This document shows, piece by piece, positions 1 through 64,000 of a DNA stretch of 64,000 bases. Location: the NCBI GenBank assembly GCA_023819375.1, contig JAMWDI010000002.1, positions 121,176-185,175 of the forward strand, read 5' to 3'. Within the stretch, counting starts at the first letter, position 1, and each line of letters opens with the position of its first letter. The DNA is from Candidatus Omnitrophota bacterium (lineage in GTDB: Bacteria; Ratteibacteria; UBA8468; B48-G9; JAFGKM01). The translations under genes were made by a program, and so were the position numbers. Below the pieces are notes generated by a model that worked only from the letters and a program-made list of their open reading frames with translations, made no database searches and was not told where the DNA came from.

Positions 1-1268
1 GTCGCAATCCCCTTTAAAACGGGTCATTTTTTCCAACTATATAGATGGTAAACTTGTTCAAAAATCTCTTGAAACTTGTCGCAATCCCCTTTAAAACGGG
101 TCATTTTTTCCAACACGGGAGCACGGTAGGGGGGAAGAAAAATGCTCCCAAAGGGTCGCAATCCCCTTTAAAACGGGTCATTTTTTCCAACTTTTGAAGG
201 GTTAGCAATTAACCACTCTCTCATTTTTTTTGTCGCAATCCCCTTTAAAACGGGTCATTTTTTCCAACTTATACAAGAGAAGAAGCAATAAAAGACGGTA
301 GAAAAATTGTCGCAATCCCCTTTAAAACGGGTCATTTTTTCCAACGATAGAGAAAAACCTTGTATTTATTCTGCTGATTATATCTCGTCGCAATCCCCTT
401 TAAAACGGGTCATTTTTTCCAACGAAATTTCTGAAAATCTCAATAAAGAGGAGAAAATTAAGTGTCGCAATCCCCTTTAAAACGGGTCATTTTTTCCAAC
501 GGGAATAAAGCCCTGTCCCACCCAGTTATAAATTGTTGAGGTCGCAATCCCCTTTAAAACGGGTCATTTTTTCCAACAGTTAAGTTTTTATATTCTCTTT
601 TTGATAAAAAATACTGCTTGTCGCAATCCCCTTTAAAACGGGTCATTTTTTCCAACGCAAGGTCTCTGGTAGAGGAGCAGCCAGAGTAGAGGGTCGCAAT
701 CCCCTTTAAAACGGGTCATTTTTTCCAACTCTGTAGAATTTTTAGAGCAATATCCTGAAGAAATACAAGTCGCAATCCCCTTTAAAACGGGTCATTTTTT
801 CCAACTTTAGGTAAAGGAGCACTACAGACAGCATTAGCATTAGAAGTCGCAATCCCCTTTAAAACGGGTCATTTTTTCCAACTTATTCTGGAAGCCCAAG
901 AATAAGGCTTGATGGAAACAGAGTCGCAATCCCCTTTAAAACGGGTCATTTTTTCCAACTTATCAATTCCTTATGCTGGATATTCTGCTGTTTTACGTTT
1001 GTCGCAATCCCCTTTAAAACGGGTCATTTTTTCCAACGGAATGGAAAGGATATGAAAAATTCGATGAAGCAATGGAGTCGCAATCCCCTTTAAAACGGGT
1101 CATTTTTTCCAACGTGGCTTCATGTCCTACAATGGACATGAAGCCTTGATTTAGAGTCGCAATCCCCTTTAAAACGGGTCATTTTTTCCAACAAGCAAAT
1201 AGAACTTATGAGGATGAAGAATGAAAAACTTGTCGCAATCCCCTTTAAAACGGGTCATTTTTTCCAAC
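1..1268 (-). CRISPR. CRISPR array, 17 repeats and 16 spacers, truncated at window edge
   Basis: Seventeen apparently identical 37-bp direct repeats start at 1, 78, 155, 232, 309, 387, 464, 541, 620, 693, 769, 846, 923, 1001, 1077, 1156 and 1232. They enclose 16 unique spacers of 36-42 bp. A complete repeat sits exactly at base 1, so the array probably continues to the left. Read on the minus strand the repeat starts GTTGGAAAAAATGACC and ends GGGGATTGCGAC, so the last eight bases (ATTGCGAC) would be the crRNA 5' handle, resembling the ATTGAAA(C/G) handles of many type I/III repeats. A promoter-like site and AT-rich leader lie on the right, next to cas2. Transcription is therefore inferred to run leftwards, the same direction as the cas operon. 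Confidence 0.98.
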
Positions 1269-1450
1269 CGCAATTTTTCAAAGACCAAGAATATCAATAA
1301 TTTTACTCCTATAAACCGCAAAACTCTATTTTTTAATCCCAAAATTAATATAACATATTTATACAATTTTGTCAAAATTATTGATAGTCAATAACTTAAA
1401 TCTTGCGCAAATCCCCCCTACTTTTTAATGAAAAACACATTTGCGCAAAA
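1269..1450 (-). promoter_or_regulatory. CRISPR leader with promoter-like site
   Basis: The 182 AT-rich bases between the last repeat and the cas2 stop codon contain no gene. On the minus strand a perfect -35 TTGACA (1370-1375) is followed after 17 bp by TATATT (1347-1352), placing a start near 1340, about 70 bp before the first repeat: a good pre-crRNA promoter. Two copies of the palindromic word TTGCGCAAA (1403-1411 and 1441-1449) are 38 bp apart. The first continues into ATCCCCCC and resembles the start of the repeat (GTCGCAATCCCC). These could be integration-anchoring or regulator sites, or a decayed repeat. The leader role is inferred from position. Confidence 0.75.
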
Positions 1451-1726
1451 TTAGATAATATAAAACTCTAAATCCCTTGTAACTTCCCCTATTCCAACAA
1501 TTTCAATTTTTTTCAAACAACCTTCACAAATTATATAAAAACGAATACTATCATTTTCTTTATCTATAATTTCTTTTATTTTTTCTTTAATTTTTTTTAA
1601 TTGTTCATCATTTATTAAACATTCAAAAACACTATATTGAACTCTTGTACCATAATTTTCCAAGATTTGGCTTACTTTATGTCTTTTTTTATCATCCTGA
1701 ATATCATAACTGATAACAACAAACAT
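1451..1726 (-). CDS. cas2: CRISPR-associated endonuclease Cas2
   Basis: Ninety-one residues, the usual size for Cas2. The N-terminus reads MFVVISYDIQDDKKRHKV, the ferredoxin-like first strand with the conserved aspartate (D8) of the family. The rest matches the Cas2 pattern: YGTRVQYSVFEC as the second conserved block, then a basic amphipathic helix and a final strand. With Cas1 it forms the integrase complex that inserts new spacers at the leader end of the array, which lies immediately downstream. It is the last gene of the cas operon, two bases after cas1, and has no start ambiguity. Confidence 0.95.
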   Translation of the reverse strand: MFVVISYDIQDDKKRHKVSQILENYGTRVQYSVFECLINDEQLKKIKEKIKEIIDKENDSIRFYIICEGCLKKIEIVGIGEVTRDLEFYII

Positions 1727-1728
1727 TT

Positions 1729-2718
1729 TTACCTCATTTCATAAGGGATATACTCTTGTTCTTCAAGTATTGTTTTTTCAAATTTCCTTATCTGATACTG
1801 GATAAGTTTTCTATAATTCATAGTTTCTTCTTCATATGTTATCTCCGTTAAAATTCTTCTTTCATATTGAGTTAAAAATTCTTTAATTGCTTTTTCATTC
1901 AAACGAATTTTTTCTTCTTCATCTTCAACAAAATCATCTTCTTTTAGAATTTCTTTATTTATAATTTCAAGAACAAGTCGGTCAACTATAACATGTCTGA
2001 ATTCTTCCATTAAATCAAGTGCGAGTGCCGGTCTTCCATAATCAACAGTATGCAAAAATCCAAGATATGGGTCAAAACCAATGCCTTGTAAAATTGAAAA
2101 TACCTCACTTGTTAAAATTGAATATCCAAAACTTAAAAGAGAATTCACTGGGTCTTTAACGTTTCTCGGTGTTCTTTCTTTAAATTCAAAATTTTTAAGT
2201 ATCATATTTCCAAAACATTCAAAGTAAATTGCAGAACATCTTCCTTCAAGACCCATTACTGATGAGATAGAATTTTTTCTTTTTAGTTCTTCAAGATTTT
2301 TTTCAAGTTCTTCAATGTGATTGGAGAAATTTACTTCTGGATGGTTTCTTTGATATCTTAAAAGTAAAATTTTAGCATTGTTTATTTTCCCTTCAACAAA
2401 TTTTTTTGATATGTTCAACTTAAATTCTTCATCCTTATATTTCTCAAATTGCTTTATTCTTAAAAGAACATTTTTTGATTCAACTGGCTGAAGTTTTCCA
2501 ATAAATTTCCCATAAATTGTAAAGAAAGAAGTATCAATCCCTGAAGTTAATAGAAATTTCATTGCCTGGGTAGTTATCTGGATATTACCAAAAATAAAGA
2601 CCTTATCAACTTTAAATTCAGGAATTTCAAGAAGAACAACATCATCTTTTTCTATAACAAATCTCTTATCTTCCTTTTTTAATTTTGCACCCTGCTCTGT
2701 AATGTATAATGTAGCCAA
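1729..2718 (-). CDS. cas1: CRISPR-associated integrase Cas1
   Basis: A 329-residue Cas1 of the type I-B/III kind, normal length and not fused to a reverse transcriptase or cas4. The N-terminal beta domain starts MATLYITEQGAKL. The catalytic all-alpha domain carries the metal-binding glutamate in GLEGRCSAIYFECFGN (about residue 150) and the histidine and acidic residues in the block LHTVDYGRPALALDLMEEFR (about residues 220-242). Together with Cas2 it integrates protospacers. Seven bases separate it from the upstream CARF-HEPN gene, so it belongs to the same transcript as the interference genes. Absence of an RT domain means direct acquisition from RNA is not supported by this gene. Confidence 0.96.
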   Translation of the reverse strand: MATLYITEQGAKLKKEDKRFVIEKDDVVLLEIPEFKVDKVFIFGNIQITTQAMKFLLTSGIDTSFFTIYGKFIGKLQPVESKNVLLRIKQFEKYKDEEFKLNISKKFVEGKINNAKILLLRYQRNHPEVNFSNHIEELEKNLEELKRKNSISSVMGLEGRCSAIYFECFGNMILKNFEFKERTPRNVKDPVNSLLSFGYSILTSEVFSILQGIGFDPYLGFLHTVDYGRPALALDLMEEFRHVIVDRLVLEIINKEILKEDDFVEDEEEKIRLNEKAIKEFLTQYERRILTEITYEEETMNYRKLIQYQIRKFEKTILEEQEYIPYEMR

Positions 2719-2725
2719 ATTTTAT

Positions 2726-4012
2726 TTAAATAAAATTTCTTGGAAGTTGTAAATATTCTATTTTAATTTTTGACCTATTACAACAATTTTCAATGAATTC
2801 CTTTACAAATTGTAAAATTTTTTTCCAGTCCTTCTCTGTAATTGGCGTATCACCATGGGCAAGTTTAGAATTGTTTCTTATCTGTAGAATATTTTTAAAA
2901 ATAGATTCTTTTTCTGCATATACTTTACCAAATTCATCATTCAATTCCAAAAGTAGTTTATAATCATCAACAAGGCCAATTTTTATTTTTCCTTCATTAT
3001 CTCTTTTATTTTCCCAGTAATCTTTATTTTTTACCTTATTTAAATCTAAATCTCCTGTTTCTATACCATAATTTTTTTTCAATCTAATTTGAGCAAATAA
3101 TTCTAAAGTCCTGTAAATTCTTGCACAGGCATTGTCATAAAAACCATTTTCTGCCTGCCTTTCTGCATTACATATTAAATCAAAGACCTTTTCATAACCA
3201 GTTGATTTTGTTTTACCAAGAATTTTTAATAGATAATCTCTGTAATTTGTTAAACTTTTTTCATCTTTTATAACATTAAATGCTTTTTCATATTCAAATA
3301 TATCCCATAAATAAAAACCTTCACAGAAATTTCTTTTTTCTCTTAGTTTTTTCTCAAGTTCACCATTTAATTCAATTTTAGTTAATACATCTTCAATAAT
3401 AATTTTTGCTGGATAATATAAAAAACGAAAAACAAAATTACCTGCGATTTTCAAAATATAGTCAATTCTGGCAAGGTTAAAGTTTTCACGAACAGGTATA
3501 CTTCCTTCTGATATTTTTATTATATTTTCTCTTTTACCTTTTACAAGAGAGGGACTAATATCAAAATTGAATGCACATAAAAGTGAAAGAACACTTGACA
3601 TTGTCTTTGTTCCACCTGTAAAATCAGCAATTACATTACCCATTTCTTTTGCTTTATCAATACAAATTTTTATTTTTTCATAAACTTCAGAAAAATCGTC
3701 AGGGTCATTTAATATAATCTTTTCATAATCACCTTCATATTCTGCCTGTTGGATTATAGAAGGAAATCTTTCTTCTTTCTGAATAGTCGCACCACAATCT
3801 GGGCATTTTATTTGTTTTTTTCTAATGCATGGTTTTTCGTTTATAATAGTTTTTTTATTTTCATCTTTTCCATCAACTGTTATATGACTTGCAATTTCCG
3901 GCTTTCCTCCTGAACATATAAAATAAATAAAATCTGGTTTATATCCTCTAATTGCTTCTACAACCGGCTCGTCTGATCCACCCACCGTAATTATAAGAAC
4001 TTTTTTATTCAT
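2726..4012 (-). CDS. CARF-HEPN effector RNase (Csm6/Csx1 superfamily, TIGR02710-like)
   Basis: A 428-residue two-domain protein. The N-terminal CARF (Rossmann-like) domain opens IITVGGSDEPVVEAI and has the ligand-loop motif DFTGGTKTMSS (TGG at 132-134). The C-terminal third is helical and contains an R-x6-H motif (R379, H386, in RNNSKLAHG), the catalytic signature of HEPN ribonucleases. By family knowledge such proteins are activated by cyclic oligoadenylate made by Cas10 and cleave RNA non-specifically. A CxxC knuckle (C70, C73, with C62 nearby) suggests a small metal-binding insert in the CARF domain. It lies between cmr6 and cas1, three bases after cmr6. Family naming is tentative; the CARF-HEPN architecture is firm. 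Confidence 0.85.
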   Translation of the reverse strand: MNKKVLIITVGGSDEPVVEAIRGYKPDFIYFICSGGKPEIASHITVDGKDENKKTIINEKPCIRKKQIKCPDCGATIQKEERFPSIIQQAEYEGDYEKIILNDPDDFSEVYEKIKICIDKAKEMGNVIADFTGGTKTMSSVLSLLCAFNFDISPSLVKGKRENIIKISEGSIPVRENFNLARIDYILKIAGNFVFRFLYYPAKIIIEDVLTKIELNGELEKKLREKRNFCEGFYLWDIFEYEKAFNVIKDEKSLTNYRDYLLKILGKTKSTGYEKVFDLICNAERQAENGFYDNACARIYRTLELFAQIRLKKNYGIETGDLDLNKVKNKDYWENKRDNEGKIKIGLVDDYKLLLELNDEFGKVYAEKESIFKNILQIRNNSKLAHGDTPITEKDWKKILQFVKEFIENCCNRSKIKIEYLQLPRNFI

Positions 4013-4015
4013 TTT

Positions 4016-4987
4016 TTATATTTCAAATATTCCATAACCCAATGAAGTTTTGGCTCCTATTCCTGTTTCCTTCAGTGCTTCTTTCAAAAGATATATGGCT
4101 TTTTCAATCAAATCTTTATCTTTGCCTATTAAATAAAATTGAAATTTTGTATTTTCAACTGTCAGAAATTTTATGGGTTTTGGATTTTGCCAGTCAGCGG
4201 GTGGTTTTTCCCCTGAATAATAATCAGGATAATGGACATTCATTATATCAATTTTTAAATTTATATTTTCTAAAGGATAAGCATCCATAAAAATTACTTT
4301 ACCTGCCTGTTCTTGAGTTCCAAAGATTTCAATTAAATCCTTAAAATTTATACCATCTACATTAAGTTTAATATCTTCTCCCTTTTCAAGAGCATCTGAT
4401 ACCAATTTTAAAGACTTTTCAAAATCTTCCGTGCCTTTATTTGCTTTTTCTTCAGCAAATTTTAAAACAGCCCAGTGCCTTGTAATACCTTTTACAGCAC
4501 TTCCAGGAATATAAGGAATTCCATAAATATGATGAAGTGTCATAGAAGTCTCCTGAGGATGGGAAGCACCGAGCCCAATTACAAGACGCCATGGACAAAG
4601 GGCAGTGAGGGGTTTTACATTAAAACCACAATTTCTTAAATCTTCTAAAAATCTCTCATTTCTTTTTTTAACAGAATCAAAAAAGTTTTGCCACTTCATC
4701 TTTAAGTTTTCAAATTCCTTTATAACAAGCTGAAGATACTTATCTTTATTTTCCTTATCTTCACCTTCATCTAAGCCCTCAGGAATAAATTTGCTGAAAA
4801 GTAAGTTTATATTTTTCTCAAAATCATTTTTGCATTCATACCACCAATCAATTTTTTCTTCTCTATTTCTTTTTCTATTAAACTCCCATTTACTTTTTTT
4901 AAAAATTTCCATAAATAAAATTTCACAGGTATTCGCTGGATTGTAAAACCTATAGTCAATTCTTTGTCTTTCAATTTTTATTCTCAT
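4016..4987 (-). CDS. cmr6: Type III-B RAMP protein Cmr6
   Basis: 323 residues. A variable helical N-terminal third leads into the Cmr6 RAMP core: LVIGLGASHPQETSMTLHHIYGIPYIPGSAVKGITRHW (about residues 125-165), the glycine-rich loop GIGAKTSLGYGIFEI at the very C-terminus, and the DAYP-containing central strand. Cmr6 caps the 3' end of the crRNA in the Cmr backbone next to Cmr1. Its start overlaps the end of cmr5 by 4 bp, consistent with translational coupling. Confidence 0.93.
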   Translation of the reverse strand: MRIKIERQRIDYRFYNPANTCEILFMEIFKKSKWEFNRKRNREEKIDWWYECKNDFEKNINLLFSKFIPEGLDEGEDKENKDKYLQLVIKEFENLKMKWQNFFDSVKKRNERFLEDLRNCGFNVKPLTALCPWRLVIGLGASHPQETSMTLHHIYGIPYIPGSAVKGITRHWAVLKFAEEKANKGTEDFEKSLKLVSDALEKGEDIKLNVDGINFKDLIEIFGTQEQAGKVIFMDAYPLENINLKIDIMNVHYPDYYSGEKPPADWQNPKPIKFLTVENTKFQFYLIGKDKDLIEKAIYLLKEALKETGIGAKTSLGYGIFEI

Positions 4988-5472
4988 TCTTCCCCTCCTT
5001 CTCCTTCAATCATTCCTTCAGCAAACTTCTTAAGCCAGTTTAAAAAAGCAAGAACTTCTTCTGTTACATACCTGTAGTTATATGAGTCAAGGGAAATAAC
5101 CCATTCAATGAGTTCATTTTGATCTTCAGGCATTCTTATTCTGGCGGTTGAATCACTTTTTAGGTAATCAGTTAGTTGCTTATAGATTAAATCGTAAGCA
5201 TTTTTAGGATTACCTTCAGAACCCGGCTTCTTCTCATCTTTTCCCTTCTTCCTTTTAGCACATATAAATGCAAGAGTCTGACCTAAACCGTTTGAGAGAA
5301 TCATTGAAGGAATTTTTTTTACATACGATTTATATTTGTCATCTTCATAGAACTCTCCATTTATTTCTATCTTTTGCAAAATGCTTTTGCCTTCTAACGC
5401 ACATTTATAAGCAAACTCAGCTCTACCCTTTTCAAGTTTTGTAATTAATGTTAATGTTTCTTTTTCAGACAT
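4984..5472 (-). CDS. cmr5: Type III-B small subunit Cmr5
   Basis: 162 residues, all helical by composition, starting with a helix (LEKGRAEFAYKCAL) characteristic of Cmr5 and containing the conserved KSYVKKIPSMILSNGLGQTLAFI block (about residues 48-70). Cmr5 forms the small-subunit filament (Cas11 role) that contacts target RNA. A low-complexity charged loop (KGKDEKKPGSEGNPKN) interrupts the middle. The gene overlaps cmr4 by 8 bp and cmr6 by 4 bp. Confidence 0.92.
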   Translation of the reverse strand: MSEKETLTLITKLEKGRAEFAYKCALEGKSILQKIEINGEFYEDDKYKSYVKKIPSMILSNGLGQTLAFICAKRKKGKDEKKPGSEGNPKNAYDLIYKQLTDYLKSDSTARIRMPEDQNELIEWVISLDSYNYRYVTEEVLAFLNWLKKFAEGMIEGEGGEE

Positions 5473-6565
5473 GGTTATCCTCCTTTTGTTTTAAAATATT
5501 TACCCTTACAAACCCTTTCCCTATGGTTTGATTTCCACCTATCTGAATTACTGGTGGAAGACCTTTTTCAAAAAATTCTGAAACAAGTTTTGCCTCTTTA
5601 TCTGGGGAATCTGCTTTAAAAATTCCTTTCTGGTCTTCATTTTCTACCCTTGGAAAGGTAAACATAACAAGTGAATAGAGAATAGTATCCTGAGGAAGAT
5701 ACTCCTCTGTCCATAAGCCACCTGTCTTTTTATCAACCGTCCCCGTTATATTATCAATTCTTGTCCTTGTAATAACCTCAGTTGATGTTTTAACAAATTG
5801 CTTAAAATCATCATCACTTAAAATTACAAGGTCTTTTCTTAATTTCTCTTTCCAAAAATTATAGGTGTTAGTATTGGGTAAAATGTTATCAGCAAGCCAT
5901 TCTGCTATATTAGATGTTGTCTCATTTTCACTTACTTCAAATGTAAATTCCTCAAGTACAACTTTAGATGAAATGGAGATATTTGTTTGTCCTGGCAAAC
6001 TCTTTTCTAACTGACCAAAATTGTTGAAACTAAAGCCACTTATTCCAGCAAGTTCAAGGTCTTTTTTAAATCTCTCCAGAACCATTGGACAGGTAATCCA
6101 AGCAAATACACCTTTTAATGACTTTACAGGAAATAGCAAAATCCTTGCATCAGTTATGCTCATAGCACCAGCATGGGCTTCCTCGCCTTCTGGACCAAAA
6201 ACAAGAGCGATCGCTTCATCAAATTTAATTAGTTCATTTTTATCTTTGTCTGTTTTTATTTCTTCTTTTTCATTACCTTTTTCATCTTTAACTTTTATTT
6301 TCCATGGATTAGATATATCTGGAAAACGTCCTACCAGTTTTTTCACATTATCACATTCAATTAACTTACTCTTCTTATTTTCAAACACCTTATAATTTTC
6401 AAAAGCTTCCCTTAGACACCCCTTTAGACCTGAACTTTCAATCTTTGGGAAATCTGTATATCGTTCTCTCTGAATGGGTAGATCAACTATGCCAACTTCA
6501 CTTCCACTACCTGCATGAACAGGTGTTTCTGCTATTAAAAATAATACCCTTTTTTCTTTAAACAT
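5465..6565 (-). CDS. cmr4: Type III-B backbone nuclease Cmr4
   Basis: 366 residues, longer than the roughly 300 typical of Cmr4 because of a charged insert around residues 75-105. The N-terminus has the RAMP start with TPVHAGSGSEVGIVDLPIQRERYTD. D28 lies where the catalytic aspartate that cuts target RNA every six nucleotides is found in characterised Cmr4 proteins, followed by KIESSGLKGCLRE (glycine-rich RAMP loop). The C-terminus carries GGNQTIGKGFVRV, another G-loop. It forms the repeated Cas7-like backbone. It follows the CARF-RelE-like gene after two bases. Confidence 0.94.
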   Translation of the reverse strand: MFKEKRVLFLIAETPVHAGSGSEVGIVDLPIQRERYTDFPKIESSGLKGCLREAFENYKVFENKKSKLIECDNVKKLVGRFPDISNPWKIKVKDEKGNEKEEIKTDKDKNELIKFDEAIALVFGPEGEEAHAGAMSITDARILLFPVKSLKGVFAWITCPMVLERFKKDLELAGISGFSFNNFGQLEKSLPGQTNISISSKVVLEEFTFEVSENETTSNIAEWLADNILPNTNTYNFWKEKLRKDLVILSDDDFKQFVKTSTEVITRTRIDNITGTVDKKTGGLWTEEYLPQDTILYSLVMFTFPRVENEDQKGIFKADSPDKEAKLVSEFFEKGLPPVIQIGGNQTIGKGFVRVNILKQKEDNHV

Positions 6566-6567
6566 CT

Positions 6568-7752
6568 CTATACCTCCTTTTTGATTTTATAAAATTCGTA
6601 TGTTTCAAGATTTTTAATTTTTTCTCTCTGTTTTTCAAAAGTTTCTACATATTCACTCTCTGCGTTATGAACTTCACTGCCAATTGCTATTAGTCCTACG
6701 TAAACTGATATCTCAACTGATCCATAGACTGTATTATACCGCTCATCCTTATATAAAATTCTTACCTGTAAATCTTCTTCTTTATGTTTAAAGGTCTTAA
6801 AACCTTCTGGTAAATTAATATTTTTTAAAGAATGGTTAAGATCCGGGTGAGCAGGATTTTCTTTTAATCTTCTTTTAAGTTCACATACTGATTTTTCAAA
6901 TATTCTCTTTCTTTCCGGATTTCTTTCAAGATAGTTTTTGACCTCTTCAGATAGGTAGAAAAATTCAAAATTTGATTTATATCTTTCCCATAAAGCAACT
7001 CCCAATGGATTAAGATTATAAAGATTATCTGCAAATTCAAGTAATGAAGTTATATCCGGGTCTATTTTTAATTTTTCATCAATTTCTTTTATTTGGTTTT
7101 TTTCTAATTCAAAAAAGAATTTCTCATTGTTTTCAAAAATTGACCATTTTATATCAATTGGAATAATTGGTATTTTTATCAATGCATCTGTCTCTTCAAA
7201 GATATAATAAATTGGGCATCTATTAATCTGGGCAAGAATTGTAAGATAAGGTATTGTTGCTTTATATCCACCTGTAATGTTAATGATTACATTATCCCAG
7301 TATCCGCCAGCAATATTATAGATTTCCCTAATTAGATTTGACATACCGGCATTGAATTCTTTTCTATCCCAGATTTGAAGACCACTGATTACCTTTAATT
7401 GAATATTCAGGCTCTTAATTGTATCGGGTAAAATATCTTTTATTATCTCTCCAACAAGTCTGCTTACAATTGTATCAGAACATAAAAAATAAATTTCAAA
7501 ATCCTCTTTCAATTCTTCCTGGAGTTTTAAAAGACTTTTTATTTCTGCGGATACGTCTTTCTTGTCATATTCACATTGTATCCATCTTCTTACTGCTTTT
7601 TCTACACCCTCTCTTCTTGCTTTTTCATTATCCCAATCTTTTTCTCTTTTTTCTTTAAGGACATCATAATAATTTTTAATTGTTTTGTCATCGTTTTTCT
7701 CAAAATAATTTTCAAAAATTGACGCTCCTACCATTGTAATTATCTTTTTCAT
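6568..7752 (-). CDS. CARF-RelE-like effector (candidate Cami1-type mRNA interferase)
   Basis: 394 residues. The N-terminal half is a CARF domain (APE2256/TIGR02619 type): MVGASIFENY start, YFLCSDTIVSRLVGE near 88-102, and the ligand loop NITGGYKATIPYL (TGG at 160-162). The C-terminal approximately 110 residues (285-375) do not look like HEPN. They resemble a RelE/ParE toxin: a basic helix FEKSVCELKRRLKENPAHPDLNH, a strand pair FKHKEEDLQVRILYK, then VYVGLIAIGSEVHNAESEY, with R331 and basic residues where RelE toxins have catalytic ones. The described CARF-RelE protein Cami1 cuts mRNA at the ribosome after cyclic oligoadenylate binding, so this is inferred to be similar. It overlaps cmr3 by 4 bp and precedes cmr4 by 2 bp, inside the complex operon. 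The CARF domain is sure; RelE assignment is by eye. Confidence 0.72.
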   Translation of the reverse strand: MKKIITMVGASIFENYFEKNDDKTIKNYYDVLKEKREKDWDNEKARREGVEKAVRRWIQCEYDKKDVSAEIKSLLKLQEELKEDFEIYFLCSDTIVSRLVGEIIKDILPDTIKSLNIQLKVISGLQIWDRKEFNAGMSNLIREIYNIAGGYWDNVIINITGGYKATIPYLTILAQINRCPIYYIFEETDALIKIPIIPIDIKWSIFENNEKFFFELEKNQIKEIDEKLKIDPDITSLLEFADNLYNLNPLGVALWERYKSNFEFFYLSEEVKNYLERNPERKRIFEKSVCELKRRLKENPAHPDLNHSLKNINLPEGFKTFKHKEEDLQVRILYKDERYNTVYGSVEISVYVGLIAIGSEVHNAESEYVETFEKQREKIKNLETYEFYKIKKEV

Positions 7753-8837
7753 GGCACCCCTATAAAACTCAGTCCAAAACCTTCTTCTGGGTTTATATCT
7801 GAGATATTTTTAAAATGAAAAACTTTCTTAATCTCCCCAAGCGAACCACTTAAGACTTTAAAATAATAGACGCTTCCATCTGGCACTGCTTTATACATTG
7901 ATTTTGGTTCATTTTTTGCCATATCCCAACCAGCAATTCTTATAAATTTACCTATAGCACAAGCAATAAGTTTTAACTTAATTTCATCTTTCTCACCTTC
8001 CAAAGTTTCTGCATTTATCCATTCGGGCAACCATCCTTTTTTAAATATAGCAGGGGTTGCAAGATAGATTTTAAAAATTCCATCTTTAAGTTCAAAATTC
8101 ATATTTTCTAAATCTTCTAAAGGATTATTATTTATTTTCTCAAATTTCACCGTCTTCCCTTCCCCACCAAGAGCAAAGAGACCTTTTTCTGGCATATTTT
8201 CTATTCCATCAAACTTTACTAAAAAACAATAATCTTTCTTTAATCTTATCATTGGGATTCTATAAAGATAACCTTCCTTTGAAGAAAGGGTTATGTCCTC
8301 CCTCGCAATACCTATTTTCGGTTCTGTTGTATAAAATCCCGATATAAAAGAATATTCTCTTTTTTGCCCTTGCAGGTATTCCTTAAAAGTGATACTATCT
8401 AGATACCCTTCAGCAGATTCCACCTGTTCCCTCTTTTGATAAATAAGTATATCTTCAAGGGGATATTCAGCATAAAATATTTCTGGTTTTTTAACTTTGC
8501 TGATTTGAAAAAGTTTATCCTTTTTCTTATTTTCTTTCTTCATTACCAAATCCAATGGAGCAGGGAAATAAGTTTTGCCATTTTCAGAATTAAAGATAAG
8601 TGGACCTATAATTTTCATTGTTCCTTTTTTATCCGGTGTTCCAATATCCTTCTTGTATTTTCCACTTTTAAATTCTCTTAAACTGCCTCTCTCAAAGATT
8701 AAAAATGTTCTCAATGCTCCATAAATTGTAGAAGGATAGGGTGGAAAAATACTATCTGCCCAAGTTTCAGAGCCCATACTGAAAGGTCTTCCAGAGCGAA
8801 AAAATAAAGTATCGTTTGGATAAATCTTTATCCACAT
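7749..8837 (-). CDS. cmr3: Type III-B RAMP protein Cmr3
   Basis: 362 residues beginning MWIKIYPNDTLFFRSGRPFSMG, the hallmark Cmr3 N-terminus, followed by FPPYPSTIYGALRTFL. The C-terminus contains GWDMAKNEPKSMYKAVPDGSVYYF and ends GFGLSFIGVP, the final RAMP glycine loop. Cmr3 binds the crRNA 5' handle together with Cmr2 and is the Cas5-like subunit. It starts two bases after cmr2 ends and its stop overlaps the start of the CARF-RelE-like gene. Confidence 0.94.
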   Translation of the reverse strand: MWIKIYPNDTLFFRSGRPFSMGSETWADSIFPPYPSTIYGALRTFLIFERGSLREFKSGKYKKDIGTPDKKGTMKIIGPLIFNSENGKTYFPAPLDLVMKKENKKKDKLFQISKVKKPEIFYAEYPLEDILIYQKREQVESAEGYLDSITFKEYLQGQKREYSFISGFYTTEPKIGIAREDITLSSKEGYLYRIPMIRLKKDYCFLVKFDGIENMPEKGLFALGGEGKTVKFEKINNNPLEDLENMNFELKDGIFKIYLATPAIFKKGWLPEWINAETLEGEKDEIKLKLIACAIGKFIRIAGWDMAKNEPKSMYKAVPDGSVYYFKVLSGSLGEIKKVFHFKNISDINPEEGFGLSFIGVP

Positions 8838-8839
8838 CT

Positions 8840-11599
8840 TTAATCCTCCCCTTTATGAATGAAAGTTGCAATAGTGCAAAAGTTAGTGAAATAATCTAAA
8901 TTACCACCTATGTTCCAGAATAAATTGCTCATGTGATTAAATAGATTTTCTATAAACTCTTTTTTATCTTTATCTGATATCTTTTTTTCTTTTGGAGAGT
9001 TATAGGATCTATCAAGAAGTCTTAATATTTCCTTGTTAATAATATCTGCTGTTCCTATAAAATAGCCTTCTTTGTCTTTTAAATGCGCAAATTCTAAGGC
9101 AAATTTTTGAATAAATCCCTTTGCTATATAACCTTCTTCATTATTTTCATCAAAAGATTTTACTATTTCCTTTAATGTCTTAATTGTATCTCTATCATCA
9201 TATTTCCACTGTGCAGTTACAGTTCTCTCCTCACCAGAACGTTTCATCAAACATATGGCAAATCTATTTTTGCCTTCACCTTTTGCAAGTTTTTCCATCT
9301 CAAAAACCTTTCTAATAACAATTTGAAGAGGAGTTTTATAATGGGCAATCACAACTCCCATAGAGGCAGTTGCTTCTGGACCCATTGTAAGAATAAATCT
9401 TCCATCTTTTTCAACAAACCCTGTTTGATTTTTAATATCAATTTCAATTTCTCCATTTTCAACTTTTATCTGACCTGAAAAAGCCCATCTAAGTTTTTGC
9501 ATAACATCAAATAAATCTTTAAGGTTAACAAAAGCCAAAACATCATCACCTCCTGCATAAATTAGTTTTCCGAAATGTTCTTCTTCAATTATTTTTCTCA
9601 CAAATTCAAGGGCATAGTTTCTTAAGGCTGTTGAAATAGAAGTATGGATAGCAGGAGTTAGAAGTTTTTTGCATGATATGTTCGTTAAATCTTTTTTAAA
9701 ATTATCAGGTAGATTTTGCCACGCTTTGGAATTATAGGCATTTTCAATACGAGGTAAAAGTTCACCTGAAAGCCATTTACCCATATTGTCGGCATCAAGA
9801 TGAAGAATGGCATAATAAGGATTTGGTTTTCCTATTTTATCAGTAAGTTTTTTTAATCTTTCTTTTATCTCTTTTAATTTGGTTTCACCTAATTGAATTT
9901 CCAGTTCTTTGTTAATAAGTTTTTCAGTTAAATTTTCTTCATAGAACCATTGACCTTCTAAATTCTCTTTTATATTAAACTTTGGAAGCGGTTTACTTGT
10001 TGGAAATTTCTCCTGAAGCAATTTTTCCTGGTAGATAATAAACTCATCTTTTGCGATGTTTATTGCTTTATCTTTAAAATCGGCACAGGCAATTTCTGCT
10101 GTGGATGGGAAAGTTAAATTTTTAAATACCTGCGATACTTCTTTTTCCAGATATATTTCAAATGTTCTTTTAATAAAGCAAATCGCACAAAGACCTTCAC
10201 CATCAGCAATATATTTTAATAAAACTTTTGGGTTGTCAGTTAAATCAATAGCATATGGATTAAATCTTAAAAATTTATTTTTATTAGCCGTTTCTCTAAA
10301 AAAGATTACATCTCTTTCTCCACAAACTGAGCATTTTCTACCTTTTTCTTCCATCTGTACAAATTCTCTTAAATTTTTCCTTGCTCCCATTGATTTTTCA
10401 AGAGTTGAATATAGAATTTCATAAAGAAGACCTATGTTGGGTGAAAATTGACTATTTTTAGTTGCAAATTCCCATAAATCCTGATAATTCTTTAAAACTT
10501 CCTCTTCAAAGTATTCTTTTAGATCATCAAAGGAAATGTCTCTATTGTTAATTTTCCATGGAACGGCAACCCAGTATACTTCTGGAAATTCAGAAAGTTG
10601 AGAGTTGATTTTACTATTGGTTCTTCCCGAAGGATTTATACTTAGTTCTTGAAATATCAAATCTTTAGTGTTATTAATTGCGTTTCTTATACTGTTTTGC
10701 ATTTCTTTAAAAAGATTGGTGATTTCTTTCCCATCAGTTATAGGTAATAAAGCTACAAATCTATTGGGTATTGTAGGAAGTTGAATTGAATTTTCATCAA
10801 AATCTGTTATGTCAATTCCATTCTTCTTAAGCCACCAATCCATAAGTGGTTGTTTATAAAGGTCTGGATAAATAATGTTTGTTGGTCCGTATTTATCAAT
10901 GATTATTTCCATTGATTTAAAAGTGAGAAATGAAAGGATGAAGCTTCCCATGTAAAAATCCTGGGTTTTTCGTGCCTGAGAGATAAAGCTCTGCACAGGT
11001 CCTATAGTAAATAGAAACAGACAATTGTTTTGATGAAGAACTTTATTTTCTTCATCCCAATAGGCGTGGAGTGCAGAGGCGATTTTCAGATGTTCCCAGA
11101 TTGAGTGGTCCGGGACCCTGGTATCAGCAGGAAGAATGGGTAGATATTTAATCCAAGATTTGTCATTTAAATTTTGAAATATTTTATCCTGAAGATTTCT
11201 CCAGAGATAGAAAAATTTTTTCTTATCATCCAGGTTTGAAATTTCCTTACCAATTTTTTCATATACCTCACCAATGGCTTTAAAGATTTCTTCTTTTATA
11301 TAATTTTCATTACCAATAGCTTTAAAGATCTCTTCCTTTTCACAATCTTCATTTGGTAATTTTCCTTTGCAGAGGGGGTGTCTTACCTCGGTAAAATTTT
11401 GAGTAACTTTACCTTTTTTTGGCAATAAACTTCTTTCCATGCATGAGGCAATGTGGTCTGGCCCCTCAGTTTCTTCAACTCCTGAAATATCAAGTTTTTG
11501 AGCATAATTTTTTGCTCTCTCAATATGGGTAGAAATATCAAAACATTTATCAATTGGGTCGTGTAAAAATGCTTTTAATTTTTCAGTGAAGTCATTCAT
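8840..11599 (-). CDS. cmr2: Type III-B large subunit Cmr2 (Cas10)
   Basis: 919 residues. An N-terminal HD nuclease pair (H13-D14 in FLHDPIDK) is followed by the first palm region (LFLFTIGPVQSFISQARKTQDFYMGSF, about 195-220) and a zinc finger (C423/C426 with C471/C474). The second palm has HLDADNMGKWLSGEL (about 600) and YAGGDDVLAF with the GGDD cyclase motif at 683-686. Both active sites look intact, so the enzyme could cut ssDNA and make cyclic oligoadenylate from ATP, feeding the two CARF proteins encoded in the same operon. Residues 90-117 contain a 14-residue tandem duplication (EEIFKAIG twice). It overlaps cmr1 by 4 bp. Confidence 0.96.
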   Translation of the reverse strand: MNDFTEKLKAFLHDPIDKCFDISTHIERAKNYAQKLDISGVEETEGPDHIASCMERSLLPKKGKVTQNFTEVRHPLCKGKLPNEDCEKEEIFKAIGNENYIKEEIFKAIGEVYEKIGKEISNLDDKKKFFYLWRNLQDKIFQNLNDKSWIKYLPILPADTRVPDHSIWEHLKIASALHAYWDEENKVLHQNNCLFLFTIGPVQSFISQARKTQDFYMGSFILSFLTFKSMEIIIDKYGPTNIIYPDLYKQPLMDWWLKKNGIDITDFDENSIQLPTIPNRFVALLPITDGKEITNLFKEMQNSIRNAINNTKDLIFQELSINPSGRTNSKINSQLSEFPEVYWVAVPWKINNRDISFDDLKEYFEEEVLKNYQDLWEFATKNSQFSPNIGLLYEILYSTLEKSMGARKNLREFVQMEEKGRKCSVCGERDVIFFRETANKNKFLRFNPYAIDLTDNPKVLLKYIADGEGLCAICFIKRTFEIYLEKEVSQVFKNLTFPSTAEIACADFKDKAINIAKDEFIIYQEKLLQEKFPTSKPLPKFNIKENLEGQWFYEENLTEKLINKELEIQLGETKLKEIKERLKKLTDKIGKPNPYYAILHLDADNMGKWLSGELLPRIENAYNSKAWQNLPDNFKKDLTNISCKKLLTPAIHTSISTALRNYALEFVRKIIEEEHFGKLIYAGGDDVLAFVNLKDLFDVMQKLRWAFSGQIKVENGEIEIDIKNQTGFVEKDGRFILTMGPEATASMGVVIAHYKTPLQIVIRKVFEMEKLAKGEGKNRFAICLMKRSGEERTVTAQWKYDDRDTIKTLKEIVKSFDENNEEGYIAKGFIQKFALEFAHLKDKEGYFIGTADIINKEILRLLDRSYNSPKEKKISDKDKKEFIENLFNHMSNLFWNIGGNLDYFTNFCTIATFIHKGED

Positions 11600-12693
11600 A
11601 GGATCAACTCCTCTCTTTTAGGTAAACCATTTAAAAAATTGTTTACAAGTTTTTCAGTAAATTTTTTAACATTACTCTTATTCCATTTATTATCTCTTTT
11701 TTCTTCCATTCCAATATAATTTACTCCTCCAGGCGATAATTTTACTATCACTGGAAAATATAAATTGTTTGATGATTTAATAACCTTAAAAATCAAAAAA
11801 GAAGCCCACCTTTCTGAAAGTCGCTCCTTATTATTATCGTAAGGAACCATTCTGGTAGAAAATCCTGAATGCATTATAGGCATACCAAAGGTTGCTGTTT
11901 CAAAAATTTGGGATTTGTTATTATTTCTAAACTTCCTATATTCTTCCCCTAAAAAATTTAATGCTTCTTTCCAGTCATTTTTTGGATCGAAGATTAAAAT
12001 TCTTGCATCCTTAAGATTTGTATATTCTAATTGTGCATAACTTGTATTAGTCCCGCAGATTTTTTTAATTTCGGTTAGATTCCTTTCCAAAAACTTTTTC
12101 AATTGAGAAGTATCTTTTGCATCACAAATAAAATCAAGATTTATATCATTATTTTCATCTACCTGTGTTACCTCAATATTTCCGCCACCTCTTCTTGCTC
12201 TTGTGCCAAATCCACCAAGGTATATAGCAAGCCAAAGGGATGCACATGCTTTTTTAAAAGCTTCTTCATTCATAAAGGTTAAAGTTAATTCAAATTCATA
12301 ACCATTTTTTATATAGGATCTTTCTCTATTAGGCAACACAGTGGAATATAATAAATATCCAATGCCTGCATTTTCTCCAGCAAGTGAGTTGGTATTTCTG
12401 TCAAAACACCAGTGTAAGTTATAATCCACCTTTAAATTATTACCTATATTTAGTGAGGATATTCCTTTAATTTTCAGTTGCACTTTACTTTTCCCTTCCT
12501 CTTCTCCTGTTCCACCAAAAATTTCTGCTTCTTCCCTTTTCAATTTTTCAATGTTATCTTCTGCCTTAATTGCTCTCCACCACCATCGCATCATACCTTT
12601 GAATTCTGAAGGTCGTAATTCAGGAGTTTCTCCATCTGCACCAGCCATAAACATAGGTGTGATTAATTTACATTTTAATTTTAAGATTTTCAT
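11596..12693 (-). CDS. cmr1: Type III-B RAMP protein Cmr1
   Basis: 365 residues starting MKILKLKCKLITPMFMAGADGETPELRPSEFKGMMRWWWRA, the diagnostic Cmr1 N-terminus (TP-x-F-GA and RWWWRA). IFGGTGE and the GGFGTRARRGGGNIEV loop (about residue 155-172) follow. Cmr1 sits at the 3' end of the crRNA with Cmr6. This is the first gene of the cas operon; a good Shine-Dalgarno (AAAGGAGA) lies 8 bases before the ATG, and upstream is non-coding DNA with a TTGACA-like -35. The gene length is normal for a single Cmr1. Confidence 0.94.
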   Translation of the reverse strand: MKILKLKCKLITPMFMAGADGETPELRPSEFKGMMRWWWRAIKAEDNIEKLKREEAEIFGGTGEEEGKSKVQLKIKGISSLNIGNNLKVDYNLHWCFDRNTNSLAGENAGIGYLLYSTVLPNRERSYIKNGYEFELTLTFMNEEAFKKACASLWLAIYLGGFGTRARRGGGNIEVTQVDENNDINLDFICDAKDTSQLKKFLERNLTEIKKICGTNTSYAQLEYTNLKDARILIFDPKNDWKEALNFLGEEYRKFRNNNKSQIFETATFGMPIMHSGFSTRMVPYDNNKERLSERWASFLIFKVIKSSNNLYFPVIVKLSPGGVNYIGMEEKRDNKWNKSNVKKFTEKLVNNFLNGLPKREELIL

Positions 12694-13116
12694 TAATTTT
12701 CTCCTTTTGAAAAATAAAAATTTTATTTTGATGGTGGGTAAATTTTCCTATGTTGTGGAGTAAACTGGTTTGTATTAAACATTCTCTTTGCATTATAAAA
12801 ATTTATTTAATATAATTTTTAAAATTTGTCAAATTCTGCATTTTTGGGTTAAGAAGAAATTTAAAGGCATTCATTCTAACAAGTGAAAAGAATTAAATTA
12901 TAAAAATTTGTTAATGTCATACGAGAAAATAGCAAAAAGTTTTATAATCCATATGTTCGTCAAAGCACAAATAAACTTTTGAAACTTTTATAATTAGAAA
13001 AATCATCATAGTTATAGATGCATCTATATGTTGTGTTGCTAAGATGTTTTTTAAAACTCAAAAGATTTTATTGTCAACTTTATCTATCTTAAATTTGAAA
13101 CTGTAAAATATTGTTC
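12694..13116. other. Intergenic region upstream of the cas operon
   Basis: 423 bp without a convincing gene, between the 3' end of the photolyase gene and the start of cmr1. On the minus strand an exact TTGACA (12827-12832) could be a -35 for the cas operon, but the best -10 at correct spacing is poor (TTAAAT at 12805-12810, four of six), so the promoter is uncertain. A 16-bp perfect palindrome lies at 13013-13028. The remainder is AT-rich; no repeat unit, tRNA or IS end was seen. Confidence 0.5.
13013..13028. promoter_or_regulatory. 16-bp perfect palindrome, candidate operator
   Basis: TATAGATGCATCTATA reads identically on both strands. It lies about 320 bp upstream of cmr1 and about 90 bp downstream of the photolyase stop. 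The size and symmetry suit a dimeric DNA-binding protein, but no partner regulator is encoded next to it and no second copy was noticed. Confidence 0.35.
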
Positions 13117-14451
13117 TTACTTAATTTTCCAGTATCTGCTTAAATAAAAACTTTTTGCCTTTTTAATTCTTTCAAAATGATTTATAATAGGTTTATAATA
13201 CGGCAAATTAAATTCCAAAGGATTATGCAACATATATGAAGGAATTTTTTTCAATTCAGGTAAATATTTTTTTATAAATTTTGCATAAGGATCAAATTTT
13301 TGACTTTGAATAACAGGATTAAAAATCCTAAATGGTTTCGGGTCTGGACCAACAGAAGTACACCATTGCCAATTACCAACGTTTACAACTTCATCATAAT
13401 CAATAAGATATTGTTTAAAAAATTCTTCTCCAATTCTCCAATCAATAAGTAAATCCTTTGTTAAAAAATTTGCAAGAATCATTCTTAATCTATTGTGAAT
13501 CCAATTTTCTTCTTTTAACTGAATAATTGCTGCATCAATTATTGGATATCCAGTTTTTGCATTAATAAATGCATCTAAAAATTTTTCATTGTTTTCCCAT
13601 TTTAAATTTCTTCTTTTTTCTTGAAATTCTATATCTTTAAATCCTGAAAAATTTATTTTTATATGATACCAAAATTCTCTCCATGCAAGTTCTTTTATAA
13701 ATAGATTGTCTTTACCGCTCTGCTCTGTTACTTCTTTAAGTATTTTTCTTAAAGAAACTATTCCAAATCGTATGTAAGGGGATAACTTTGAAGTACCATC
13801 TATATCAAGCCTATTTCTTTTTTCTTCATAATCCTTGAATTTAAAACTTCTTAATCTTTTTATTCCCCAGTTTACACTCCAATATTTATTTTTGCAAAAT
13901 TTAAGATTTTTTGAAATTTTAAAAATATCAGGTTCGTTTACTAATATGAAATTAATCCTTTGAGGTGGTTTAAAGATTACAGTATTAACAAAATTTTTCC
14001 ATTTTTTATAAAAATTTGTAAAAACCTTCTCATACGGGATTTTATTTATAAAACAGAGAAAGTTATCCGGTATTGCATAAAAGTTAACACCTCTTTTTTT
14101 ACAAATTATTTCAACTTTTTTCTCAATTTCTTCTCTTGTCCAGGAAAAAGATTTGTTAGTAAATACTGCTTCAATTTTGTATTTTGAAATAAGATAATCA
14201 AAAACTTTAACAGTATCCCCATAGAAGCAAAAAAGATTGCCTCCTTTTTTATTAATTTCAATGGTTAAATTTTCAACACAATCTATAATAAATCCTAATC
14301 TACTGTCATAACTTTTGTATTTTTCAAGTATGTTATGGTCAAATATAAATATTGGGATTAAACCTTCTGATTTTTTACAACATTCATTGAATGCTTTATT
14401 ATCGTCTATTCTTAAATCTCTTTTAAACCAGTAGATGGTCTTTTTATACAT
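13117..14451 (-). CDS. phr: Deoxyribodipyrimidine photolyase
   Basis: 444 residues, typical for a class I photolyase/cryptochrome. The N-terminal Rossmann domain opens TIYWFKRDLRIDDNKAF. The FAD-binding C-terminal domain has KELAWREFWYHI, GYPIIDAAIIQLKEENWIHNRLRMI (about 305-330), and VVNVGNWQWCTSVGPDPKPFRIFNP, the residues that cradle FAD and the cyclobutane dimer. It repairs UV-induced pyrimidine dimers using light. It is the last gene of the repair segment and overlaps the upstream DUF523-DUF1722 gene by 8 bp, a pairing also seen in E. coli (ybgA-phrB). Its presence suggests light exposure of the habitat. Confidence 0.95.
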   Translation of the reverse strand: MYKKTIYWFKRDLRIDDNKAFNECCKKSEGLIPIFIFDHNILEKYKSYDSRLGFIIDCVENLTIEINKKGGNLFCFYGDTVKVFDYLISKYKIEAVFTNKSFSWTREEIEKKVEIICKKRGVNFYAIPDNFLCFINKIPYEKVFTNFYKKWKNFVNTVIFKPPQRINFILVNEPDIFKISKNLKFCKNKYWSVNWGIKRLRSFKFKDYEEKRNRLDIDGTSKLSPYIRFGIVSLRKILKEVTEQSGKDNLFIKELAWREFWYHIKINFSGFKDIEFQEKRRNLKWENNEKFLDAFINAKTGYPIIDAAIIQLKEENWIHNRLRMILANFLTKDLLIDWRIGEEFFKQYLIDYDEVVNVGNWQWCTSVGPDPKPFRIFNPVIQSQKFDPYAKFIKKYLPELKKIPSYMLHNPLEFNLPYYKPIINHFERIKKAKSFYLSRYWKIK

Positions 14452-15358
14452 TTAGTTCATCTGGATATGGCTCTAAATATTTTTGACAAAGCAGATATTC
14501 GTTATCAAATCTATAGGATAAATTTTTCAAAAGTTCAACTATTACTTTCAAATCTATTCTCCCTCTTTTGTAATTTTCCAATAAAGAAAATATATGTTTT
14601 TTTTCTTTAGAATTTAATCTGTCCTTTATGTGACCTATTATATGCAATAATGTATTTATATGCCTACTTGGCGAAGGTTTTCTTAAAAATGCTAAATAAA
14701 ATCTATCTTTATATAACATTAGTTTCTGGGAAACACTTAATTTACCATCTGCTACTAACTGTCCAAGTTCTTTTAAATATTTTTGGTTATATGTCATAAG
14801 AAGATATTTATATTTTGTATGGAAGTCAACTAATTTCTTTATTTCAGGTTTTTTCAATAATTCACGTAATTCTGCAAAAGCAAAGATTCTTATAAGAAAA
14901 TGTTCTCTAATTTCTCTATTTTTTAATCTTCCTTCATCTTCAATAGGTAAATAATAAAATTTTTCTTTAATTTTTTCTGCAAAAATCCCATAAGTTTTAC
15001 TTATGAATTTACCATCTTTATATAATTTTGCTGAACCAACACCACAAGATGGAGAGTTCGCTTTTAAAAGAAAACCATCAACTTCTTTCAATGATTCAAT
15101 AATGTTTTGACTATATTTTATAATTTTATCTGTCAAATCATTTTCGGTATCAGTTTGAATTAACCTTTTAGAGCCATTATTTTTAACAATTATTATACTT
15201 TTTCTTGGAACTCCAAGCCCTACATCAAATTCAGGACAAACCTCAATATAATCAACATAATTTTTAAGTTTTTCTACAAATTCATCTTTTACCATTTCTC
15301 CATTATATCTAACTGGCTGACAAAAACATTTACTTAAAATAATTTTAGGTCGTATCAT
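14444..15358 (-). CDS. DUF523 (TudS-like)-DUF1722 (YbgA-like) fusion protein
   Basis: 304 residues with two domains. Residues 1-150 are DUF523, with cysteines in SKCFCQPVRYNG, VCPEFDVGLGVPR and SPSCGVG that fit the iron-sulfur site of the thiouracil desulfurase TudS. Residues 165-300 are DUF1722, with FHTKYKYLLMTYNQKYLKELG and an amphipathic helical tail. Such fusions commonly neighbour photolyase genes. Desulfuration of modified pyrimidines is known for DUF523 members; the function of DUF1722 is not established. It overlaps phr by 8 bp, implying shared expression. Confidence 0.85.
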   Translation of the reverse strand: MIRPKIILSKCFCQPVRYNGEMVKDEFVEKLKNYVDYIEVCPEFDVGLGVPRKSIIIVKNNGSKRLIQTDTENDLTDKIIKYSQNIIESLKEVDGFLLKANSPSCGVGSAKLYKDGKFISKTYGIFAEKIKEKFYYLPIEDEGRLKNREIREHFLIRIFAFAELRELLKKPEIKKLVDFHTKYKYLLMTYNQKYLKELGQLVADGKLSVSQKLMLYKDRFYLAFLRKPSPSRHINTLLHIIGHIKDRLNSKEKKHIFSLLENYKRGRIDLKVIVELLKNLSYRFDNEYLLCQKYLEPYPDELNV

Positions 15359-15382
15359 TTGTTTTTTTCCTATTATTTCACT

Positions 15383-15868
15383 TTACATGTTTGACCATTT
15401 TTGGACAAGATAATCTCTTCTTGGTTTATAAACTGCCTCATAAAAATATCTTTGAGAAAGCAAAATACCTTTATCAACATTTTTACATATATTAATTGCT
15501 TCTTCCCAAACCTTTTCAAAATTTTTAAACCTCTTTGCAACTTGTTTTTCAAATTTTTCCTCATCTTGTATTTCACCACCAATTGTAAAGTATTTTATAC
15601 CACCAATTGTAACACAATATGCCATTTCATCACCTATTCTTTCAATTCCAAAACTTTTCTCTATTTCTTCAATTTTTTCTTCTGGTAATTTAGTCCTTTT
15701 ACGAAGTAATTCCTTTTGTGGTCTTTGAACTTTAAATCCTTTTTTAGCAGCAGCATAGAATATTGCGCGATTCAAACCAAAACTTTTAGCACTTGATAAA
15801 GGATAACCTAAAACATATGCTCTTGCTGCCTGTAAAACTGCCATAACTTGAAATCTACTTATACCCAT
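15383..15868 (-). CDS. Conserved-looking protein of unknown function, ligase neighbour
   Basis: 161 residues, not recognised. The N-terminus (MGISRFQVMAVLQAARAYVLGYPLSSAKSFGLNRAIFYAAAKKG) is alanine-rich and helical. The middle has a short beta segment (MAYCVTIGGIKYFTIGGE). The C-terminus is charged and helical (QVAKRFKNFEKVWEEAINIC). No membrane segment, signal peptide or metal motif is visible. Its start overlaps the end of the minimal ligase gene by 14 bp, so the two are probably co-translated. Inference only: it may serve the ligase, which lacks its own OB domain. Codon use is like its neighbours. Confidence 0.7.
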   Translation of the reverse strand: MGISRFQVMAVLQAARAYVLGYPLSSAKSFGLNRAIFYAAAKKGFKVQRPQKELLRKRTKLPEEKIEEIEKSFGIERIGDEMAYCVTIGGIKYFTIGGEIQDEEKFEKQVAKRFKNFEKVWEEAINICKNVDKGILLSQRYFYEAVYKPRRDYLVQKWSNM

Positions 15869-16433
15869 ATTTCAATTTCCTCCAGTCAATAGTTGCTATT
15901 GGTGCTTCTATTCCAACTTGATAGATAGAATTTAAATTTTTAAAAACAACCCCTTCTGCATCTTTTGAAATTTTAATTTTTGAAAAATCAATAAAGTTTT
16001 CATATTTAAGTATATAAAAGGGTTCAACAAATTTTAATCCTTCAAGAATTTTTTTCCTTTCTTTTAAAGTTTTCGTTCCAACAAATTCATTATTAAAAAA
16101 TATGACATCAAAAATAAAAATAACTGGCTTCACATTTTTATTTTTTGCAAATAAAGAAGGGATACCACTTCTTCCTCTATCAGAATAAAGTTCACAGTCA
16201 AGAAGAGTATAATCAGGAAGTAACTTCAAAAGAATATCCTTTAGATAAAACAGTTTATCTGTCCAATTTGGTTTCTTTTCCAATCTTCTTCCCCAAAATT
16301 CTACTTCATTTTTAAATTTTATAATTTGCATTCTCCAGCCGTCAATTTTTTCTTCATAAATCCATTCTCCTTCAAGTTTTTCTCCAAAATAAGGAATAGG
16401 TTGCATAAGCCAGATTGGGCCTGTTAATTTCAT
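15855..16433 (-). CDS. Minimal ATP-dependent DNA ligase (adenylation domain only)
   Basis: 192 residues holding the nucleotidyltransferase core: motif I EKIDGWR with the adenylated lysine (K29), the WGRR strand, motif III LLDCELYS, motif IIIa FIFDVIFF, motif IV AEGVVFKN, and motif V DWRKLKYG at the C-terminus. The protein then stops, so the OB-fold and motif VI normally supplied by DNA ligases are missing. It would seal nicks in repair or be a related RNA/DNA nucleotidyltransferase. It lies between the alkyladenine glycosylase gene (4-bp overlap) and a 161-residue unknown (14-bp overlap), supporting a repair role. Confidence 0.82.
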   Translation of the reverse strand: MKLTGPIWLMQPIPYFGEKLEGEWIYEEKIDGWRMQIIKFKNEVEFWGRRLEKKPNWTDKLFYLKDILLKLLPDYTLLDCELYSDRGRSGIPSLFAKNKNVKPVIFIFDVIFFNNEFVGTKTLKERKKILEGLKFVEPFYILKYENFIDFSKIKISKDAEGVVFKNLNSIYQVGIEAPIATIDWRKLKYGYK

Positions 16434-17047
16434 CTTGATAAAAATTTTGAATCTTTAATTATAAAGCGCCAGGGTAAATATTTATCTTTCCCAGCATAAG
16501 GTATATTAATTCTTGAAGTTGTAATTATCTCATCTTCTTTAACTTTTTCTCCTTCAACTATATAAATTTCATCACCTTCTATCATATCATAGCCATTTAA
16601 ATCCCTTCCAATTTTTAATCCTTTACATATTTTCCCAGGGCCATTTAAAAGTTTAGTGATATCGTAATTTTTATCTTTATTTAAATTTTCAATAATTTTC
16701 TCAATACCCAAAATTGGCTCAAGAGCACGAAAAAGAACTCCTCCTGCTTTGTTATCTTTATGTGCGACTACATTTAAACAATAGGTGTTTATGTATACAG
16801 GATAAATATATGCCTTACCAACTTCTCCAAATAGCAATTCCGTCTTTTTAGTTCTTCCATATCTTCCTACATGGCAACCCTTATCTTCAGTTCCCCCGTA
16901 TGCCTCTGTTTCAACAATTTTCCCAATAATTATTTCACTATCAATTTTACGGATTATATATTTTCCTAAAAGTTCTTTTGCTACAACAACTGGCTCTCTT
17001 TTAAAAAATTCTCTATTCAATCTTTTAAAATCCGAATTTACCCCCAT
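16430..17047 (-). CDS. 3-methyladenine DNA glycosylase (AAG/MPG family)
   Basis: 205 residues, normal length for bacterial AAG-type glycosylases. Diagnostic blocks are VAKELLGKYIIRK, KIVETEAYGGTEDKGCHVGRYGRTKKTELLF (active-site glutamate in VETEAY), AYIYPVYINTYCLNVV, GGVLFRALEP, and LLNGPGKICKGLKI near residue 150. It excises alkylated purines and starts base excision repair. Its stop overlaps the ligase start by 4 bp, so excision and sealing functions are expressed together. Confidence 0.95.
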   Translation of the reverse strand: MGVNSDFKRLNREFFKREPVVVAKELLGKYIIRKIDSEIIIGKIVETEAYGGTEDKGCHVGRYGRTKKTELLFGEVGKAYIYPVYINTYCLNVVAHKDNKAGGVLFRALEPILGIEKIIENLNKDKNYDITKLLNGPGKICKGLKIGRDLNGYDMIEGDEIYIVEGEKVKEDEIITTSRINIPYAGKDKYLPWRFIIKDSKFLSR

Positions 17048-17064
17048 TTTTAATTAAATTATAC

Positions 17065-17745
17065 CTAAGAAATAAATTTTAAAATTTCAAGAGGATTTTT
17101 AATTAAAACAATGCCATTTCTATTTTCTTCATAAGTTATATCTCTTTTAATGATAAAACATTTTTTTATTCCAATTCTCAAAGGTATTTCACCATCTTCT
17201 TTTACATTATCTCCTATATTTGCAATCTTATCTGGTTCTACACCTATTTGAAAAATTGCTCTTCTCCAAAGTTCCACCTGATATTTTTGCCCTCTTAAGA
17301 TATTTGCTCCGAGAATTCTTTTAAAATATTTTGAACCAGTTATATCTCCAAGACGTGCAACTTTTAAATTTAATAAGCAACCAACTATTGGGTTATTACT
17401 CACAATAAATAAATTTTTTCTTCTTCTATACAATTCTCTAATTAATTCAACTGTATCCCAGTAAACTATTTTATACTCATAATGCCATTGATAAATCTTT
17501 TCCAATGTCTTTGCAAGAGGAAGGTTAAATTCAGCCAATATATCGGGATAATCCCACCAAACAATTTTATCAGCATATTCTTCAATTGCTTTTCTTGCTT
17601 CTTCTGAATCCCAACCTTCTTCAACCATTACGTCTCTTATAACTCCAAAAATAGGATTACCCCAAACAAGTTTTTCTTCAGGATACTTTTTATATGGATT
17701 GTTGTCTGTTATTGTACCATCTATGTCTATAAAGAAGTAATCCAT
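17065..17745 (-). CDS. HAD-superfamily hydrolase
   Basis: 226 residues. Motif I is FIDIDGTITDN (nucleophile D7 and D9), motif II IVSNN near residue 118, and motif IV IGDNVKEDGEIPLRIG near 183. A helical cap lies between about residues 25 and 90. This is a phosphatase-like HAD enzyme with unknown substrate. Its start overlaps the 248-residue gene upstream by 19 bp, so it belongs to the sugar part of the operon rather than repair. Substrate cannot be predicted. Confidence 0.85.
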   Translation of the reverse strand: MDYFFIDIDGTITDNNPYKKYPEEKLVWGNPIFGVIRDVMVEEGWDSEEARKAIEEYADKIVWWDYPDILAEFNLPLAKTLEKIYQWHYEYKIVYWDTVELIRELYRRRKNLFIVSNNPIVGCLLNLKVARLGDITGSKYFKRILGANILRGQKYQVELWRRAIFQIGVEPDKIANIGDNVKEDGEIPLRIGIKKCFIIKRDITYEENRNGIVLIKNPLEILKFIS

Positions 17746-18473
17746 TTTTTAACCCATTCAACAGTTTGAAGTCCTAAATCTACTATACAACTTGCAAGAA
17801 AAATTATACCTTCAATTTTCCCTTCTTTTAACCACCTTAAACCAATCTCACATTCTTTTATAAATAAATCAATTGGCATCTCTTTATTATTTCCGTAATC
17901 CCACATATAAATACCAAGTAATTTCCTTTTTTCAGGGACCATATCACAAAATTTATTAAAACATTGCTCAAGTTCATTTATTCCTTCTGATTTCCATATC
18001 CAGTAAGTTATAATATCAAATTTTTCAAGATATTCTTTAACAGGTAAATTCAGTTGATGTTGATATAATACAGTCCAAAGTTCAATTCCATTTTCATTAA
18101 ATTCTCTTTTTATTTCAGTAATTTGATCAGGAGAAAATGGTGGTTTTTCTTTAATAAAGAAATCATCCATTATCGCACCAACTATATTTTTATATTTTTT
18201 CTTCAAATTTATTATCCTTTCAATCTCTCCTTCCTGATAACTACAACCTGCCCCAACAACACTCCATACAACTTTTTTCAAATCTTTAAAACTTTCTGCA
18301 TATTTCTCATATTCTTCCGGTTCTGGTTTTCCGAATTCTCTTACAAAAATTATGTTTTCTATACCTAAATATTTACATGCATCAACTGGAGAAATTTTTG
18401 ATTCTTTTGGTAAACCCCATCTATTATTTTGCATCCCTTCTTTATGTGCCCATAAATAAATTCTATCTTTCAT
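17727..18473 (-). CDS. Uncharacterised TIM-barrel-like protein
   Basis: 248 residues, family not recognised. Alternating strands and helices (IYLWAHKE, IENIIFVREFG, KKVVWSVVGAGCSY, NIVGAIMDDFFI, GIELWTVLYQHQL, FDIITYWIWKS, KLLGIYMWDYGNN, IEGIIFLAS) follow the eight-strand order of a TIM barrel, and D126-D127 with aromatic residues resemble glycosidase-type active sites. A sugar-related role is inferred from position between a toroid-fold protein and a HAD hydrolase. No signal peptide is present, so it is probably cytoplasmic. Confidence 0.6.
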   Translation of the reverse strand: MKDRIYLWAHKEGMQNNRWGLPKESKISPVDACKYLGIENIIFVREFGKPEPEEYEKYAESFKDLKKVVWSVVGAGCSYQEGEIERIINLKKKYKNIVGAIMDDFFIKEKPPFSPDQITEIKREFNENGIELWTVLYQHQLNLPVKEYLEKFDIITYWIWKSEGINELEQCFNKFCDMVPEKRKLLGIYMWDYGNNKEMPIDLFIKECEIGLRWLKEGKIEGIIFLASCIVDLGLQTVEWVKKWITSL

Positions 18474-18475
18474 TT

Positions 18476-19717
18476 TTACCTTCTATTTATTAATCTTCCT
18501 GCCCTTGTTGCAACAAGTTGACATGGTAAACAATATGGAGCGACTTCTTTTCCTGGTGGAAAACTCACTTGTTCATATGCAGTTAAATGTCCTTCTGCTT
18601 GATGATAGGAGATATGTCCAAAGAGAGAAATTAAAAAATCATTTTTTCTACCAAGTTTCCATAAACCATATAAATAATCAGTCAAAGGCCAATCATCAAG
18701 TCGGTCTAAAAATCTTGTCATTCCACAGAATTGCCCCCCAAAATTCAATCTACTTTCAATTACTTTATTTGCTAAATCTTTCGGTAAAATTTCACTTGAT
18801 AATAGTTCGCCATAATATCTGTAATTTGTATATGAAGAAATAAATGTTTCTGTTAAATAAGAAGGTTTTTCACATTTTTCAATCTTTGGAGGCAACCAAT
18901 AATCTGAATTATCTTTTGGCCATATTTTTTTTATTGCATCTAAAGTGTCTTTTTTCAATTTTATTATCCTTTCTTTAATATATGAAATAAATTTTTCTGG
19001 ATATAGAATTAATTCTTTGCTTATTTCAATCCAGTAAAAAAGTCCTTTAAAAACCCATCCATTGTTATGAAAATATTTGCCTTGTTCTTTTCTTTCTCCC
19101 TCATCTGCCTCAGGAATTCCAGATATAAGTCCACTGTCTTTCTGAGCAATCTCCAATAAACTTAAAATATAATTAATAAGACGATTTAAATCAAAAAGAC
19201 AATCTTTAAACCACCCGTCAGTTCCTCCTCTTTTTATTAACAAATATGCAGTATAAATTATTTGACCATATTCACTTATTGACGGAGCATAATACTTAAT
19301 TGTTCCATCTCTATCTATGAAATTTTTTACCCAATAGTAAAAAAGTTTTTTTGCTCTCTCATTTAATCCCCATAAAGTTAAAGCATCTATTGTTGAAATT
19401 ATTATAGGTGGAAATCCATCATGTCTTGTTTCTGCATAACGTTTAATTCCATATTTTGGATGGTCTCCTTGAAAAGTAGCATCAATATGAGCAAGCCCTA
19501 TTTTTATTGCCTTATCAAGATAAGGAATACCTGTATCAATTTCTGGATTTGTTTTTAATCTTTCAATATTACTTTCAATTAGTTTTGGGTCAAATGCAGG
19601 TTCACCTTTCAAATGAGGAAATTTATTAAATATATCTTCAAATGTAAACCTTTCCTTTTTTAAAATCTCTTCTCTTAAAGGATCTATTAATAAATTTTCA
19701 ATTCTATCCATTTTCAC
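18476..19717 (-). CDS. Putative six-hairpin (alpha/alpha toroid) carbohydrate-active protein
   Basis: 413 residues, starting at GTG (the GTGA overlaps the stop of the broken oxidoreductase upstream; an in-frame ATG lies two codons later). Repeated helical hairpins with aromatic and acidic motifs (LTLWGLNERAKKLFYYWVKNF, YFHNNGWVFKGLFYW, LDRLDDWPLTDYLYGLWKLG) fit the alpha/alpha toroid of glycosidases or lyases. The C-terminus (HLTAYEQVSFPPG, PYCLPCQLVATRAGRL) is unlike families I know well. No signal peptide is present. The exact activity is unknown. Confidence 0.6.
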   Translation of the reverse strand: MKMDRIENLLIDPLREEILKKERFTFEDIFNKFPHLKGEPAFDPKLIESNIERLKTNPEIDTGIPYLDKAIKIGLAHIDATFQGDHPKYGIKRYAETRHDGFPPIIISTIDALTLWGLNERAKKLFYYWVKNFIDRDGTIKYYAPSISEYGQIIYTAYLLIKRGGTDGWFKDCLFDLNRLINYILSLLEIAQKDSGLISGIPEADEGERKEQGKYFHNNGWVFKGLFYWIEISKELILYPEKFISYIKERIIKLKKDTLDAIKKIWPKDNSDYWLPPKIEKCEKPSYLTETFISSYTNYRYYGELLSSEILPKDLANKVIESRLNFGGQFCGMTRFLDRLDDWPLTDYLYGLWKLGRKNDFLISLFGHISYHQAEGHLTAYEQVSFPPGKEVAPYCLPCQLVATRAGRLINRR

Positions 19718-19930
19718 CAGTCAAATAAAGGAGCATCAAGCCATTTGCCACCTTTCATTGCTGACTCGTGTGCTTATAATTCCAGAAACTGTAAACTCAA
19801 TCGCTCTTATAATATCAATCGGTGGCTTTGTTCTATTTTTAACTGTATTAAGAAAATCCATTGTTAATTTATCAATGTGATATTCACTCATTTTATTTTT
19901 TTCTGTTTTCTCTTTCTTCTCCATTGATAA
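19714..19930 (-). pseudogene. C-terminal remnant of a Gfo/Idh/MocA-type oxidoreductase
   Basis: Only about 70 codons remain. The reading frame giving KMSEYHIDKLTMDFLNTV, then NRTKPPIDIIRAIEFTVSGI is typical of the C-terminus of Gfo/Idh/MocA dehydrogenases. A frame change near 19775 is needed to continue with the equally typical tail HESAMKGGKWLDAPLFDW, whose stop (19714-19716) overlaps the start of the next gene. The NAD-binding N-terminal domain is missing. It abuts the truncated ceramidase-like fragment directly, so a deletion probably joined them. An assembly error is the alternative. Confidence 0.7.
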
Positions 19931-20110
19931 TTATGATGCAAGTTTTACACATTTATCACCTTTTTCTGTTTCAATAACTATTGATTTTACATATAAAGGG
20001 TCTTCAACTCCAATTGAAACTCTTGGTTTAATACCTCCTGCAAGCAAAGTCCCAACATCTGGTGCAATATCTATCTCACTTACTCCCACATAAAAATTTT
20101 CTTCTTTCAT
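19931..20110 (-). pseudogene. N-terminal remnant of a neutral ceramidase-like protein
   Basis: A 59-codon frame whose ATG overlaps the stop of the upstream 942-residue gene (ATGA), a normal coupled gene start. The translation begins MKEENFYVGVSEIDIAPDVG and continues LLAGG, then VEDPLYVKSIVIE. This matches the N-terminal strand pattern of neutral/alkaline non-lysosomal ceramidase-like proteins (VG-x-DITP, GVHDPLYAKALVL), which are usually over 400 residues. It stops after CVKLAS where the family continues, and the remnant of a different gene follows at once. Confidence 0.65.
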
Positions 20111-22935
20111 TTCATTAATTCATATACGTGTCTTTGATAAGGAGAAAATTTGTCTATTATTATACCATCTTTTATTTCAATTTCTCTATTTTCAAAAACA
20201 ACTTTACATTTTTTATATTTTTTCATCTCTTTTGGCAAAATTATTTTTCCATCCAATTCATTTTTATTTATATTGACTGAAAAAACATAATATTTATTTC
20301 CATAGTTTCTGCCCATCGTTAATATATCTGGATGATTACTTTCTATACCTTCTATTTCTTCACTAAATATAATAGGTGCAAGTATTTCTGTTTCTTTACT
20401 TAATTGTTTTAGTTTCATCCAGTTTTTATATCCAAAACATTCTCCATAAAAATACATAAGACCTGTGCAACCTGAAATAATTGCTCCATATGTTTGACCT
20501 TCCTGTTCCTCTGCAGTCGGTTCTCTAAAATGATTATACATATTATTTCCTACAAGCCACATCCATACCCACATATTTTTTTCTCTTGCAATTTTATCTT
20601 TTAATTTTACAAGTTCTACTACTTCTCTTATTGTTCTACCTGCGGTAATATACAAATCAGTTGAAAGTATATCTCCTGGAAGCCCTGCATATCTTATACT
20701 TGGTCCTAAAGGAGTATAATTAACAAATACCGGATGTTTTGGGTCTACTTGTTTTGCCCTTTTTACTACTTCTATTATTTCTTCTGGCTTTACATCACTT
20801 TGAATCTCTGGCTCATCTCCTACACACCATGCAATTATACATTTATTTTCTTTATATTTTTCTATAAATTTTTCAAAATTTTTTTCAATTCCTTCTTTTG
20901 GATTAAATCCTGGCCAGACCACTAATTTTAAATCATACTTATTTGCAATCTCAAATAATTTAGCCCATCCTTTCTCTGACATTTCAAATGGAAATATTTT
21001 ACTAACAACTACTATACTTCTAAACCCCTCATTTTTCCAGAATTTTATTTTCTTTTCAATTTCATTTTCCCATCCATCTTTATAAAACCAATTATATCCA
21101 AAAAAGAATTGCTCAAGTGGGGCAAATACGAAAAATGGTTTCCCATCAACAATAAATGGTCCTTTTTTCGGTAATTTCTTTTCTTCTTTCTTCTCAACAA
21201 TATATTTCTTAAATAATTCTTTTTCTGGAAAAACAAGGAGATTGTAATTTTCTACATCATGGAAATTTAAATATTTTGTTGGAGACGTGCAGGAATGTTC
21301 TCCTATTTTATGATTTTCTCTTCCAAGATTAAAACCCCAAACCTGACTTGTCTGGCTTGTAATATTTAATGAAGAAAATGGAATAAAAACTTCAACTATC
21401 CAATGGTCTTTCTTTATTGATACACCTCTTTCAATTTTACCTTTAAATGGCTGATTATTTTCTTTATCTATAACTTTTATTTTTCCAAGAGAATTTATAG
21501 CAATATGATAATATGTCCTTTTATCATTATTTGTATCAAGAAAGATTTCTACACAATCATCATTCCAGACAGGTCCATCATCTTCTTTCACATCTGCCTT
21601 TATTTTATCTATCTGGGTATCATAACATTTAAATGCAATATATATACCTTTATCATCATAACATAGATAACCTTCTGTTTTTTCTTTTGGTTTAAATATT
21701 TCTCCTTTCTCTCCTGCTATTAAAAACTCTATTTTTAAACTTTTCTGCCATGCAATATCATCCAATTCTCCATCTATAACCGGTGGTTTATCAACTTTTT
21801 TAATTATATATTCTTCAATTTTTATTTCTCTTTTTTCTTCTTTTTCATCTAAATCAAATGGAGATATTGTATATTCTGTTGGCTCTGTCCCTTTTTCAAG
21901 TTTAACCGCATCTATCCATAAAATACCTTCATCCTTTTTTTCTACCCTTACCCTTAACATACCTGTCTGATTGGTTTCTGTCCTACATATATATCTTTTC
22001 CATTCTTTATCTACATTTACTACTGCTTTATGAAACTTCCCTATATTCCATTCCCATATCGCAAGTTCTACAGGTAATTGTTCTCTGTCAGATTTCATAT
22101 AGACAGAAAAAACATATGGTGAATTTTTTTCTGAAGAAAAATAAAATGAATAAACTCCACCTTTCTCTATTCTTAATGATTGTTTACCATGAAATTTCTC
22201 ATTTGTATCAATACACCATAATTTCAAAAAATTTTCCATTCCACCATAAGTTAAATTTAACGAACCTATTGGAGACCAGTAAATAGGTAAATTATCTTGA
22301 AGTATCTCAAAAGAAGAATTTCTTATTATATTTAAATTTCCTGTTTGTTTTACAGAAGTCACTTTATAAACTTTAATATCATCATAAGCCATCTTAAATC
22401 TCCATGCATTAAATCCTACTTCTTTTCCTTTCATAACAGGTTCTATTATTTCACAAATCTTCTCTCCATCCACATACCATTCAAATATTCCTCCTTCTTT
22501 CCTTATTACCTTAAATTGATACCACTTCCCTAAAATTATATCCGATTTCTTACTTCCTCCTGAATATCTTTCATCTCCTGGTCTTTTATATGGCCACCAG
22601 AAACCCTCTTTTCTTATTACAAAATTTATTCCTGAAACTACAATTCCTCCAAACCCACCTGGAAGTTCTGGATTTGCTTCTATTGGTTTTACTTTTACCT
22701 CAACTATAATATCATCCGGTAATTCTTCTTTTATCGTCGCACTTCCTCCATACTTTGTTGTCTGCAAAACACCATCTTTTACCTCCCATGAATGTGGTGA
22801 ATCTAATTTCCATTTTTCAGATATTTTTTCTCCTGAAAAATCATCTGAAAATATTAATTCCTTCTCCTGCCCCTTTACTTTAAAACCTAAAATAAATATA
22901 AAGATAAAACTTAAAACAAAATACTTTTTACTCAT
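20107..22935 (-). CDS. Secreted multidomain protein: LamG/DUF1080-like, CBM9-like and glycosidase-like barrel
   Basis: 942 residues. A signal peptide (KKYFVLSFIFIFILGF) precedes a concanavalin-like domain (LIFSDDFSGEKISEKWKL, about 25-195) and a second beta domain (205-365). A CBM9-like module follows (IDGELDDIAWQKS, WNDDCVEIFLDTNNDKRTYYHIAIN, about 375-590). The C-terminal third resembles a GH-A-type TIM barrel: IVDGKPFFVFAPLEQFF, CIIAWCVGDEPEI with a candidate acid/base glutamate, then STDLYI and MWVWMWLVGNN. It is likely exported and acts on polysaccharide. Its start overlaps the isomerase-like gene by 8 bp. Substrate unknown. Confidence 0.75.
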   Translation of the reverse strand: MSKKYFVLSFIFIFILGFKVKGQEKELIFSDDFSGEKISEKWKLDSPHSWEVKDGVLQTTKYGGSATIKEELPDDIIVEVKVKPIEANPELPGGFGGIVVSGINFVIRKEGFWWPYKRPGDERYSGGSKKSDIILGKWYQFKVIRKEGGIFEWYVDGEKICEIIEPVMKGKEVGFNAWRFKMAYDDIKVYKVTSVKQTGNLNIIRNSSFEILQDNLPIYWSPIGSLNLTYGGMENFLKLWCIDTNEKFHGKQSLRIEKGGVYSFYFSSEKNSPYVFSVYMKSDREQLPVELAIWEWNIGKFHKAVVNVDKEWKRYICRTETNQTGMLRVRVEKKDEGILWIDAVKLEKGTEPTEYTISPFDLDEKEEKREIKIEEYIIKKVDKPPVIDGELDDIAWQKSLKIEFLIAGEKGEIFKPKEKTEGYLCYDDKGIYIAFKCYDTQIDKIKADVKEDDGPVWNDDCVEIFLDTNNDKRTYYHIAINSLGKIKVIDKENNQPFKGKIERGVSIKKDHWIVEVFIPFSSLNITSQTSQVWGFNLGRENHKIGEHSCTSPTKYLNFHDVENYNLLVFPEKELFKKYIVEKKEEKKLPKKGPFIVDGKPFFVFAPLEQFFFGYNWFYKDGWENEIEKKIKFWKNEGFRSIVVVSKIFPFEMSEKGWAKLFEIANKYDLKLVVWPGFNPKEGIEKNFEKFIEKYKENKCIIAWCVGDEPEIQSDVKPEEIIEVVKRAKQVDPKHPVFVNYTPLGPSIRYAGLPGDILSTDLYITAGRTIREVVELVKLKDKIAREKNMWVWMWLVGNNMYNHFREPTAEEQEGQTYGAIISGCTGLMYFYGECFGYKNWMKLKQLSKETEILAPIIFSEEIEGIESNHPDILTMGRNYGNKYYVFSVNINKNELDGKIILPKEMKKYKKCKVVFENREIEIKDGIIIDKFSPYQRHVYELMK

Positions 22936-23809
22936 CTTTTATCTCCTTACTTAATTTTTCAAAACTTCTCCATAATTTAACTGTCATGTATAGTAAATCT
23001 TCTTCTGGTTCTATCCCTTTTATTCCTTCAAACACAACTGGATTTTTATAGCCAATTTTATCAAGTATTCTATTTATCTCTATCCAGTTAATAATTCCAA
23101 GTCCTGGGACTAAATGTAAATCATACTTTGAAATATTCTCATCATCAATTACAACTTTTTCTTTATTACCTAAATTGTCATGAAAATGTGTAGTAAAAAG
23201 TTTATTTTTACAAGATAAAATTTCCTCTTTTAAATCTAAGTTACAGATATTACTATGGCCTGAATCAAAACAGATACCTAAATTTTCTTCATCAACTTTT
23301 TCTATTATTTCTAAAATATCTTCTACTTTTTTTGCATAAGGATAAGGAACATTTTCTAAAGCAATAGAAATATTATATTGAGAAATATATTGACACATTT
23401 CTTTTAAAACAAAGCAAGTCAATTTATCAAATTTTCTCTTTCCAATTTTTTTTATTTTAATCCATGGTTTTTCTTCACCCTTTATTGATCTTGTATGTAA
23501 AACCCAAAAGGATATACCTAAATTTTTCAGTTCTTCAATATACTCAAATTGTCTTTTTAAATTCTCTTTCTGGTCTTCTTCAATAGATAAAAGTACAGGA
23601 CATGAATGATGTGCGACAATTTTAAGATTATTTTTCTCTGCTAAATTTCTTACTTTATCTATCAAATTTAACCTTTCTTTTTTATCTAATTTAAACCACT
23701 CAATACTATCCTGTGTTGCTATAAATTCAAATCCACTATTTTTAATTTTAGAAATAAAAATATCTACATCTTTTCTTAACTGGTCAACATATATTCCAAG
23801 TTTTCTCAT
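22928..23809 (-). CDS. Sugar phosphate isomerase/epimerase-like TIM-barrel protein
   Basis: 293 residues of the AP endonuclease 2/xylose isomerase-like barrel. Supporting motifs are IVAHHSCPV, ISFWVLHTRS, ISIALENVPYPYAKKVEDIL (metal-binding glutamate), LGICFDSGHSNIC (Asp and His ligands), FTTHFHDNLGNKEKVV and HLVPGLGIINW. A divalent metal site and sugar epimerisation or isomerisation are expected from the family. One base separates it from the pseudopilin gene upstream, and it overlaps the secreted glycosidase-like gene by 8 bp. Confidence 0.85.
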   Translation of the reverse strand: MRKLGIYVDQLRKDVDIFISKIKNSGFEFIATQDSIEWFKLDKKERLNLIDKVRNLAEKNNLKIVAHHSCPVLLSIEEDQKENLKRQFEYIEELKNLGISFWVLHTRSIKGEEKPWIKIKKIGKRKFDKLTCFVLKEMCQYISQYNISIALENVPYPYAKKVEDILEIIEKVDEENLGICFDSGHSNICNLDLKEEILSCKNKLFTTHFHDNLGNKEKVVIDDENISKYDLHLVPGLGIINWIEINRILDKIGYKNPVVFEGIKGIEPEEDLLYMTVKLWRSFEKLSKEIKDE

Positions 23810-23810
23810 T

Positions 23811-24551
23811 TTATCTCATATAATAAGGTGGATTTGCACCATTCCAATTTGCTCCCCATAAATATTTCAACCATTCTGGACAAGGGTCTCCATAGTACCA
23901 TCCACCTGATTTTTTTAAAAATATATCTTTTTCTTTCCTCCATTCTACATGTCCATCAAAAAACAAAGCATTACATCCATTATTATGTCTAAATCCAGGT
24001 GCATATGTCTCCGTTCCAGGACCAGAATAGAAATACGTAGGACCTATACCATTTGTAAACATATCATAATATGAGTCACCATTTGAATCAGCAACTGCAA
24101 TTACCTCAGATGGTCTTCTTATTCTTGCATATTTTGGAGGATTTCTTGGGTCCTGATAACCTGGATTAGTTACATACATAACATTTATATTACATCCATA
24201 AGAAATTCTCTGCCAGGAATAAGCATGATTTCTATTACTTGGACATCTCCATACAGGATGAGGATAGGTATATGGATTTGTTGATTTCCCTGTACTTATA
24301 TACCAATTTAATTTCTGATACCAAAATCTACCAACTGCCTCTGTTTCAAAACTATCTCCTGACGGCACTCTTTCGTAGTCCTCAACATACATTAAAAGAG
24401 CAAGACCTATCTGCTTTAAATTATTCATACAGGTTGCCTGTCTTGCTCTATCACGTGCCTTTGAGAGTGCTGGTAGCAACATAGCAGCAAGAATCGCTAT
24501 GATTGCCACCACTACAAGCAACTCTATCAATGTAAATCCTCTTTTTTTCAT
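23811..24551 (-). CDS. Prepilin-type protein with H-X9-DG motif (DUF1559-like)
   Basis: About 246 residues from the chosen ATG at 24551, which has a strong Shine-Dalgarno (AGGAGGTGA) just upstream; an open frame continues 16 codons further but lacks such a site. The N-terminus [21 protein letters not shown] is a type IV prepilin leader with cleavage after the glycine and the conserved glutamate at +5, followed by the helical stalk [27 protein letters not shown]. The C-terminus has [18 protein letters not shown] (H-X9-DG). It would be a pseudopilin-like surface or secretion component. It is embedded in the sugar operon. Confidence 0.92.
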
Positions 24552-24595
24552 TTTCCTCACCTCCTTTCCATTTTTTTCATTTTCACTTATTCTTC

Positions 24596-26098
24596 TCATA
24601 TTCTCACTTCCTTTCTTCGCGAACCTTGTTCAGGAAATGGGAAAATTAAGTGTTTCTTGTCATCAGAAATTATAAAGGCAAATTCAAGTTTTTCATTACA
24701 TTTTATAACTTCTAATAAAATTTCATGTTTTCCTTTATTTATTTCTAATTCAACTATTGGGCTTGTTGGTCTATGTGAAGCAGGTATGAATTCAGGATTA
24801 TGAATATGATGAGAAAGAAATAATTTTTTATCTATCCAAAGTTTTATTCCATCTGTTATTACTGGACAAATTCTTATCTTCTTATTCTCTTTGATTTCTA
24901 TTTCTGTCCTTAAAAAGCAAACTCCATTTTTTCCATTAAAAATTTTTTCAACAGGTATAAACATTGAATTAAAAATAAAACTTTCAAATCCATTATATTT
25001 ACCAGAAACAATTTCTTCTTCAATTCTTCTTCCTTCTTCAAAATCAAAAACTTCTGAAATTTCAAAATTTATTTTTAAAGGGGGTGTAAATTCAGGAATA
25101 GATGGTAATTTAAATGGTTTTTCTATTTTAGGTAAATTTTCTTCTTTTTCAGCAATTTCAATAAGTTTTAATATTTCTTCAGTTAACTCATCTATATCTT
25201 TTGGAACATATACATTTTTTATTCCCCATCCAGCCACAATTCTTTTATCTATTTCACTTTTTACCTGTTTTTCTATTTCTTTTTTCCCGAGTATTATCCC
25301 TATAATTGCTCCAGAGGTTGCTCCTGTACAATCAGTATCATATCCACATTTAACTGAATCAACTATTGTCTTTAAAAAATTACCTTCTCCATATAAAAGT
25401 CCTGCTATTATAAATCCAATATTCTGAACACAATGAGTAAAATTATAATGACCAAAATTTTTTATTATTTCTTCCCTTGTTTCTATCAAATTTTTTCCTT
25501 CTTTGTATAATTTCAAAACCATTTCACTTACTTTTCTTACCTTTGATTCCTCTGGCAAAAATCCACAACTTTTCTCAATTAATCTTTCTATATTATCTTC
25601 ATTAAAAGCAATTGATTCTAAAACAGTCAAAAATACTTCTCCATAAACACCTTCATACCAGTGGTCAACAGAGGCATCAAGAAATGCGTAATACCCAGCA
25701 ATTTCTGGCTTTTCTGGAAAAACACATGACCATATTTCACTTCTTATTGGTGCTCCCATACATTCATTGAACCAGTTATTATATATTCCTGTTATTGGTG
25801 GTTTAAGTCCAAGTTTTAAATTTGCCTTTGCTACACCATATTCATCAAATGGATACTCTATATTCTCCCAGAACTTTGCTAAATCATCAGAATTTATTTT
25901 AATTCCTTTTTTCTTCAATAAATCTAACCATACAAGTTGTAAATCAAGGTCATCATTTGGTAATATTTCTTCTGGAATCTTATAAGGAATATCAAGAAAT
26001 TCTTTTTTCCCTTCAAAAGGTCCTCCAATACTTCCCCCTATACTCTTTCCTAAAAAACATCCAAAAATTTTTTCATAATAGAAATTTTTATTTTTCAT
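24596..26098 (-). CDS. ADP-ribosylglycohydrolase family protein with C-terminal beta domain
   Basis: 500 residues. Residues 1-320 are the ADP-ribosylglycohydrolase fold: [24 protein letters not shown] at the start, [11 protein letters not shown] (metal-binding acidic cluster) near residue 48, [15 protein letters not shown] near 145, and [20 protein letters not shown] near 255 (second metal cluster DTDCTGA). The C-terminal 170 residues look like a beta-sandwich, perhaps substrate-binding. Family enzymes cleave ADP-ribose or related N-glycosidic bonds; in sugar operons the substrate may be another glycoside. It overlaps the lacI start region by 4 bp. Confidence 0.85.
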
Positions 26099-27090
26099 GC
26101 ACTCTCCCTTATTATAATTTCGGGTTCTATCAATATTTCCTCTTCTTTTTTTATCTTTCCATCAATCCATCCAATCAATCTTTCACATGCAATTTCAGAT
26201 ATTTTTTCTATTGGTTGGTGAACTGTTGTTAAAGATGGTTTAATCAATGAAGATAAAAATATATCATCAAATCCACATACAGAAATATCATCTGGAACTT
26301 TTAATCCATTTTCTTCAATTGCTTTAATTGCTCCTATCGCCATTAAGTCATTACCACATACGATTGCATCTACTTTTCTTAATAATTTTTTTGTTAATCT
26401 TTTCCCATTTTCTAATTTATATTCTCCTTCACATAAAATAATTTCCTTATCAATTTTTAGTCCTCTCTCTTTTAAGGCTTTTAAATATCCTTCCAATCTT
26501 TCTTCTGTTGCTCTTAAACTTTTTTCCCCACTTATAAATCCAATCTTTTTCCTTCCTGTCTTAATTAAATAATTTGTTATTTTATATGTTCCACTTACAT
26601 TATTTACACTTATAACATCAACTTTAAGTCCATAATTCTTCTTACCTGTAAAAACGATCTTTATCCCATTATTCAGCATCCTTGTAAAAATTGGAACTAA
26701 ACAACTGTCATCTTCACCCTCACAAGTTCCAATAATAACTCCTGCAACTCTCTCTCTTTCAAACATTTCCAAAATACTTTTTTCCTCATCAACATAACCA
26801 TAAGAATTTCCTAAAATTAGGTAATAATTTCTTTCTTTCAAATAATCATGAATAACTTTAATTTTAAGAGAATATATGGGATTTAATACATCAGGAACTA
26901 TAAGGCCTATTTTTTTTGTATTCAATTTTTTTAAATATACTGCCCTATTATCAGGAACAAAATTTTCTTTTTCTATTATTTTTAAAATTTTCTCTTTTGT
27001 TGAAATTCTTACAGGACCATTATTTAAAACTCTTGACACCGTTGCTGGTGAAACTCCTGCTTTTTTTGCTATATCGTATATAGTTACCAT
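26095..27090 (-). CDS. LacI-family transcriptional regulator
   Basis: 331 residues, typical LacI/GalR length. The N-terminal helix-turn-helix is MVTIYDIAKKAGVSPATVSRVLN and the hinge follows. The periplasmic-binding-like domain begins KKIGLIVPDVLNPIYSLK, with DAIVCGNDLMAIGAIKAIEENGLKVPDDISVCGFDD near 225-260 and LTTVHQPIEKISEIACERL. It heads the long minus-strand operon and probably senses a sugar derived from the substrates of the downstream enzymes. Operator-like palindromes lie directly upstream, including one starting next to its ATG, so autoregulation is likely. Confidence 0.94.
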   Translation of the reverse strand: MVTIYDIAKKAGVSPATVSRVLNNGPVRISTKEKILKIIEKENFVPDNRAVYLKKLNTKKIGLIVPDVLNPIYSLKIKVIHDYLKERNYYLILGNSYGYVDEEKSILEMFERERVAGVIIGTCEGEDDSCLVPIFTRMLNNGIKIVFTGKKNYGLKVDVISVNNVSGTYKITNYLIKTGRKKIGFISGEKSLRATEERLEGYLKALKERGLKIDKEIILCEGEYKLENGKRLTKKLLRKVDAIVCGNDLMAIGAIKAIEENGLKVPDDISVCGFDDIFLSSLIKPSLTTVHQPIEKISEIACERLIGWIDGKIKKEEEILIEPEIIIRESA

Positions 27091-27106
27091 TTGAAATTGA
27101 TTTCAA
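27091..27106. promoter_or_regulatory. LacI-type operator O1
   Basis: TTGAAATTGATTTCAA has arms TTGAAA/TTTCAA around four central bases. It lies immediately upstream of the lacI start codon and downstream of the likely -10, where binding would block transcription. A near-identical copy at 27157 supports it as a real site. Confidence 0.65.
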
Positions 27107-27121
27107 TCTCTTTTATTATAA

Positions 27122-27150
27122 AATTTAAAACATAAAAAATTTTTTGTCAA
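27122..27150 (-). promoter_or_regulatory. Putative lacI operon promoter
   Basis: On the minus strand an exact TTGACA (27145-27150) is followed after 17 bp by TAAATT (27122-27127), four of six to consensus. The start would be near 27115, placing operator O1 at about +10 to +25 and O2 just upstream of the -35. The -10 is weak, so the exact hexamer is uncertain. Confidence 0.45.
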
Positions 27151-27156
27151 GTTTTT

Positions 27157-27172
27157 TTGAAACTGATTTCAA
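27157..27172. promoter_or_regulatory. LacI-type operator O2
   Basis: TTGAAACTGATTTCAA differs from O1 at a single central base. It lies upstream of the putative -35, 66 bp from O1, a spacing that could allow looping with O1. A looser relative with arms ATTGAA/TTCAAT sits at 27221-27237. Confidence 0.6.
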
Positions 27173-27249
27173 TTTTTAAAATTAATTTGTAAATCCAAAC
27201 CTATAGCATTTAACACTTTAATTGAAATCCATTCAATTTATGATATAAA

Positions 27250-30200
27250 TTATTTCTTTTCAATTATTATTATAAACCTTACACTTTCCGGCTTTATTTC
27301 AAACTTCAATCCATTTTCATAAACTTCTCTTGTTCCTAAATCTCTTAATGTTACCTTATCTTTGTTTAATCCTATTTTTTCCCAATCAATCCTAACTTCT
27401 ACTTCTTTTTTTTCTTTGCCTACATTTCCAACTATCAAAAGCAATCTTCTGTTTTTTTTATCCATATAATAACTACTTTTTATATATTTTTCTACATATT
27501 CATCCTCTGGTAAAAACTTTATTATATTTTTATTTCTCCAAAAACCATAAAATTCTCCATTTGTAGCAAAATCTACAAGTGCAGGATAATATATATGACA
27601 TATACTTCTTATATACCGATCTCCTCCTTCTCTGTAAGGATCAAAAATTCCATCTTTTATTAAAGGATATAGTTCTATAACATGTGTTTGTGTTAAAGGT
27701 ATTCCATCACCTGAAAGCAAATTCCAGGGAGCAAGGCCACTTCCATAAGATGGAATACCAAATATAAAATATGAATAATGTGTTAAATATTTATCTTCAG
27801 ATAACCAGTCCCCTATTGGTTTTGTATTTTTTTGTGTATAAAATGTTTCATATTCTCCTGTCACAAAATAATCACAAAAACTATCCGCTGAAAGAATTGA
27901 CCCACATGATGTATGATTTTTGTATAAACCACCAGGATAAAATATGTGAAATAGATTGTATATCCTTCTATTCATTTCTCTATATGCAAGTATTGGCCAA
28001 GTGCCTTGTAAATTCCCTTTCTCATCTATCCATCCACATCCATGTTCTATATCCTTACATATCATAACTTCTCCATAATCATTATGTATACCAACTGGGA
28101 AATTATATCTTTTTATTATCTGCTCTATACTCCAAACAAAGAAATCCCTTCCAGGACCGTTTGGACATAAAACATAATTGTTTATACTCATTCTTAATGG
28201 TTTTAATGTTATTTCCTCTCCAAAATCATTCCAATATGGATCCTCTGGCGAGATATTTTTTAAGTAATATCCTCCAACCATACAGTTTATATTCTTTATT
28301 TTTTCAATCCACAACTTAGCATTTATTTCTCTCTGTTTATCTTCTGGTAACCACCAACATCCAAAAGAACCTCTATGCCAGTAGTGAGAATGGAAAATTT
28401 TAACACCAAGTGCTTTAGCAAGTTGAAATCTATCCTTTTCTGAACTTATTGATAATTTTATTCCATTTCCATAAATTCCTTTTACAAACTCTGCCCATAG
28501 ATCTACCCAACAACCTGTTTCTCCTGAAAGACCTGATATTTTTTCTGCTTTTGTCTGTAAGTAGTCATTAGGAATAAATTTTTCATCAAAATGATCTACT
28601 ATTAAACTATTTTTATCATTTTTTGCTTTATTTGGATAACTTATATCTCCTTTTTCTCTTGACACTCTAAATTCATCTATTATTATCTGAGTATTCCCAC
28701 CTATAAATAGAAAGTTGCTTGACTTTTCAAGTCCTTCTAAACTTACCTGTATTTCTTTTTCCCCAAGTTTTTCTCCATTCCCATATAGATAAAATTTATT
28801 TTTTTCCCAGCTTACCCCTATATGATTAAATTCTCCTTTTTTCCAATTAGTAAATTTAACAGGAAATCTATCTATTTTACTTCCATCAAAATTTATTAAT
28901 TCTAAAGAAACATCTTCTTTTTCAAAATCTTGACTTTTTAAAACTAATTTTAAACCTCTATCTTCTCTCCCTAAATCTATATATAAAATGTCAAGATCGT
29001 TCTGGGGACTTTCTATAGTAGGTTTTATATATCCCTCTATTGTCCCTTTCTCTGGATTTATATTACCTTTCAATGGATAAACGCATACAACTCCATAATT
29101 ATAAAATTTAGGTGCTTTCCTTCCATAAAACCAAAAACTTAGGTTTCTTTTTCCCCCTTGATATTTTTCCATATCTTTAAGATTAAAGTTTTTATCCCCA
29201 AAGTTAAACGAATAAACCATTCTTATATCTTTCCAGAAACTATAATTTCTCGGGTCTCTTACTGGTGTTGGCATTAATCCGAAACCATATTCTTCTTTTC
29301 CTTCTATATCTTTCTTTTCATCTATAAAATTTATCCTCAAAACAATCTTTTCCTTTTCTGGTATTATTTCTATCCTCTCATTATCATTTTTGTTTTTCCA
29401 ATATTTAAAACTCTCACAACTCCATTCAAGTCCTCCTTTATCTATATCTCCTATCCAAACACATGGATAAAATGGAATTTTTGTTAATTCTTTTGGAATT
29501 TTACCTTTTAGCACTTTACTACCTCTTACTATATCTGGAGCAAATGCATGATAGTAAACTCCTATATCTTTCTTATATGGAATTTCAAGATATAATTTAT
29601 CTATACTTGTTTTCTTTGTAAATTTAATCTTTGTCCATAAAAGTCCATCAAATTCTATAAAACTCTCTATTTCTCCTTCTGCATCTCCTGCTTTAAATTT
29701 ACCTTTCATGTCTATTCTTTCGGATTTTATTTTTCTGTTTATTTTCTCTACTTTTACTTCCCTTTTCTTCCCTTCTTGCTCTATATACAAACTAATCCTT
29801 CCACTTAATATTTCATTGCCAAATAAACTTATAACTTGTTCTGGTAAAAAATTGCCTTTTATAATATATCCCTGACCAAATGTAAATGTTATCCTTTCTC
29901 CTCTAACTTCGATTGGCTTAAATGGTTCTGGTATTTTTTCTGAATAACCTGATTTCTTTATATACCACTCTGGTATTTCTGGTATCTTTAGTCCTGTTGT
30001 CTTTTTTATATCTTTTGATTCTATCGTAATCAAATATTCTCCAGGTTTATAATCTTTACAATCAATCTCAAAAACTACTTCTTCTTTTGCTTTCTTCTTT
30101 ATGTTTTCTTTCAAAATGTTGTTATTCAAGTCTAATAATCTAAATTTAACTTCCTCTCCTTCTTTAATCGTATATTCTTTAACTTTTATATATATTTTTC

Positions 30201-31317
30201 CTTTCGTTAACATCCTTTTAACTATCTCCATCCTTATCGGTTCCTCTTCATAATATAAAGATGGATAGATAAAACTCAATAATTTTTGGGTATTAGATAA
30301 AACCTCACTGTATACTATATTTTTATCATTTATTCTTACAGGTTGGATTAATAAGATATTTATACTCTCTCCCTGCTTTATAATTTTGCTTTCCTTCCAT
30401 ACTTTTCCTTTCTCTTTTGAATATACAAATGTTTCTTCTTCAAATGCATATCCTGCTTTTATATCTGGAAATCTCACCTTACTATCTCCTGTCTTGTCTA
30501 TTGGACATATTCCTGAATCTATTTCTATCTTTAAATCTTCTTCTCCTATATTCTTTATCTCTTGTTTTAATACTATCCTATTTTTCAAAATTGAATATAC
30601 TGAATAAATCCTTAGTTTCTTTGTAAAATATAAATCTCCATATGTATTCGGATTAAAAAACCAACCTCCTACAAAGGTCAATGAAGAACGAGAATAATTT
30701 GGTTGATACCTACATACACTAAACTTCCATACCTGACCTTCTTCTGGCTTTTCTACTCCTAAATCTTTAAACGAAATACTTATCTCTCCTTCCCAATAAT
30801 CATCTGTTATATTTGTTTTATATCTCCAATTACCATCCCATCCCTTATCCCATTTCCATTCTTCCCCTTGAGTTCCATCAAATATGGCACCAATTGGATT
30901 TCCTACAAAGAAATAATGTTTTCCTGTTGGGGTATTTAAAAATATCTCTATACTCTCTTCTTTAGTTAAATTCACATCTCTTTCTTCAGGTTTTGTTGAA
31001 TAAATTAATGGGACTCCTTTTATCCTATGGCATCTAAATCCCAGGTAAAAATTAGTATCATCCCATTTTAAATAAGTAATTGTTTGACTTGGAATGGCAT
31101 AATATAGAGGAATAACTTTTTTCCATTCTTCTCCCATATAAAAATTATTCATAAATCCACTATATACACTAGCATCTTCCCATTCTTTTTTATCTATCTT
31201 ACCGTCTATACTTACTTCCTTACCATAACTTGTCGTAAATACTGGAAATTTAAAATCCTCAGAAAAAGAAAATAAAATATGTAATACAAAAATTGGGCAG
31301 ATAAATTTATTTCTCAT
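27250..31317 (-). CDS. Large secreted multidomain protein with CBM9-like and glycosidase-like regions (DUF6067-like)
   Basis: 1355 residues. A signal peptide (FICPIFVLHILFSFS) leads to a CBM9-like domain (VSIDGKIDKKEWEDAS, KEESIEIFLNTPTGKHYFFVGN, about 25-235). Several beta domains follow, then a LamG/concanavalin-like module (about 765-905: FIGGNTQIIIDEFRVSREKGD). The C-terminal 400 residues resemble a glycosidase-type barrel (KIFHSHYWHRGSFGCWW, PVGIHNDYGEVMICKD), followed by a beta tail. It is inferred to act on or bind extracellular polysaccharide. It is the second gene after the pseudopilin at 31356 and is not recognised as a characterised enzyme. Confidence 0.7.
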   Translation of the reverse strand: MRNKFICPIFVLHILFSFSEDFKFPVFTTSYGKEVSIDGKIDKKEWEDASVYSGFMNNFYMGEEWKKVIPLYYAIPSQTITYLKWDDTNFYLGFRCHRIKGVPLIYSTKPEERDVNLTKEESIEIFLNTPTGKHYFFVGNPIGAIFDGTQGEEWKWDKGWDGNWRYKTNITDDYWEGEISISFKDLGVEKPEEGQVWKFSVCRYQPNYSRSSLTFVGGWFFNPNTYGDLYFTKKLRIYSVYSILKNRIVLKQEIKNIGEEDLKIEIDSGICPIDKTGDSKVRFPDIKAGYAFEEETFVYSKEKGKVWKESKIIKQGESINILLIQPVRINDKNIVYSEVLSNTQKLLSFIYPSLYYEEEPIRMEIVKRMLTKGKIYIKVKEYTIKEGEEVKFRLLDLNNNILKENIKKKAKEEVVFEIDCKDYKPGEYLITIESKDIKKTTGLKIPEIPEWYIKKSGYSEKIPEPFKPIEVRGERITFTFGQGYIIKGNFLPEQVISLFGNEILSGRISLYIEQEGKKREVKVEKINRKIKSERIDMKGKFKAGDAEGEIESFIEFDGLLWTKIKFTKKTSIDKLYLEIPYKKDIGVYYHAFAPDIVRGSKVLKGKIPKELTKIPFYPCVWIGDIDKGGLEWSCESFKYWKNKNDNERIEIIPEKEKIVLRINFIDEKKDIEGKEEYGFGLMPTPVRDPRNYSFWKDIRMVYSFNFGDKNFNLKDMEKYQGGKRNLSFWFYGRKAPKFYNYGVVCVYPLKGNINPEKGTIEGYIKPTIESPQNDLDILYIDLGREDRGLKLVLKSQDFEKEDVSLELINFDGSKIDRFPVKFTNWKKGEFNHIGVSWEKNKFYLYGNGEKLGEKEIQVSLEGLEKSSNFLFIGGNTQIIIDEFRVSREKGDISYPNKAKNDKNSLIVDHFDEKFIPNDYLQTKAEKISGLSGETGCWVDLWAEFVKGIYGNGIKLSISSEKDRFQLAKALGVKIFHSHYWHRGSFGCWWLPEDKQREINAKLWIEKIKNINCMVGGYYLKNISPEDPYWNDFGEEITLKPLRMSINNYVLCPNGPGRDFFVWSIEQIIKRYNFPVGIHNDYGEVMICKDIEHGCGWIDEKGNLQGTWPILAYREMNRRIYNLFHIFYPGGLYKNHTSCGSILSADSFCDYFVTGEYETFYTQKNTKPIGDWLSEDKYLTHYSYFIFGIPSYGSGLAPWNLLSGDGIPLTQTHVIELYPLIKDGIFDPYREGGDRYIRSICHIYYPALVDFATNGEFYGFWRNKNIIKFLPEDEYVEKYIKSSYYMDKKNRRLLLIVGNVGKEKKEVEVRIDWEKIGLNKDKVTLRDLGTREVYENGLKFEIKPESVRFIIIIEKK

Positions 31318-31355
31318 TTTTTATCCTTTTTAAAACCATTGTCTTTAAAAATTTC

Positions 31356-32033
31356 TTATTCATATCCCCATTTTTCAGCCCAGTCCTTTTTGTAATTTGG
31401 ATTAGTTGGCCAAACATAGCCAGAACCGAATGAATTAAAATCTGGATTCTTTATCCATTCAGCATGAGCATCAAGATAACAAACATTAAATCCATTTGTA
31501 TGTCTCATATCAATTCTATATTCAGAAGCATATCCTATGTAGGTCCATTCACCTTCATAACCTATAGGTCCTGAATCACCAAATAAAATAACTTTTGATA
31601 TATCTCTTAATTTCTTTTTGCTTGTATTCATTCCATACTTTGCTGAAAGATTTGTTGAGGCTAAACTTGAATTTATACCATAAAAAAAATAAATATTTGC
31701 TTTCTGGGATTGCTTTAAAGAAGGACACCTCAATTTGGCCCACTCTATTGCTTTATAATATTCAGGCCAAACAGGAAGTTTTTTTATGTTCAAATAAGAA
31801 GAAAGGAATGCCGGCCAACTACCAATTCCTGCTGTATATCCAGGAGTTCCATATTCCCAATCCTGAACATACATTAAGTAAGCCAATCCAATCTGTTTTA
31901 GATTTCCTATACATGTTGTTTGTCTTGCTTTTTCTCTCGCTTTACTTAAGACTGGTAGTAAAATTGCTGCAAGAATTGCTATTATCGCTACTACAACTAA
32001 AAGTTCTATTAATGTGAAACCATCCTTTTTCAT
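31356..32033 (-). CDS. Prepilin-type protein (DUF1559-like)
   Basis: About 225 residues from the ATG at 32033, which follows a GGGGGGTGG Shine-Dalgarno; the longer frame from 32057 is less likely. The N-terminus [20 protein letters not shown] is a classic prepilin leader and stalk, then [25 protein letters not shown] as in the pseudopilin at 23811. The usual H-X9-DG tail reads H-X9-DA here ([18 protein letters not shown]). The gene is followed by the 1355-residue secreted protein, and a near-consensus promoter lies about 100 bp upstream. Confidence 0.92.
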
Positions 32034-32135
32034 AATTTCCACCCCCCCTTTTTTCATTACATATTTTCTTTTTCTGTCACTGTTTTCCTTTCTATAAATA
32101 AATTCTTTTTTATTTTAAATGCTTTTTATACATTT

Positions 32136-32163
32136 ATTATACATATATTTTCATTTTTGTCAA
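32136..32163 (-). promoter_or_regulatory. Sigma70-type promoter of the pseudopilin operon
   Basis: On the minus strand TTGACA (32158-32163), a 16-bp spacer and TATAAT (32136-32141) match consensus in all twelve positions. The start near 32129 leaves a 5' untranslated region of about 96 bases before the pseudopilin ATG. The rest of the gap up to the tRNA (32164-32308) shows no gene. Confidence 0.75.
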
Positions 32164-32308
32164 ATTCTTCTCTTCAAAATTTATAAACAAATCCCACCTT
32201 CCGAGCCCCGTCCTCCGAGTAAATATTTAGGCATTCTTAGAATGAGGGATGGATACTTAGGAAAGATGTAAAAAGAATTCCTTTTGGAAAGTGTTAAAAA
32301 TATAAAAA

Positions 32309-32382
32309 TGGGCGGTACAGGACTTGAACCTGTGACCTCCACGATGTCAACGTGGCACTCTAACCAACTGAGCTAACCGCCC
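32309..32382 (-). tRNA. tRNA-Val (anticodon GAC)
   Basis: The minus strand folds into a complete cloverleaf of 74 nt. The acceptor is GGGCGGT/ACCGCCC with discriminator A, the D arm TTAGCTCAGTTGGTTAGAG, and the anticodon arm CCACG-TTGACAT-CGTGG gives anticodon GAC. The T arm contains GGTTCAAGTCC. CCA is not encoded. T-rich DNA follows at once and could end transcription. The gene stands alone, with its own consensus promoter just upstream. Confidence 0.96.
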
Positions 32383-32392
32383 TTTATATATA

Positions 32393-32421
32393 ATTATACA
32401 GGTTCAATTTTTTTTTGTCAA
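32393..32421 (-). promoter_or_regulatory. tRNA-Val promoter, exact consensus
   Basis: On the minus strand TTGACA (32416-32421), a 17-bp spacer and TATAAT (32393-32398) match the consensus perfectly. The start would fall at about 32386, a few bases before the mature tRNA 5' end at 32382. Confidence 0.8.
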
Positions 32422-32465
32422 TTTATTAAAATCTTGAAAAATCATTTAAAAGATTTGAAGTCACA

Positions 32466-32474
32466 TGATATAAT
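32466..32474 (+). promoter_or_regulatory. Extended -10 promoter, probably leaderless transcript
   Basis: TGATATAAT is a perfect extended -10 (TGnTATAAT). It ends eight bases before the ATG at 32483, so transcription would begin almost at the start codon. No Shine-Dalgarno precedes the ATG, which fits leaderless translation. No good -35 is seen, as is common with extended -10 sites. Confidence 0.5.
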
Positions 32475-32482
32475 TTTAAAAT

Positions 32483-33553
32483 ATGGGAAAAAATATTTTT
32501 ATTGCTGCAACAAGACAAAATGATGGTAAAACAGTCATAAGCATTGGACTTTTTCTTGCTCTTAAAAAATATGTTGATAAAATTGGATTCATAAAACCTG
32601 TGGGTCAGAAATATCTTATTGTTGATGGGAAAAAAGTAGATAAAGATGCTGTTCTTTTAAAAAAAATATGTAATTTAGAGGATAACCTTGAAGATATGAA
32701 TCCTGTGGCTATTGAAGAGGGTTTTACAAAAAATTATCTTGAAAACCCAAATAAAGAAGAACTTGTCAATAAAATTTTGAAGAGTTATGGAAAAATTTCT
32801 GAAAATAAGGATTTAATTTTAATTGAAGGAACAGGACATGCAGGAGTGGGTTCTATCTTTGATTTAAACAATGCTGAAGTTGCAAAAATATTAAATGCTC
32901 CTGTTATAATAATTTCTATTGGAGGAATTGGAAGACCTGCTGATGAAATAAGTTTGAATTTATCTCTTTTTAAAGAAAAAGGAGTGAAGGTTAAAGGAAT
33001 AATTATTAATAAAGTCCAGGAAGAAAAGAAAGAAATAGTTGAAAAATATTTGAACATCTTTTTCTCAAAAATGAACTTAAAACTTCTTGGTCTTATCCCA
33101 TTTGTTCCTGATTTAACTTATCCGAATTTATTACAAATATGTGAGGTAGTAAATGGAAAAATTCTTGCAGGAATGAACAAAATGAATGAAAAAATAAAAA
33201 ATGTTGTTGTTGGGGCTATGACTCCAAGACATGCTCTTGACCATTTTAAACCTGATTCACTTTTGATAACTCCAGGTGACAGGGAAGATATAATACTTGC
33301 AGCCCTTTCTACTTCAATACAGAATTTAATTAAAGGAATTGTTTTAACGGGTGATTTATATCCCCATAAAACAATACTTGATTTAATTAGAAAATATGAA
33401 TTTCCTACAATTGTTGCTCCTGAAGGTACCTATGAAGTTGCCTCTAAAATAAATGACCTTGTTGTTAAACTTACAGAAAATGATGCTGATAAAATTGAAA
33501 TTGCTAAAAATCTTATTGAAAAAAATATAAACATAGAAGAAATTTTAAAATGA
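32483..33553 (+). CDS. BioD-like P-loop ATPase with DRTGG domain
   Basis: 356 residues. The N-terminal half is a dethiobiotin-synthetase/cobyrinate-synthase-like P-loop domain (FIAATRQNDGKTVISIGL, with the GKT loop at about 14-16; LILIEGTGHAGVGSIFDL). The C-terminal half is a DRTGG domain (about 215-330), with PDSLLITPGDREDIILAAL. This architecture occurs beside or fused to phosphotransacetylase and in stand-alone regulators. It is the first gene of a cassette with a corrinoid activator and CooC, so a role in C1/acetyl-CoA metabolism is inferred. Its stop overlaps the next start by 4 bp. Confidence 0.8.
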   Translation: MGKNIFIAATRQNDGKTVISIGLFLALKKYVDKIGFIKPVGQKYLIVDGKKVDKDAVLLKKICNLEDNLEDMNPVAIEEGFTKNYLENPNKEELVNKILKSYGKISENKDLILIEGTGHAGVGSIFDLNNAEVAKILNAPVIIISIGGIGRPADEISLNLSLFKEKGVKVKGIIINKVQEEKKEIVEKYLNIFFSKMNLKLLGLIPFVPDLTYPNLLQICEVVNGKILAGMNKMNEKIKNVVVGAMTPRHALDHFKPDSLLITPGDREDIILAALSTSIQNLIKGIVLTGDLYPHKTILDLIRKYEFPTIVAPEGTYEVASKINDLVVKLTENDADKIEIAKNLIEKNINIEEILK

Positions 33554-35421
33554 AAGAATACTGTGTTTTAACAATCTATCCTTCAGGGAAAAAAATTATA
33601 GTTAGAAAAGGAACAGATATTTTATCAGGACTTATTAAAGGAAATATTTTTATTTCCTCAAGTTGTGGAGGAAAAGGTATTTGTGGTAGATGTAAAGTTA
33701 AAATTTTAAAAGGTGAATTTTATTCTGAACCAACTGGTAAAATTACTAATGAAGAAAAAGAAAAAAATATTTATCTTGCCTGTAGAACATCTGTTCTTGG
33801 AAATCTTGAAATTGAAATTCTACCTGAAACTATTATTCCCCAAAAGGTTGAAGAAAAAGTTTTTGAAAAAGGCGAAGAATTTGAGAGAGAAAGATATAAT
33901 ATTAAAGAATTTTTCAATTTTTCTCCTATTGTTAAAAAAATATTTCTTAGATTACCAAAACCTGATTTTAATGATACATTAAGTGATTACGAAAGGTTGA
34001 TAAGGAGTTTGAGAAAAATAGATAATAAAAAAAATTTCACTATTGATTTACATAATTTAAGAAAATTGCCAAATATCCTGAGAAATAGTTTTTGGGAAAT
34101 CACAGTTAGTTATGTAGATAAGAAAGAAATAAATGAAATTATAAATATTGAACCTGGTGATACATCTAAAAAAAACTATGGCATTGCTGTTGATGTAGGA
34201 ACCACAACAATTTCTGCAAGTTTGGTTGATTTAAATAAAGGAGAAATATTGAAAACAGAAATTACATTTAACAGACAGGCAAGTTTTGGAGATGATATAA
34301 TTTCCAGAATTGTTTTTGCAGAAAAAAAAGACGGATTAGAAAAGTTACATCATGTTGTAACAGAAACAATAAATGAATTAATACTAAATTTATGTGAAAG
34401 TTGTGATATATCTATAAATGATATTACTTCTGTCATTATTTCAGGTAATATGACGATGGTTCATCTTCTTTTAAAAATTAATCCATCCTTTTTAAGAAAA
34501 GAGCCATATATTCCATCTGCAAATATTTTTCCTGTTTTTAAAAGTGCCGATGTGGGGATAAGAATAAACCCAAATGGAATTTTAGGAATAGTTCCTGGGG
34601 GCTATCCATATGTTGGAGGAGATATAACTTCTGGAATAATTGTATCTAATATTTATAAAGAAGAAAATCTTACTCTTTTTGTTGATATAGGAACAAATGG
34701 CGAAATAGTAGTTGGGAATAAAGATTTTCTTGTCTGCTGTTCTGCTTCTGCTGGTCCATGTTTTGAAGGAAGTGGAGTTAAAAATGGAGTAAGAGCAGTA
34801 AAAGGAGCAATTCAAAAAGTTAAAATAGAAAATGGAAACGTTTATTTTGAAACAATTGGAAATGTAGAACCGATTGGGATATGTGGATCTGGATATATAG
34901 AACTTTTAAGTGAGCTATGTAAAAATGGAATAATAGACAGAAGTGGAATATTTATAGGTGAAAACGAAAGAATTATTGAAGATGAAGGGATGAAGGAATT
35001 TGTTGTTGCTGTGAAAAATAATGGTGAAAAAATCGTAATAACGCAGGCAGACATTGATAATCTTATAAGAGCAAAGGGGGCCATTTATTCTGCCATGTCA
35101 ACTATTTTAAAAACATTGGAAATGAAATTTGAAGATATTAAAAAATTTTATATTGCAGGAGGGTTTGGAAGTCATATAAATATTGAGAAAGCAATAGAAA
35201 TAGGACTTTTACCTGATTTGCCTGTTGAAAGATTTAAATTTTTAGGAAATACCTCTTTACTTGGTGCTGAAGGATATCTTTTGAGTGACGAATTTAGAAA
35301 TTTATCAGAAGAAATAATAAAAAAACTTACTTATATTGACCTTTCAAGAAGTCCTATTTATATGGAAGAATATTTAAAAGCACTTTTCATACCACATACT
35401 GATTTTTTAAAAAAGGAATAA
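33550..35421 (+). CDS. RACE-type reductive activator of corrinoid proteins (2Fe-2S + ASKHA ATPase)
   Basis: 623 residues. The N-terminal plant-type ferredoxin domain has SSCGGKGICGRCKVKIL plus a later cysteine (IYLACRT), giving four cysteines for a 2Fe-2S cluster (about 38-78). A linker leads to an ASKHA actin-like ATPase domain starting GIAVDVGTTTISASLVDL (about 213), with SGNMTMVHLLL, VDIGTNGEIVVG and YIAGGFGSHINIEKA. Such RACE proteins (COG3894/DUF4445) reactivate cobalt in corrinoid methyltransferases or the corrinoid iron-sulfur protein. Pairing with CooC supports the Wood-Ljungdahl pathway, although core acs/cdh genes are not in the window. Confidence 0.9.
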   Translation: MKEYCVLTIYPSGKKIIVRKGTDILSGLIKGNIFISSSCGGKGICGRCKVKILKGEFYSEPTGKITNEEKEKNIYLACRTSVLGNLEIEILPETIIPQKVEEKVFEKGEEFERERYNIKEFFNFSPIVKKIFLRLPKPDFNDTLSDYERLIRSLRKIDNKKNFTIDLHNLRKLPNILRNSFWEITVSYVDKKEINEIINIEPGDTSKKNYGIAVDVGTTTISASLVDLNKGEILKTEITFNRQASFGDDIISRIVFAEKKDGLEKLHHVVTETINELILNLCESCDISINDITSVIISGNMTMVHLLLKINPSFLRKEPYIPSANIFPVFKSADVGIRINPNGILGIVPGGYPYVGGDITSGIIVSNIYKEENLTLFVDIGTNGEIVVGNKDFLVCCSASAGPCFEGSGVKNGVRAVKGAIQKVKIENGNVYFETIGNVEPIGICGSGYIELLSELCKNGIIDRSGIFIGENERIIEDEGMKEFVVAVKNNGEKIVITQADIDNLIRAKGAIYSAMSTILKTLEMKFEDIKKFYIAGGFGSHINIEKAIEIGLLPDLPVERFKFLGNTSLLGAEGYLLSDEFRNLSEEIIKKLTYIDLSRSPIYMEEYLKALFIPHTDFLKKE

Positions 35422-35422
35422 A

Positions 35423-36169
35423 ATGTTAAAAATTGGAGTTGCTGGAAAAGGAGGAACTGGAAAAACAACTTTAACTTCTTTAATTGTCCTTTCTTTATTG
35501 AGAATGAATGAAAAACCAATTCTTGCAGTTGATGCAGATCCTAATAGCAACCTTGCAGAAAATCTTGGTATCCCTCAGCCAAAATCACTTGTTGAAATTG
35601 TAGATGAAATTGAAAAAATAAAAAATAATCTTCCCTATGGAATTGAAAAAGCAAAATATCTTGAGATGAGAATTCAAGAAGCAATAAAAGAGGAAAAAGG
35701 TTTTGATTTACTTGTTATGGGAAGAACTGAAGGACCTGGTTGTTACTGTTATGCTAATAACCTTTTAAGAGAATGGATGGGAAAAATAGAAAAAAATTAT
35801 AAATTTGTGATTATGGACAATGAAGCAGGTATGGAACATATTTCAAGAAGAACATCTGGAAATCTTGATATTCTTTTGATTGTATCTCTATGTGATAAAA
35901 TTTCTCTTAAAACAGCAGAAAATATTTATAAAATGATAATTTCTCTTGAACTAAACATAAATAAAACATATCTTGTTTTAAATGAATTCAATGGGAAAAA
36001 AATCAAAGAAATTATAAATTTTCCTATTCCAATCGCATTTAGTCTACCTTTTGATGAAGAAATTTACACTATTTCTGAAGAAAATAGGGGAATTTTAAAC
36101 TTATCAGAAAATTCAATTGCCTATCTTAAAGTCAAAGAATTTTTGTCTCTGATTTTAAATAAGTATTAA
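35423..36169 (+). CDS. cooC: CooC-family nickel-insertion ATPase for CO dehydrogenase
   Basis: 248 residues, MinD/SIMIBI class. The deviant Walker A is GVAGKGGTGKTTLTSL (7-22), then DADPNSNLAENLGI. The CooC signature of paired cysteines appears in GPGCYCYANNLLREW (about 110-124), and FVIMDNEAGMEHISRRT gives the switch II aspartate. CooC/AcsF dimers load Ni into the CODH/ACS active site using ATP. It follows the RACE gene after one base, and nothing in the window encodes CODH itself. Confidence 0.9.
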   Translation: MLKIGVAGKGGTGKTTLTSLIVLSLLRMNEKPILAVDADPNSNLAENLGIPQPKSLVEIVDEIEKIKNNLPYGIEKAKYLEMRIQEAIKEEKGFDLLVMGRTEGPGCYCYANNLLREWMGKIEKNYKFVIMDNEAGMEHISRRTSGNLDILLIVSLCDKISLKTAENIYKMIISLELNINKTYLVLNEFNGKKIKEIINFPIPIAFSLPFDEEIYTISEENRGILNLSENSIAYLKVKEFLSLILNKY

Positions 36170-36176
36170 AAAGAGG

Positions 36177-37709
36177 ATGGAAATTGAATTAAACGAACAA
36201 TTTAATGAAGCCTTAAAAATAATTGAAAGTGGAAAAAATTTAATACTCACTGGAAGAGCAGGAACAGGAAAATCAACATTTTTAAAATATTTGTGTGAAA
36301 ATACAAAAAAACAATATGTTCTTCTGGCACCAACAGGAGTTTCTGCAGTAAATATTGGGGGTCAAACAATCCATTCTTTTTTTAAATTTAAACCAAACGT
36401 AACAATAGATGAAGCAATAGAGATAGCAAATAGAAATATTGAAAATGAAATTTATAGAAAAATTGACCTTATGATAATTGATGAAATCTCAATGGTTAGG
36501 GCTGATTTACTGGACTGCATGGACATATTTTTAAAAATTGTCAGAAAAAACAAAAAACCATTTGGGGGAGTCCAAATACTTTTTGTTGGAGACCTTTATC
36601 AATTACCCCCTGTGGTTGATAAAGAAGAGAAAGAAATCTTTACAAAAATTTATGAAACACCATATTTTTTTTCAAGTAATGTAATGAAAAACTTTTCTCC
36701 AGAATTTATAGAATTTGAAAAAATTTATCGCCAAAAAGAAAGGGAATTTATTGATATACTAAACGCAATAAGAAATGATAAGATTACAGAAGAGATGATA
36801 AAAAAATTGAACGAAAGGTATGTTCCAGATTTTAATGAAGAGGAAAATCAGGATTATATATATCTTACGTCTCGAAATGAAGAAGCAAATGAAATAAATA
36901 GAAAAAATTTAGAAAAATTGGAAGGACAAGCAGTTGTTTATACTGCTAATGTAAAGGGAACTTTTGATCCTGAGTATTTCCCAACAGATTTGAAATTAAA
37001 ATTAAAAAAATCTGCAAGAGTAATGCTTTTAAATAATGACAATTTTGGAAGATGGATAAATGGTAGTTTAGGATGGATTAAAAATTTACATTCTGAATAC
37101 ATTGAAGTAATTTTAGATAATGGGAAGGAAATTACTGTAGAACCATATCAATGGGAAATTAATGAATTATATTTTGATAAAAAAGAGGAAAAAATTAAAA
37201 AAAGAACAATTGGAACATTTTCACAAATTCCTGTTCAGTTGGCTTGGGCAATTACTATTCACAAAAGCCAAGGAAAGACATTTGAGAAAGTTATTATTGA
37301 TATAGGAAAAGGAATTTTTGCTCCTGGACAGTTATATGTTGCTTTAAGTAGATGTAGAACTATTGAAGGAATAATTTTAAAAAAACCAATAGAAAAAAAA
37401 CATATTTATATTGACAAAAGAGTTGTGAAATTTCTCACAAAATACCAGTATAAAAAAGCAGAGGAAGATATATCATTGGATGAAAAAATTTTGTTAATAA
37501 AAAGGGCAATTGAAGAAAAAAAGAAAATTCAAATAACTTATTTAAAATCTAATGATGAAAAAACACACAGAGTAATTTATCCTCAAAAAATTTATGAAAC
37601 AGAACTAAATGGAATACCATATATTGCACTTGAAGGTTATTGTTATTTGAAGAATAAAAAGAGAGTTTTTAATCTTAAAAAAATTTTAAAAGCAAAATTA
37701 ATTGAGTAA
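36177..37709 (+). CDS. PIF1-like DNA helicase with C-terminal WYL domain
   Basis: 510 residues. Helicase motifs: Walker A LTGRAGTGKSTFL (25-37), motif Ia LAPTGVSAVNIGGQTIHSFF, Walker B LMIIDEISMVRADLLD, motif III GVQILFVGDLYQLPPV, and near residue 355 AWAITIHKSQGKTFEKV with ALSRCRTIEG. The last 70 residues (about 440-510: KKKIQITYLKSNDEKTHRVIYP, then GYCYLKNKKRVFNLKKI) form a WYL-type domain, as in some thermophile PIF1 helicases, possibly a nucleic-acid or ligand sensor. It unwinds DNA 5' to 3' by family knowledge. It starts seven bases after cooC. Confidence 0.9.
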   Translation: MEIELNEQFNEALKIIESGKNLILTGRAGTGKSTFLKYLCENTKKQYVLLAPTGVSAVNIGGQTIHSFFKFKPNVTIDEAIEIANRNIENEIYRKIDLMIIDEISMVRADLLDCMDIFLKIVRKNKKPFGGVQILFVGDLYQLPPVVDKEEKEIFTKIYETPYFFSSNVMKNFSPEFIEFEKIYRQKEREFIDILNAIRNDKITEEMIKKLNERYVPDFNEEENQDYIYLTSRNEEANEINRKNLEKLEGQAVVYTANVKGTFDPEYFPTDLKLKLKKSARVMLLNNDNFGRWINGSLGWIKNLHSEYIEVILDNGKEITVEPYQWEINELYFDKKEEKIKKRTIGTFSQIPVQLAWAITIHKSQGKTFEKVIIDIGKGIFAPGQLYVALSRCRTIEGIILKKPIEKKHIYIDKRVVKFLTKYQYKKAEEDISLDEKILLIKRAIEEKKKIQITYLKSNDEKTHRVIYPQKIYETELNGIPYIALEGYCYLKNKKRVFNLKKILKAKLIE

Positions 37710-37727
37710 TTCAAAAATTTTAAAAAA

Positions 37728-38369
37728 TTACGAACTCAAAAGAATTGGGAAAAGGTTTTTAAAAAGAAAAGAAGGTAATTGTTTTTTTGTTAATTTGCGT
37801 TTTATAATTTTGCCATTTTTAAATATAAAATAGATCTCGGATTTTTTCCCATCTCCAAAAAAATCAGGAGTATTTCCTATTATAAGATCAAGTTTTTTCT
37901 CTTTTAATTTCTTTTCAGCATTTTTTAAAATGTCATCTGTTTCAAGAGCAAAACCAATTACTTTCTGATTTTCCTTTTTAATTTTTGATACACTTTTTAA
38001 AATATCTGGATTAGGAACAAGTTTTAAATTCCATTCTTTTTTTCTTTTAAGTTTCTTTTTAAATCTTCTATATGGACGCCAATCACAAACAGCTGATGAC
38101 ATTATGAGAAAATTTACTTTTGGAAAATATTTTAAAATTTCTTTTTGCATTTCTCTTGCAGTTTCAACTTTTATAAATTTGACATTTTCAGGAGGTTTAA
38201 GATGTGTAGGACCACTTACAAGGATAACATCAAAACCATTTTTTTTTGCATATTCGGCAATTAAATACCCCATTTTACCTGTTGATGGATTACTAATGTA
38301 TCTAATAGGATCAATATATTCTCTTGTAGGTCCAGCACTTACAAGAATTTTTATCTTTTTGCCATCCAT
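37728..38369 (-). CDS. coaB: Phosphopantothenate-cysteine ligase (stand-alone CoaB)
   Basis: 213 residues of the CoaB domain: [31 protein letters not shown] at the start, [19 protein letters not shown] and GFALETDD. It joins cysteine to phosphopantothenate in coenzyme A synthesis. Most bacteria fuse this to CoaC (decarboxylase), but the CoaC half is absent here and no coaC gene is seen nearby. Its start overlaps prfB by 19 bp. It converges on the PIF1 gene, 18 bp apart. Confidence 0.88.
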
Positions 38370-39433
38370 TCTATTTCTGCTTCCAGAAATAAATCTATTT
38401 CTCCATCCATAACACTCTCTATATTTGAAGTTTCAACTTCGGTTCTATGATCCTTAACAAGTGTATATGGACAGAATATATACGATCTAATTTGACTTCC
38501 CCATGTAATTTCTTTTTCCTGACTTCTTCTTTCTTCTTCTTTCTTCCTTTTTTCTTCAAGATATAACTGATATAATCTACTCTTTAATATTTTTAATGCA
38601 ATTTCTTTATTTTTATATTGACTCCTCTCATTCTGACACTGAACAACTATCCCTGTTGGTTTATGTCTTATCCTTACAGCAGTTTCTACTTTATTAACAT
38701 TCTGTCCACCATGTCCACTTGCTCTAAAAGTTTCAATTTCAATATCTTCATCTTTTATTTCTATTTTTATATCTTCTTTTACCTCAGGGATAACGCTAAC
38801 TCCTGCAAAACTTGTATGTCTTCTTCTATTTGCATCAAAAGGTGAAATTCTGACAAGACGATGAACTCCTGTCTCTCCTTTTAAATATCCATATGCTTTC
38901 TCTCCGGATATTATAGCAGTTATTCTTTTAAGTCCTGCCTCTTCACCGGGTAGAAAATCAATAACTTTTACTTCATATCCTTTTTTTGCTGCCCATTTAC
39001 TATACATTCTCCATAACATACTAACCCAATCACATGCTTCTGTGCCCCCAGTCCCAGAATGTAAGGTTATAATTGCATTACTTGAATCTTCAGGTGTCCA
39101 GATATATTCAAATTTTATTTTTTTTATATTTTCTTCAATTCTTTTTAAAATTACTTCTCCCTCATTTTTAAGTTCTTCATCATAAGATGTCTGTAAGAGT
39201 TCATATAAAGTTTCACATTCTTTTATATCTTTTTCTATTTCCTCCACTTTTTCTTTTCTTTCCTTTAAAGTATTCCACATTTCAATTTTTTTCTTATCAT
39301 CAAGAAATCCCTTTTCTTGTTTTTCTTTCTCAAGTTTTTCAAAATTTTTAATATCTTCATCTATTTTAAATTTTATCTTAATATCCTGCCATTTCCTTTT
39401 AATTTCTTCAATTTGCTCTCCTATCTTAATCAT
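38351..39433 (-). CDS. prfB: Peptide chain release factor 2
   Basis: 360 residues. A coiled-coil N-terminal domain is followed by [27 protein letters not shown] containing the SPF tripeptide that reads UGA/UAA stop codons, and [20 protein letters not shown] containing the GGQ peptidyl-hydrolysis motif near residue 240. The frame is continuous, so the programmed +1 frameshift found in many prfB genes is not needed here. It overlaps obgE by 8 bp. Confidence 0.95.
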
Positions 39434-40415
39434 TTTTTAATTCCTCCCATATTTTTTCAAGTAATTCTTTTAGACCTTCTCCTGTAAGAGCAGAAATAAA
39501 ATAAATTTCTTTAAAATACCTCTTTGCTTTTTCAATATTTTTCTTACTCATTTCAAGATCAATTTTATTTCCAACTACTATTTCTTTTTTCTTCACAAGT
39601 TCTTTACTATAATTTTCTAACTCTTTTCTTATATTTTTATATCTATTTATTATATCATTTTCACTTAAATCAATCAGATGAAGCAAAATTTTTGTTCTTT
39701 CTATATGTTTAAGAAATTTCATTCCAAGGCCCTTACCTTCTGAGGCCCCTTCAATCAATCCTGGAATATCTGCAACAACAAAACTTCTATAATCACCAAG
39801 ATCTACAAGACCAAGATTGGGTTCCAAAGTCGTAAATGGATAATCTGCAATTTTAGGTCTCGCTTTTGAAATTTTTGATAATAAAGTACTTTTCCCGCTG
39901 TTTGGATATCCAATTATTCCCACATCTGCAATGAGTTTCAATTCAAGTTTTATTCTTTTTTCTTCTCCTTTCTCTCCTTTAGTCGCAATTCTTGGGGTTT
40001 GATTTGTAGATGATTTAAAATGAGTATTTCCAAGCCCACCTTTTCCACCTTTTGCTACAACAACATAATCATTTTCTTTTACAAGGTCTGCCAGAATTTT
40101 TTCCTGTCCATCTAAAATTTCTTTTACAACAGTTCCACAAGGAACTTCTATAATCAAATCCTCTCCATCCTTTCCCTTTTTATTGTTACCACTACCATTT
40201 CTACCATTTTCAGCAAAAAAATGTTTTTGGTAGTGAAAGTCAATTAAAGTTTTTTTATTTCTTACTGCTTTAATTATTACGTCTCCACCCTTACCACCAT
40301 CTCCTCCCCAAGGTCCACCACGTGGTATTCCTCTTTCTCTTCTAAAAGCAATACATCCATCTCCACCTTTTCCACCTTTAACAAATATTTCTGCTTCGTC
40401 AATAAACTTAGCCAT
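39426..40415 (-). CDS. obgE: Obg-family GTPase (ObgE/CgtA)
   Basis: 329 residues. The glycine-rich Obg fold (1-158: [33 protein letters not shown]) is followed by the GTPase domain: G1 [11 protein letters not shown] (about 167), G3 [19 protein letters not shown]4 VVGNKID and G5 [10 protein letters not shown]. The variable C-terminal OCT domain of some homologues is absent. It acts in ribosome assembly and stress control. It overlaps the phasin-like gene by 8 bp. Confidence 0.96.
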
Positions 40416-40662
40416 TTTTTATTTCATCTTTTAATTTTTCTAATTCTTCTTTTGTAACAAAACCAATAGATTTAATTAATTCTCTAAGTATACCTTTTGG
40501 GATTTTACAAATTTTAACAATCTCTTTTTTTAAATTTTCCAAATCCTCTGAATGTTTCTTCCCTTTATCTTCAATTTCTTCAATTATTTTTTTCAATTTT
40601 TCTTTGAAAAAATAAATGGAACCAATTCCTAAATTTAAAAGTTTTTTAGAAATTGTTTTCAT
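40408..40662 (-). CDS. Small phasin-like helical protein
   Basis: 84 residues, highly charged and helical (LGIGSIYFFKEKLKKIIEEIEDKGKKH, then LIKSIGFVTKEELEKLKDEI). The pattern fits the phasin/polyhydroxyalkanoate granule-associated-like family often encoded next to housekeeping genes, whose members are not always linked to PHA. No PHA synthase is visible, so the name is structural. It overlaps both uvrC (17 bp) and obgE (8 bp). Confidence 0.6.
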   Translation of the reverse strand: MKTISKKLLNLGIGSIYFFKEKLKKIIEEIEDKGKKHSEDLENLKKEIVKICKIPKGILRELIKSIGFVTKEELEKLKDEIKNG

Positions 40663-42097
40663 AATTTATCACCTCCTTTGCTTTTTGAATAATCTCATTT
40701 GCAACTTTCTCTGAAATGCCTATTTTCTTTAAATCTTCTAATTTAAGATTTGCAAGTGAATTAATATCTGGAAAATTCAAAATAATCTTTCTTTTTGTTT
40801 TTTCTCCAACACCTTTAATTTCATCAAGAAAAGAAAACTTAAATTCCTTATTTCTTAATTTTCTATGATAAGAAATTGCAAATCTATGTGCTTCATTTCT
40901 TATTCTTTGTAAAAGTTGTAATTCTGGTAAAGATAAATCAAGTTTAATTGCTTCCTTTTTTCCTTCAACATAAATTTTTTCTTCTTTTTTTGCAAGTGAT
41001 ATTACAGGTATTTTTAAATTGTACCTTTTAAGAACAGATAAAGCAACGTTTAAATGTCCCTTTCCACCATCAATAAGGATTAAATCTGGCAGAAATTTTC
41101 GTTCTTCTTCAGTATCAAATCTTCTTGTTAACACTTCTTCTATCATTTTATAATCATCAATACCTCCAATAGTTTTAATTCTATATCTTCTATATTCATC
41201 TTTATTGGGAATACCCCCAATAAAACATACTTTACTCCCGACTGAATAAACCCCTGAAATATTTGAAATATCATATCCTTCTATAACATTTGGAATTTTT
41301 GGTAGATTTAAAATTTTTGCAAGTCTATAAAGAACATTTTCTTCACTATATTTATATAAATCCTCTTCATCTCTTATTGGAAATTTTTTTGCCATTTCGT
41401 TGAGAAGGAATAATCTCTTTTTTATTTTATCTGCTTCCTCAAAATTTAATTTTTTTATTTCTTCAAGCATCCATTTTCTTAACTTTTTTTCAAATTCTTT
41501 ATATTTGCCCTCAAAAAAAGCAATAATACCTTCAACAAGTTTTTGATATTCTTCTTTTGTAATTTTATTTTCACAAGGGCCTGAACATCTTCCAATGTAA
41601 TATTGAATACAGAGTTTTACTTTCCCTGAATCAATTTTTTTATCACAATTTCTCACTGGATAAAACTTTCTCAAAAATCTAACTGTTTCTTTTAAAAGTT
41701 TTTTATTTGTAAATGGGCCATAATAAATAGCATTTTCTTTCTTTTTTTCTCTTACAATCTGAATAGATGGGAAATCTTCTTTCGTAATTCTTAACAATGG
41801 ATAACTTTTACCATCCTTTAAATTTGTATTATATTTGGGTTGAAATTTTTTAATGAGTTGATTTTCAAGTATAAGTGCTTCTGCTTCTGAAGCGACTGGT
41901 ATAACCTCAAAATCATATATTTTTTCAGAAAGAACAAGAAGTTTTGTATTATTGCCAGAAGGAGTGAAATATGAACGAACTCTTTTTGCAAGAGATGACG
42001 CTTTTCCAACATAAATTACATTGCCTTCTTTGTCTTTCATTAAATAAACACCTGGAGAATCAGGTAACTTTTTAAGTTTCTCCTTTATCAGTTCCAT
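40646..42097 (-). CDS. uvrC: Excinuclease ABC subunit C
   Basis: About 483 residues from the ATG at 42097 (MELIKEKLKKLPDSPGVYLM). The open frame extends eight codons further to a TTG, but that start lies deeper inside the upstream gene. Domains are GIY-YIG nuclease (SPGVYLMKDKEGNVIYVGKASSL), a cysteine cluster (RNCDKK, LCIQYYIGRCSGPCEN), UVR motif (LNFEEADKIKKRL), RNase H-like nuclease (GYDISNISGVYSVGS, LILIDGGKGHL) and helix-hairpin-helix repeats. It makes dual incisions in nucleotide excision repair. It is shorter than the usual 550-600 residues, with the loss in linkers. Confidence 0.94.
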   Translation of the reverse strand: MELIKEKLKKLPDSPGVYLMKDKEGNVIYVGKASSLAKRVRSYFTPSGNNTKLLVLSEKIYDFEVIPVASEAEALILENQLIKKFQPKYNTNLKDGKSYPLLRITKEDFPSIQIVREKKKENAIYYGPFTNKKLLKETVRFLRKFYPVRNCDKKIDSGKVKLCIQYYIGRCSGPCENKITKEEYQKLVEGIIAFFEGKYKEFEKKLRKWMLEEIKKLNFEEADKIKKRLFLLNEMAKKFPIRDEEDLYKYSEENVLYRLAKILNLPKIPNVIEGYDISNISGVYSVGSKVCFIGGIPNKDEYRRYRIKTIGGIDDYKMIEEVLTRRFDTEEERKFLPDLILIDGGKGHLNVALSVLKRYNLKIPVISLAKKEEKIYVEGKKEAIKLDLSLPELQLLQRIRNEAHRFAISYHRKLRNKEFKFSFLDEIKGVGEKTKRKIILNFPDINSLANLKLEDLKKIGISEKVANEIIQKAKEVINYENNF

Positions 42098-42356
42098 TTT
42101 TTTGTTTACTTTCTTTTTCAACTTCTTCTACATAATTTAATTGTAAATCTGTAATTGTTGTAATTAAAAATCTATTTTCCTCATCTGTCAGATTTCCTTT
42201 TGTCTTTTCTTTTAATGTTTCAAGTATTTCTATAATTTGCTTTGCAAGTTCAAGATTTTTTTCTATTTTTCCTGTCATTGGATTTGTAATTTTTCCAAGT
42301 GCTCTCCACCCCATTTCAGCAAAAAAATCTACAATAAAATTAAACATATTCTTCAT
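42072..42356 (-). CDS. DUF1844 family protein
   Basis: 94 residues. The segment LGKITNPMTGKIEKNLELAKQIIEILETLKEKTKGNLTDEENRFLITTITDLQLNYVE is a good match to the DUF1844 pattern, whose members are small soluble helical proteins of unknown role. The C-terminal tail is lysine/glutamate-rich. It overlaps the start of uvrC by 26 bp. Confidence 0.85.
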   Translation of the reverse strand: MKNMFNFIVDFFAEMGWRALGKITNPMTGKIEKNLELAKQIIEILETLKEKTKGNLTDEENRFLITTITDLQLNYVEEVEKESKQKNGTDKGET

Positions 42357-42408
42357 TGCTATACCTCCTGGACCTATTTATTTATTATACCTAAGAGAGA
42401 TAACGATT

Positions 42409-43002
42409 TTAAAGATTGGTAAAGAATTTTACCATAGAATAACTTAATGGAGAAAGAAAATTTAAAAATCCCATTAAAGCAAGGAAAATTATTATGAATA
42501 CTCCATATCTCTCAAGCATTTCATATTTGTATCTTAAATTATATGGCAACAAAACAGCAAAAATTCTTGAACCATCAAGTGGAGGAATAGGAATTAAATT
42601 AAAAAAAGCGAGAATAAAGTTAATAAAACTTCCTATTTCAAAATACTCTATTCTAAAAAATTTATAAAATAAAGCAAATGTAATGCCCAATAAAATATTG
42701 CTTAGTGGTCCAGAAAAGCCAACTGTAATCATCCCAATTTTATAATTTTTGAAATAATAAGGATTAATGGGAACTGGTTTTGCTATTCCTATTAATATTG
42801 GGGAACGGAAAAAAATAAGAATAATTGGTAAAAGGAAAGTCCCAAAAGGGTCTATATGTGGTAGAGGATTTAAAGTTAAACGTCCCATATATTTTGCTGT
42901 TGGATCCCCATTTTTAAGTGCAATATAACCATGTGCAATTTCATGAATTATTACTGAGAAAAATAAAAATATGAAAAAAATTATTTTGTCAATTGTTCCC
43001 AT
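42409..43002 (-). CDS. Site-2 protease family (M50) membrane zinc metalloprotease
   Basis: 197 residues with several membrane segments. The catalytic motif is VIIHEIAHGYIAL (HExxH, about 19-24) in the first transmembrane helix. The third zinc ligand lies in LIPIPPLDGSRIF (about 135). IAKPVPINP is also typical of the family. This is the short YwhC/Rip3-like type without a PDZ domain. It cleaves substrate proteins within the membrane; the target is unknown. It follows the DHOD-like gene after three bases. Confidence 0.9.
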   Translation of the reverse strand: MGTIDKIIFFIFLFFSVIIHEIAHGYIALKNGDPTAKYMGRLTLNPLPHIDPFGTFLLPIILIFFRSPILIGIAKPVPINPYYFKNYKIGMITVGFSGPLSNILLGITFALFYKFFRIEYFEIGSFINFILAFFNLIPIPPLDGSRIFAVLLPYNLRYKYEMLERYGVFIIIFLALMGFLNFLSPLSYSMVKFFTNL

Positions 43003-43005
43003 TTT

Positions 43006-44100
43006 TTAATCTAAATCTTTCACTAACACAGGTATCAATCCATCAAATGGATGAAAAAGTAATTCATAAAGAACTTTATCAAATTTATTTCCTTTCTTTT
43101 TAATAAAATCTTTTTTCACCTTTCCTAAGATATAACTCAAAATCTGGACATTTTCTGCACCTGCTTTTAAATATTGACAAATATGTTTTCCAGTGTAAAT
43201 ACCACCTGTCCCTGATATAGAAAGATCTGGAAACTCTTCTTTTATTGTTTTAATCATTATTAAATTTCTCTCTCTCAATTCTTTCCCTCCCCAAGCACAG
43301 TTTAGTTCCTTTTTAAAAATCCTATTTCCTATTATGACACCATCTGCTCCGCCTTTAACCGCTTCTTTCACAATTTCTACCTGAAAATCAATTCCATAAT
43401 CAAGATTTAATATTTTACAGAAAACATTTATATTCTTTGAAACACTTTTAACAACTCCTGGAATTTCTCTATACCATCTTAAAATATTTTTCTTGTCAGC
43501 AAATTTTTCATCGTATATCAATGCTGGACAAAAATCAATCTCAAAAATATTGTATCCTATTTCAAATAGCCTTTTTGTTGTATATATCCACTCTTCTTTT
43601 TTTAATTCCTCATCTGGACCAGGAAAATGGCATATAATTGAAGTTACAATTAAAAAATTTTCATTTAAATAGGGAAAAACATTAACTGCAAATTTTATGT
43701 ACTCATTCAAACTCCTTACATCTCCTCTACCATCCCACAAAATTACAGGAAAAATGCCTTCTTTATCAAAATCTTCATAAACTGTTTTTAAATATGTCAT
43801 TTTTTTTCTATAAATACTCATTGAACATAAACCATTTTCATCTTCACCAACAACAGATTTTAATACACAACCAGCATAACCCGCCATTTTTATTTTTTCT
43901 ATTTGTTGTATTTCCCTTGTTAATTGACCTGGGGCCACAAGAATAGGATGAATAAGATTAATTTTTCCATATTTACCTTTTATATCAATACCTAATTCAC
44001 TTTTTAAAATTTCTGGAAGTTTCTCATCTATTGAATTTTCTAAATAATATTTACTCAATTCTTCTAACTTTCTTTCAGTTTCCAATTTTGAATTCCTCAT
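43006..44100 (-). CDS. Dihydroorotate dehydrogenase-like FMN barrel protein
   Basis: 364 residues. An extra N-terminal helical segment (1-45) precedes a DHOD/DPYD-like TIM barrel: NLIHPILVAPGQLT, GYAGCVLKSVVGED, FCKILNLDYGIDFQVEIVKEAVKGGADGVIIGNRI (about 230-262), and LSISGTGGIYTGKHICQYLKAGAENVQI (FMN-phosphate loop). The substrate is unclear because the catalytic Cys/Ser loop is not recognisable. It overlaps the DapA-like gene by 26 bp, so the two may act in one unknown pathway. Confidence 0.72.
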   Translation of the reverse strand: MRNSKLETERKLEELSKYYLENSIDEKLPEILKSELGIDIKGKYGKINLIHPILVAPGQLTREIQQIEKIKMAGYAGCVLKSVVGEDENGLCSMSIYRKKMTYLKTVYEDFDKEGIFPVILWDGRGDVRSLNEYIKFAVNVFPYLNENFLIVTSIICHFPGPDEELKKEEWIYTTKRLFEIGYNIFEIDFCPALIYDEKFADKKNILRWYREIPGVVKSVSKNINVFCKILNLDYGIDFQVEIVKEAVKGGADGVIIGNRIFKKELNCAWGGKELRERNLIMIKTIKEEFPDLSISGTGGIYTGKHICQYLKAGAENVQILSYILGKVKKDFIKKKGNKFDKVLYELLFHPFDGLIPVLVKDLD

Positions 44101-44989
44101 ATAATTTTCTTATTTTTTCTTTTTCTTCCTTTTCTAATGGTAAAAGTGGAGGTCTTACCAAAGAATTTTTAAAAATTCCCATACAAACAAGAAATTCTTT
44201 AATTCGAGCCTTATAATCTCTTATCGGTTTTTTAAAACAAAATTTACATATTTTTTCTATTTTACTATAAATTTCGTAAGCCTCTTCATATTTCTTTTCT
44301 TTTAATTTTTCAATCATTTCAACCTGCATTTCTGTAAAAATTGAACCAAAACCAATCAATGCACCATCAGCCCCAAACAAAAAAGATTCTGGTATAAAAT
44401 TGTCATTACCTGTTAAAATTATCAATTTTTTAGGCAATGATTTTAAAAATTCTACTATTTCTTTAAAAACTAAAATATTAAAACTTGCTTCTTTTATGGC
44501 AACAATATTTTCTATGTTTACAAGTTCTAAAAGTGTTTCCTTAGAATAAAAAGTTCCTCCAAGAATTTCTTGAAGTTGAAAAATAATCATTTTAACACCA
44601 ATCTTAGAAATTTCATAATGATATTTTATTATAACTTCGTCTTTTATTGAACCTCCTCTAAAAGATGGATGTGGAAAGACAAGAAAATAGTCAACACCAA
44701 GATCCCGATATTCTTTACCAAAATTGACAACCTCGTAAGTAGTTGTTCCTCCAAGGCCAGAAATAAGGGGAATTTTTTCTTTAATTATATCTTTTGCAAT
44801 TTTTATAATTTTTTTCCTTTCTTCGTGAGTTAAAAATTGACCTTCACCCGCATCACTATTAACAACAAGCCCTTTAATACCTGATTGTATTATACTTCCA
44901 ATATATTCTCTCAATAAACCCTCATCTATTTCAAAGTTTTCCTTAAATGGAATAACTATTGCTGGTAAAAGTCCTTCAATGCATTTCAT
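44075..44989 (-). CDS. Dihydrodipicolinate synthase-like aldolase
   Basis: 304 residues of the class I aldolase DapA/NanA superfamily. The Schiff-base lysine is K166 in IVAIKEASFN and the fold order is standard (GLLPAIVIPFKENFEIDEGLLREYI). The dihydrodipicolinate-synthase GTTGE loop reads SDAGEG, and the YN tyrosine is replaced (IIFQLQ). It is therefore probably not a true DapA but another member with different substrate. It overlaps the DHOD-like gene by 26 bp and murJ by 4 bp. Confidence 0.8.
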   Translation of the reverse strand: MKCIEGLLPAIVIPFKENFEIDEGLLREYIGSIIQSGIKGLVVNSDAGEGQFLTHEERKKIIKIAKDIIKEKIPLISGLGGTTTYEVVNFGKEYRDLGVDYFLVFPHPSFRGGSIKDEVIIKYHYEISKIGVKMIIFQLQEILGGTFYSKETLLELVNIENIVAIKEASFNILVFKEIVEFLKSLPKKLIILTGNDNFIPESFLFGADGALIGFGSIFTEMQVEMIEKLKEKKYEEAYEIYSKIEKICKFCFKKPIRDYKARIKEFLVCMGIFKNSLVRPPLLPLEKEEKEKIRKLYEEFKIGN

Positions 44990-46512
44990 AGAGCCTCCTT
45001 TTTTGATTCTAATTTCAGATAAATTTTAAAAAAAAGAAAATATAAGAATAAACTACCTGAAATTGCATAAAATAGAAACCAAAAAAGAGATATTTTATCT
45101 ACTAAAAGGTTCTTGACGAAAAACAAAAAAAGAATTGAAGGAATAAAGAGGAACAACGATCTGACAAAAAGATTTGAAATATAAATATAGTTTAATTTCA
45201 GATATTTTTTATAGAAAAAATAACTCAAAAGAATAAAATTTGCTAAACCCACAAGAGAAGTTGAAAGTGCTATACCTCCATGAGCAAGAAATTTCATTAA
45301 AACTATATCAAGAATAAAATTTACCCCTATACTTAAAATTCCAATTTTCACAGGTGTTTTTGTATCATTAAAAGCATAAAAGCATCTTGTCATAAGAGAA
45401 ATTCCTCCATAAAATAAAATACCAGTTGAATAAAAGAAAAGAGGATAAGAAGTTAATTCAACCGACTTCATATCAAATAATCCCCTTTTAAATAAAAAAG
45501 TTATTATTTCTTTTCTCAAAAAAATCATTATAAATGTTGAAGGAATTAAAGTCAAAAATAAAATTTTAAAAGCATAATAAAGATTTTTTTCAAATTCCTT
45601 AAAATTTTTCTTTGCAAAATTTTCACTTAACCATGGAAGAACTGCTGTTGAAATAGAAATTCCAAATATTCCTAAAGGAAGTTGATATAATCTTGTTGCA
45701 TACCATAAGCCTGAAACCATTCCTGAGGAAAGTAAATTGGCAAGTGAATAATCAACAAGCAAATTTATAGGGCCAACTGCTACGCCAATAATCATAGGAA
45801 GAAAAAGAGTTCCCATTTTTTTAATTCCTGAATGTTTAAAGTTAAATGATATTTTCGGATAATAATTCAATTTTCTAACAGATGGTATTAGAATTAAATA
45901 TTGACCAAGACCACCAAGAATAATACCAAGACATAAAGCAAAAATTTTTTCTTCAAGATTATCCCCAAAGAATTTACTGATTACAAAAAGAGAAAAAATC
46001 CAAAAAAAATCAAGAATTACAGGTGAAATAGAAGGAAGAAAAAATGACTTGTAAGAATTCAAAATACCTGTATAAAGTGCTGAAAGAGAAATAAAAATTA
46101 AATAAGGAAAAGTAAATTTAATGAGAAGCCATACATCATACCATTTGCTTTCAGGACTTAAAATTTTTAATTCTATTTCACTTATAGAATAAAAAACTAA
46201 AAATAAAAAAATGGAAACTAAAATTGAAAAAGTAAAAGAAACATTAACAATTTCAGAAGTTTCTTTTCTTTTTTCCTCAATAGAAAGATACTCAGTAAAA
46301 ACTGGAATGAAAGAAGAAGTTAAAGCCCCTTCTGCAAGTAGTCCTCTAAAAAAATTAGGTATCATAAAAGCAATAAGAAAAGCATCGTAAATTTTTGTAG
46401 TTCCAAAAAATTTAGCACTTACTATTTCTCTAAAAAGACCAAAAATCCTTGAAATTATTGTCCCAAAAGCAAGAAGTGATATGGCTTTAAACATTTTTCT
46501 GCTCATTTTCAA
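44986..46512 (-). CDS. murJ: Lipid II flippase MurJ
   Basis: 508 residues, polytopic with about 14 membrane segments. The N-terminus (ISLLAFGTIISRIFGLFREIVSAKFFG, then FLIAFMIPNFFRGLLAEGALTSSFIPVF) is diagnostic for MurJ/MviN. Later ARCFY-like sequence (LMTRCFYAFNDTKTPVKIG, about 370) is also typical. It flips lipid II across the inner membrane for peptidoglycan synthesis. The start lies 12 bp after the lysS stop. Confidence 0.94.
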   Translation of the reverse strand: MKMSRKMFKAISLLAFGTIISRIFGLFREIVSAKFFGTTKIYDAFLIAFMIPNFFRGLLAEGALTSSFIPVFTEYLSIEEKRKETSEIVNVSFTFSILVSIFLFLVFYSISEIELKILSPESKWYDVWLLIKFTFPYLIFISLSALYTGILNSYKSFFLPSISPVILDFFWIFSLFVISKFFGDNLEEKIFALCLGIILGGLGQYLILIPSVRKLNYYPKISFNFKHSGIKKMGTLFLPMIIGVAVGPINLLVDYSLANLLSSGMVSGLWYATRLYQLPLGIFGISISTAVLPWLSENFAKKNFKEFEKNLYYAFKILFLTLIPSTFIMIFLRKEIITFLFKRGLFDMKSVELTSYPLFFYSTGILFYGGISLMTRCFYAFNDTKTPVKIGILSIGVNFILDIVLMKFLAHGGIALSTSLVGLANFILLSYFFYKKYLKLNYIYISNLFVRSLFLFIPSILFLFFVKNLLVDKISLFWFLFYAISGSLFLYFLFFKIYLKLESKKEAL

Positions 46513-46524
46513 AATTTCATAAAA

Positions 46525-47943
46525 TTATTTTGGCTTCAAAAGAGGGAAAAATATTACTTCTCTTATTGATGCAGAATTTGTAAAAAGCATAACAAGACGA
46601 TCTATTCCAATTCCAAGTCCCCCTGCAGGTGGCATTCCATATTCCAAGGCTTCAATAAAATCATAATCGATTTTTTTCTTTTTTTCTTCTTCATTTTTTA
46701 CTTTTTCTTCAAATCTTTTCAATTGTTCTAAGGGATCATTTAATTCAGAATAGGCATTTGCTATTTCAATTCCTCCTATGAAAAGTTCAAATCTTTCAGT
46801 AAATTCTGGGTTTTCCTTAAATACTTTGGCTAAAGGAGAAACTTCTACTGGATAACCTATTACAAAAGTTGGGTTTATTAAGGAAGGTTGAATTTTTTTC
46901 TTAAAAATACTTTCTAATTTATCAAATATACCTTCTTTTCCTTCAATCTCAATCTCATATTCTTTAATTTTTTCATCAACTACTTTTTCATCTCTCCAAT
47001 TTTCAATACCTGTAAATTCTTTTAAAATGTCAACCCATTTAATTCTTTTCCAAGGTTTTTTAAGATTTATTTCTTTCCCTTGATATTCTAAATTTAAATT
47101 CCCAAGTATTTTTTCTGCAATAAAACAAATTAAATTTTCAGTTAATTCCATCATTTCTTCATAATCACCATATGCAGAATAAAGTTCAAGCATTGTAAAT
47201 TCAGGATTATGAAGGGAAGAAATCCCCTCGTTTCTGAAAGACCTGTTTATTTCGTATATTTTCTCAAAATTTCCAACCAGCAATCTTTTCAAATACAATT
47301 CAGGGGCTATCCTTAAATAAAGTTCCATATCCAAAGCATTATGATAAGTAATAAATGGTTTTGCCTCTGCTCCACCAGGTATAGGATGCATCATTGGAGT
47401 TTCAACTTCAACAAAACCATTGTTGTCAAGAAATTCTCTTATATACTTCAAGATTTTTATTCTTTTAATAAAAGTTTCTTTTACATTATTATTCATTAAT
47501 AAATCAAGATATCTTTGTCTAAATCTTATTTCAACATCTTTCAACCCGTGCCATTTTTCTGGTAAAGGTCTTAATGACTTTGAAAGAATAACAAAATTTT
47601 TGACTAAAACTGTTTTTTCTCCTGTTTTTGTTCTAAATATTTCTCCTTCAATCCCTACAATATCACCTATATCAATCCTTTTAAAAATTTCGTAATTTGT
47701 TTCTCCTATTATATCTTTTTTAAAATAAACCTGAATTTTACCTGTTCCATCAACTACATCTGCAAAAGATGCACTTCCATGTTTTCTTATCGCCATTATT
47801 CTACCTGCAATTTTAACATAACCATCTTCAGGAATCTTTGAAATATCCATTTTTGTAAATCTTCTACCATAGGGTTCTATTTTCATTTCTTCAAGTTCTT
47901 CTTTTTTCTTTATCCTCGCTTTTCTTAATTCATTTTCACTCAT
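46525..47943 (-). CDS. lysS: Lysyl-tRNA synthetase, class II
   Basis: 472 residues. An N-terminal OB-fold (VKIAGRIMAIRKHGSASFADV) binds the anticodon. Class II motif 2 and flanks appear as FLDNNGFVEVETPMMHPIPGGAEAKPFITYHNALDMELYLRIAPELYLKRLLVG and FRNEGISSLHNPEFTMLE, and motif 3 as GMPPAGGLGIGIDRLVMLFT at about 440. It charges tRNA-Lys. It overlaps the CNNM-like gene by 8 bp. Confidence 0.96.
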   Translation of the reverse strand: MSENELRKARIKKKEELEEMKIEPYGRRFTKMDISKIPEDGYVKIAGRIMAIRKHGSASFADVVDGTGKIQVYFKKDIIGETNYEIFKRIDIGDIVGIEGEIFRTKTGEKTVLVKNFVILSKSLRPLPEKWHGLKDVEIRFRQRYLDLLMNNNVKETFIKRIKILKYIREFLDNNGFVEVETPMMHPIPGGAEAKPFITYHNALDMELYLRIAPELYLKRLLVGNFEKIYEINRSFRNEGISSLHNPEFTMLELYSAYGDYEEMMELTENLICFIAEKILGNLNLEYQGKEINLKKPWKRIKWVDILKEFTGIENWRDEKVVDEKIKEYEIEIEGKEGIFDKLESIFKKKIQPSLINPTFVIGYPVEVSPLAKVFKENPEFTERFELFIGGIEIANAYSELNDPLEQLKRFEEKVKNEEEKKKKIDYDFIEALEYGMPPAGGLGIGIDRLVMLFTNSASIREVIFFPLLKPK

Positions 47944-49210
47944 TTTTTTCTCCTTCTAATTTTTCAAATTTAATCCAGTTTATAGTTTTATCACTTGAAT
48001 CCTGAATAATTATTCTGTAATTACCATATGTAAATTCTTCTCCTTTTTTAGGAAATCTACCAAAATGAGATAAGACAAAACCTGCAATAGTTTCAACATC
48101 TATTTCCTCTGGAAATTTTAATCCAAACAATTCTTCTACTTTTTCAATTTCCATAGTTCCTTTTATTACATATTTCCCTTCATTAATTTTTATGAATTCT
48201 TTTTCATCTTTCTTAAACTCATCATAAATTTCACCAACTATTTCTTCAATCAAATCTTCCATTGTTACAAGTCCCGCTGTCCCTCCATATTCATCTATAA
48301 CTATTGCCATTTGTAATTTCAATGTCTGCAATTCTCTCAATAACTCAAGAACTTTTTTCGTTTCTGGAACAAAATGAACATTTCTCATTATATCTTTTGC
48401 TTTTAAATTTTCCCAGTTTTTCTCAGTTTGTTTTGAAATTATATCTTTTATATAAATTAACCCAAGTACTCTGTCAATATTGTCTCTATAAACAGGTAAT
48501 CTTGAATATCCATAAGTGCTGATCATTTTTATAATTTCTCCTAAAGTTAAATTCTCTTCAACAGCAATAATATTAACTCTCGGTGTCATTATTTCCTTTA
48601 CCATTTTATCTCCAAATTCAAAAATACTATGAATCATTTCTTTTTCCTCTTCTTCAATTACTCCTTCCTCTTCTCCAGCAGTAATCATTGCTTTAACATC
48701 TTCTTCAGTCAAAACAGGAATAATTGTTTCAATTTTTTCTCCAAAAAGCATAAGAAAAATATTAGAGAAAAACAAAAGCAACTTAACAAATGGAGTGAAA
48801 AAAATAGATATTAACTTCAAAGGTTCAGCAGTTAAAAGAGCAACTTTTTCTGCATGTTTCTTGGCAAAACTTTTAGGGATAATTTCTCCAAAAACAAGAA
48901 TTATAAAAGTCATTATTCCAGCAACAAGGGAAGGGAAAATTTTATGTAAATAGTTATAAGAGATTGTTGCTGCTATAACAGAAGCAAAAATATTAACGAA
49001 ATTATTTCCAATAAGAGTAGTTATTAATATTTTTTCAGGATCTTTAAACCAAAAACTCAATTTTTCTCCTTTTCTCCTATCCCTTTCCAAAAGTTTTTGA
49101 TAATGATACTTACCAAGAGAAATAAAGGCTGTTTCTGATGCTGAAAAAAATGCAGAAAGAGAAATTAAAAATAGAAGTAAAAAAATTGAATTAAAAGGAA
49201 TATCTATCAT
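47936..49210 (-). CDS. CNNM/CorC-like membrane protein with CBS pair (hemolysin C family)
   Basis: 424 residues. The N-terminal DUF21 membrane domain (LFLISLSAFFSASETAFISL, several membrane segments to about 175) precedes EEEKEMIHSIFEFGDKMVKEIMTPRVNIIAVEE, two CBS domains (about 200-325; TYGYSRLPVYRDNIDRVLGLIYIKD, IVIDEYGGTAGLVTMEDLIEEIVGEIYDE), and a CorC-type C-terminal domain. Family members handle Mg2+ transport. It overlaps birA by 4 bp and lysS by 8 bp. Confidence 0.9.
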   Translation of the reverse strand: MIDIPFNSIFLLLFLISLSAFFSASETAFISLGKYHYQKLLERDRRKGEKLSFWFKDPEKILITTLIGNNFVNIFASVIAATISYNYLHKIFPSLVAGIMTFIILVFGEIIPKSFAKKHAEKVALLTAEPLKLISIFFTPFVKLLLFFSNIFLMLFGEKIETIIPVLTEEDVKAMITAGEEEGVIEEEEKEMIHSIFEFGDKMVKEIMTPRVNIIAVEENLTLGEIIKMISTYGYSRLPVYRDNIDRVLGLIYIKDIISKQTEKNWENLKAKDIMRNVHFVPETKKVLELLRELQTLKLQMAIVIDEYGGTAGLVTMEDLIEEIVGEIYDEFKKDEKEFIKINEGKYVIKGTMEIEKVEELFGLKFPEEIDVETIAGFVLSHFGRFPKKGEEFTYGNYRIIIQDSSDKTINWIKFEKLEGEKNE

Positions 49211-49770
49211 TTTAACAAATTTTCACTCCAAATTTTTAATCCATACTCAAAATTTTCTTTAAAAATCTTTTTTATTTTTTCAAAGTTTTTTATAAAATTA
49301 GAAAAAACTTCTTCAACTTCAATTTTTTTTCTTAAAATTTCTTCCATCGTTATACAGTTTAAGTTTCTCAATTCTTTATTTTCTTTTACATTCACACCAA
49401 CACCAACAATATAAAAATTATCAATCTTTTCAATTAAAATACCCGCTATTTTTTTCTCATTTATTATTATATCATTTGGAAACTTTATTTTACAATCTTT
49501 TATCCCAAAGTTTTTAAATGTATCTATTAAACTTAAAGCAGTAATTTCAGAAAGATAATCTGTCTCAAATCCTTTTTCTATAACAAAAGAAAAATAAAGT
49601 CCTCCCCTTGGCGATATCCATTTTCTTCCATATCTTCCCCTTCCTTCAGTTTGTTCTTCTGCCAATATAATAATATTACCCTCTTTCAAAAATCTCTTTG
49701 CAATGTCCATTGTAGATGTAACTTTTTCAAATTTAATAACTTTATATTTTTCAACTATCATTTTCTTCAA
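49207..49770 (-). CDS. birA: Biotin-[acetyl-CoA carboxylase] ligase
   Basis: 187 residues, the catalytic and C-terminal domain only; the DNA-binding domain of bifunctional BirA is absent, so it is not a repressor. Diagnostic motif: ILAEEQTEGRGRYGRKWISPRGGLYFSFVI (about 36-66), then IKFPNDIIINEKKIAGILIE with the catalytic lysine, and VGVGVNVKEN. It attaches biotin to carrier proteins. A second start at MIVEKYK, three codons in, is possible. It overlaps coaX by 20 bp. Confidence 0.92.
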   Translation of the reverse strand: MKKMIVEKYKVIKFEKVTSTMDIAKRFLKEGNIIILAEEQTEGRGRYGRKWISPRGGLYFSFVIEKGFETDYLSEITALSLIDTFKNFGIKDCKIKFPNDIIINEKKIAGILIEKIDNFYIVGVGVNVKENKELRNLNCITMEEILRKKIEVEEVFSNFIKNFEKIKKIFKENFEYGLKIWSENLLK

Positions 49771-50479
49771 GAATTATATTTATTCCTTCAAGTGTCAAAT
49801 ATCTTCTAATTTTTTTTTCAAAATTTAAATTTTTACTAAACTTTAAACAATATCCCCCTGTCAAAACAATATCTATATTTGGAAATTTTCTTTTTATAAG
49901 AGAAATTATTTTTTCTATTGCTCCTGTAAGTCCATATTTTAAACCAAGATTAATAGCAGAAGATGTTTCTTTCCCAATATATCCTAAAACAATACTATTA
50001 TCTATTTTTTTAATTAATGCTGTACTTTTAATAGAATTTATCCATAATTCAGGGCCAGGTAAAATAAATCCACCAATAAAAGTACTTTTTCCATCTACTA
50101 CATCTATTGTTGTTGCACTACCTATATCAATAACTACAATTGGACATCCTAAAATTTCTAATGCTCCTTTACAATTCACTATTCTATCTATGCCTGTTTT
50201 GGTAGGATTTTTAACTTTTATTTTAATCTTACAATTTTTATAATCTAAAAATACAGGTTTTATTTTAAAGTAATTTTCAATTTTTTCTTTGATTAATAAA
50301 TTTATAGAAGGAACAACAGAAGAAATACCACAATTTTTTATTTCTATATTTTTCCAATCCTCTGGAAAACTAAAAGTTTCTGCTGCTGATGTTAAAAAAT
50401 CAAGAAATTTAATCAATTTTCTTCCTTTAAAAATACCAATTTTGGTCTTTTTATTTCCTATATCTATACACAAATTCAT
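49751..50479 (-). CDS. coaX: Type III pantothenate kinase
   Basis: 242 residues of the ASKHA fold: N-terminal MNLCIDIGNKKTKIGIFKG (phosphate loop), GIDRIVNCKGALE, IVVIDIGSATTIDVVDGKSTFIGGFILPG (about 112-140), and VLTGGYC at the end. It phosphorylates pantothenate, the first step of coenzyme A synthesis; coaB at 37728 performs the next step. It is the first gene of a minus-strand run and is divergent from speD. Confidence 0.93.
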   Translation of the reverse strand: MNLCIDIGNKKTKIGIFKGRKLIKFLDFLTSAAETFSFPEDWKNIEIKNCGISSVVPSINLLIKEKIENYFKIKPVFLDYKNCKIKIKVKNPTKTGIDRIVNCKGALEILGCPIVVIDIGSATTIDVVDGKSTFIGGFILPGPELWINSIKSTALIKKIDNSIVLGYIGKETSSAINLGLKYGLTGAIEKIISLIKRKFPNIDIVLTGGYCLKFSKNLNFEKKIRRYLTLEGINIILEENDS

Positions 50480-50510
50480 CGTTTTAAAATTAAACTTTAT
50501 TTTTCATCTC

Positions 50511-50539
50511 TTGACAATTTTTTTAAAAAATTTTATAAT
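50511..50539 (+). promoter_or_regulatory. Exact sigma70 consensus promoter for speD-speE
   Basis: TTGACA (50511-50516), a 17-bp spacer and TATAAT (50534-50539) match consensus at every position. The start at about 50546 gives a leader of about 74 bases to the speD ATG. Confidence 0.85.
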
Positions 50540-50553
50540 ATTTTTTATACAAA

Positions 50554-50582
50554 ATTATACTAATTTTTTTTGTTTTTGTAGA
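50554..50582 (-). promoter_or_regulatory. Putative coaX promoter, divergent
   Basis: On the minus strand TCTACA (50577-50582, four of six), a 17-bp spacer and TATAAT (50554-50559). Its start near 50547 overlaps the speD promoter's start region, so the two promoters could compete. Confidence 0.45.
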
Positions 50583-50597
50583 GAAGGGAGGTGAAAA

Positions 50598-50681
50598 ATG
50601 AGGAAAGAAGGAGGGAAAAATGAAGAAATCTCCATCCCTCGTTCCTCCAAAAGGAACACATATTATTTTAGACTTATATGA
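50598..50681 (+). CDS. Upstream ORF overlapping speD out of frame
   Basis: A 27-codon frame (starting MRKEGGKNEE) with its own strong Shine-Dalgarno (GGGAGGTG, six bases before the ATG) begins 22 bases before the speD ATG and ends 62 bases inside speD in another frame. Its coding sequence also contains the speD ribosome-binding site (GAAGGAGGG). Translation of it would occlude or couple to speD initiation. It resembles no known protein; a regulatory role is inference. Confidence 0.4.
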   Translation: MRKEGGKNEEISIPRSSKRNTYYFRLI

Positions 50682-51003
50682 ATGTTCAAACCGTTCACTT
50701 TTAGACTCTCCTGAAAAAATTGAAGAAATATTGAAAGAAAGTGTGAAAGAGGCAAATGCAACACTAATTGATATAAAATTACATAAATTTTCACCTGTTG
50801 GAGTAAGTGGTTTTGCTTTGATTTCAGAAAGTCATATAAGTATTCATACATGGCCTGAAGCAGGATATGCTGGTGTAGATATTTATACGTGCGGAACAAA
50901 GACTTTACCTGACAAGGCTGCAGATTTACTTATTAAAAAATTTAAAAGCCAAAAACCATCAATAATTAAAATAGAAAGAGGTGCATATGCAGAAAAATTT
51001 TAA
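50620..51003 (+). CDS. speD: S-adenosylmethionine decarboxylase proenzyme
   Basis: 127 residues, the bacterial/archaeal class 1b size. The self-cleavage site is in LISESHISIHTWPEAGYAGVDIYTCG: cleavage at Glu-Ser gives the pyruvoyl group, with conserved His and Cys following. It makes decarboxylated AdoMet, the aminopropyl donor used by SpeE encoded next. The ribosome-binding site GAAGGAGGG precedes the ATG. It overlaps speE by 17 bp when speE starts at its ATG. Confidence 0.95.
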   Translation: MKKSPSLVPPKGTHIILDLYECSNRSLLDSPEKIEEILKESVKEANATLIDIKLHKFSPVGVSGFALISESHISIHTWPEAGYAGVDIYTCGTKTLPDKAADLLIKKFKSQKPSIIKIERGAYAEKF

Positions 51004-51823
51004 AAATATAGTAATTGATTGGTATCATCCTTATGGAATAGGGATAGCACTGGAAATTAAGAGAAAAATTGTTGAAAAGGAAACAAAATACCAAAAAATT
51101 GAAGTTTATGAAACTGTAAATTTTGGGAAAGTTCTTTTTATTGATGGCTTAATTCAATCAATTGAAAATGGAGAAGGAAGTTATCACGAATTATTAGTCC
51201 ATCCTGCTTTGTTTATACATCCGAACCCTGAAAATGTTCTTATAATAGGTGGAGGTGAAGGAGCAACTTTAAGAGAGGTACTAAAACATCCCGTTCGTAA
51301 AGTTTGGATGGTTGATATTGATGAAGAAATGATAAAAATAGCAAAGAAATATTTGAAATTTGATAAAGGCGCTTTTGAAGATAAACGTGCAGAAATAATT
51401 ATAGAGGATGGTTTTAAATTTCTTAAAGAAAATGACCAAATTTATGATGTTATAATTGTTGATGCTACTGACCCTGGAGAAAGTGCTTCTTGCTCTTTGT
51501 ATACAATAGAGTTTTACAATCTATGCTATCAACATTTAAGTAAAAATGGTATTTATGTTACTCAGGGAGGAACATGTATTTTTTTACATCATGAAAGAAT
51601 TAAAAATCTTTACAGAAATCTTAAAAAAGTATTTAAAAAAGTCAAAATTTATTCCTCCCCTGTTTTTGGACTTTTACCTGATTGGGTATTTATGATTGGA
51701 ACAAAAAGTAATATAAATGTTGAAAAAAAACCAAATAAAAAAATAAAAAATTTATTTTACTATTCACCAGAAATCCACAAAGAACTTTTTAAACTTCCTC
51801 TTTTTGTTCAAAAAATTTTCTAA
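50987..51823 (+). CDS. speE: Spermidine synthase (polyamine aminopropyltransferase)
   Basis: About 278 residues from the ATG at 50987, preceded by GAGG; a GTG two codons upstream is possible. Motifs: VYETVNFGKVLFIDGLIQSIENGEGSYHELLVHPAL, VLIIGGGEGATLREVLKHP (AdoMet-fold glycine loop), VWMVDIDEEMI, DVIIVDATDPGESASCSLYTIEFYN (catalytic aspartate), and VTQGG. It transfers aminopropyl groups to putrescine or a related polyamine. It ends two bases before the convergent dtxR gene. Confidence 0.95.
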   Translation: MQKNFKNIVIDWYHPYGIGIALEIKRKIVEKETKYQKIEVYETVNFGKVLFIDGLIQSIENGEGSYHELLVHPALFIHPNPENVLIIGGGEGATLREVLKHPVRKVWMVDIDEEMIKIAKKYLKFDKGAFEDKRAEIIIEDGFKFLKENDQIYDVIIVDATDPGESASCSLYTIEFYNLCYQHLSKNGIYVTQGGTCIFLHHERIKNLYRNLKKVFKKVKIYSSPVFGLLPDWVFMIGTKSNINVEKKPNKKIKNLFYYSPEIHKELFKLPLFVQKIF

Positions 51824-51824
51824 T

Positions 51825-52193
51825 TTATTTTAATTTATTCAAAAATTCAAGTATTTTTTTTAATGTTTCATCACTTATAACATGTTCCATTTTGCAAGCA
51901 TCATTTTCTGCCACTTTCTCTGAAACTTTAAGTATTTTAATTAAAAATTTTGTCAAAATTTTATGTTTTTTCAATATTTTTGTTGCCTCTCTGTTTCCTT
52001 CTAAAGTAAGTTCAACATATCCATATTTTTCCTGTTTTATATAACCCTTTTCTTTAAGAATATTAAGTGCATTTACAACAGAGGAACTCTTAACATTCAA
52101 TAATTCTCCTATCTCTTTAACTCTTGCTACCTTTTTATCTATTGTAAGAATTTTTATTGCCTCAAGATAATCTTCTAAACTTCTACTCAACAA
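51825..52193 (-). CDS. DtxR/MntR-family metal-dependent regulator
   Basis: 122 residues from a TTG start at 52193, chosen because a strong AAAGGAGGA Shine-Dalgarno (formed by the last codons of feoB) lies just before it and homologues begin at SRSLEDYLEAIKIL. A longer frame to 52289 would be buried in feoB. The winged helix spans 1-60 (VKEIGELLNVKSSSVVNALNILKEKGYIKQEKYGYVELT), then a dimerisation/metal helix region (NDACKMEHVISDETLKKI, His/Glu/Cys ligands). The SH3 domain is absent. It probably senses Fe or Mn and represses feoAB. Confidence 0.88.
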   Translation of the reverse strand: MLSRSLEDYLEAIKILTIDKKVARVKEIGELLNVKSSSVVNALNILKEKGYIKQEKYGYVELTLEGNREATKILKKHKILTKFLIKILKVSEKVAENDACKMEHVISDETLKKILEFLNKLK

Positions 52194-52195
52194 TT

Positions 52196-54175
52196 TTATC
52201 CTCCTTTTAAGAATATAAAGATTTGGTAAAATAAAGTTGAAGAAATCCATCCAATAAGTAAAGACCAAAAAAAGGAAATTAAAGCCCATTTAAATCCTAT
52301 TTCTTTTTTTAAAATCCAAAATGTCGCAATACAAGGCATATAAAGTAGACTCATAATCATAAAAGAATAAGCAGAAACTGGTGTGAAATAACCTTTTAAA
52401 ACATCTTGTAAATTTCCAGTACCAAATAAAGTCCCAAAGGTACTAACAACAAGTTCTTTGGCGTATATACCAAAAATCAATGCAACTCCTGCCTGCCAAA
52501 ATCCAAATCCTGAAGTTTTTAAAGGTATAGAAATTAAATTGCCAATTTTCCCTATCCAATTAAATTCAGTTCCATATTTTGAAGGATTAGGGAAATAACT
52601 CAAAAACCATAATATTAAAGAACCTGAAAATATAATTGTCCCTGCCTTTTTCAAAAAATATTTTGTTCTCATCCAACTATCTATAAAAACATTTCTCCAG
52701 TAAGGCATTCTGAAAGGAGGTAATTCAATTATTAAAGGAGATGATTCATATTTAAAAAAAATATGTCCAAAAAGTTTCATGCTTAAAATACCAATTATAA
52801 GGCCTAATAGGTAAAGTGAAAAAATTATTAAAGATTGATATTTGATAAAAAATATTCCTGTAAATAAAATGTATATAGGTAATCTTGCAGAACAACTCAT
52901 AAAAGGAATTGAAAGACACGTCAAAATTTTATCCTTTTTATCTTCTAAAGTTCTTGTTCCCAAAATTGCAGGGACATTACAACCAAAACTCAAAATCAAA
53001 GGAATTGAACTTTTACCATGTAAACCCAATTTGTGCATTAATCTATCTGAAACTATCGCTGCTCTTGCAATATAACCTGTATCTTCAAGTATTGAGAAAA
53101 AAAGAAAATAAAGGAAAATATTTGGCAAAAAAGAAATAACTGAACCAACTCCGGAAATTATTCCATTCTTTATCAGTGAATCAAGCCAGATAGGGAGATG
53201 AAAATATGAGAGGAATTTCCTAAAATTTTCAATCGTCAATTCCAAAAGATTTTGAATTGGATTTCCAATTGAAAATACAATGCAAAAAATTAAAAACATA
53301 ATAGAGAGAAATATTAAAGGACCGGTTAAATTATCTGTTAAAATTTTGTCTATCTTTTCTGTCAATTCAAATTTTAATCCTCTTTTTTTCAAAATAATAC
53401 ACTCTTTTACAATCCCATGAATAATAGCATACCTTTTTTCAATTAAAATTCTATCAATTGATTTACCACACTTCTTTTCAATTTCAAATATTATTTGATT
53501 TATCTTTTCATAATCAATTAAATTTGAAATACTTTTAATAAATTTTTCGTCTTTTTCCAATATTTTTAAGGCAACAAATCTTAAAGGATAAGCAGAACTA
53601 AAATTTAAATTATTTATTATTTCTGCAATTAATTTTTCTATCTCGGCACCATAATTAAACTCTAAATATTCATCCCTTTTTTCCTTACAATTTCTATAAA
53701 TTTCTTCTTTTAAATCATCTATTCCAATATTTCTATTGCCTATTGTTTTAACAAATTTTACTTTCAATAATTTTTCAAGATGTCCAATATCATAATCAAT
53801 CCCTTCTTTTTCCAGAAGGTCTACCATATTTAAATCAACAATTATATTTTTATGTAATTCAGAAAGAAGAACAAGCAAGTATAGGCTTCTTTCAAGATTT
53901 AAAGCATCTGCCACAATAACAAGTACATCTACTTTATTCCTTGTCAAAAAATCTATTGCAATTTTCTGGTCTTCGCTTTCTTCCAATAATGTATAAGTTC
54001 CAGGTAAATCAACTACATGAAATTTTATATCTTTATAAATATACTCTCCTTCTTTTTTTTCAACAGTAACACCTGGCCAATTTCCAATTTTTTGCTTTGA
54101 ACCTGTTAAAGCGTTAAATATGGTTGTTTTACCAGTATTTGGATTACCAGCAATTCCTATAATCTTTTCTTCCAT
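52196..54175 (-). CDS. feoB: Ferrous iron transporter FeoB
   Basis: 659 residues. The cytosolic G domain has G1 GIAGNPNTGKTTIFNAL, G3 DLPGTY and an iron-family switch (GNWPGVTVEKKEG); a helical domain follows, then about ten membrane segments with FGCNVPAILGTRTLEDKKDK (the conserved gate region, about 395-415) and YMPCIATFW near the end. It imports Fe2+. It is slightly shorter than E. coli FeoB. It lies between feoA (two bases upstream) and dtxR. Confidence 0.95.
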   Translation of the reverse strand: MEEKIIGIAGNPNTGKTTIFNALTGSKQKIGNWPGVTVEKKEGEYIYKDIKFHVVDLPGTYTLLEESEDQKIAIDFLTRNKVDVLVIVADALNLERSLYLLVLLSELHKNIIVDLNMVDLLEKEGIDYDIGHLEKLLKVKFVKTIGNRNIGIDDLKEEIYRNCKEKRDEYLEFNYGAEIEKLIAEIINNLNFSSAYPLRFVALKILEKDEKFIKSISNLIDYEKINQIIFEIEKKCGKSIDRILIEKRYAIIHGIVKECIILKKRGLKFELTEKIDKILTDNLTGPLIFLSIMFLIFCIVFSIGNPIQNLLELTIENFRKFLSYFHLPIWLDSLIKNGIISGVGSVISFLPNIFLYFLFFSILEDTGYIARAAIVSDRLMHKLGLHGKSSIPLILSFGCNVPAILGTRTLEDKKDKILTCLSIPFMSCSARLPIYILFTGIFFIKYQSLIIFSLYLLGLIIGILSMKLFGHIFFKYESSPLIIELPPFRMPYWRNVFIDSWMRTKYFLKKAGTIIFSGSLILWFLSYFPNPSKYGTEFNWIGKIGNLISIPLKTSGFGFWQAGVALIFGIYAKELVVSTFGTLFGTGNLQDVLKGYFTPVSAYSFMIMSLLYMPCIATFWILKKEIGFKWALISFFWSLLIGWISSTLFYQIFIFLKGG

Positions 54176-54177
54176 TT

Positions 54178-54396
54178 TTATTCTACTTTCTCAACAATTA
54201 TATCTTTTGCTATTCCATATCCAATTGCAACTGAAGTGTTCCCTTTTTTAATTATCACTGGGCCAGGACATGATTTTTTAACCTCTATTTCATCCCCAAT
54301 AAGTATTCCCAAATTAAACATTTTTTTCGTTTTTCCTGGTTTTAATATTTCAACAATTTTATATTTTCCCTCTTCAACTTCAGATAATCTTTTCAT
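54178..54396 (-). CDS. feoA: Ferrous iron transport accessory protein FeoA
   Basis: 72 residues with the SH3-like FeoA fold: KIVEILKPGKTKKMFNLGILIGDEIEVKKSCPGPVIIKKGNTSVAIGYGIAKDIIVE. It supports FeoB GTPase activity. It is the first gene of feoA-feoB-dtxR. A weak -10 (TATAAT) at 54476-54481 on the minus strand could start the operon, and a DtxR-box-like sequence overlaps the ribosome-binding region. Confidence 0.92.
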   Translation of the reverse strand: MKRLSEVEEGKYKIVEILKPGKTKKMFNLGILIGDEIEVKKSCPGPVIIKKGNTSVAIGYGIAKDIIVEKVE

Positions 54397-54409
54397 ATTT
54401 TCAATCCCT

Positions 54410-54428
54410 CTAAGTTAATTTTACCTAA
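54410..54428 (-). promoter_or_regulatory. DtxR/IdeR-box-like operator upstream of feoA
   Basis: The minus-strand sequence TTAGGTAAAATTAACTTAG shares about 12 of 19 positions with the DtxR/IdeR box consensus, with its conserved TTAGGT and the opposing AAC-TA. It sits 14 bp upstream of the feoA ATG and covers the Shine-Dalgarno region, a plausible site for the DtxR-like protein encoded at the end of the operon. Confidence 0.5.
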
Positions 54429-54454
54429 AAAAGTTTGATTTGTCTAATTTAAAT

Positions 54455-54483
54455 TTGACTTCTCTTAAAAAATGTATTATACT
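54455..54483 (+). promoter_or_regulatory. Promoter of the trp operon
   Basis: TTGACT (54455-54460), a 17-bp spacer and TATACT (54478-54483), five of six in each hexamer. The start near 54490 would be only about 3 bases before the ATG of the leader ORF. Confidence 0.65.
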
Positions 54484-54492
54484 TTAATAATT

Positions 54493-54558
54493 ATGGAAGT
54501 ATTTAAAACTATTTTGAAAAAAAACTTTTTAAGAAATTTTCTTACATGGCGTAAGTAA
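54493..54558 (+). CDS. Candidate trp leader peptide
   Basis: A 21-codon frame beginning MEVFKTILKKNF and ending LTWRK just before the trp operon, with one tryptophan codon (TGG, 54547-54549) three codons before the stop. It follows the promoter start by a few bases, so the mRNA would be almost leaderless. Classical trp leader peptides carry tandem Trp codons, so one is weak but well placed. Its 5' end pairs with sequence after its stop (see hairpin entry). Confidence 0.4.
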   Translation: MEVFKTILKKNFLRNFLTWRK

Positions 54559-54607
54559 ATACTTCTTTATTTCCTCCTTTTTACCTTTCTTTTTTCAAAT
54601 AAGGAGG
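54496..54607 (+). promoter_or_regulatory. Candidate trp attenuator: two RNA stems
   Basis: Stem A: GAAGTATTTA (54496-54505) pairs perfectly with TAAATACTTC (54556-54565), enclosing the leader ORF. Stem B: CCTCCTT (54573-54579) pairs with AAGGAGG (54601-54607), which is the trpD ribosome-binding site. Ribosomes finishing or stalling on the leader ORF would break stem A, and stem B would hide the trpD start. The mechanism is inferred; no T-run terminator follows stem B. Confidence 0.4.
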
Positions 54608-54613
54608 GCAAAA

Positions 54614-55618
54614 ATGGAAAAAATTTTTGAAAAACTTTTTGAAAATAAAAGTTTAACAGAAGAAGAATCTTATAATATTTTTAAAAAAATTATGGAAGGA
54701 GAAATATCTCCTATAAAAATTTCTGCCTTTTTAACTCTTTTAAGAATTAAAAAAGAAAGTCCTGATGAAATAACTGGAGCAGTAAAATTATTGAGAGAAA
54801 AAATGGTAAAAATAAAAATAAAAAAAGATAAAATTTGTGATACATGTGGAACAGGAGGAGACCATTCTGGAACATTTAATATTTCAACTGCAACGGCTAT
54901 ACTTTCTTCTTCTCTTGGCCTAACAGTTGCCAAACATGGCAATAGATCAGTTACAAGTTTATGCGGAAGTGCAGATGTCCTTGAATATATTGGATATAAA
55001 ATTGATATTGAACCAGAAAAAAGTGAAAAATTGCTTGAAAAATTTAATTTTGCTTTTCTGTTTGCCCCTTTATATCATAAAGTTATGAAAAACGTGGCAG
55101 AAATAAGGAAAGAACTTGGATTTAGAACAATTTTTAATATTATAGGACCACTATGCAATCCTGCATTTGCAAATTATCAAATTATGGGGGTGAATGAATA
55201 TACTCTTTTAAAAATAATACCTTATGTCTTCAAAAATTTAGGTATTAAAGGTTATATCTTTTTCTCAGAAGATGGATTGGATGAAATATCTCTTACTGGC
55301 AAAACTTATATTGTTGAAGTTAATAAAGAAATTAAAGAATTTGAAATTTATCCTGAAGATTTTGGCCTTAAAAGATGTAAACTTGAAGATATTAAAGGCG
55401 GAAATTTAAAAGAAAATGCTGAAATTTTGTTAAATATATTAAAGGGGAAAGAAAAAGGACCTAAAAGAGAAATAGTATGTTTAAATTCTTCATTTTTACT
55501 TAAAATTTGCGGAGTAGTTAAAAGTGTTGAAGAAGGAATTGAAATCTGTAATGAAGATTTAAAAAAGGGGAATCCCTATAACAAATTAAATAAAATTATT
55601 GAATTTTTGAACAAATGA
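54614..55618 (+). CDS. trpD: Anthranilate phosphoribosyltransferase
   Basis: 334 residues, typical TrpD length. Motifs: KICDTCGTGGDHSGTFNISTATAILSSSLGLTVAKHGNRSVTSLCGSADVLEYIG (glycine-rich PRPP site, about 75-130), FRTIFNIIGPLCNP and GLDEISLTG. It joins anthranilate to PRPP. It is the first trp gene in the operon; trpE/trpG are not in the window. Its stop overlaps the TPR gene start (ATGA). Confidence 0.95.
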   Translation: MEKIFEKLFENKSLTEEESYNIFKKIMEGEISPIKISAFLTLLRIKKESPDEITGAVKLLREKMVKIKIKKDKICDTCGTGGDHSGTFNISTATAILSSSLGLTVAKHGNRSVTSLCGSADVLEYIGYKIDIEPEKSEKLLEKFNFAFLFAPLYHKVMKNVAEIRKELGFRTIFNIIGPLCNPAFANYQIMGVNEYTLLKIIPYVFKNLGIKGYIFFSEDGLDEISLTGKTYIVEVNKEIKEFEIYPEDFGLKRCKLEDIKGGNLKENAEILLNILKGKEKGPKREIVCLNSSFLLKICGVVKSVEEGIEICNEDLKKGNPYNKLNKIIEFLNK

Positions 55619-56229
55619 GAAAATTTTTATTTGTTTTATTTATTCTCCTAACTTTTTTATTAACAGCAGAGGAAAATTTAGATATCAGTTTAAAAGAAGT
55701 CACAATAATTGACTTGTGTAACTATCCAAATTTAACTGAAGCAATTGTTGATTTACTATATTTAACTGTTGATAATTTATGGCACGCTGGTAAATATTCT
55801 AAAATTTTCCCTATTTTTTATTTAATAACAAAAATTGCTCCTTATGATGTAAATGCTTATGCAGTGGGTGGTTGGTTTCTTATAAATGGTATTGCCCCAA
55901 AATATAGTGACAGAAAAAAAGAAGAAATTAAAAATTATGCTATTGAATTTATGAAAAATGGTATTAAGAAAAATCCAAGCGATTATAGATTATATTTTGA
56001 AATTGCTTGGTTTTACTACAATGAGAAAAATTATGATGAAGCAATCAAATATCTTGAAATTGCAGAGAATTATGAACATCCTTTTCACGTTGAAAATCTT
56101 AAAGCACATATATATATGAAGATAAATAACAAAACTAAAGCAATTGAAGTTTGGAAAAAAATAAAGGAAAAATACCCTGAGAAAAAAGAGGTTGCAGAAA
56201 AATTTATTAGAAAATTAGAGGAGGAATGA
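55615..56229 (+). CDS. Secreted/periplasmic TPR-like protein
   Basis: 204 residues. A signal peptide (RKFLFVLFILLTFLLTAEE) is followed by helical repeats resembling TPRs: NPSDYRLYFEIAWFYYNEKNYDEAIKYLEIAENY and VENLKAHIYMKINNKTKAIEVWKKIKEKYPEK. Function unknown. It is coupled to trpD by a 4-bp overlap and followed by trpC after four bases, an unexpected resident of a trp operon. Confidence 0.8.
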   Translation: MRKFLFVLFILLTFLLTAEENLDISLKEVTIIDLCNYPNLTEAIVDLLYLTVDNLWHAGKYSKIFPIFYLITKIAPYDVNAYAVGGWFLINGIAPKYSDRKKEEIKNYAIEFMKNGIKKNPSDYRLYFEIAWFYYNEKNYDEAIKYLEIAENYEHPFHVENLKAHIYMKINNKTKAIEVWKKIKEKYPEKKEVAEKFIRKLEEE

Positions 56230-56233
56230 AAAA

Positions 56234-57016
56234 GTGAGTATACTTTTAGAAATTATTGAACAAAAAGAAAAAACAATCAAAATTAAAAAGAGAGATTTAC
56301 CTTTAGAAAAAATTAAAGAAGAATTAATATTTTATGAAAAAAGAAGTCTCTACGAAAAACTTAAAAAAAATTTTGGAATAATAGGTGAAATCAAAAGAGG
56401 TTCTCCTTCTGCTGGAATTATTAATAAAGATGTAAATTTTATAGAAATTGCAAAAATTTATGAAAAAAATGGACTAAGTGGAATATCAGTCTTAACATGC
56501 GAACCTTATTTCTTCGGGAAAATTGAAGATTTAAAAATTGTTAGAGAGAACGTCAATATTCCAATTCTTATGAAGGACTTTGTAATTGATGAATATCAAA
56601 TATATGAAGGAAAAGCAAATGGTGCCGATTTGATTCTTTTAATCGCTAAAATTCTTAAAGAAAGGGAAATAAAAGAATTTATAAAAATTTGTGAAGAGTT
56701 AAATTTAGAAGTGATTATTGAAGTTCATAATTATGAGGAATTAGAAAAAGTATTTAAAGTTGTAGAAAACTGGGAAAATAAAATTCTTGGAATAAATAAC
56801 AGAAATCTTGAAACCTTAGAAACAAAATTAGAAAATACTCTAAATTTGATTAAATTTATACCTGTTGATAAAATAATTGTCATAAGTGAAAGCGGAATAA
56901 GAAGAAAAGAAGAAATAGATATTTTAAGAGATTATGGAATTAGAGGAGTTTTAATTGGAGAAACGTTTTTGAAAAGTAAGGATATTGAAGAAAAAATAAA
57001 AGAATTTAAAATTTGA
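56234..57016 (+). CDS. trpC: Indole-3-glycerol phosphate synthase
   Basis: 260 residues, starting at GTG. The TIM barrel has [99 protein letters not shown] and VISESGI, which carry the catalytic lysine and glutamates. It closes the indole ring. Its end is 11 bp before the trpB2 ATG. Confidence 0.95.
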
Positions 57017-57027
57017 AGGAGGGAAAA

Positions 57028-58374
57028 ATGGAAGAAAATAAGATTTATCTTTCAGAAAAAGAAATGCCTCAAGTCTGGTATAATATACTTCCAGATTTAC
57101 CTGAACCACTTCCTCCTGTAATTCATCCAAAAACAAGAGAACCAGTAAAACCAGAAGACCTTGCCCCTATTTTCCCTATGTCATTAATAATGCAGGAATT
57201 TTCTCCGGAAAGATGGATTGAAATTCCAGATGATGTATTAAGAGCATACAAACTTTATAGACCAACTCCACTACATAGAGCAAGAAACTTAGAAAAAGCA
57301 TTAAAAACAAAGGCAAGAATTTATTTTAAAAATGAATCTGTTTCTCCACCAGGATCGCATAAGCCAAATACTGCTATTGCACAAGCATATTATAACAAAA
57401 TAGAAGGAGTAAAACGATTAACAACAGAAACAGGGGCTGGACAATGGGGAAGTGCCCTTGCTTTTGCTTGTAAATTGTTCAATCTTGAATGTATTATTTT
57501 TATGGTCAAAGTTTCTTATTATCAAAAACCTTATAGAAGATTGTTAGCACAATCCTGGGGTGCAAAAATGTATCCTTCACCATCTGATCAGACAGAATTT
57601 GGAAGAAAAATTTTAGAAAAGGATCCTGATTCTCCTGGAAGTTTAGGAATAGCAATTTCAGAAGCGATAGAAACAGCAATTAAAAATGAAGACACAAAAT
57701 ACTCACTTGGAAGTGTTTTAAACCATGTTCTTTTACATCAAACAATCATTGGCTTAGAAACAAAAAAACAACTTGAACTAATTGGAGAAAAGCCAGATGT
57801 TTTAATTGGTTGTGTTGGAGGAGGAAGTAACTTTGGTGGTTTTATAATGCCTTTTGTTCCTGAGAAGTTAAAAGGTAAAAATATAAGATTTATTGCTGTG
57901 GAACCAAAGGCCTGTCCAACTTTAACAAAAGGTTTATATAGATATGATTATGGAGATACTGCTTGTACAACACCTTTATTAAAGATGTACACACTTGGAC
58001 ACAGTTTTATACCTCCTGGTATACATGCAGGTGGCCTAAGATATCATGGAGATGCTCCTTTGATTTGCCATTTATATAAACTTGGTATAATTGAAGCAAG
58101 AGCATATTATCAAAAAGAATGTTTTGAAGCAGGTGTTCTTTTTGCTCAAACAGAAGGTTTTTTACCAGCCCCAGAAACAACTCATGCTATAAAAGCAGTA
58201 ATTGATGAAGCCAAAGATGCTCCTGAAGGAAAAGTAATTGTTTATAATCATTCAGGACATGGCTTTTTTGATTTATCTGCATATGAAGCCTATTTTGAAG
58301 GTAAACTTGAAGATTATGAATATCCAGAAGAAAAAATAAAAGAAGCCCTTAAAGATTTGCCAGATATTGAATGA
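57028..58374 (+). CDS. trpB2: Tryptophan synthase beta-like (TrpB2)
   Basis: About 448 residues from ATG 57028, chosen for its GAAGGAGGG Shine-Dalgarno; a frame to 57013 overlaps trpC. The TrpB2 type is shown by the long N-terminus ([23 protein letters not shown]) and the PLP lysine in [53 protein letters not shown] and AVEPKACPT. TrpB2 can use serine or phosphoserine and indole without TrpA. A second, classic trpB follows in the same operon. Confidence 0.93.
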
Positions 58375-59006
58375 TAGAAATTAAAATATGTGGTTTTAAA
58401 AGAAGAAAAGATATTATTGATGCTATAAATTGTGGAATTAAATGGATTGGATTAAATTTTTATGAAAAAAGCCCAAGATATATAAATGAAAAGGAAGCAA
58501 AAATGTTAATTGAAAACCTGCCAGAGGAAGTCAAAAAAATAGGTGTTTTTGTTAATCCCAATGAAAAAGAACTCTTTGAAATGATAAAAAAAATTAATCT
58601 TAATGGAGTCCAACTTCACGGAAATGAACCCCCTTCCCTTCTTAAAAAACTTAAAAATTTATTTCCAAATTTAATTGTTATAAAAGGAATCAGGGTAAAA
58701 AATAAGATAGACTTATTGAAAAAAATTAAAAAATATAAGAATGCAGATTATTTTTTATTGGACAAGTATGAAAAAAATTTGTTTGGTGGAACAGGCAAAA
58801 TTATAAGAAAAGATCTTTCAGAAATAAGTTTACCCTGGGATAAAATATTTATAGCAGGTGGGATTAACCCAGAAAATGTTAAAGACATTTTAAAGAAATA
58901 TAAACCTTTCGGAATTGATATTGCTTCTGGAGTGGAGATTGCTCCTGGTATAAAGGATATTGAAAAGATTAAAAAATTAATCAATGAGGTCAAAAATGTT
59001 TCCTGA
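58371..59006 (+). CDS. trpF: Phosphoribosylanthranilate isomerase
   Basis: 211 residues. The TIM barrel starts [38 protein letters not shown] with the catalytic cysteine in KICG, and ends [31 protein letters not shown] and [20 protein letters not shown]. It performs the third step of tryptophan synthesis. Its start overlaps the trpB2 stop (ATGA). Confidence 0.95.
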
Positions 59007-60177
59007 TAAAAAGGGCAAATTTGGAATTTTTGGTGGAAGATTTGTTCCTGAAACTTTGATTGCACCACTTGAAGAACTTGAGAAAGGTTATAAAGAAATA
59101 GTTAAAACAAAAGAATTTAAAGAAAAATTAAATAATCTTTTAAAAGAATATGCTGGCAGACCAACACCTCTTTATTTTGCAGAAAATTTAAGTAAATATC
59201 TTGGTTTTAAAGTTTATTTAAAAAGAGAAGATCTGGCATTTACTGGTGCCCACAAGATAAATAATACTATTGGACAAGTATTACTTGCTAAAATGATGGG
59301 GAAAAAAAGAATTATTGCAGAAACAGGAGCAGGACAACATGGTGTTGCAACTGCAACAGCAAGTGCTTTATTAAATATGGAATGTGTTGTTTATATGGGA
59401 GAAATAGATTTAGAAAGACAAAAGTTAAATGTTTATAGGATGAAATTACTTGGTGCTAAAGTTGTTCCAGTAACTTCTGGTAGTAAAACTTTAAAAGATG
59501 CAATAAATGAGGCAATGAGGGATTGGATAACAAATTTTGAAACAACTCATTACGTTATAGGTTCTGTTGTTGGACCTCATCCATATCCTTTAATTGTTAG
59601 AAATTTTCAATCTGTTATAGGTAAAGAAACTAAAAAACAAATAATTGAGAAAGAAAAAAGATTACCTGATTATCTCATCGCTTGTGTAGGTGGAGGAAGT
59701 AATAGCATAGGACTTTTTTATCCATTTTATAAATACAAAAGTGTGAAATTTATTGGAGTTGAAGGAGGCGGACAGGGATTAAATACAGATAAACATTCTG
59801 CAACTCTTACAAAAGGAGAAAAGGGTATTCTTCATGGCAGTTTCTCATATGTGTTACAGGACAATTATGGCCAAATAAAAATAACACATTCAATATCAGC
59901 AGGACTTGACTACCCAGGTGTTGGTCCTGAACATGCTTTTTATAAAGAAACAGGAAGAGCAGAATATTTTAGTGTTGATGATAAAACTGCTTTAAAAGGA
60001 TTTCATATTTTAAGTGAACTTGAAGGAATAATTCCAGCATTGGAACCCAGCCATGCTATTGGTTATCTTATTGAAAATAAAGATAGATTTAAAAAAGACG
60101 ACATAGTTGTTTTATGTCTTTCAGGAAGAGGAGATAAAGACGTATTAGAAGTTGCCAGAATAGAAGGTGAATTATGA
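58996..60177 (+). CDS. trpB: Tryptophan synthase beta subunit
   Basis: About 393 residues from the ATG at 58996, preceded by GAGGT; the frame extends to an ATG at 58984 inside trpF. Motifs: [47 protein letters not shown] (PLP lysine), [43 protein letters not shown]-like loop ([14 protein letters not shown]) and LEPSHAI. This is the classic TrpB1, which pairs with TrpA downstream. Confidence 0.95.
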
Positions 60178-60956
60178 CTAAAATAGAAAAAAAATTTAAA
60201 GAATTAAAAAACAAAAAGGAAAAAGGATTAATCTTATATTTAACTGTTGGTTTTCCTTCAATTGACAAATCAATTGAAATCATTAAAAATTGTGAAAAAA
60301 ATGGAGTTGACATAATTGAATTGGGAATTCCTTTTTCTGACCCTATTGCAGATGGACCTATCATTCAGCATACATCATCAGAGGCACTAAAAAATGGAAT
60401 AACAACAGATACTTGTTTTCAGATTGCAAATGAACTAAAAAATGAAATAAAAATACCTTACCTATTTATGACCTATTATAACCCAGTTTACAAATATGGA
60501 ATAGAAAAATTTGTTGAAAAATGTGTTGAATCAGGAGTTTCAGGTTTAATAATACCTGATTTACCATATGAGGAAAGTTTTTATATAAGGAAAATGTTGA
60601 GAAATAATGATATGAATTTGATTTATTTTTTGACTCCTTACACTAAGGAAGAAAGAATGAAAAAGATACTTAAAAAGGGCAACGGTTTTATATATTTTGT
60701 CAGTTTAGCAGGTGTAACTGGTCCAAGAGAAAGTTTAAATTTAAATTTAATTATTGAAAGTTTGAAAAAAATAAAAAAAATAAGTGATAAGCCAGTTGCT
60801 CTCGGTTTTGGAATATCTAATAAAGAACAAATAAAACAAATAAAAAGTTATGTTGATGGAATAATAGTTGGAAGTTCTTTTTTACAAAAATTGATTGAAA
60901 ATGAAGACGAGGCAATTAAGTTAATAAAAGAATTCAAAGAGGAATTAAGTTATTAA
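60174..60956 (+). CDS. trpA: Tryptophan synthase alpha subunit
   Basis: 260 residues. Motifs: [47 protein letters not shown] (catalytic glutamate E49 region and aspartate), [34 protein letters not shown], and [15 protein letters not shown], then [14 protein letters not shown]. It cleaves indole glycerol phosphate to feed indole to TrpB. It overlaps trpB by 4 bp. Confidence 0.95.
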
Positions 60957-61021
60957 AAAAAATTATTATAAATTTGAAAATAAAATTTGAAAAATGTAAA
61001 ATTTATCAAAAAGGAAGAAAA

Positions 61022-61747
61022 ATGAAGAAATTTTTAAAATTTATCAAAAAATTTTTGCTTTTGATTTTTATTATTGGAATAATAGGAGGCGGATGGTTTT
61101 ATTATAACAAATATAAAACTGAAAAATTGAAAAAATTAGCAGAAGAAGAAAAAAGGAAAAAAGAGGAACTTGAGAGAGAAAAGCAAAGAAAACTCCTTGA
61201 AGAAAAAAGAAAAGAATTTGAAAATTTGATAGTTGAAATGGAAAACTTTTTTAAGAAAGGAGATTATACAAAAGTTAAAGAGTTATCTGAAAAAGGGTTT
61301 CTCCTTGGCAAAGAATATAACTTTTCTGTAGATAAAATTAAGGAAATTTTGTATAAAATTGAAGTTAACACATATCTTTCAAAATTAAGAAAACTCCAAA
61401 AGGAAAATGAGGATATTTATAAATTTTTCTATGTAAGAAAAGAAGTTATGAAAATCCCATCATTAAAAGAAATTGCAAGTTTGAAAAAAGAAATACTTGA
61501 TAAAACTTTTGAAAATGAATATAAAGTGAAACTTTTATGGGCCAAAAATACTCTTGAAAAACTTGAAGATGAAGGAATCCACAATTATTTCCTTAGCAAG
61601 AAAATACTTGATGATGCAAAAAAGATAAGATTAGCAAGAAATATTGAAAAAGATAAACTTGAAGATCAAATAGAGATATTACAAAGTGAAGTTTATTTTG
61701 CCTTGAAGCAACTTCATGAAAATACAATTCCTAAATCTCTATATTAA
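61022..61747 (+). CDS. Membrane-anchored coiled-coil protein of unknown function
   Basis: About 241 residues from ATG 61022 (GGAAG before it; an upstream frame to 60974 is less likely). One membrane helix (FLLLIFIIGIIGGGWFYYN, about 10-28) is followed by a lysine/glutamate coiled coil ([35 protein letters not shown]), then further helical segments. This resembles topology of anchored scaffold or segregation proteins, but no family is recognised. It lies between trpA and hom in the same direction. Confidence 0.7.
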   Translation: MKKFLKFIKKFLLLIFIIGIIGGGWFYYNKYKTEKLKKLAEEEKRKKEELEREKQRKLLEEKRKEFENLIVEMENFFKKGDYTKVKELSEKGFLLGKEYNFSVDKIKEILYKIEVNTYLSKLRKLQKENEDIYKFFYVRKEVMKIPSLKEIASLKKEILDKTFENEYKVKLLWAKNTLEKLEDEGIHNYFLSKKILDDAKKIRLARNIEKDKLEDQIEILQSEVYFALKQLHENTIPKSLY

Positions 61748-61749
61748 AA

Positions 61750-63042
61750 ATGAATAAAAAAATTGTAAATATTGGAGTTCTTGGATGTGGAACTGTTGGG
61801 TCAAGTTTTATCAATAATTTAATTTCAAAACAGAAAATAATAAAAAAAACTACAGGTATTGAATTAAACATTCTAAAGGTTTTTGATAAAGACAAATATA
61901 AACTTGAAAGGTATAAGAATTTTGCAGTGAAAAATCCAGAAGAAATAATCAATGATGAAAATATTGATATTGTTGTTGAACTTATTGGAGGAATTGATTA
62001 TGCCTATGAATTTATAATGAAATCTATAGAAAAAAGAAAATCAATTGTTACTGCCAATAAATATTTACTCTCAAAATATGGTGAAGAAATTTTCAAAAAA
62101 GCAAAAGAGAAAAAAGTATATATTGGATTTGAAGGCAGTGTCGCAGGAGCAATTCCTGTTATTAAAGTGTTAAAGGAAAGTTTTATGGGAAATAAAATCA
62201 CAAAAATTCTTGGTATTTTAAATGGAACAACTAATTTCATTCTTTCCGAAATGTTTTATAAAGGTATAAACTTTAAGGAAGGACTTGGAATGGCAAAAAA
62301 ATTCGGTTATGCGGAAGCAAATCCACATCTTGATATTTCAGGCTATGACACTGCACACAAAATATTAGTGTTATCCTGGATAACATGGGGACATCTTTTT
62401 TCTGTTGAAAAAATTTCAGTTGAAGGAATAGATAAAATCGAACCTATAGATATTAATTTTGCCAGTGAATTAGGTTATAGAATAAAACTTCTTGGTATAG
62501 GGAAAAAAGAAAACAATCAAATAGAAATAAGGGTTCATCCAGTTCTTCTTCCCAGAACTCATTTACTCTCGCTTGTTGAAGGAGTTAACAATGCAGTTTA
62601 TATTGAAGGAGATCTTATAGGAAAATCTCTTTTTTATGGAGAAGGAGCAGGAGGAAACGCAGCAAGTAGTTCTGTGATAAGTGATGTCATTGATATAAGT
62701 AAAAAGATAATATCAAAAGAATATATTGAGGAAAACTTCTTATCTGAGAAAAAATTAAATTTAAAACCTTTTGATGAAATTGAAACAAAATATTATTTCA
62801 GATTTACTGCTATTGATAAACCCGGGGTTCTTGCTAAAATATCAAAAATTCTTGGAGACAATAATATAAGTATTTTATCTGTCATACAAAAACAAGACAA
62901 TCCTCAAAAAGCAGTTCCAATCATTATGTTAACTCATAAAGCAAAAGAAAAAAATGTAAAAAAAGCAATAAGTTTGATAGATAAACTTGATGTAATAAAA
63001 AATCCGACTATAATTATCAGACTTGAAGAAGAACTTATGTAA
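61750..63042 (+). CDS. hom: Homoserine dehydrogenase with C-terminal ACT domain
   Basis: 430 residues. The NAD(P) domain starts IGVLGCGTVGSSFINNL. The catalytic domain has IVTANKYLLSKYG, GFEGSVAGAIPVIKVLKESF, ILGILNGTTNFILSEM and PHLDISGYDTAHKILVLSWITWG (about 190-215). The ACT domain spans about 348-425 (YYFRFTAIDKPGVLAKISKILGDNNISILSV). It reduces aspartate semialdehyde on the way to threonine and methionine; the ACT domain suggests feedback control. It starts 2 bp after the coiled-coil gene. Confidence 0.95.
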   Translation: MNKKIVNIGVLGCGTVGSSFINNLISKQKIIKKTTGIELNILKVFDKDKYKLERYKNFAVKNPEEIINDENIDIVVELIGGIDYAYEFIMKSIEKRKSIVTANKYLLSKYGEEIFKKAKEKKVYIGFEGSVAGAIPVIKVLKESFMGNKITKILGILNGTTNFILSEMFYKGINFKEGLGMAKKFGYAEANPHLDISGYDTAHKILVLSWITWGHLFSVEKISVEGIDKIEPIDINFASELGYRIKLLGIGKKENNQIEIRVHPVLLPRTHLLSLVEGVNNAVYIEGDLIGKSLFYGEGAGGNAASSSVISDVIDISKKIISKEYIEENFLSEKKLNLKPFDEIETKYYFRFTAIDKPGVLAKISKILGDNNISILSVIQKQDNPQKAVPIIMLTHKAKEKNVKKAISLIDKLDVIKNPTIIIRLEEELM

Positions 63043-64000
63043 TCAAACTTTTAAAAATATAAATCTAAGAATAAAGGCAATAGCAACAATAACTACAACA
63101 GGATTTAGTTCTTTATATCTTCCTGTTAAAAGTTTTAAAAAGAAATAAGATATAAAACCAAAAGCAATTCCTTCACCAATATTGTATGTTAAAGGAATGC
63201 CAACGAAGGATAAAAAAGCAGGGATTGCTTCTGTTGGATCTTCCCATCTAATTTTTTTAATGGTAGGAATAATTAAACTACCAACAACAATTAAAGCAGG
63301 TGCAGTAACAGGATATAGTGTTATACCTGAAGGATTGGGAATTCCTGTTCCAATCATTTTTACAAAAGGATAGAAAAACAGGGAAAGTAAAAATAAAACT
63401 GCAGTAATAATTGATGCAAAACCTGTTCTACCCCCTACAGAAACTCCTGCTGCACTTTCAATATAACTTGTAACAGTACTTGTCCCTAAAACTGCTCCAA
63501 CAACAGTTCCAACAGCATCAGAAAACAAAACTCTCTCAACCCTTGGAAATTTGCCATCCTTTATAAAACCACCTGCCTCTCCTATTCCAATTGCAGTTCC
63601 AACCGTATCAAAAAGATCCATAAAAAGAAAAACAAAAATTACTGTAAATATACCACTTTTTAATGCTCCTATTATATCAAGTTTTAAAAATGTTGGTGAA
63701 ATTGAAGGTATCTTACCTATTATTCCTTCATATTTAATAACCCCCATACAAATTCCTATTATTGCTGTTATTATCATACCTATAAGAATATTCCCTTTTA
63801 TTTTCCATGCCATTAAAGTTCCAATTATAATCAACCCAATTATTGACAATATTACTTCTTTTTGATACAAATTACCAATAGTTAAAACCACTCCACCCTT
63901 TTGAACAATTCCACTTTGTATAAGACCAATAAATGTAATGAAAAGTCCAATTCCTCCTGCTATTCCAGATTGTAAAGAAGTTGGAACATTTTCAACAAGT
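63043..64000 (-). CDS. NCS2-family purine/xanthine/uracil permease (partial, 5' end outside window)
   Basis: The frame is open to the right window edge, so the N-terminal part is missing and the visible segment is about 318 codons. It is polytopic: FITFIGLIQSGIVQKGG, LMAWKIKGNILIGMIITAIIGICMGVI, GIFTVIFVFLFMDLFDTVGTAIGIGEAGGF (about 95-130, conserved DxxDTVG motif), GTSTVTSYIESAAGVSVGGRTGFASI and FVGIPLTYNIGEGIAFGFISYF. This matches AzgA-like guanine/hypoxanthine permeases. It converges on hom, ending one base from its stop. Confidence 0.93.
   Translation of the reverse strand, partial: LVENVPTSLQSGIAGGIGLFITFIGLIQSGIVQKGGVVLTIGNLYQKEVILSIIGLIIIGTLMAWKIKGNILIGMIITAIIGICMGVIKYEGIIGKIPSISPTFLKLDIIGALKSGIFTVIFVFLFMDLFDTVGTAIGIGEAGGFIKDGKFPRVERVLFSDAVGTVVGAVLGTSTVTSYIESAAGVSVGGRTGFASIITAVLFLLSLFFYPFVKMIGTGIPNPSGITLYPVTAPALIVVGSLIIPTIKKIRWEDPTEAIPAFLSFVGIPLTYNIGEGIAFGFISYFFLKLLTGRYKELNPVVVIVAIAFILRFIFLKV

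Follow-up and report, generated by a model that had tools for sequence, protein, structure and literature searches.

The gene flanked by cmr3 and cmr4 within a complete type III-B CRISPR operon of a Candidatus Omnitrophota bacterium very probably encodes a Cami1-type CARF-wHTH-RelE effector, a reading that draws on its sequence and on a structure model. This kind of effector has already been described; the gene adds a member that is slightly unusual in its mid-operon position. The features of the window (the whole stretch of DNA analyzed here, 64,000 nucleotides) are collected in Table 1. The original prediction had placed an open reading frame at this location with junctions of 4 and 2 bp, and its coordinates, strand, and junctions were all confirmed: the gene overlaps cmr3 by 4 bp (ATGA, within GCCATGA) and is separated from cmr4 by a 2-bp gap, and the opposite (plus) strand over the same interval is full of stops. 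Translation of the gene looks coupled to that of cmr3. A strong AGGAGG-type ribosome-binding site for cmr4 is located inside the last codons of the focal gene, so cmr4 could be translated independently.

Table 1. Features of the type III-B locus and domains of the focal effector (window coordinates unless another contig is given)
Feature	Coordinates	Strand	Details
CRISPR array end	1..~1270 (1..1268)	plus	array of about 92 repeats starting left of the window
cas2	1451..1726	minus	
cas1	1729..2718	minus	PADLOC/profile matches
Second effector, CARF-HEPN Csx1/Csm6 type	2726..4012	minus	PF09670 E=7e-32; TIGR02710 E=6e-44; R-X6-H RNNSKLAH
cmr6	4016..4987	minus	PADLOC/profile matches
cmr5	4984..5472	minus	PADLOC/profile matches
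cmr4	5465..6565	minus	TIGR02580 E=1.1e-73
Focal gene, probable Cami1-type effector	6568..7752	minus	394 aa, ATG start; CARF7 (about residues 1-200), wHTH-like linker (204-259), RelE/ParE-fold domain (262-391)
RelE/ParE-fold (BECR) domain, residues 262-391	6580..6969	minus	putative catalytic K322, R331, H362, Y368
CARF (Cas_APE2256) domain, residues 1-200	7153..7752	minus	PF09651 at residues 66-197
cmr3	7749..8837	minus	TIGR01888 E=3.6e-46
cas10/cmr2	8840..11599	minus	TIGR02577 E=9.4e-87; HD (FLHDP), GGDD cyclase motif (YAGGDDVLAF)
cmr1	11596..12693	minus	PADLOC/profile matches
cas6, beside the array outside the window	G000:C3:114272-115201		

On the minus strand, the operon runs cmr1, cas10/cmr2, cmr3, the focal gene, cmr4, cmr5, cmr6, the csx1-like gene, cas1, and cas2, followed by the array. 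Cas10, with its intact GGDD motif, is the predicted source of the activator of the focal effector, and the gene order suggests that the effector would be co-produced with the Cmr complex. No antitoxin gene adjoins the focal gene; membership among the type II RelE/ParE toxins was considered and rejected, given that the RelE domain is fused to CARF and the neighbors are cmr3 and cmr4. Scanning the operon for promoters and terminators gave results at chance level. Upstream of the cmr operon (window positions 13117-17047), we observed a repair-type run of genes encoding a photolyase, a DUF523/DUF1722 protein, an ATP-dependent ligase domain, and a methylpurine-DNA glycosylase.

Several searches agree that the protein is a homologue of the CARF-RelE effector Cami1, as had been proposed. 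The PADLOC model PDLC01936 (CARF7--CARF_RelE) covers residues 1-392 with an E value of 3.7e-123. In a single-sequence search of the PDB, Cami1 was matched over focal residues 64-258, and a profile built from 11 relatives reached residues 3-350 of Cami1 (8phb) with an E value of 5.7e-39. The full-length AlphaFold (AF2) model (pLDDT, 87.7; pTM, 0.83) has as its best structural neighbors Cami1 entries 8phj (Z score of 22.2 over 355 residues) and 8phb (Z score of 21.4), with the Cami1 alignment extending across focal residues 2-391. Entry 8phj is Cami1 with cyclic tetra-adenylate (cA4) on the ribosome and 8phb is apo Cami1; both are reportedly the work of Mogila et al. (2023; cited in PMC11229360).

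Pfam detects the CARF part of the protein alone (PF09651; E=8.1e-30), and the TGGYKA motif occurs within ITGGYKA at residues 159-165; the APE2256-type CARF assignment of the original prediction is thereby upheld. In an alignment of the 11 relatives, S11, E70, and K164 are invariant or nearly so. These residues correspond to S12, E70, and K167 of the Synechocystis CARF-RelE protein SyCsm6, which have been implicated in the binding of cA4 and in ring-nuclease activity (PMC9676260). With these three residues in place, the focal CARF domain may have intrinsic ring-nuclease activity. Between CARF and RelE, the AF2 model predicts a wHTH-like linker, with elements at residues 204-259.

Because the CARF domain could dominate the match list of the full-length model, the last 137 residues were also modeled alone (pLDDT, 88.6) and aligned structurally with VIA-align, a check equivalent in form to the one proposed with the original prediction. 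The predicted fold is beta-alpha-alpha-beta-beta-beta-alpha-beta. Its best matches are Cami1 (Z scores of 7.8 and 7.7) and RelE on the 70S ribosome (7.1 and 6.6); Z scores of 7 to 8 lie in the range where chance matches occur, but RelE-type structures nonetheless occupy nearly all of the top places. ParE1, RelE1, RelE2, HigB2, and HigB follow, and matches down to a Z score of 5.0 are mostly RelE, ParE, or HigB; the unrelated chain 3lgo also appears (Z score of 5.8), after which scores drop to 3.7. No Pfam RelE/ParE family matched the C terminus in any of the 11 relatives, a C-terminal profile gave only weak hits to PDB sequences (YoeB ranked first, at E=0.2), and plain Foldseek with the C-terminal model alone returned nothing below E=0.2. 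Since neither Pfam nor Foldseek gave a significant match, it is PADLOC, the fold model, and VIA-align that support assignment to RelE. The domain is conserved as much as the whole protein, with 67, 61, 53, and 51% identity to the four closest relatives (65, 62, 51, and 52% for the whole protein), and it is therefore under constraint. The predicted RelE/ParE-like, non-HEPN character of the C terminus thus held, while its extent, given as about 110 residues, was somewhat too short (about residues 262-391).

A putative active site can be traced within this domain. R331 is invariant in all 11 relatives, and K322, Y351, and Y368 are nearly invariant in the C-terminal alignment; H362 is present in most relatives, the exceptions being L034 and L037. 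Focal K322, R331, and H362 match residues of Cami1. Within the stretch compared, the two Cami1 entries differ solely by one His-to-Ala change in 8phj, and the mutated His follows the last core strand, the same placement as that of H362. The identical HDEY string is found in two relatives. By this correspondence, H362 is a candidate catalytic residue.

By homology, target RNA recognition would cause Cas10 to make cA4, which would be bound by the dimeric CARF domain and release the RelE domain. The latter would then dock in the ribosomal A site and cleave mRNA, shutting down translation under virus attack, until slow cleavage of cA4 by the CARF domain switched the effector off. A different division of labor is conceivable, in which the protein is mainly a ring nuclease whose CARF domain degrades cA4 and so restrains the neighboring CARF-HEPN Csx1, the RelE part being weak or inactive. 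Residues 1-262 do align to the ring nucleases Sis0811 (7pq2) and SSO1393 (3qyf) with Z scores of 20 to 21, and the ring-nuclease residues are present. Moreover, SyCsm6 cleaves cA4 and cA6 but, when assayed in vitro in the absence of ribosomes, displayed no RNase activity, and its K167A variant lost cA4 cleavage (PMC9676260); we saw no APE2256 ring nuclease encoded on its own in the operon of the window, versus one each in loci L011, L038, and L039. We nonetheless judge this reading unlikely. Conservation of the RelE domain equals that of the CARF domain and includes an invariant R331 and a near-invariant K322, and Cami1 itself has ring-nuclease activity (PMC12409355; PMC12830947). As Cami1 does both jobs, ring-nuclease activity is compatible with mRNA cleavage.

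The identity of the C-terminal domain bears on two other readings. ParE and RelE have a common fold, and Mycobacterium tuberculosis ParE1 is among the matches to the C-terminal model (Z score of 6.5), so the domain might act as a gyrase poison rather than as a ribosome-dependent RNase; this is very improbable, as ParE does not have the RNase catalytic residues (PMC11980606), whereas the K/R/H/Y set is conserved in the focal family, and the best C-terminal matches are to Cami1 and ribosome-bound RelE. That the protein is instead a CARF-HEPN (Csm6/Csx1) effector is scarcely credible. One R-X6-H string (RLKENPAH) does occur in the C-terminal region, but its His is not conserved in L008, L009, or L011; no HEPN family matched the protein, the predicted beta-alpha-alpha-beta-beta-beta-alpha arrangement is not a helical bundle, and the operon has a genuine CARF-HEPN gene elsewhere, at 4012-2726. 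HEPN was rejected for the C terminus on these grounds. The original prediction had named a HEPN or PIN fold among the outcomes that would speak against it, and neither appeared among the structural matches listed for the C-terminal model.

The Cami1-type reading also fits with what is known of related systems. The focal protein and Cami1 share the CARF7-wHTH-RelE architecture, the matching His, Arg, and Lys, and a type III CRISPR context. However, they are only ∼20% identical, and the focal protein, known here from sequence and a model, has a longer beta hairpin in its C-terminal domain and is encoded between cmr3 and cmr4. Activation by cA4, mRNA cleavage at the A site, and capture by the ribosomal stalk further characterize Cami1, and the focal protein may share these properties. 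SyCsm6 (Sll7062) likewise joins CARF7 to RelE, has the same ring-nuclease residues, and is paired with a CARF-HEPN Csx1 (PMC9676260), but it is encoded by the last gene of a III-D operon. E. coli RelE on the 70S ribosome (4v7k and 4v7j) resembles the focal C-terminal fold over 93 residues; unlike the focal protein, it is a stand-alone toxin without a CARF domain that is held by the RelB antitoxin. Crn1-type ring nucleases such as Sis0811 and SSO1393 share the CARF and linker region but have no RelE domain, while Csx1/Csm6 proteins are also CARF-gated RNases of type III systems, with HEPN in place of RelE. Cami1 is present in 135 of 1,113 type III loci (about 12%), 54 of which also have Csx1 (PMC11229360); the effector is therefore common, as is its pairing with a CARF-HEPN gene.

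The position of the gene between cmr3 and cmr4 recurs in relatives. Cami1 lies directly or closely upstream of cmr4 in nine loci (the window, L008, L009, L010, L011, L035, L037, L038, and L039), which span at least three named phyla in addition to that of the window: Nitrospirota (L008), Actinomycetota (Candidatus Humimicrobiia; L009), and Thermodesulfobacteriota (L010 and L011). Locus L009 is cut at a contig edge, so the cmr4 side alone is visible there; in the remaining eight, cmr3 is found on the far side of Cami1. In L073, Cami1 comes after cmr3, at the edge of the contig. In a tree of 68 Cmr4 proteins, the nine loci fall into a single clade (SH-aLRT, 99) and the state changes just once, and the Cami1 proteins of cmr3-cmr4 loci group together on the Cami1 tree (93/90). 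The single Cmr4 clade indicates that the position is inherited, consistent with one insertion, after which the gene was transferred horizontally along with the rest of the cmr module. It also agrees with the original suggestion of a gene integrated into the operon and not appended to its end. The Cami1 copy nearest that of the window on the protein tree (L010:444-1566) is broken by several stops, with cmr4 to cmr6 intact downstream.

In L033 and L034, from the same phylum as the window, Cami1 follows cmr6 and adjoins a CARF-HEPN gene, and in L070, from a genome of the same family, the cmr3-cmr4 junction is empty. Identity of Cmr3 and Cmr4 to the proteins of the window ranges from 52 to 82% across the five most similar loci of other genomes; the cmr genes of L033 and L034 are just 33 to 49% identical to those of the window. 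Relatives of the csx1 and cas1 genes were found solely in L033 and L034 among the loci compared (51 to 66% identity). The simplest reading is a mosaic, in which a cmr module already holding Cami1 moved from phylum to phylum and became linked to a local csx1-cas1-cas2 segment. With the patterns used, no relative was found in viral contigs, and plasmids yielded one partial match only.

In the literature covered by our partial search, we found no discussion of this internal position. A further and rather improbable idea is that, in this Cmr lineage, Cami1 does not diffuse freely but belongs to the cmr module as an integral component, produced in concert with the complex and perhaps bound to it; if so, the fixed cmr3-Cami1-cmr4 order through cross-phylum transfer would reflect it. 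The loci described here extend Cami1 to a divergent branch, its named members having come largely from thermophilic genera, and offer a testable case of an effector retained inside the core operon of its sensing complex. The clade also supplies natural comparisons between copies that have or lack the conserved His or a companion ring-nuclease-like protein, in addition to the one broken copy.

Other CARF genes were observed near these effectors. A stand-alone, ring-nuclease-like CARF7/APE2256 protein of 274 to 277 aa is encoded alongside Cami1 in L011 (9224-10057), L038 (seen as L080), and L039 (5803-6627); in two of these three loci, its gene is also placed between cmr3 and cmr4, and the L038 copy is just upstream of cmr4. 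In L072 (4209-6425), from a genome of the same genus, a CARF7 protein of 738 aa that carries an HD-type domain (PADLOC CARF_HD and CARF_CYTH_HD; Pfam HD-CE) is encoded directly before a cas10 gene.

Gene content at cmr junctions was surveyed in 60 cmr4 loci, a nonrandom sample composed of the best matches from two phyla chosen for holding Cami1. Extra genes were present at the cmr3-cmr4 junction in 10 of these loci, divided equally between CARF genes (5 loci) and toxin-antitoxin-like genes (5 loci), and none was seen at the cmr4-cmr5 junction in the 56 loci with cmr5 detected. Given that the surveyed loci are related, independent junction events are few (perhaps four). The toxin-antitoxin-like genes between cmr3 and cmr4 include a RelB-like antitoxin with a ParE/RelE-family toxin (PF18506 and PF05016) in L121 (2380-2812, minus strand) and a DUF433-DUF5615 (PIN-like) pair in the related loci L109 (833-1467, plus strand; covered by the Pfam run) and L110 (2355-2956, minus strand). 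Judged by eye, L087 (2415-3016, plus strand) carries a Phd-type antitoxin with a VapC-like open reading frame and L095 (1184-1465, minus strand) a Phd-type remnant, both antisense to their operons.
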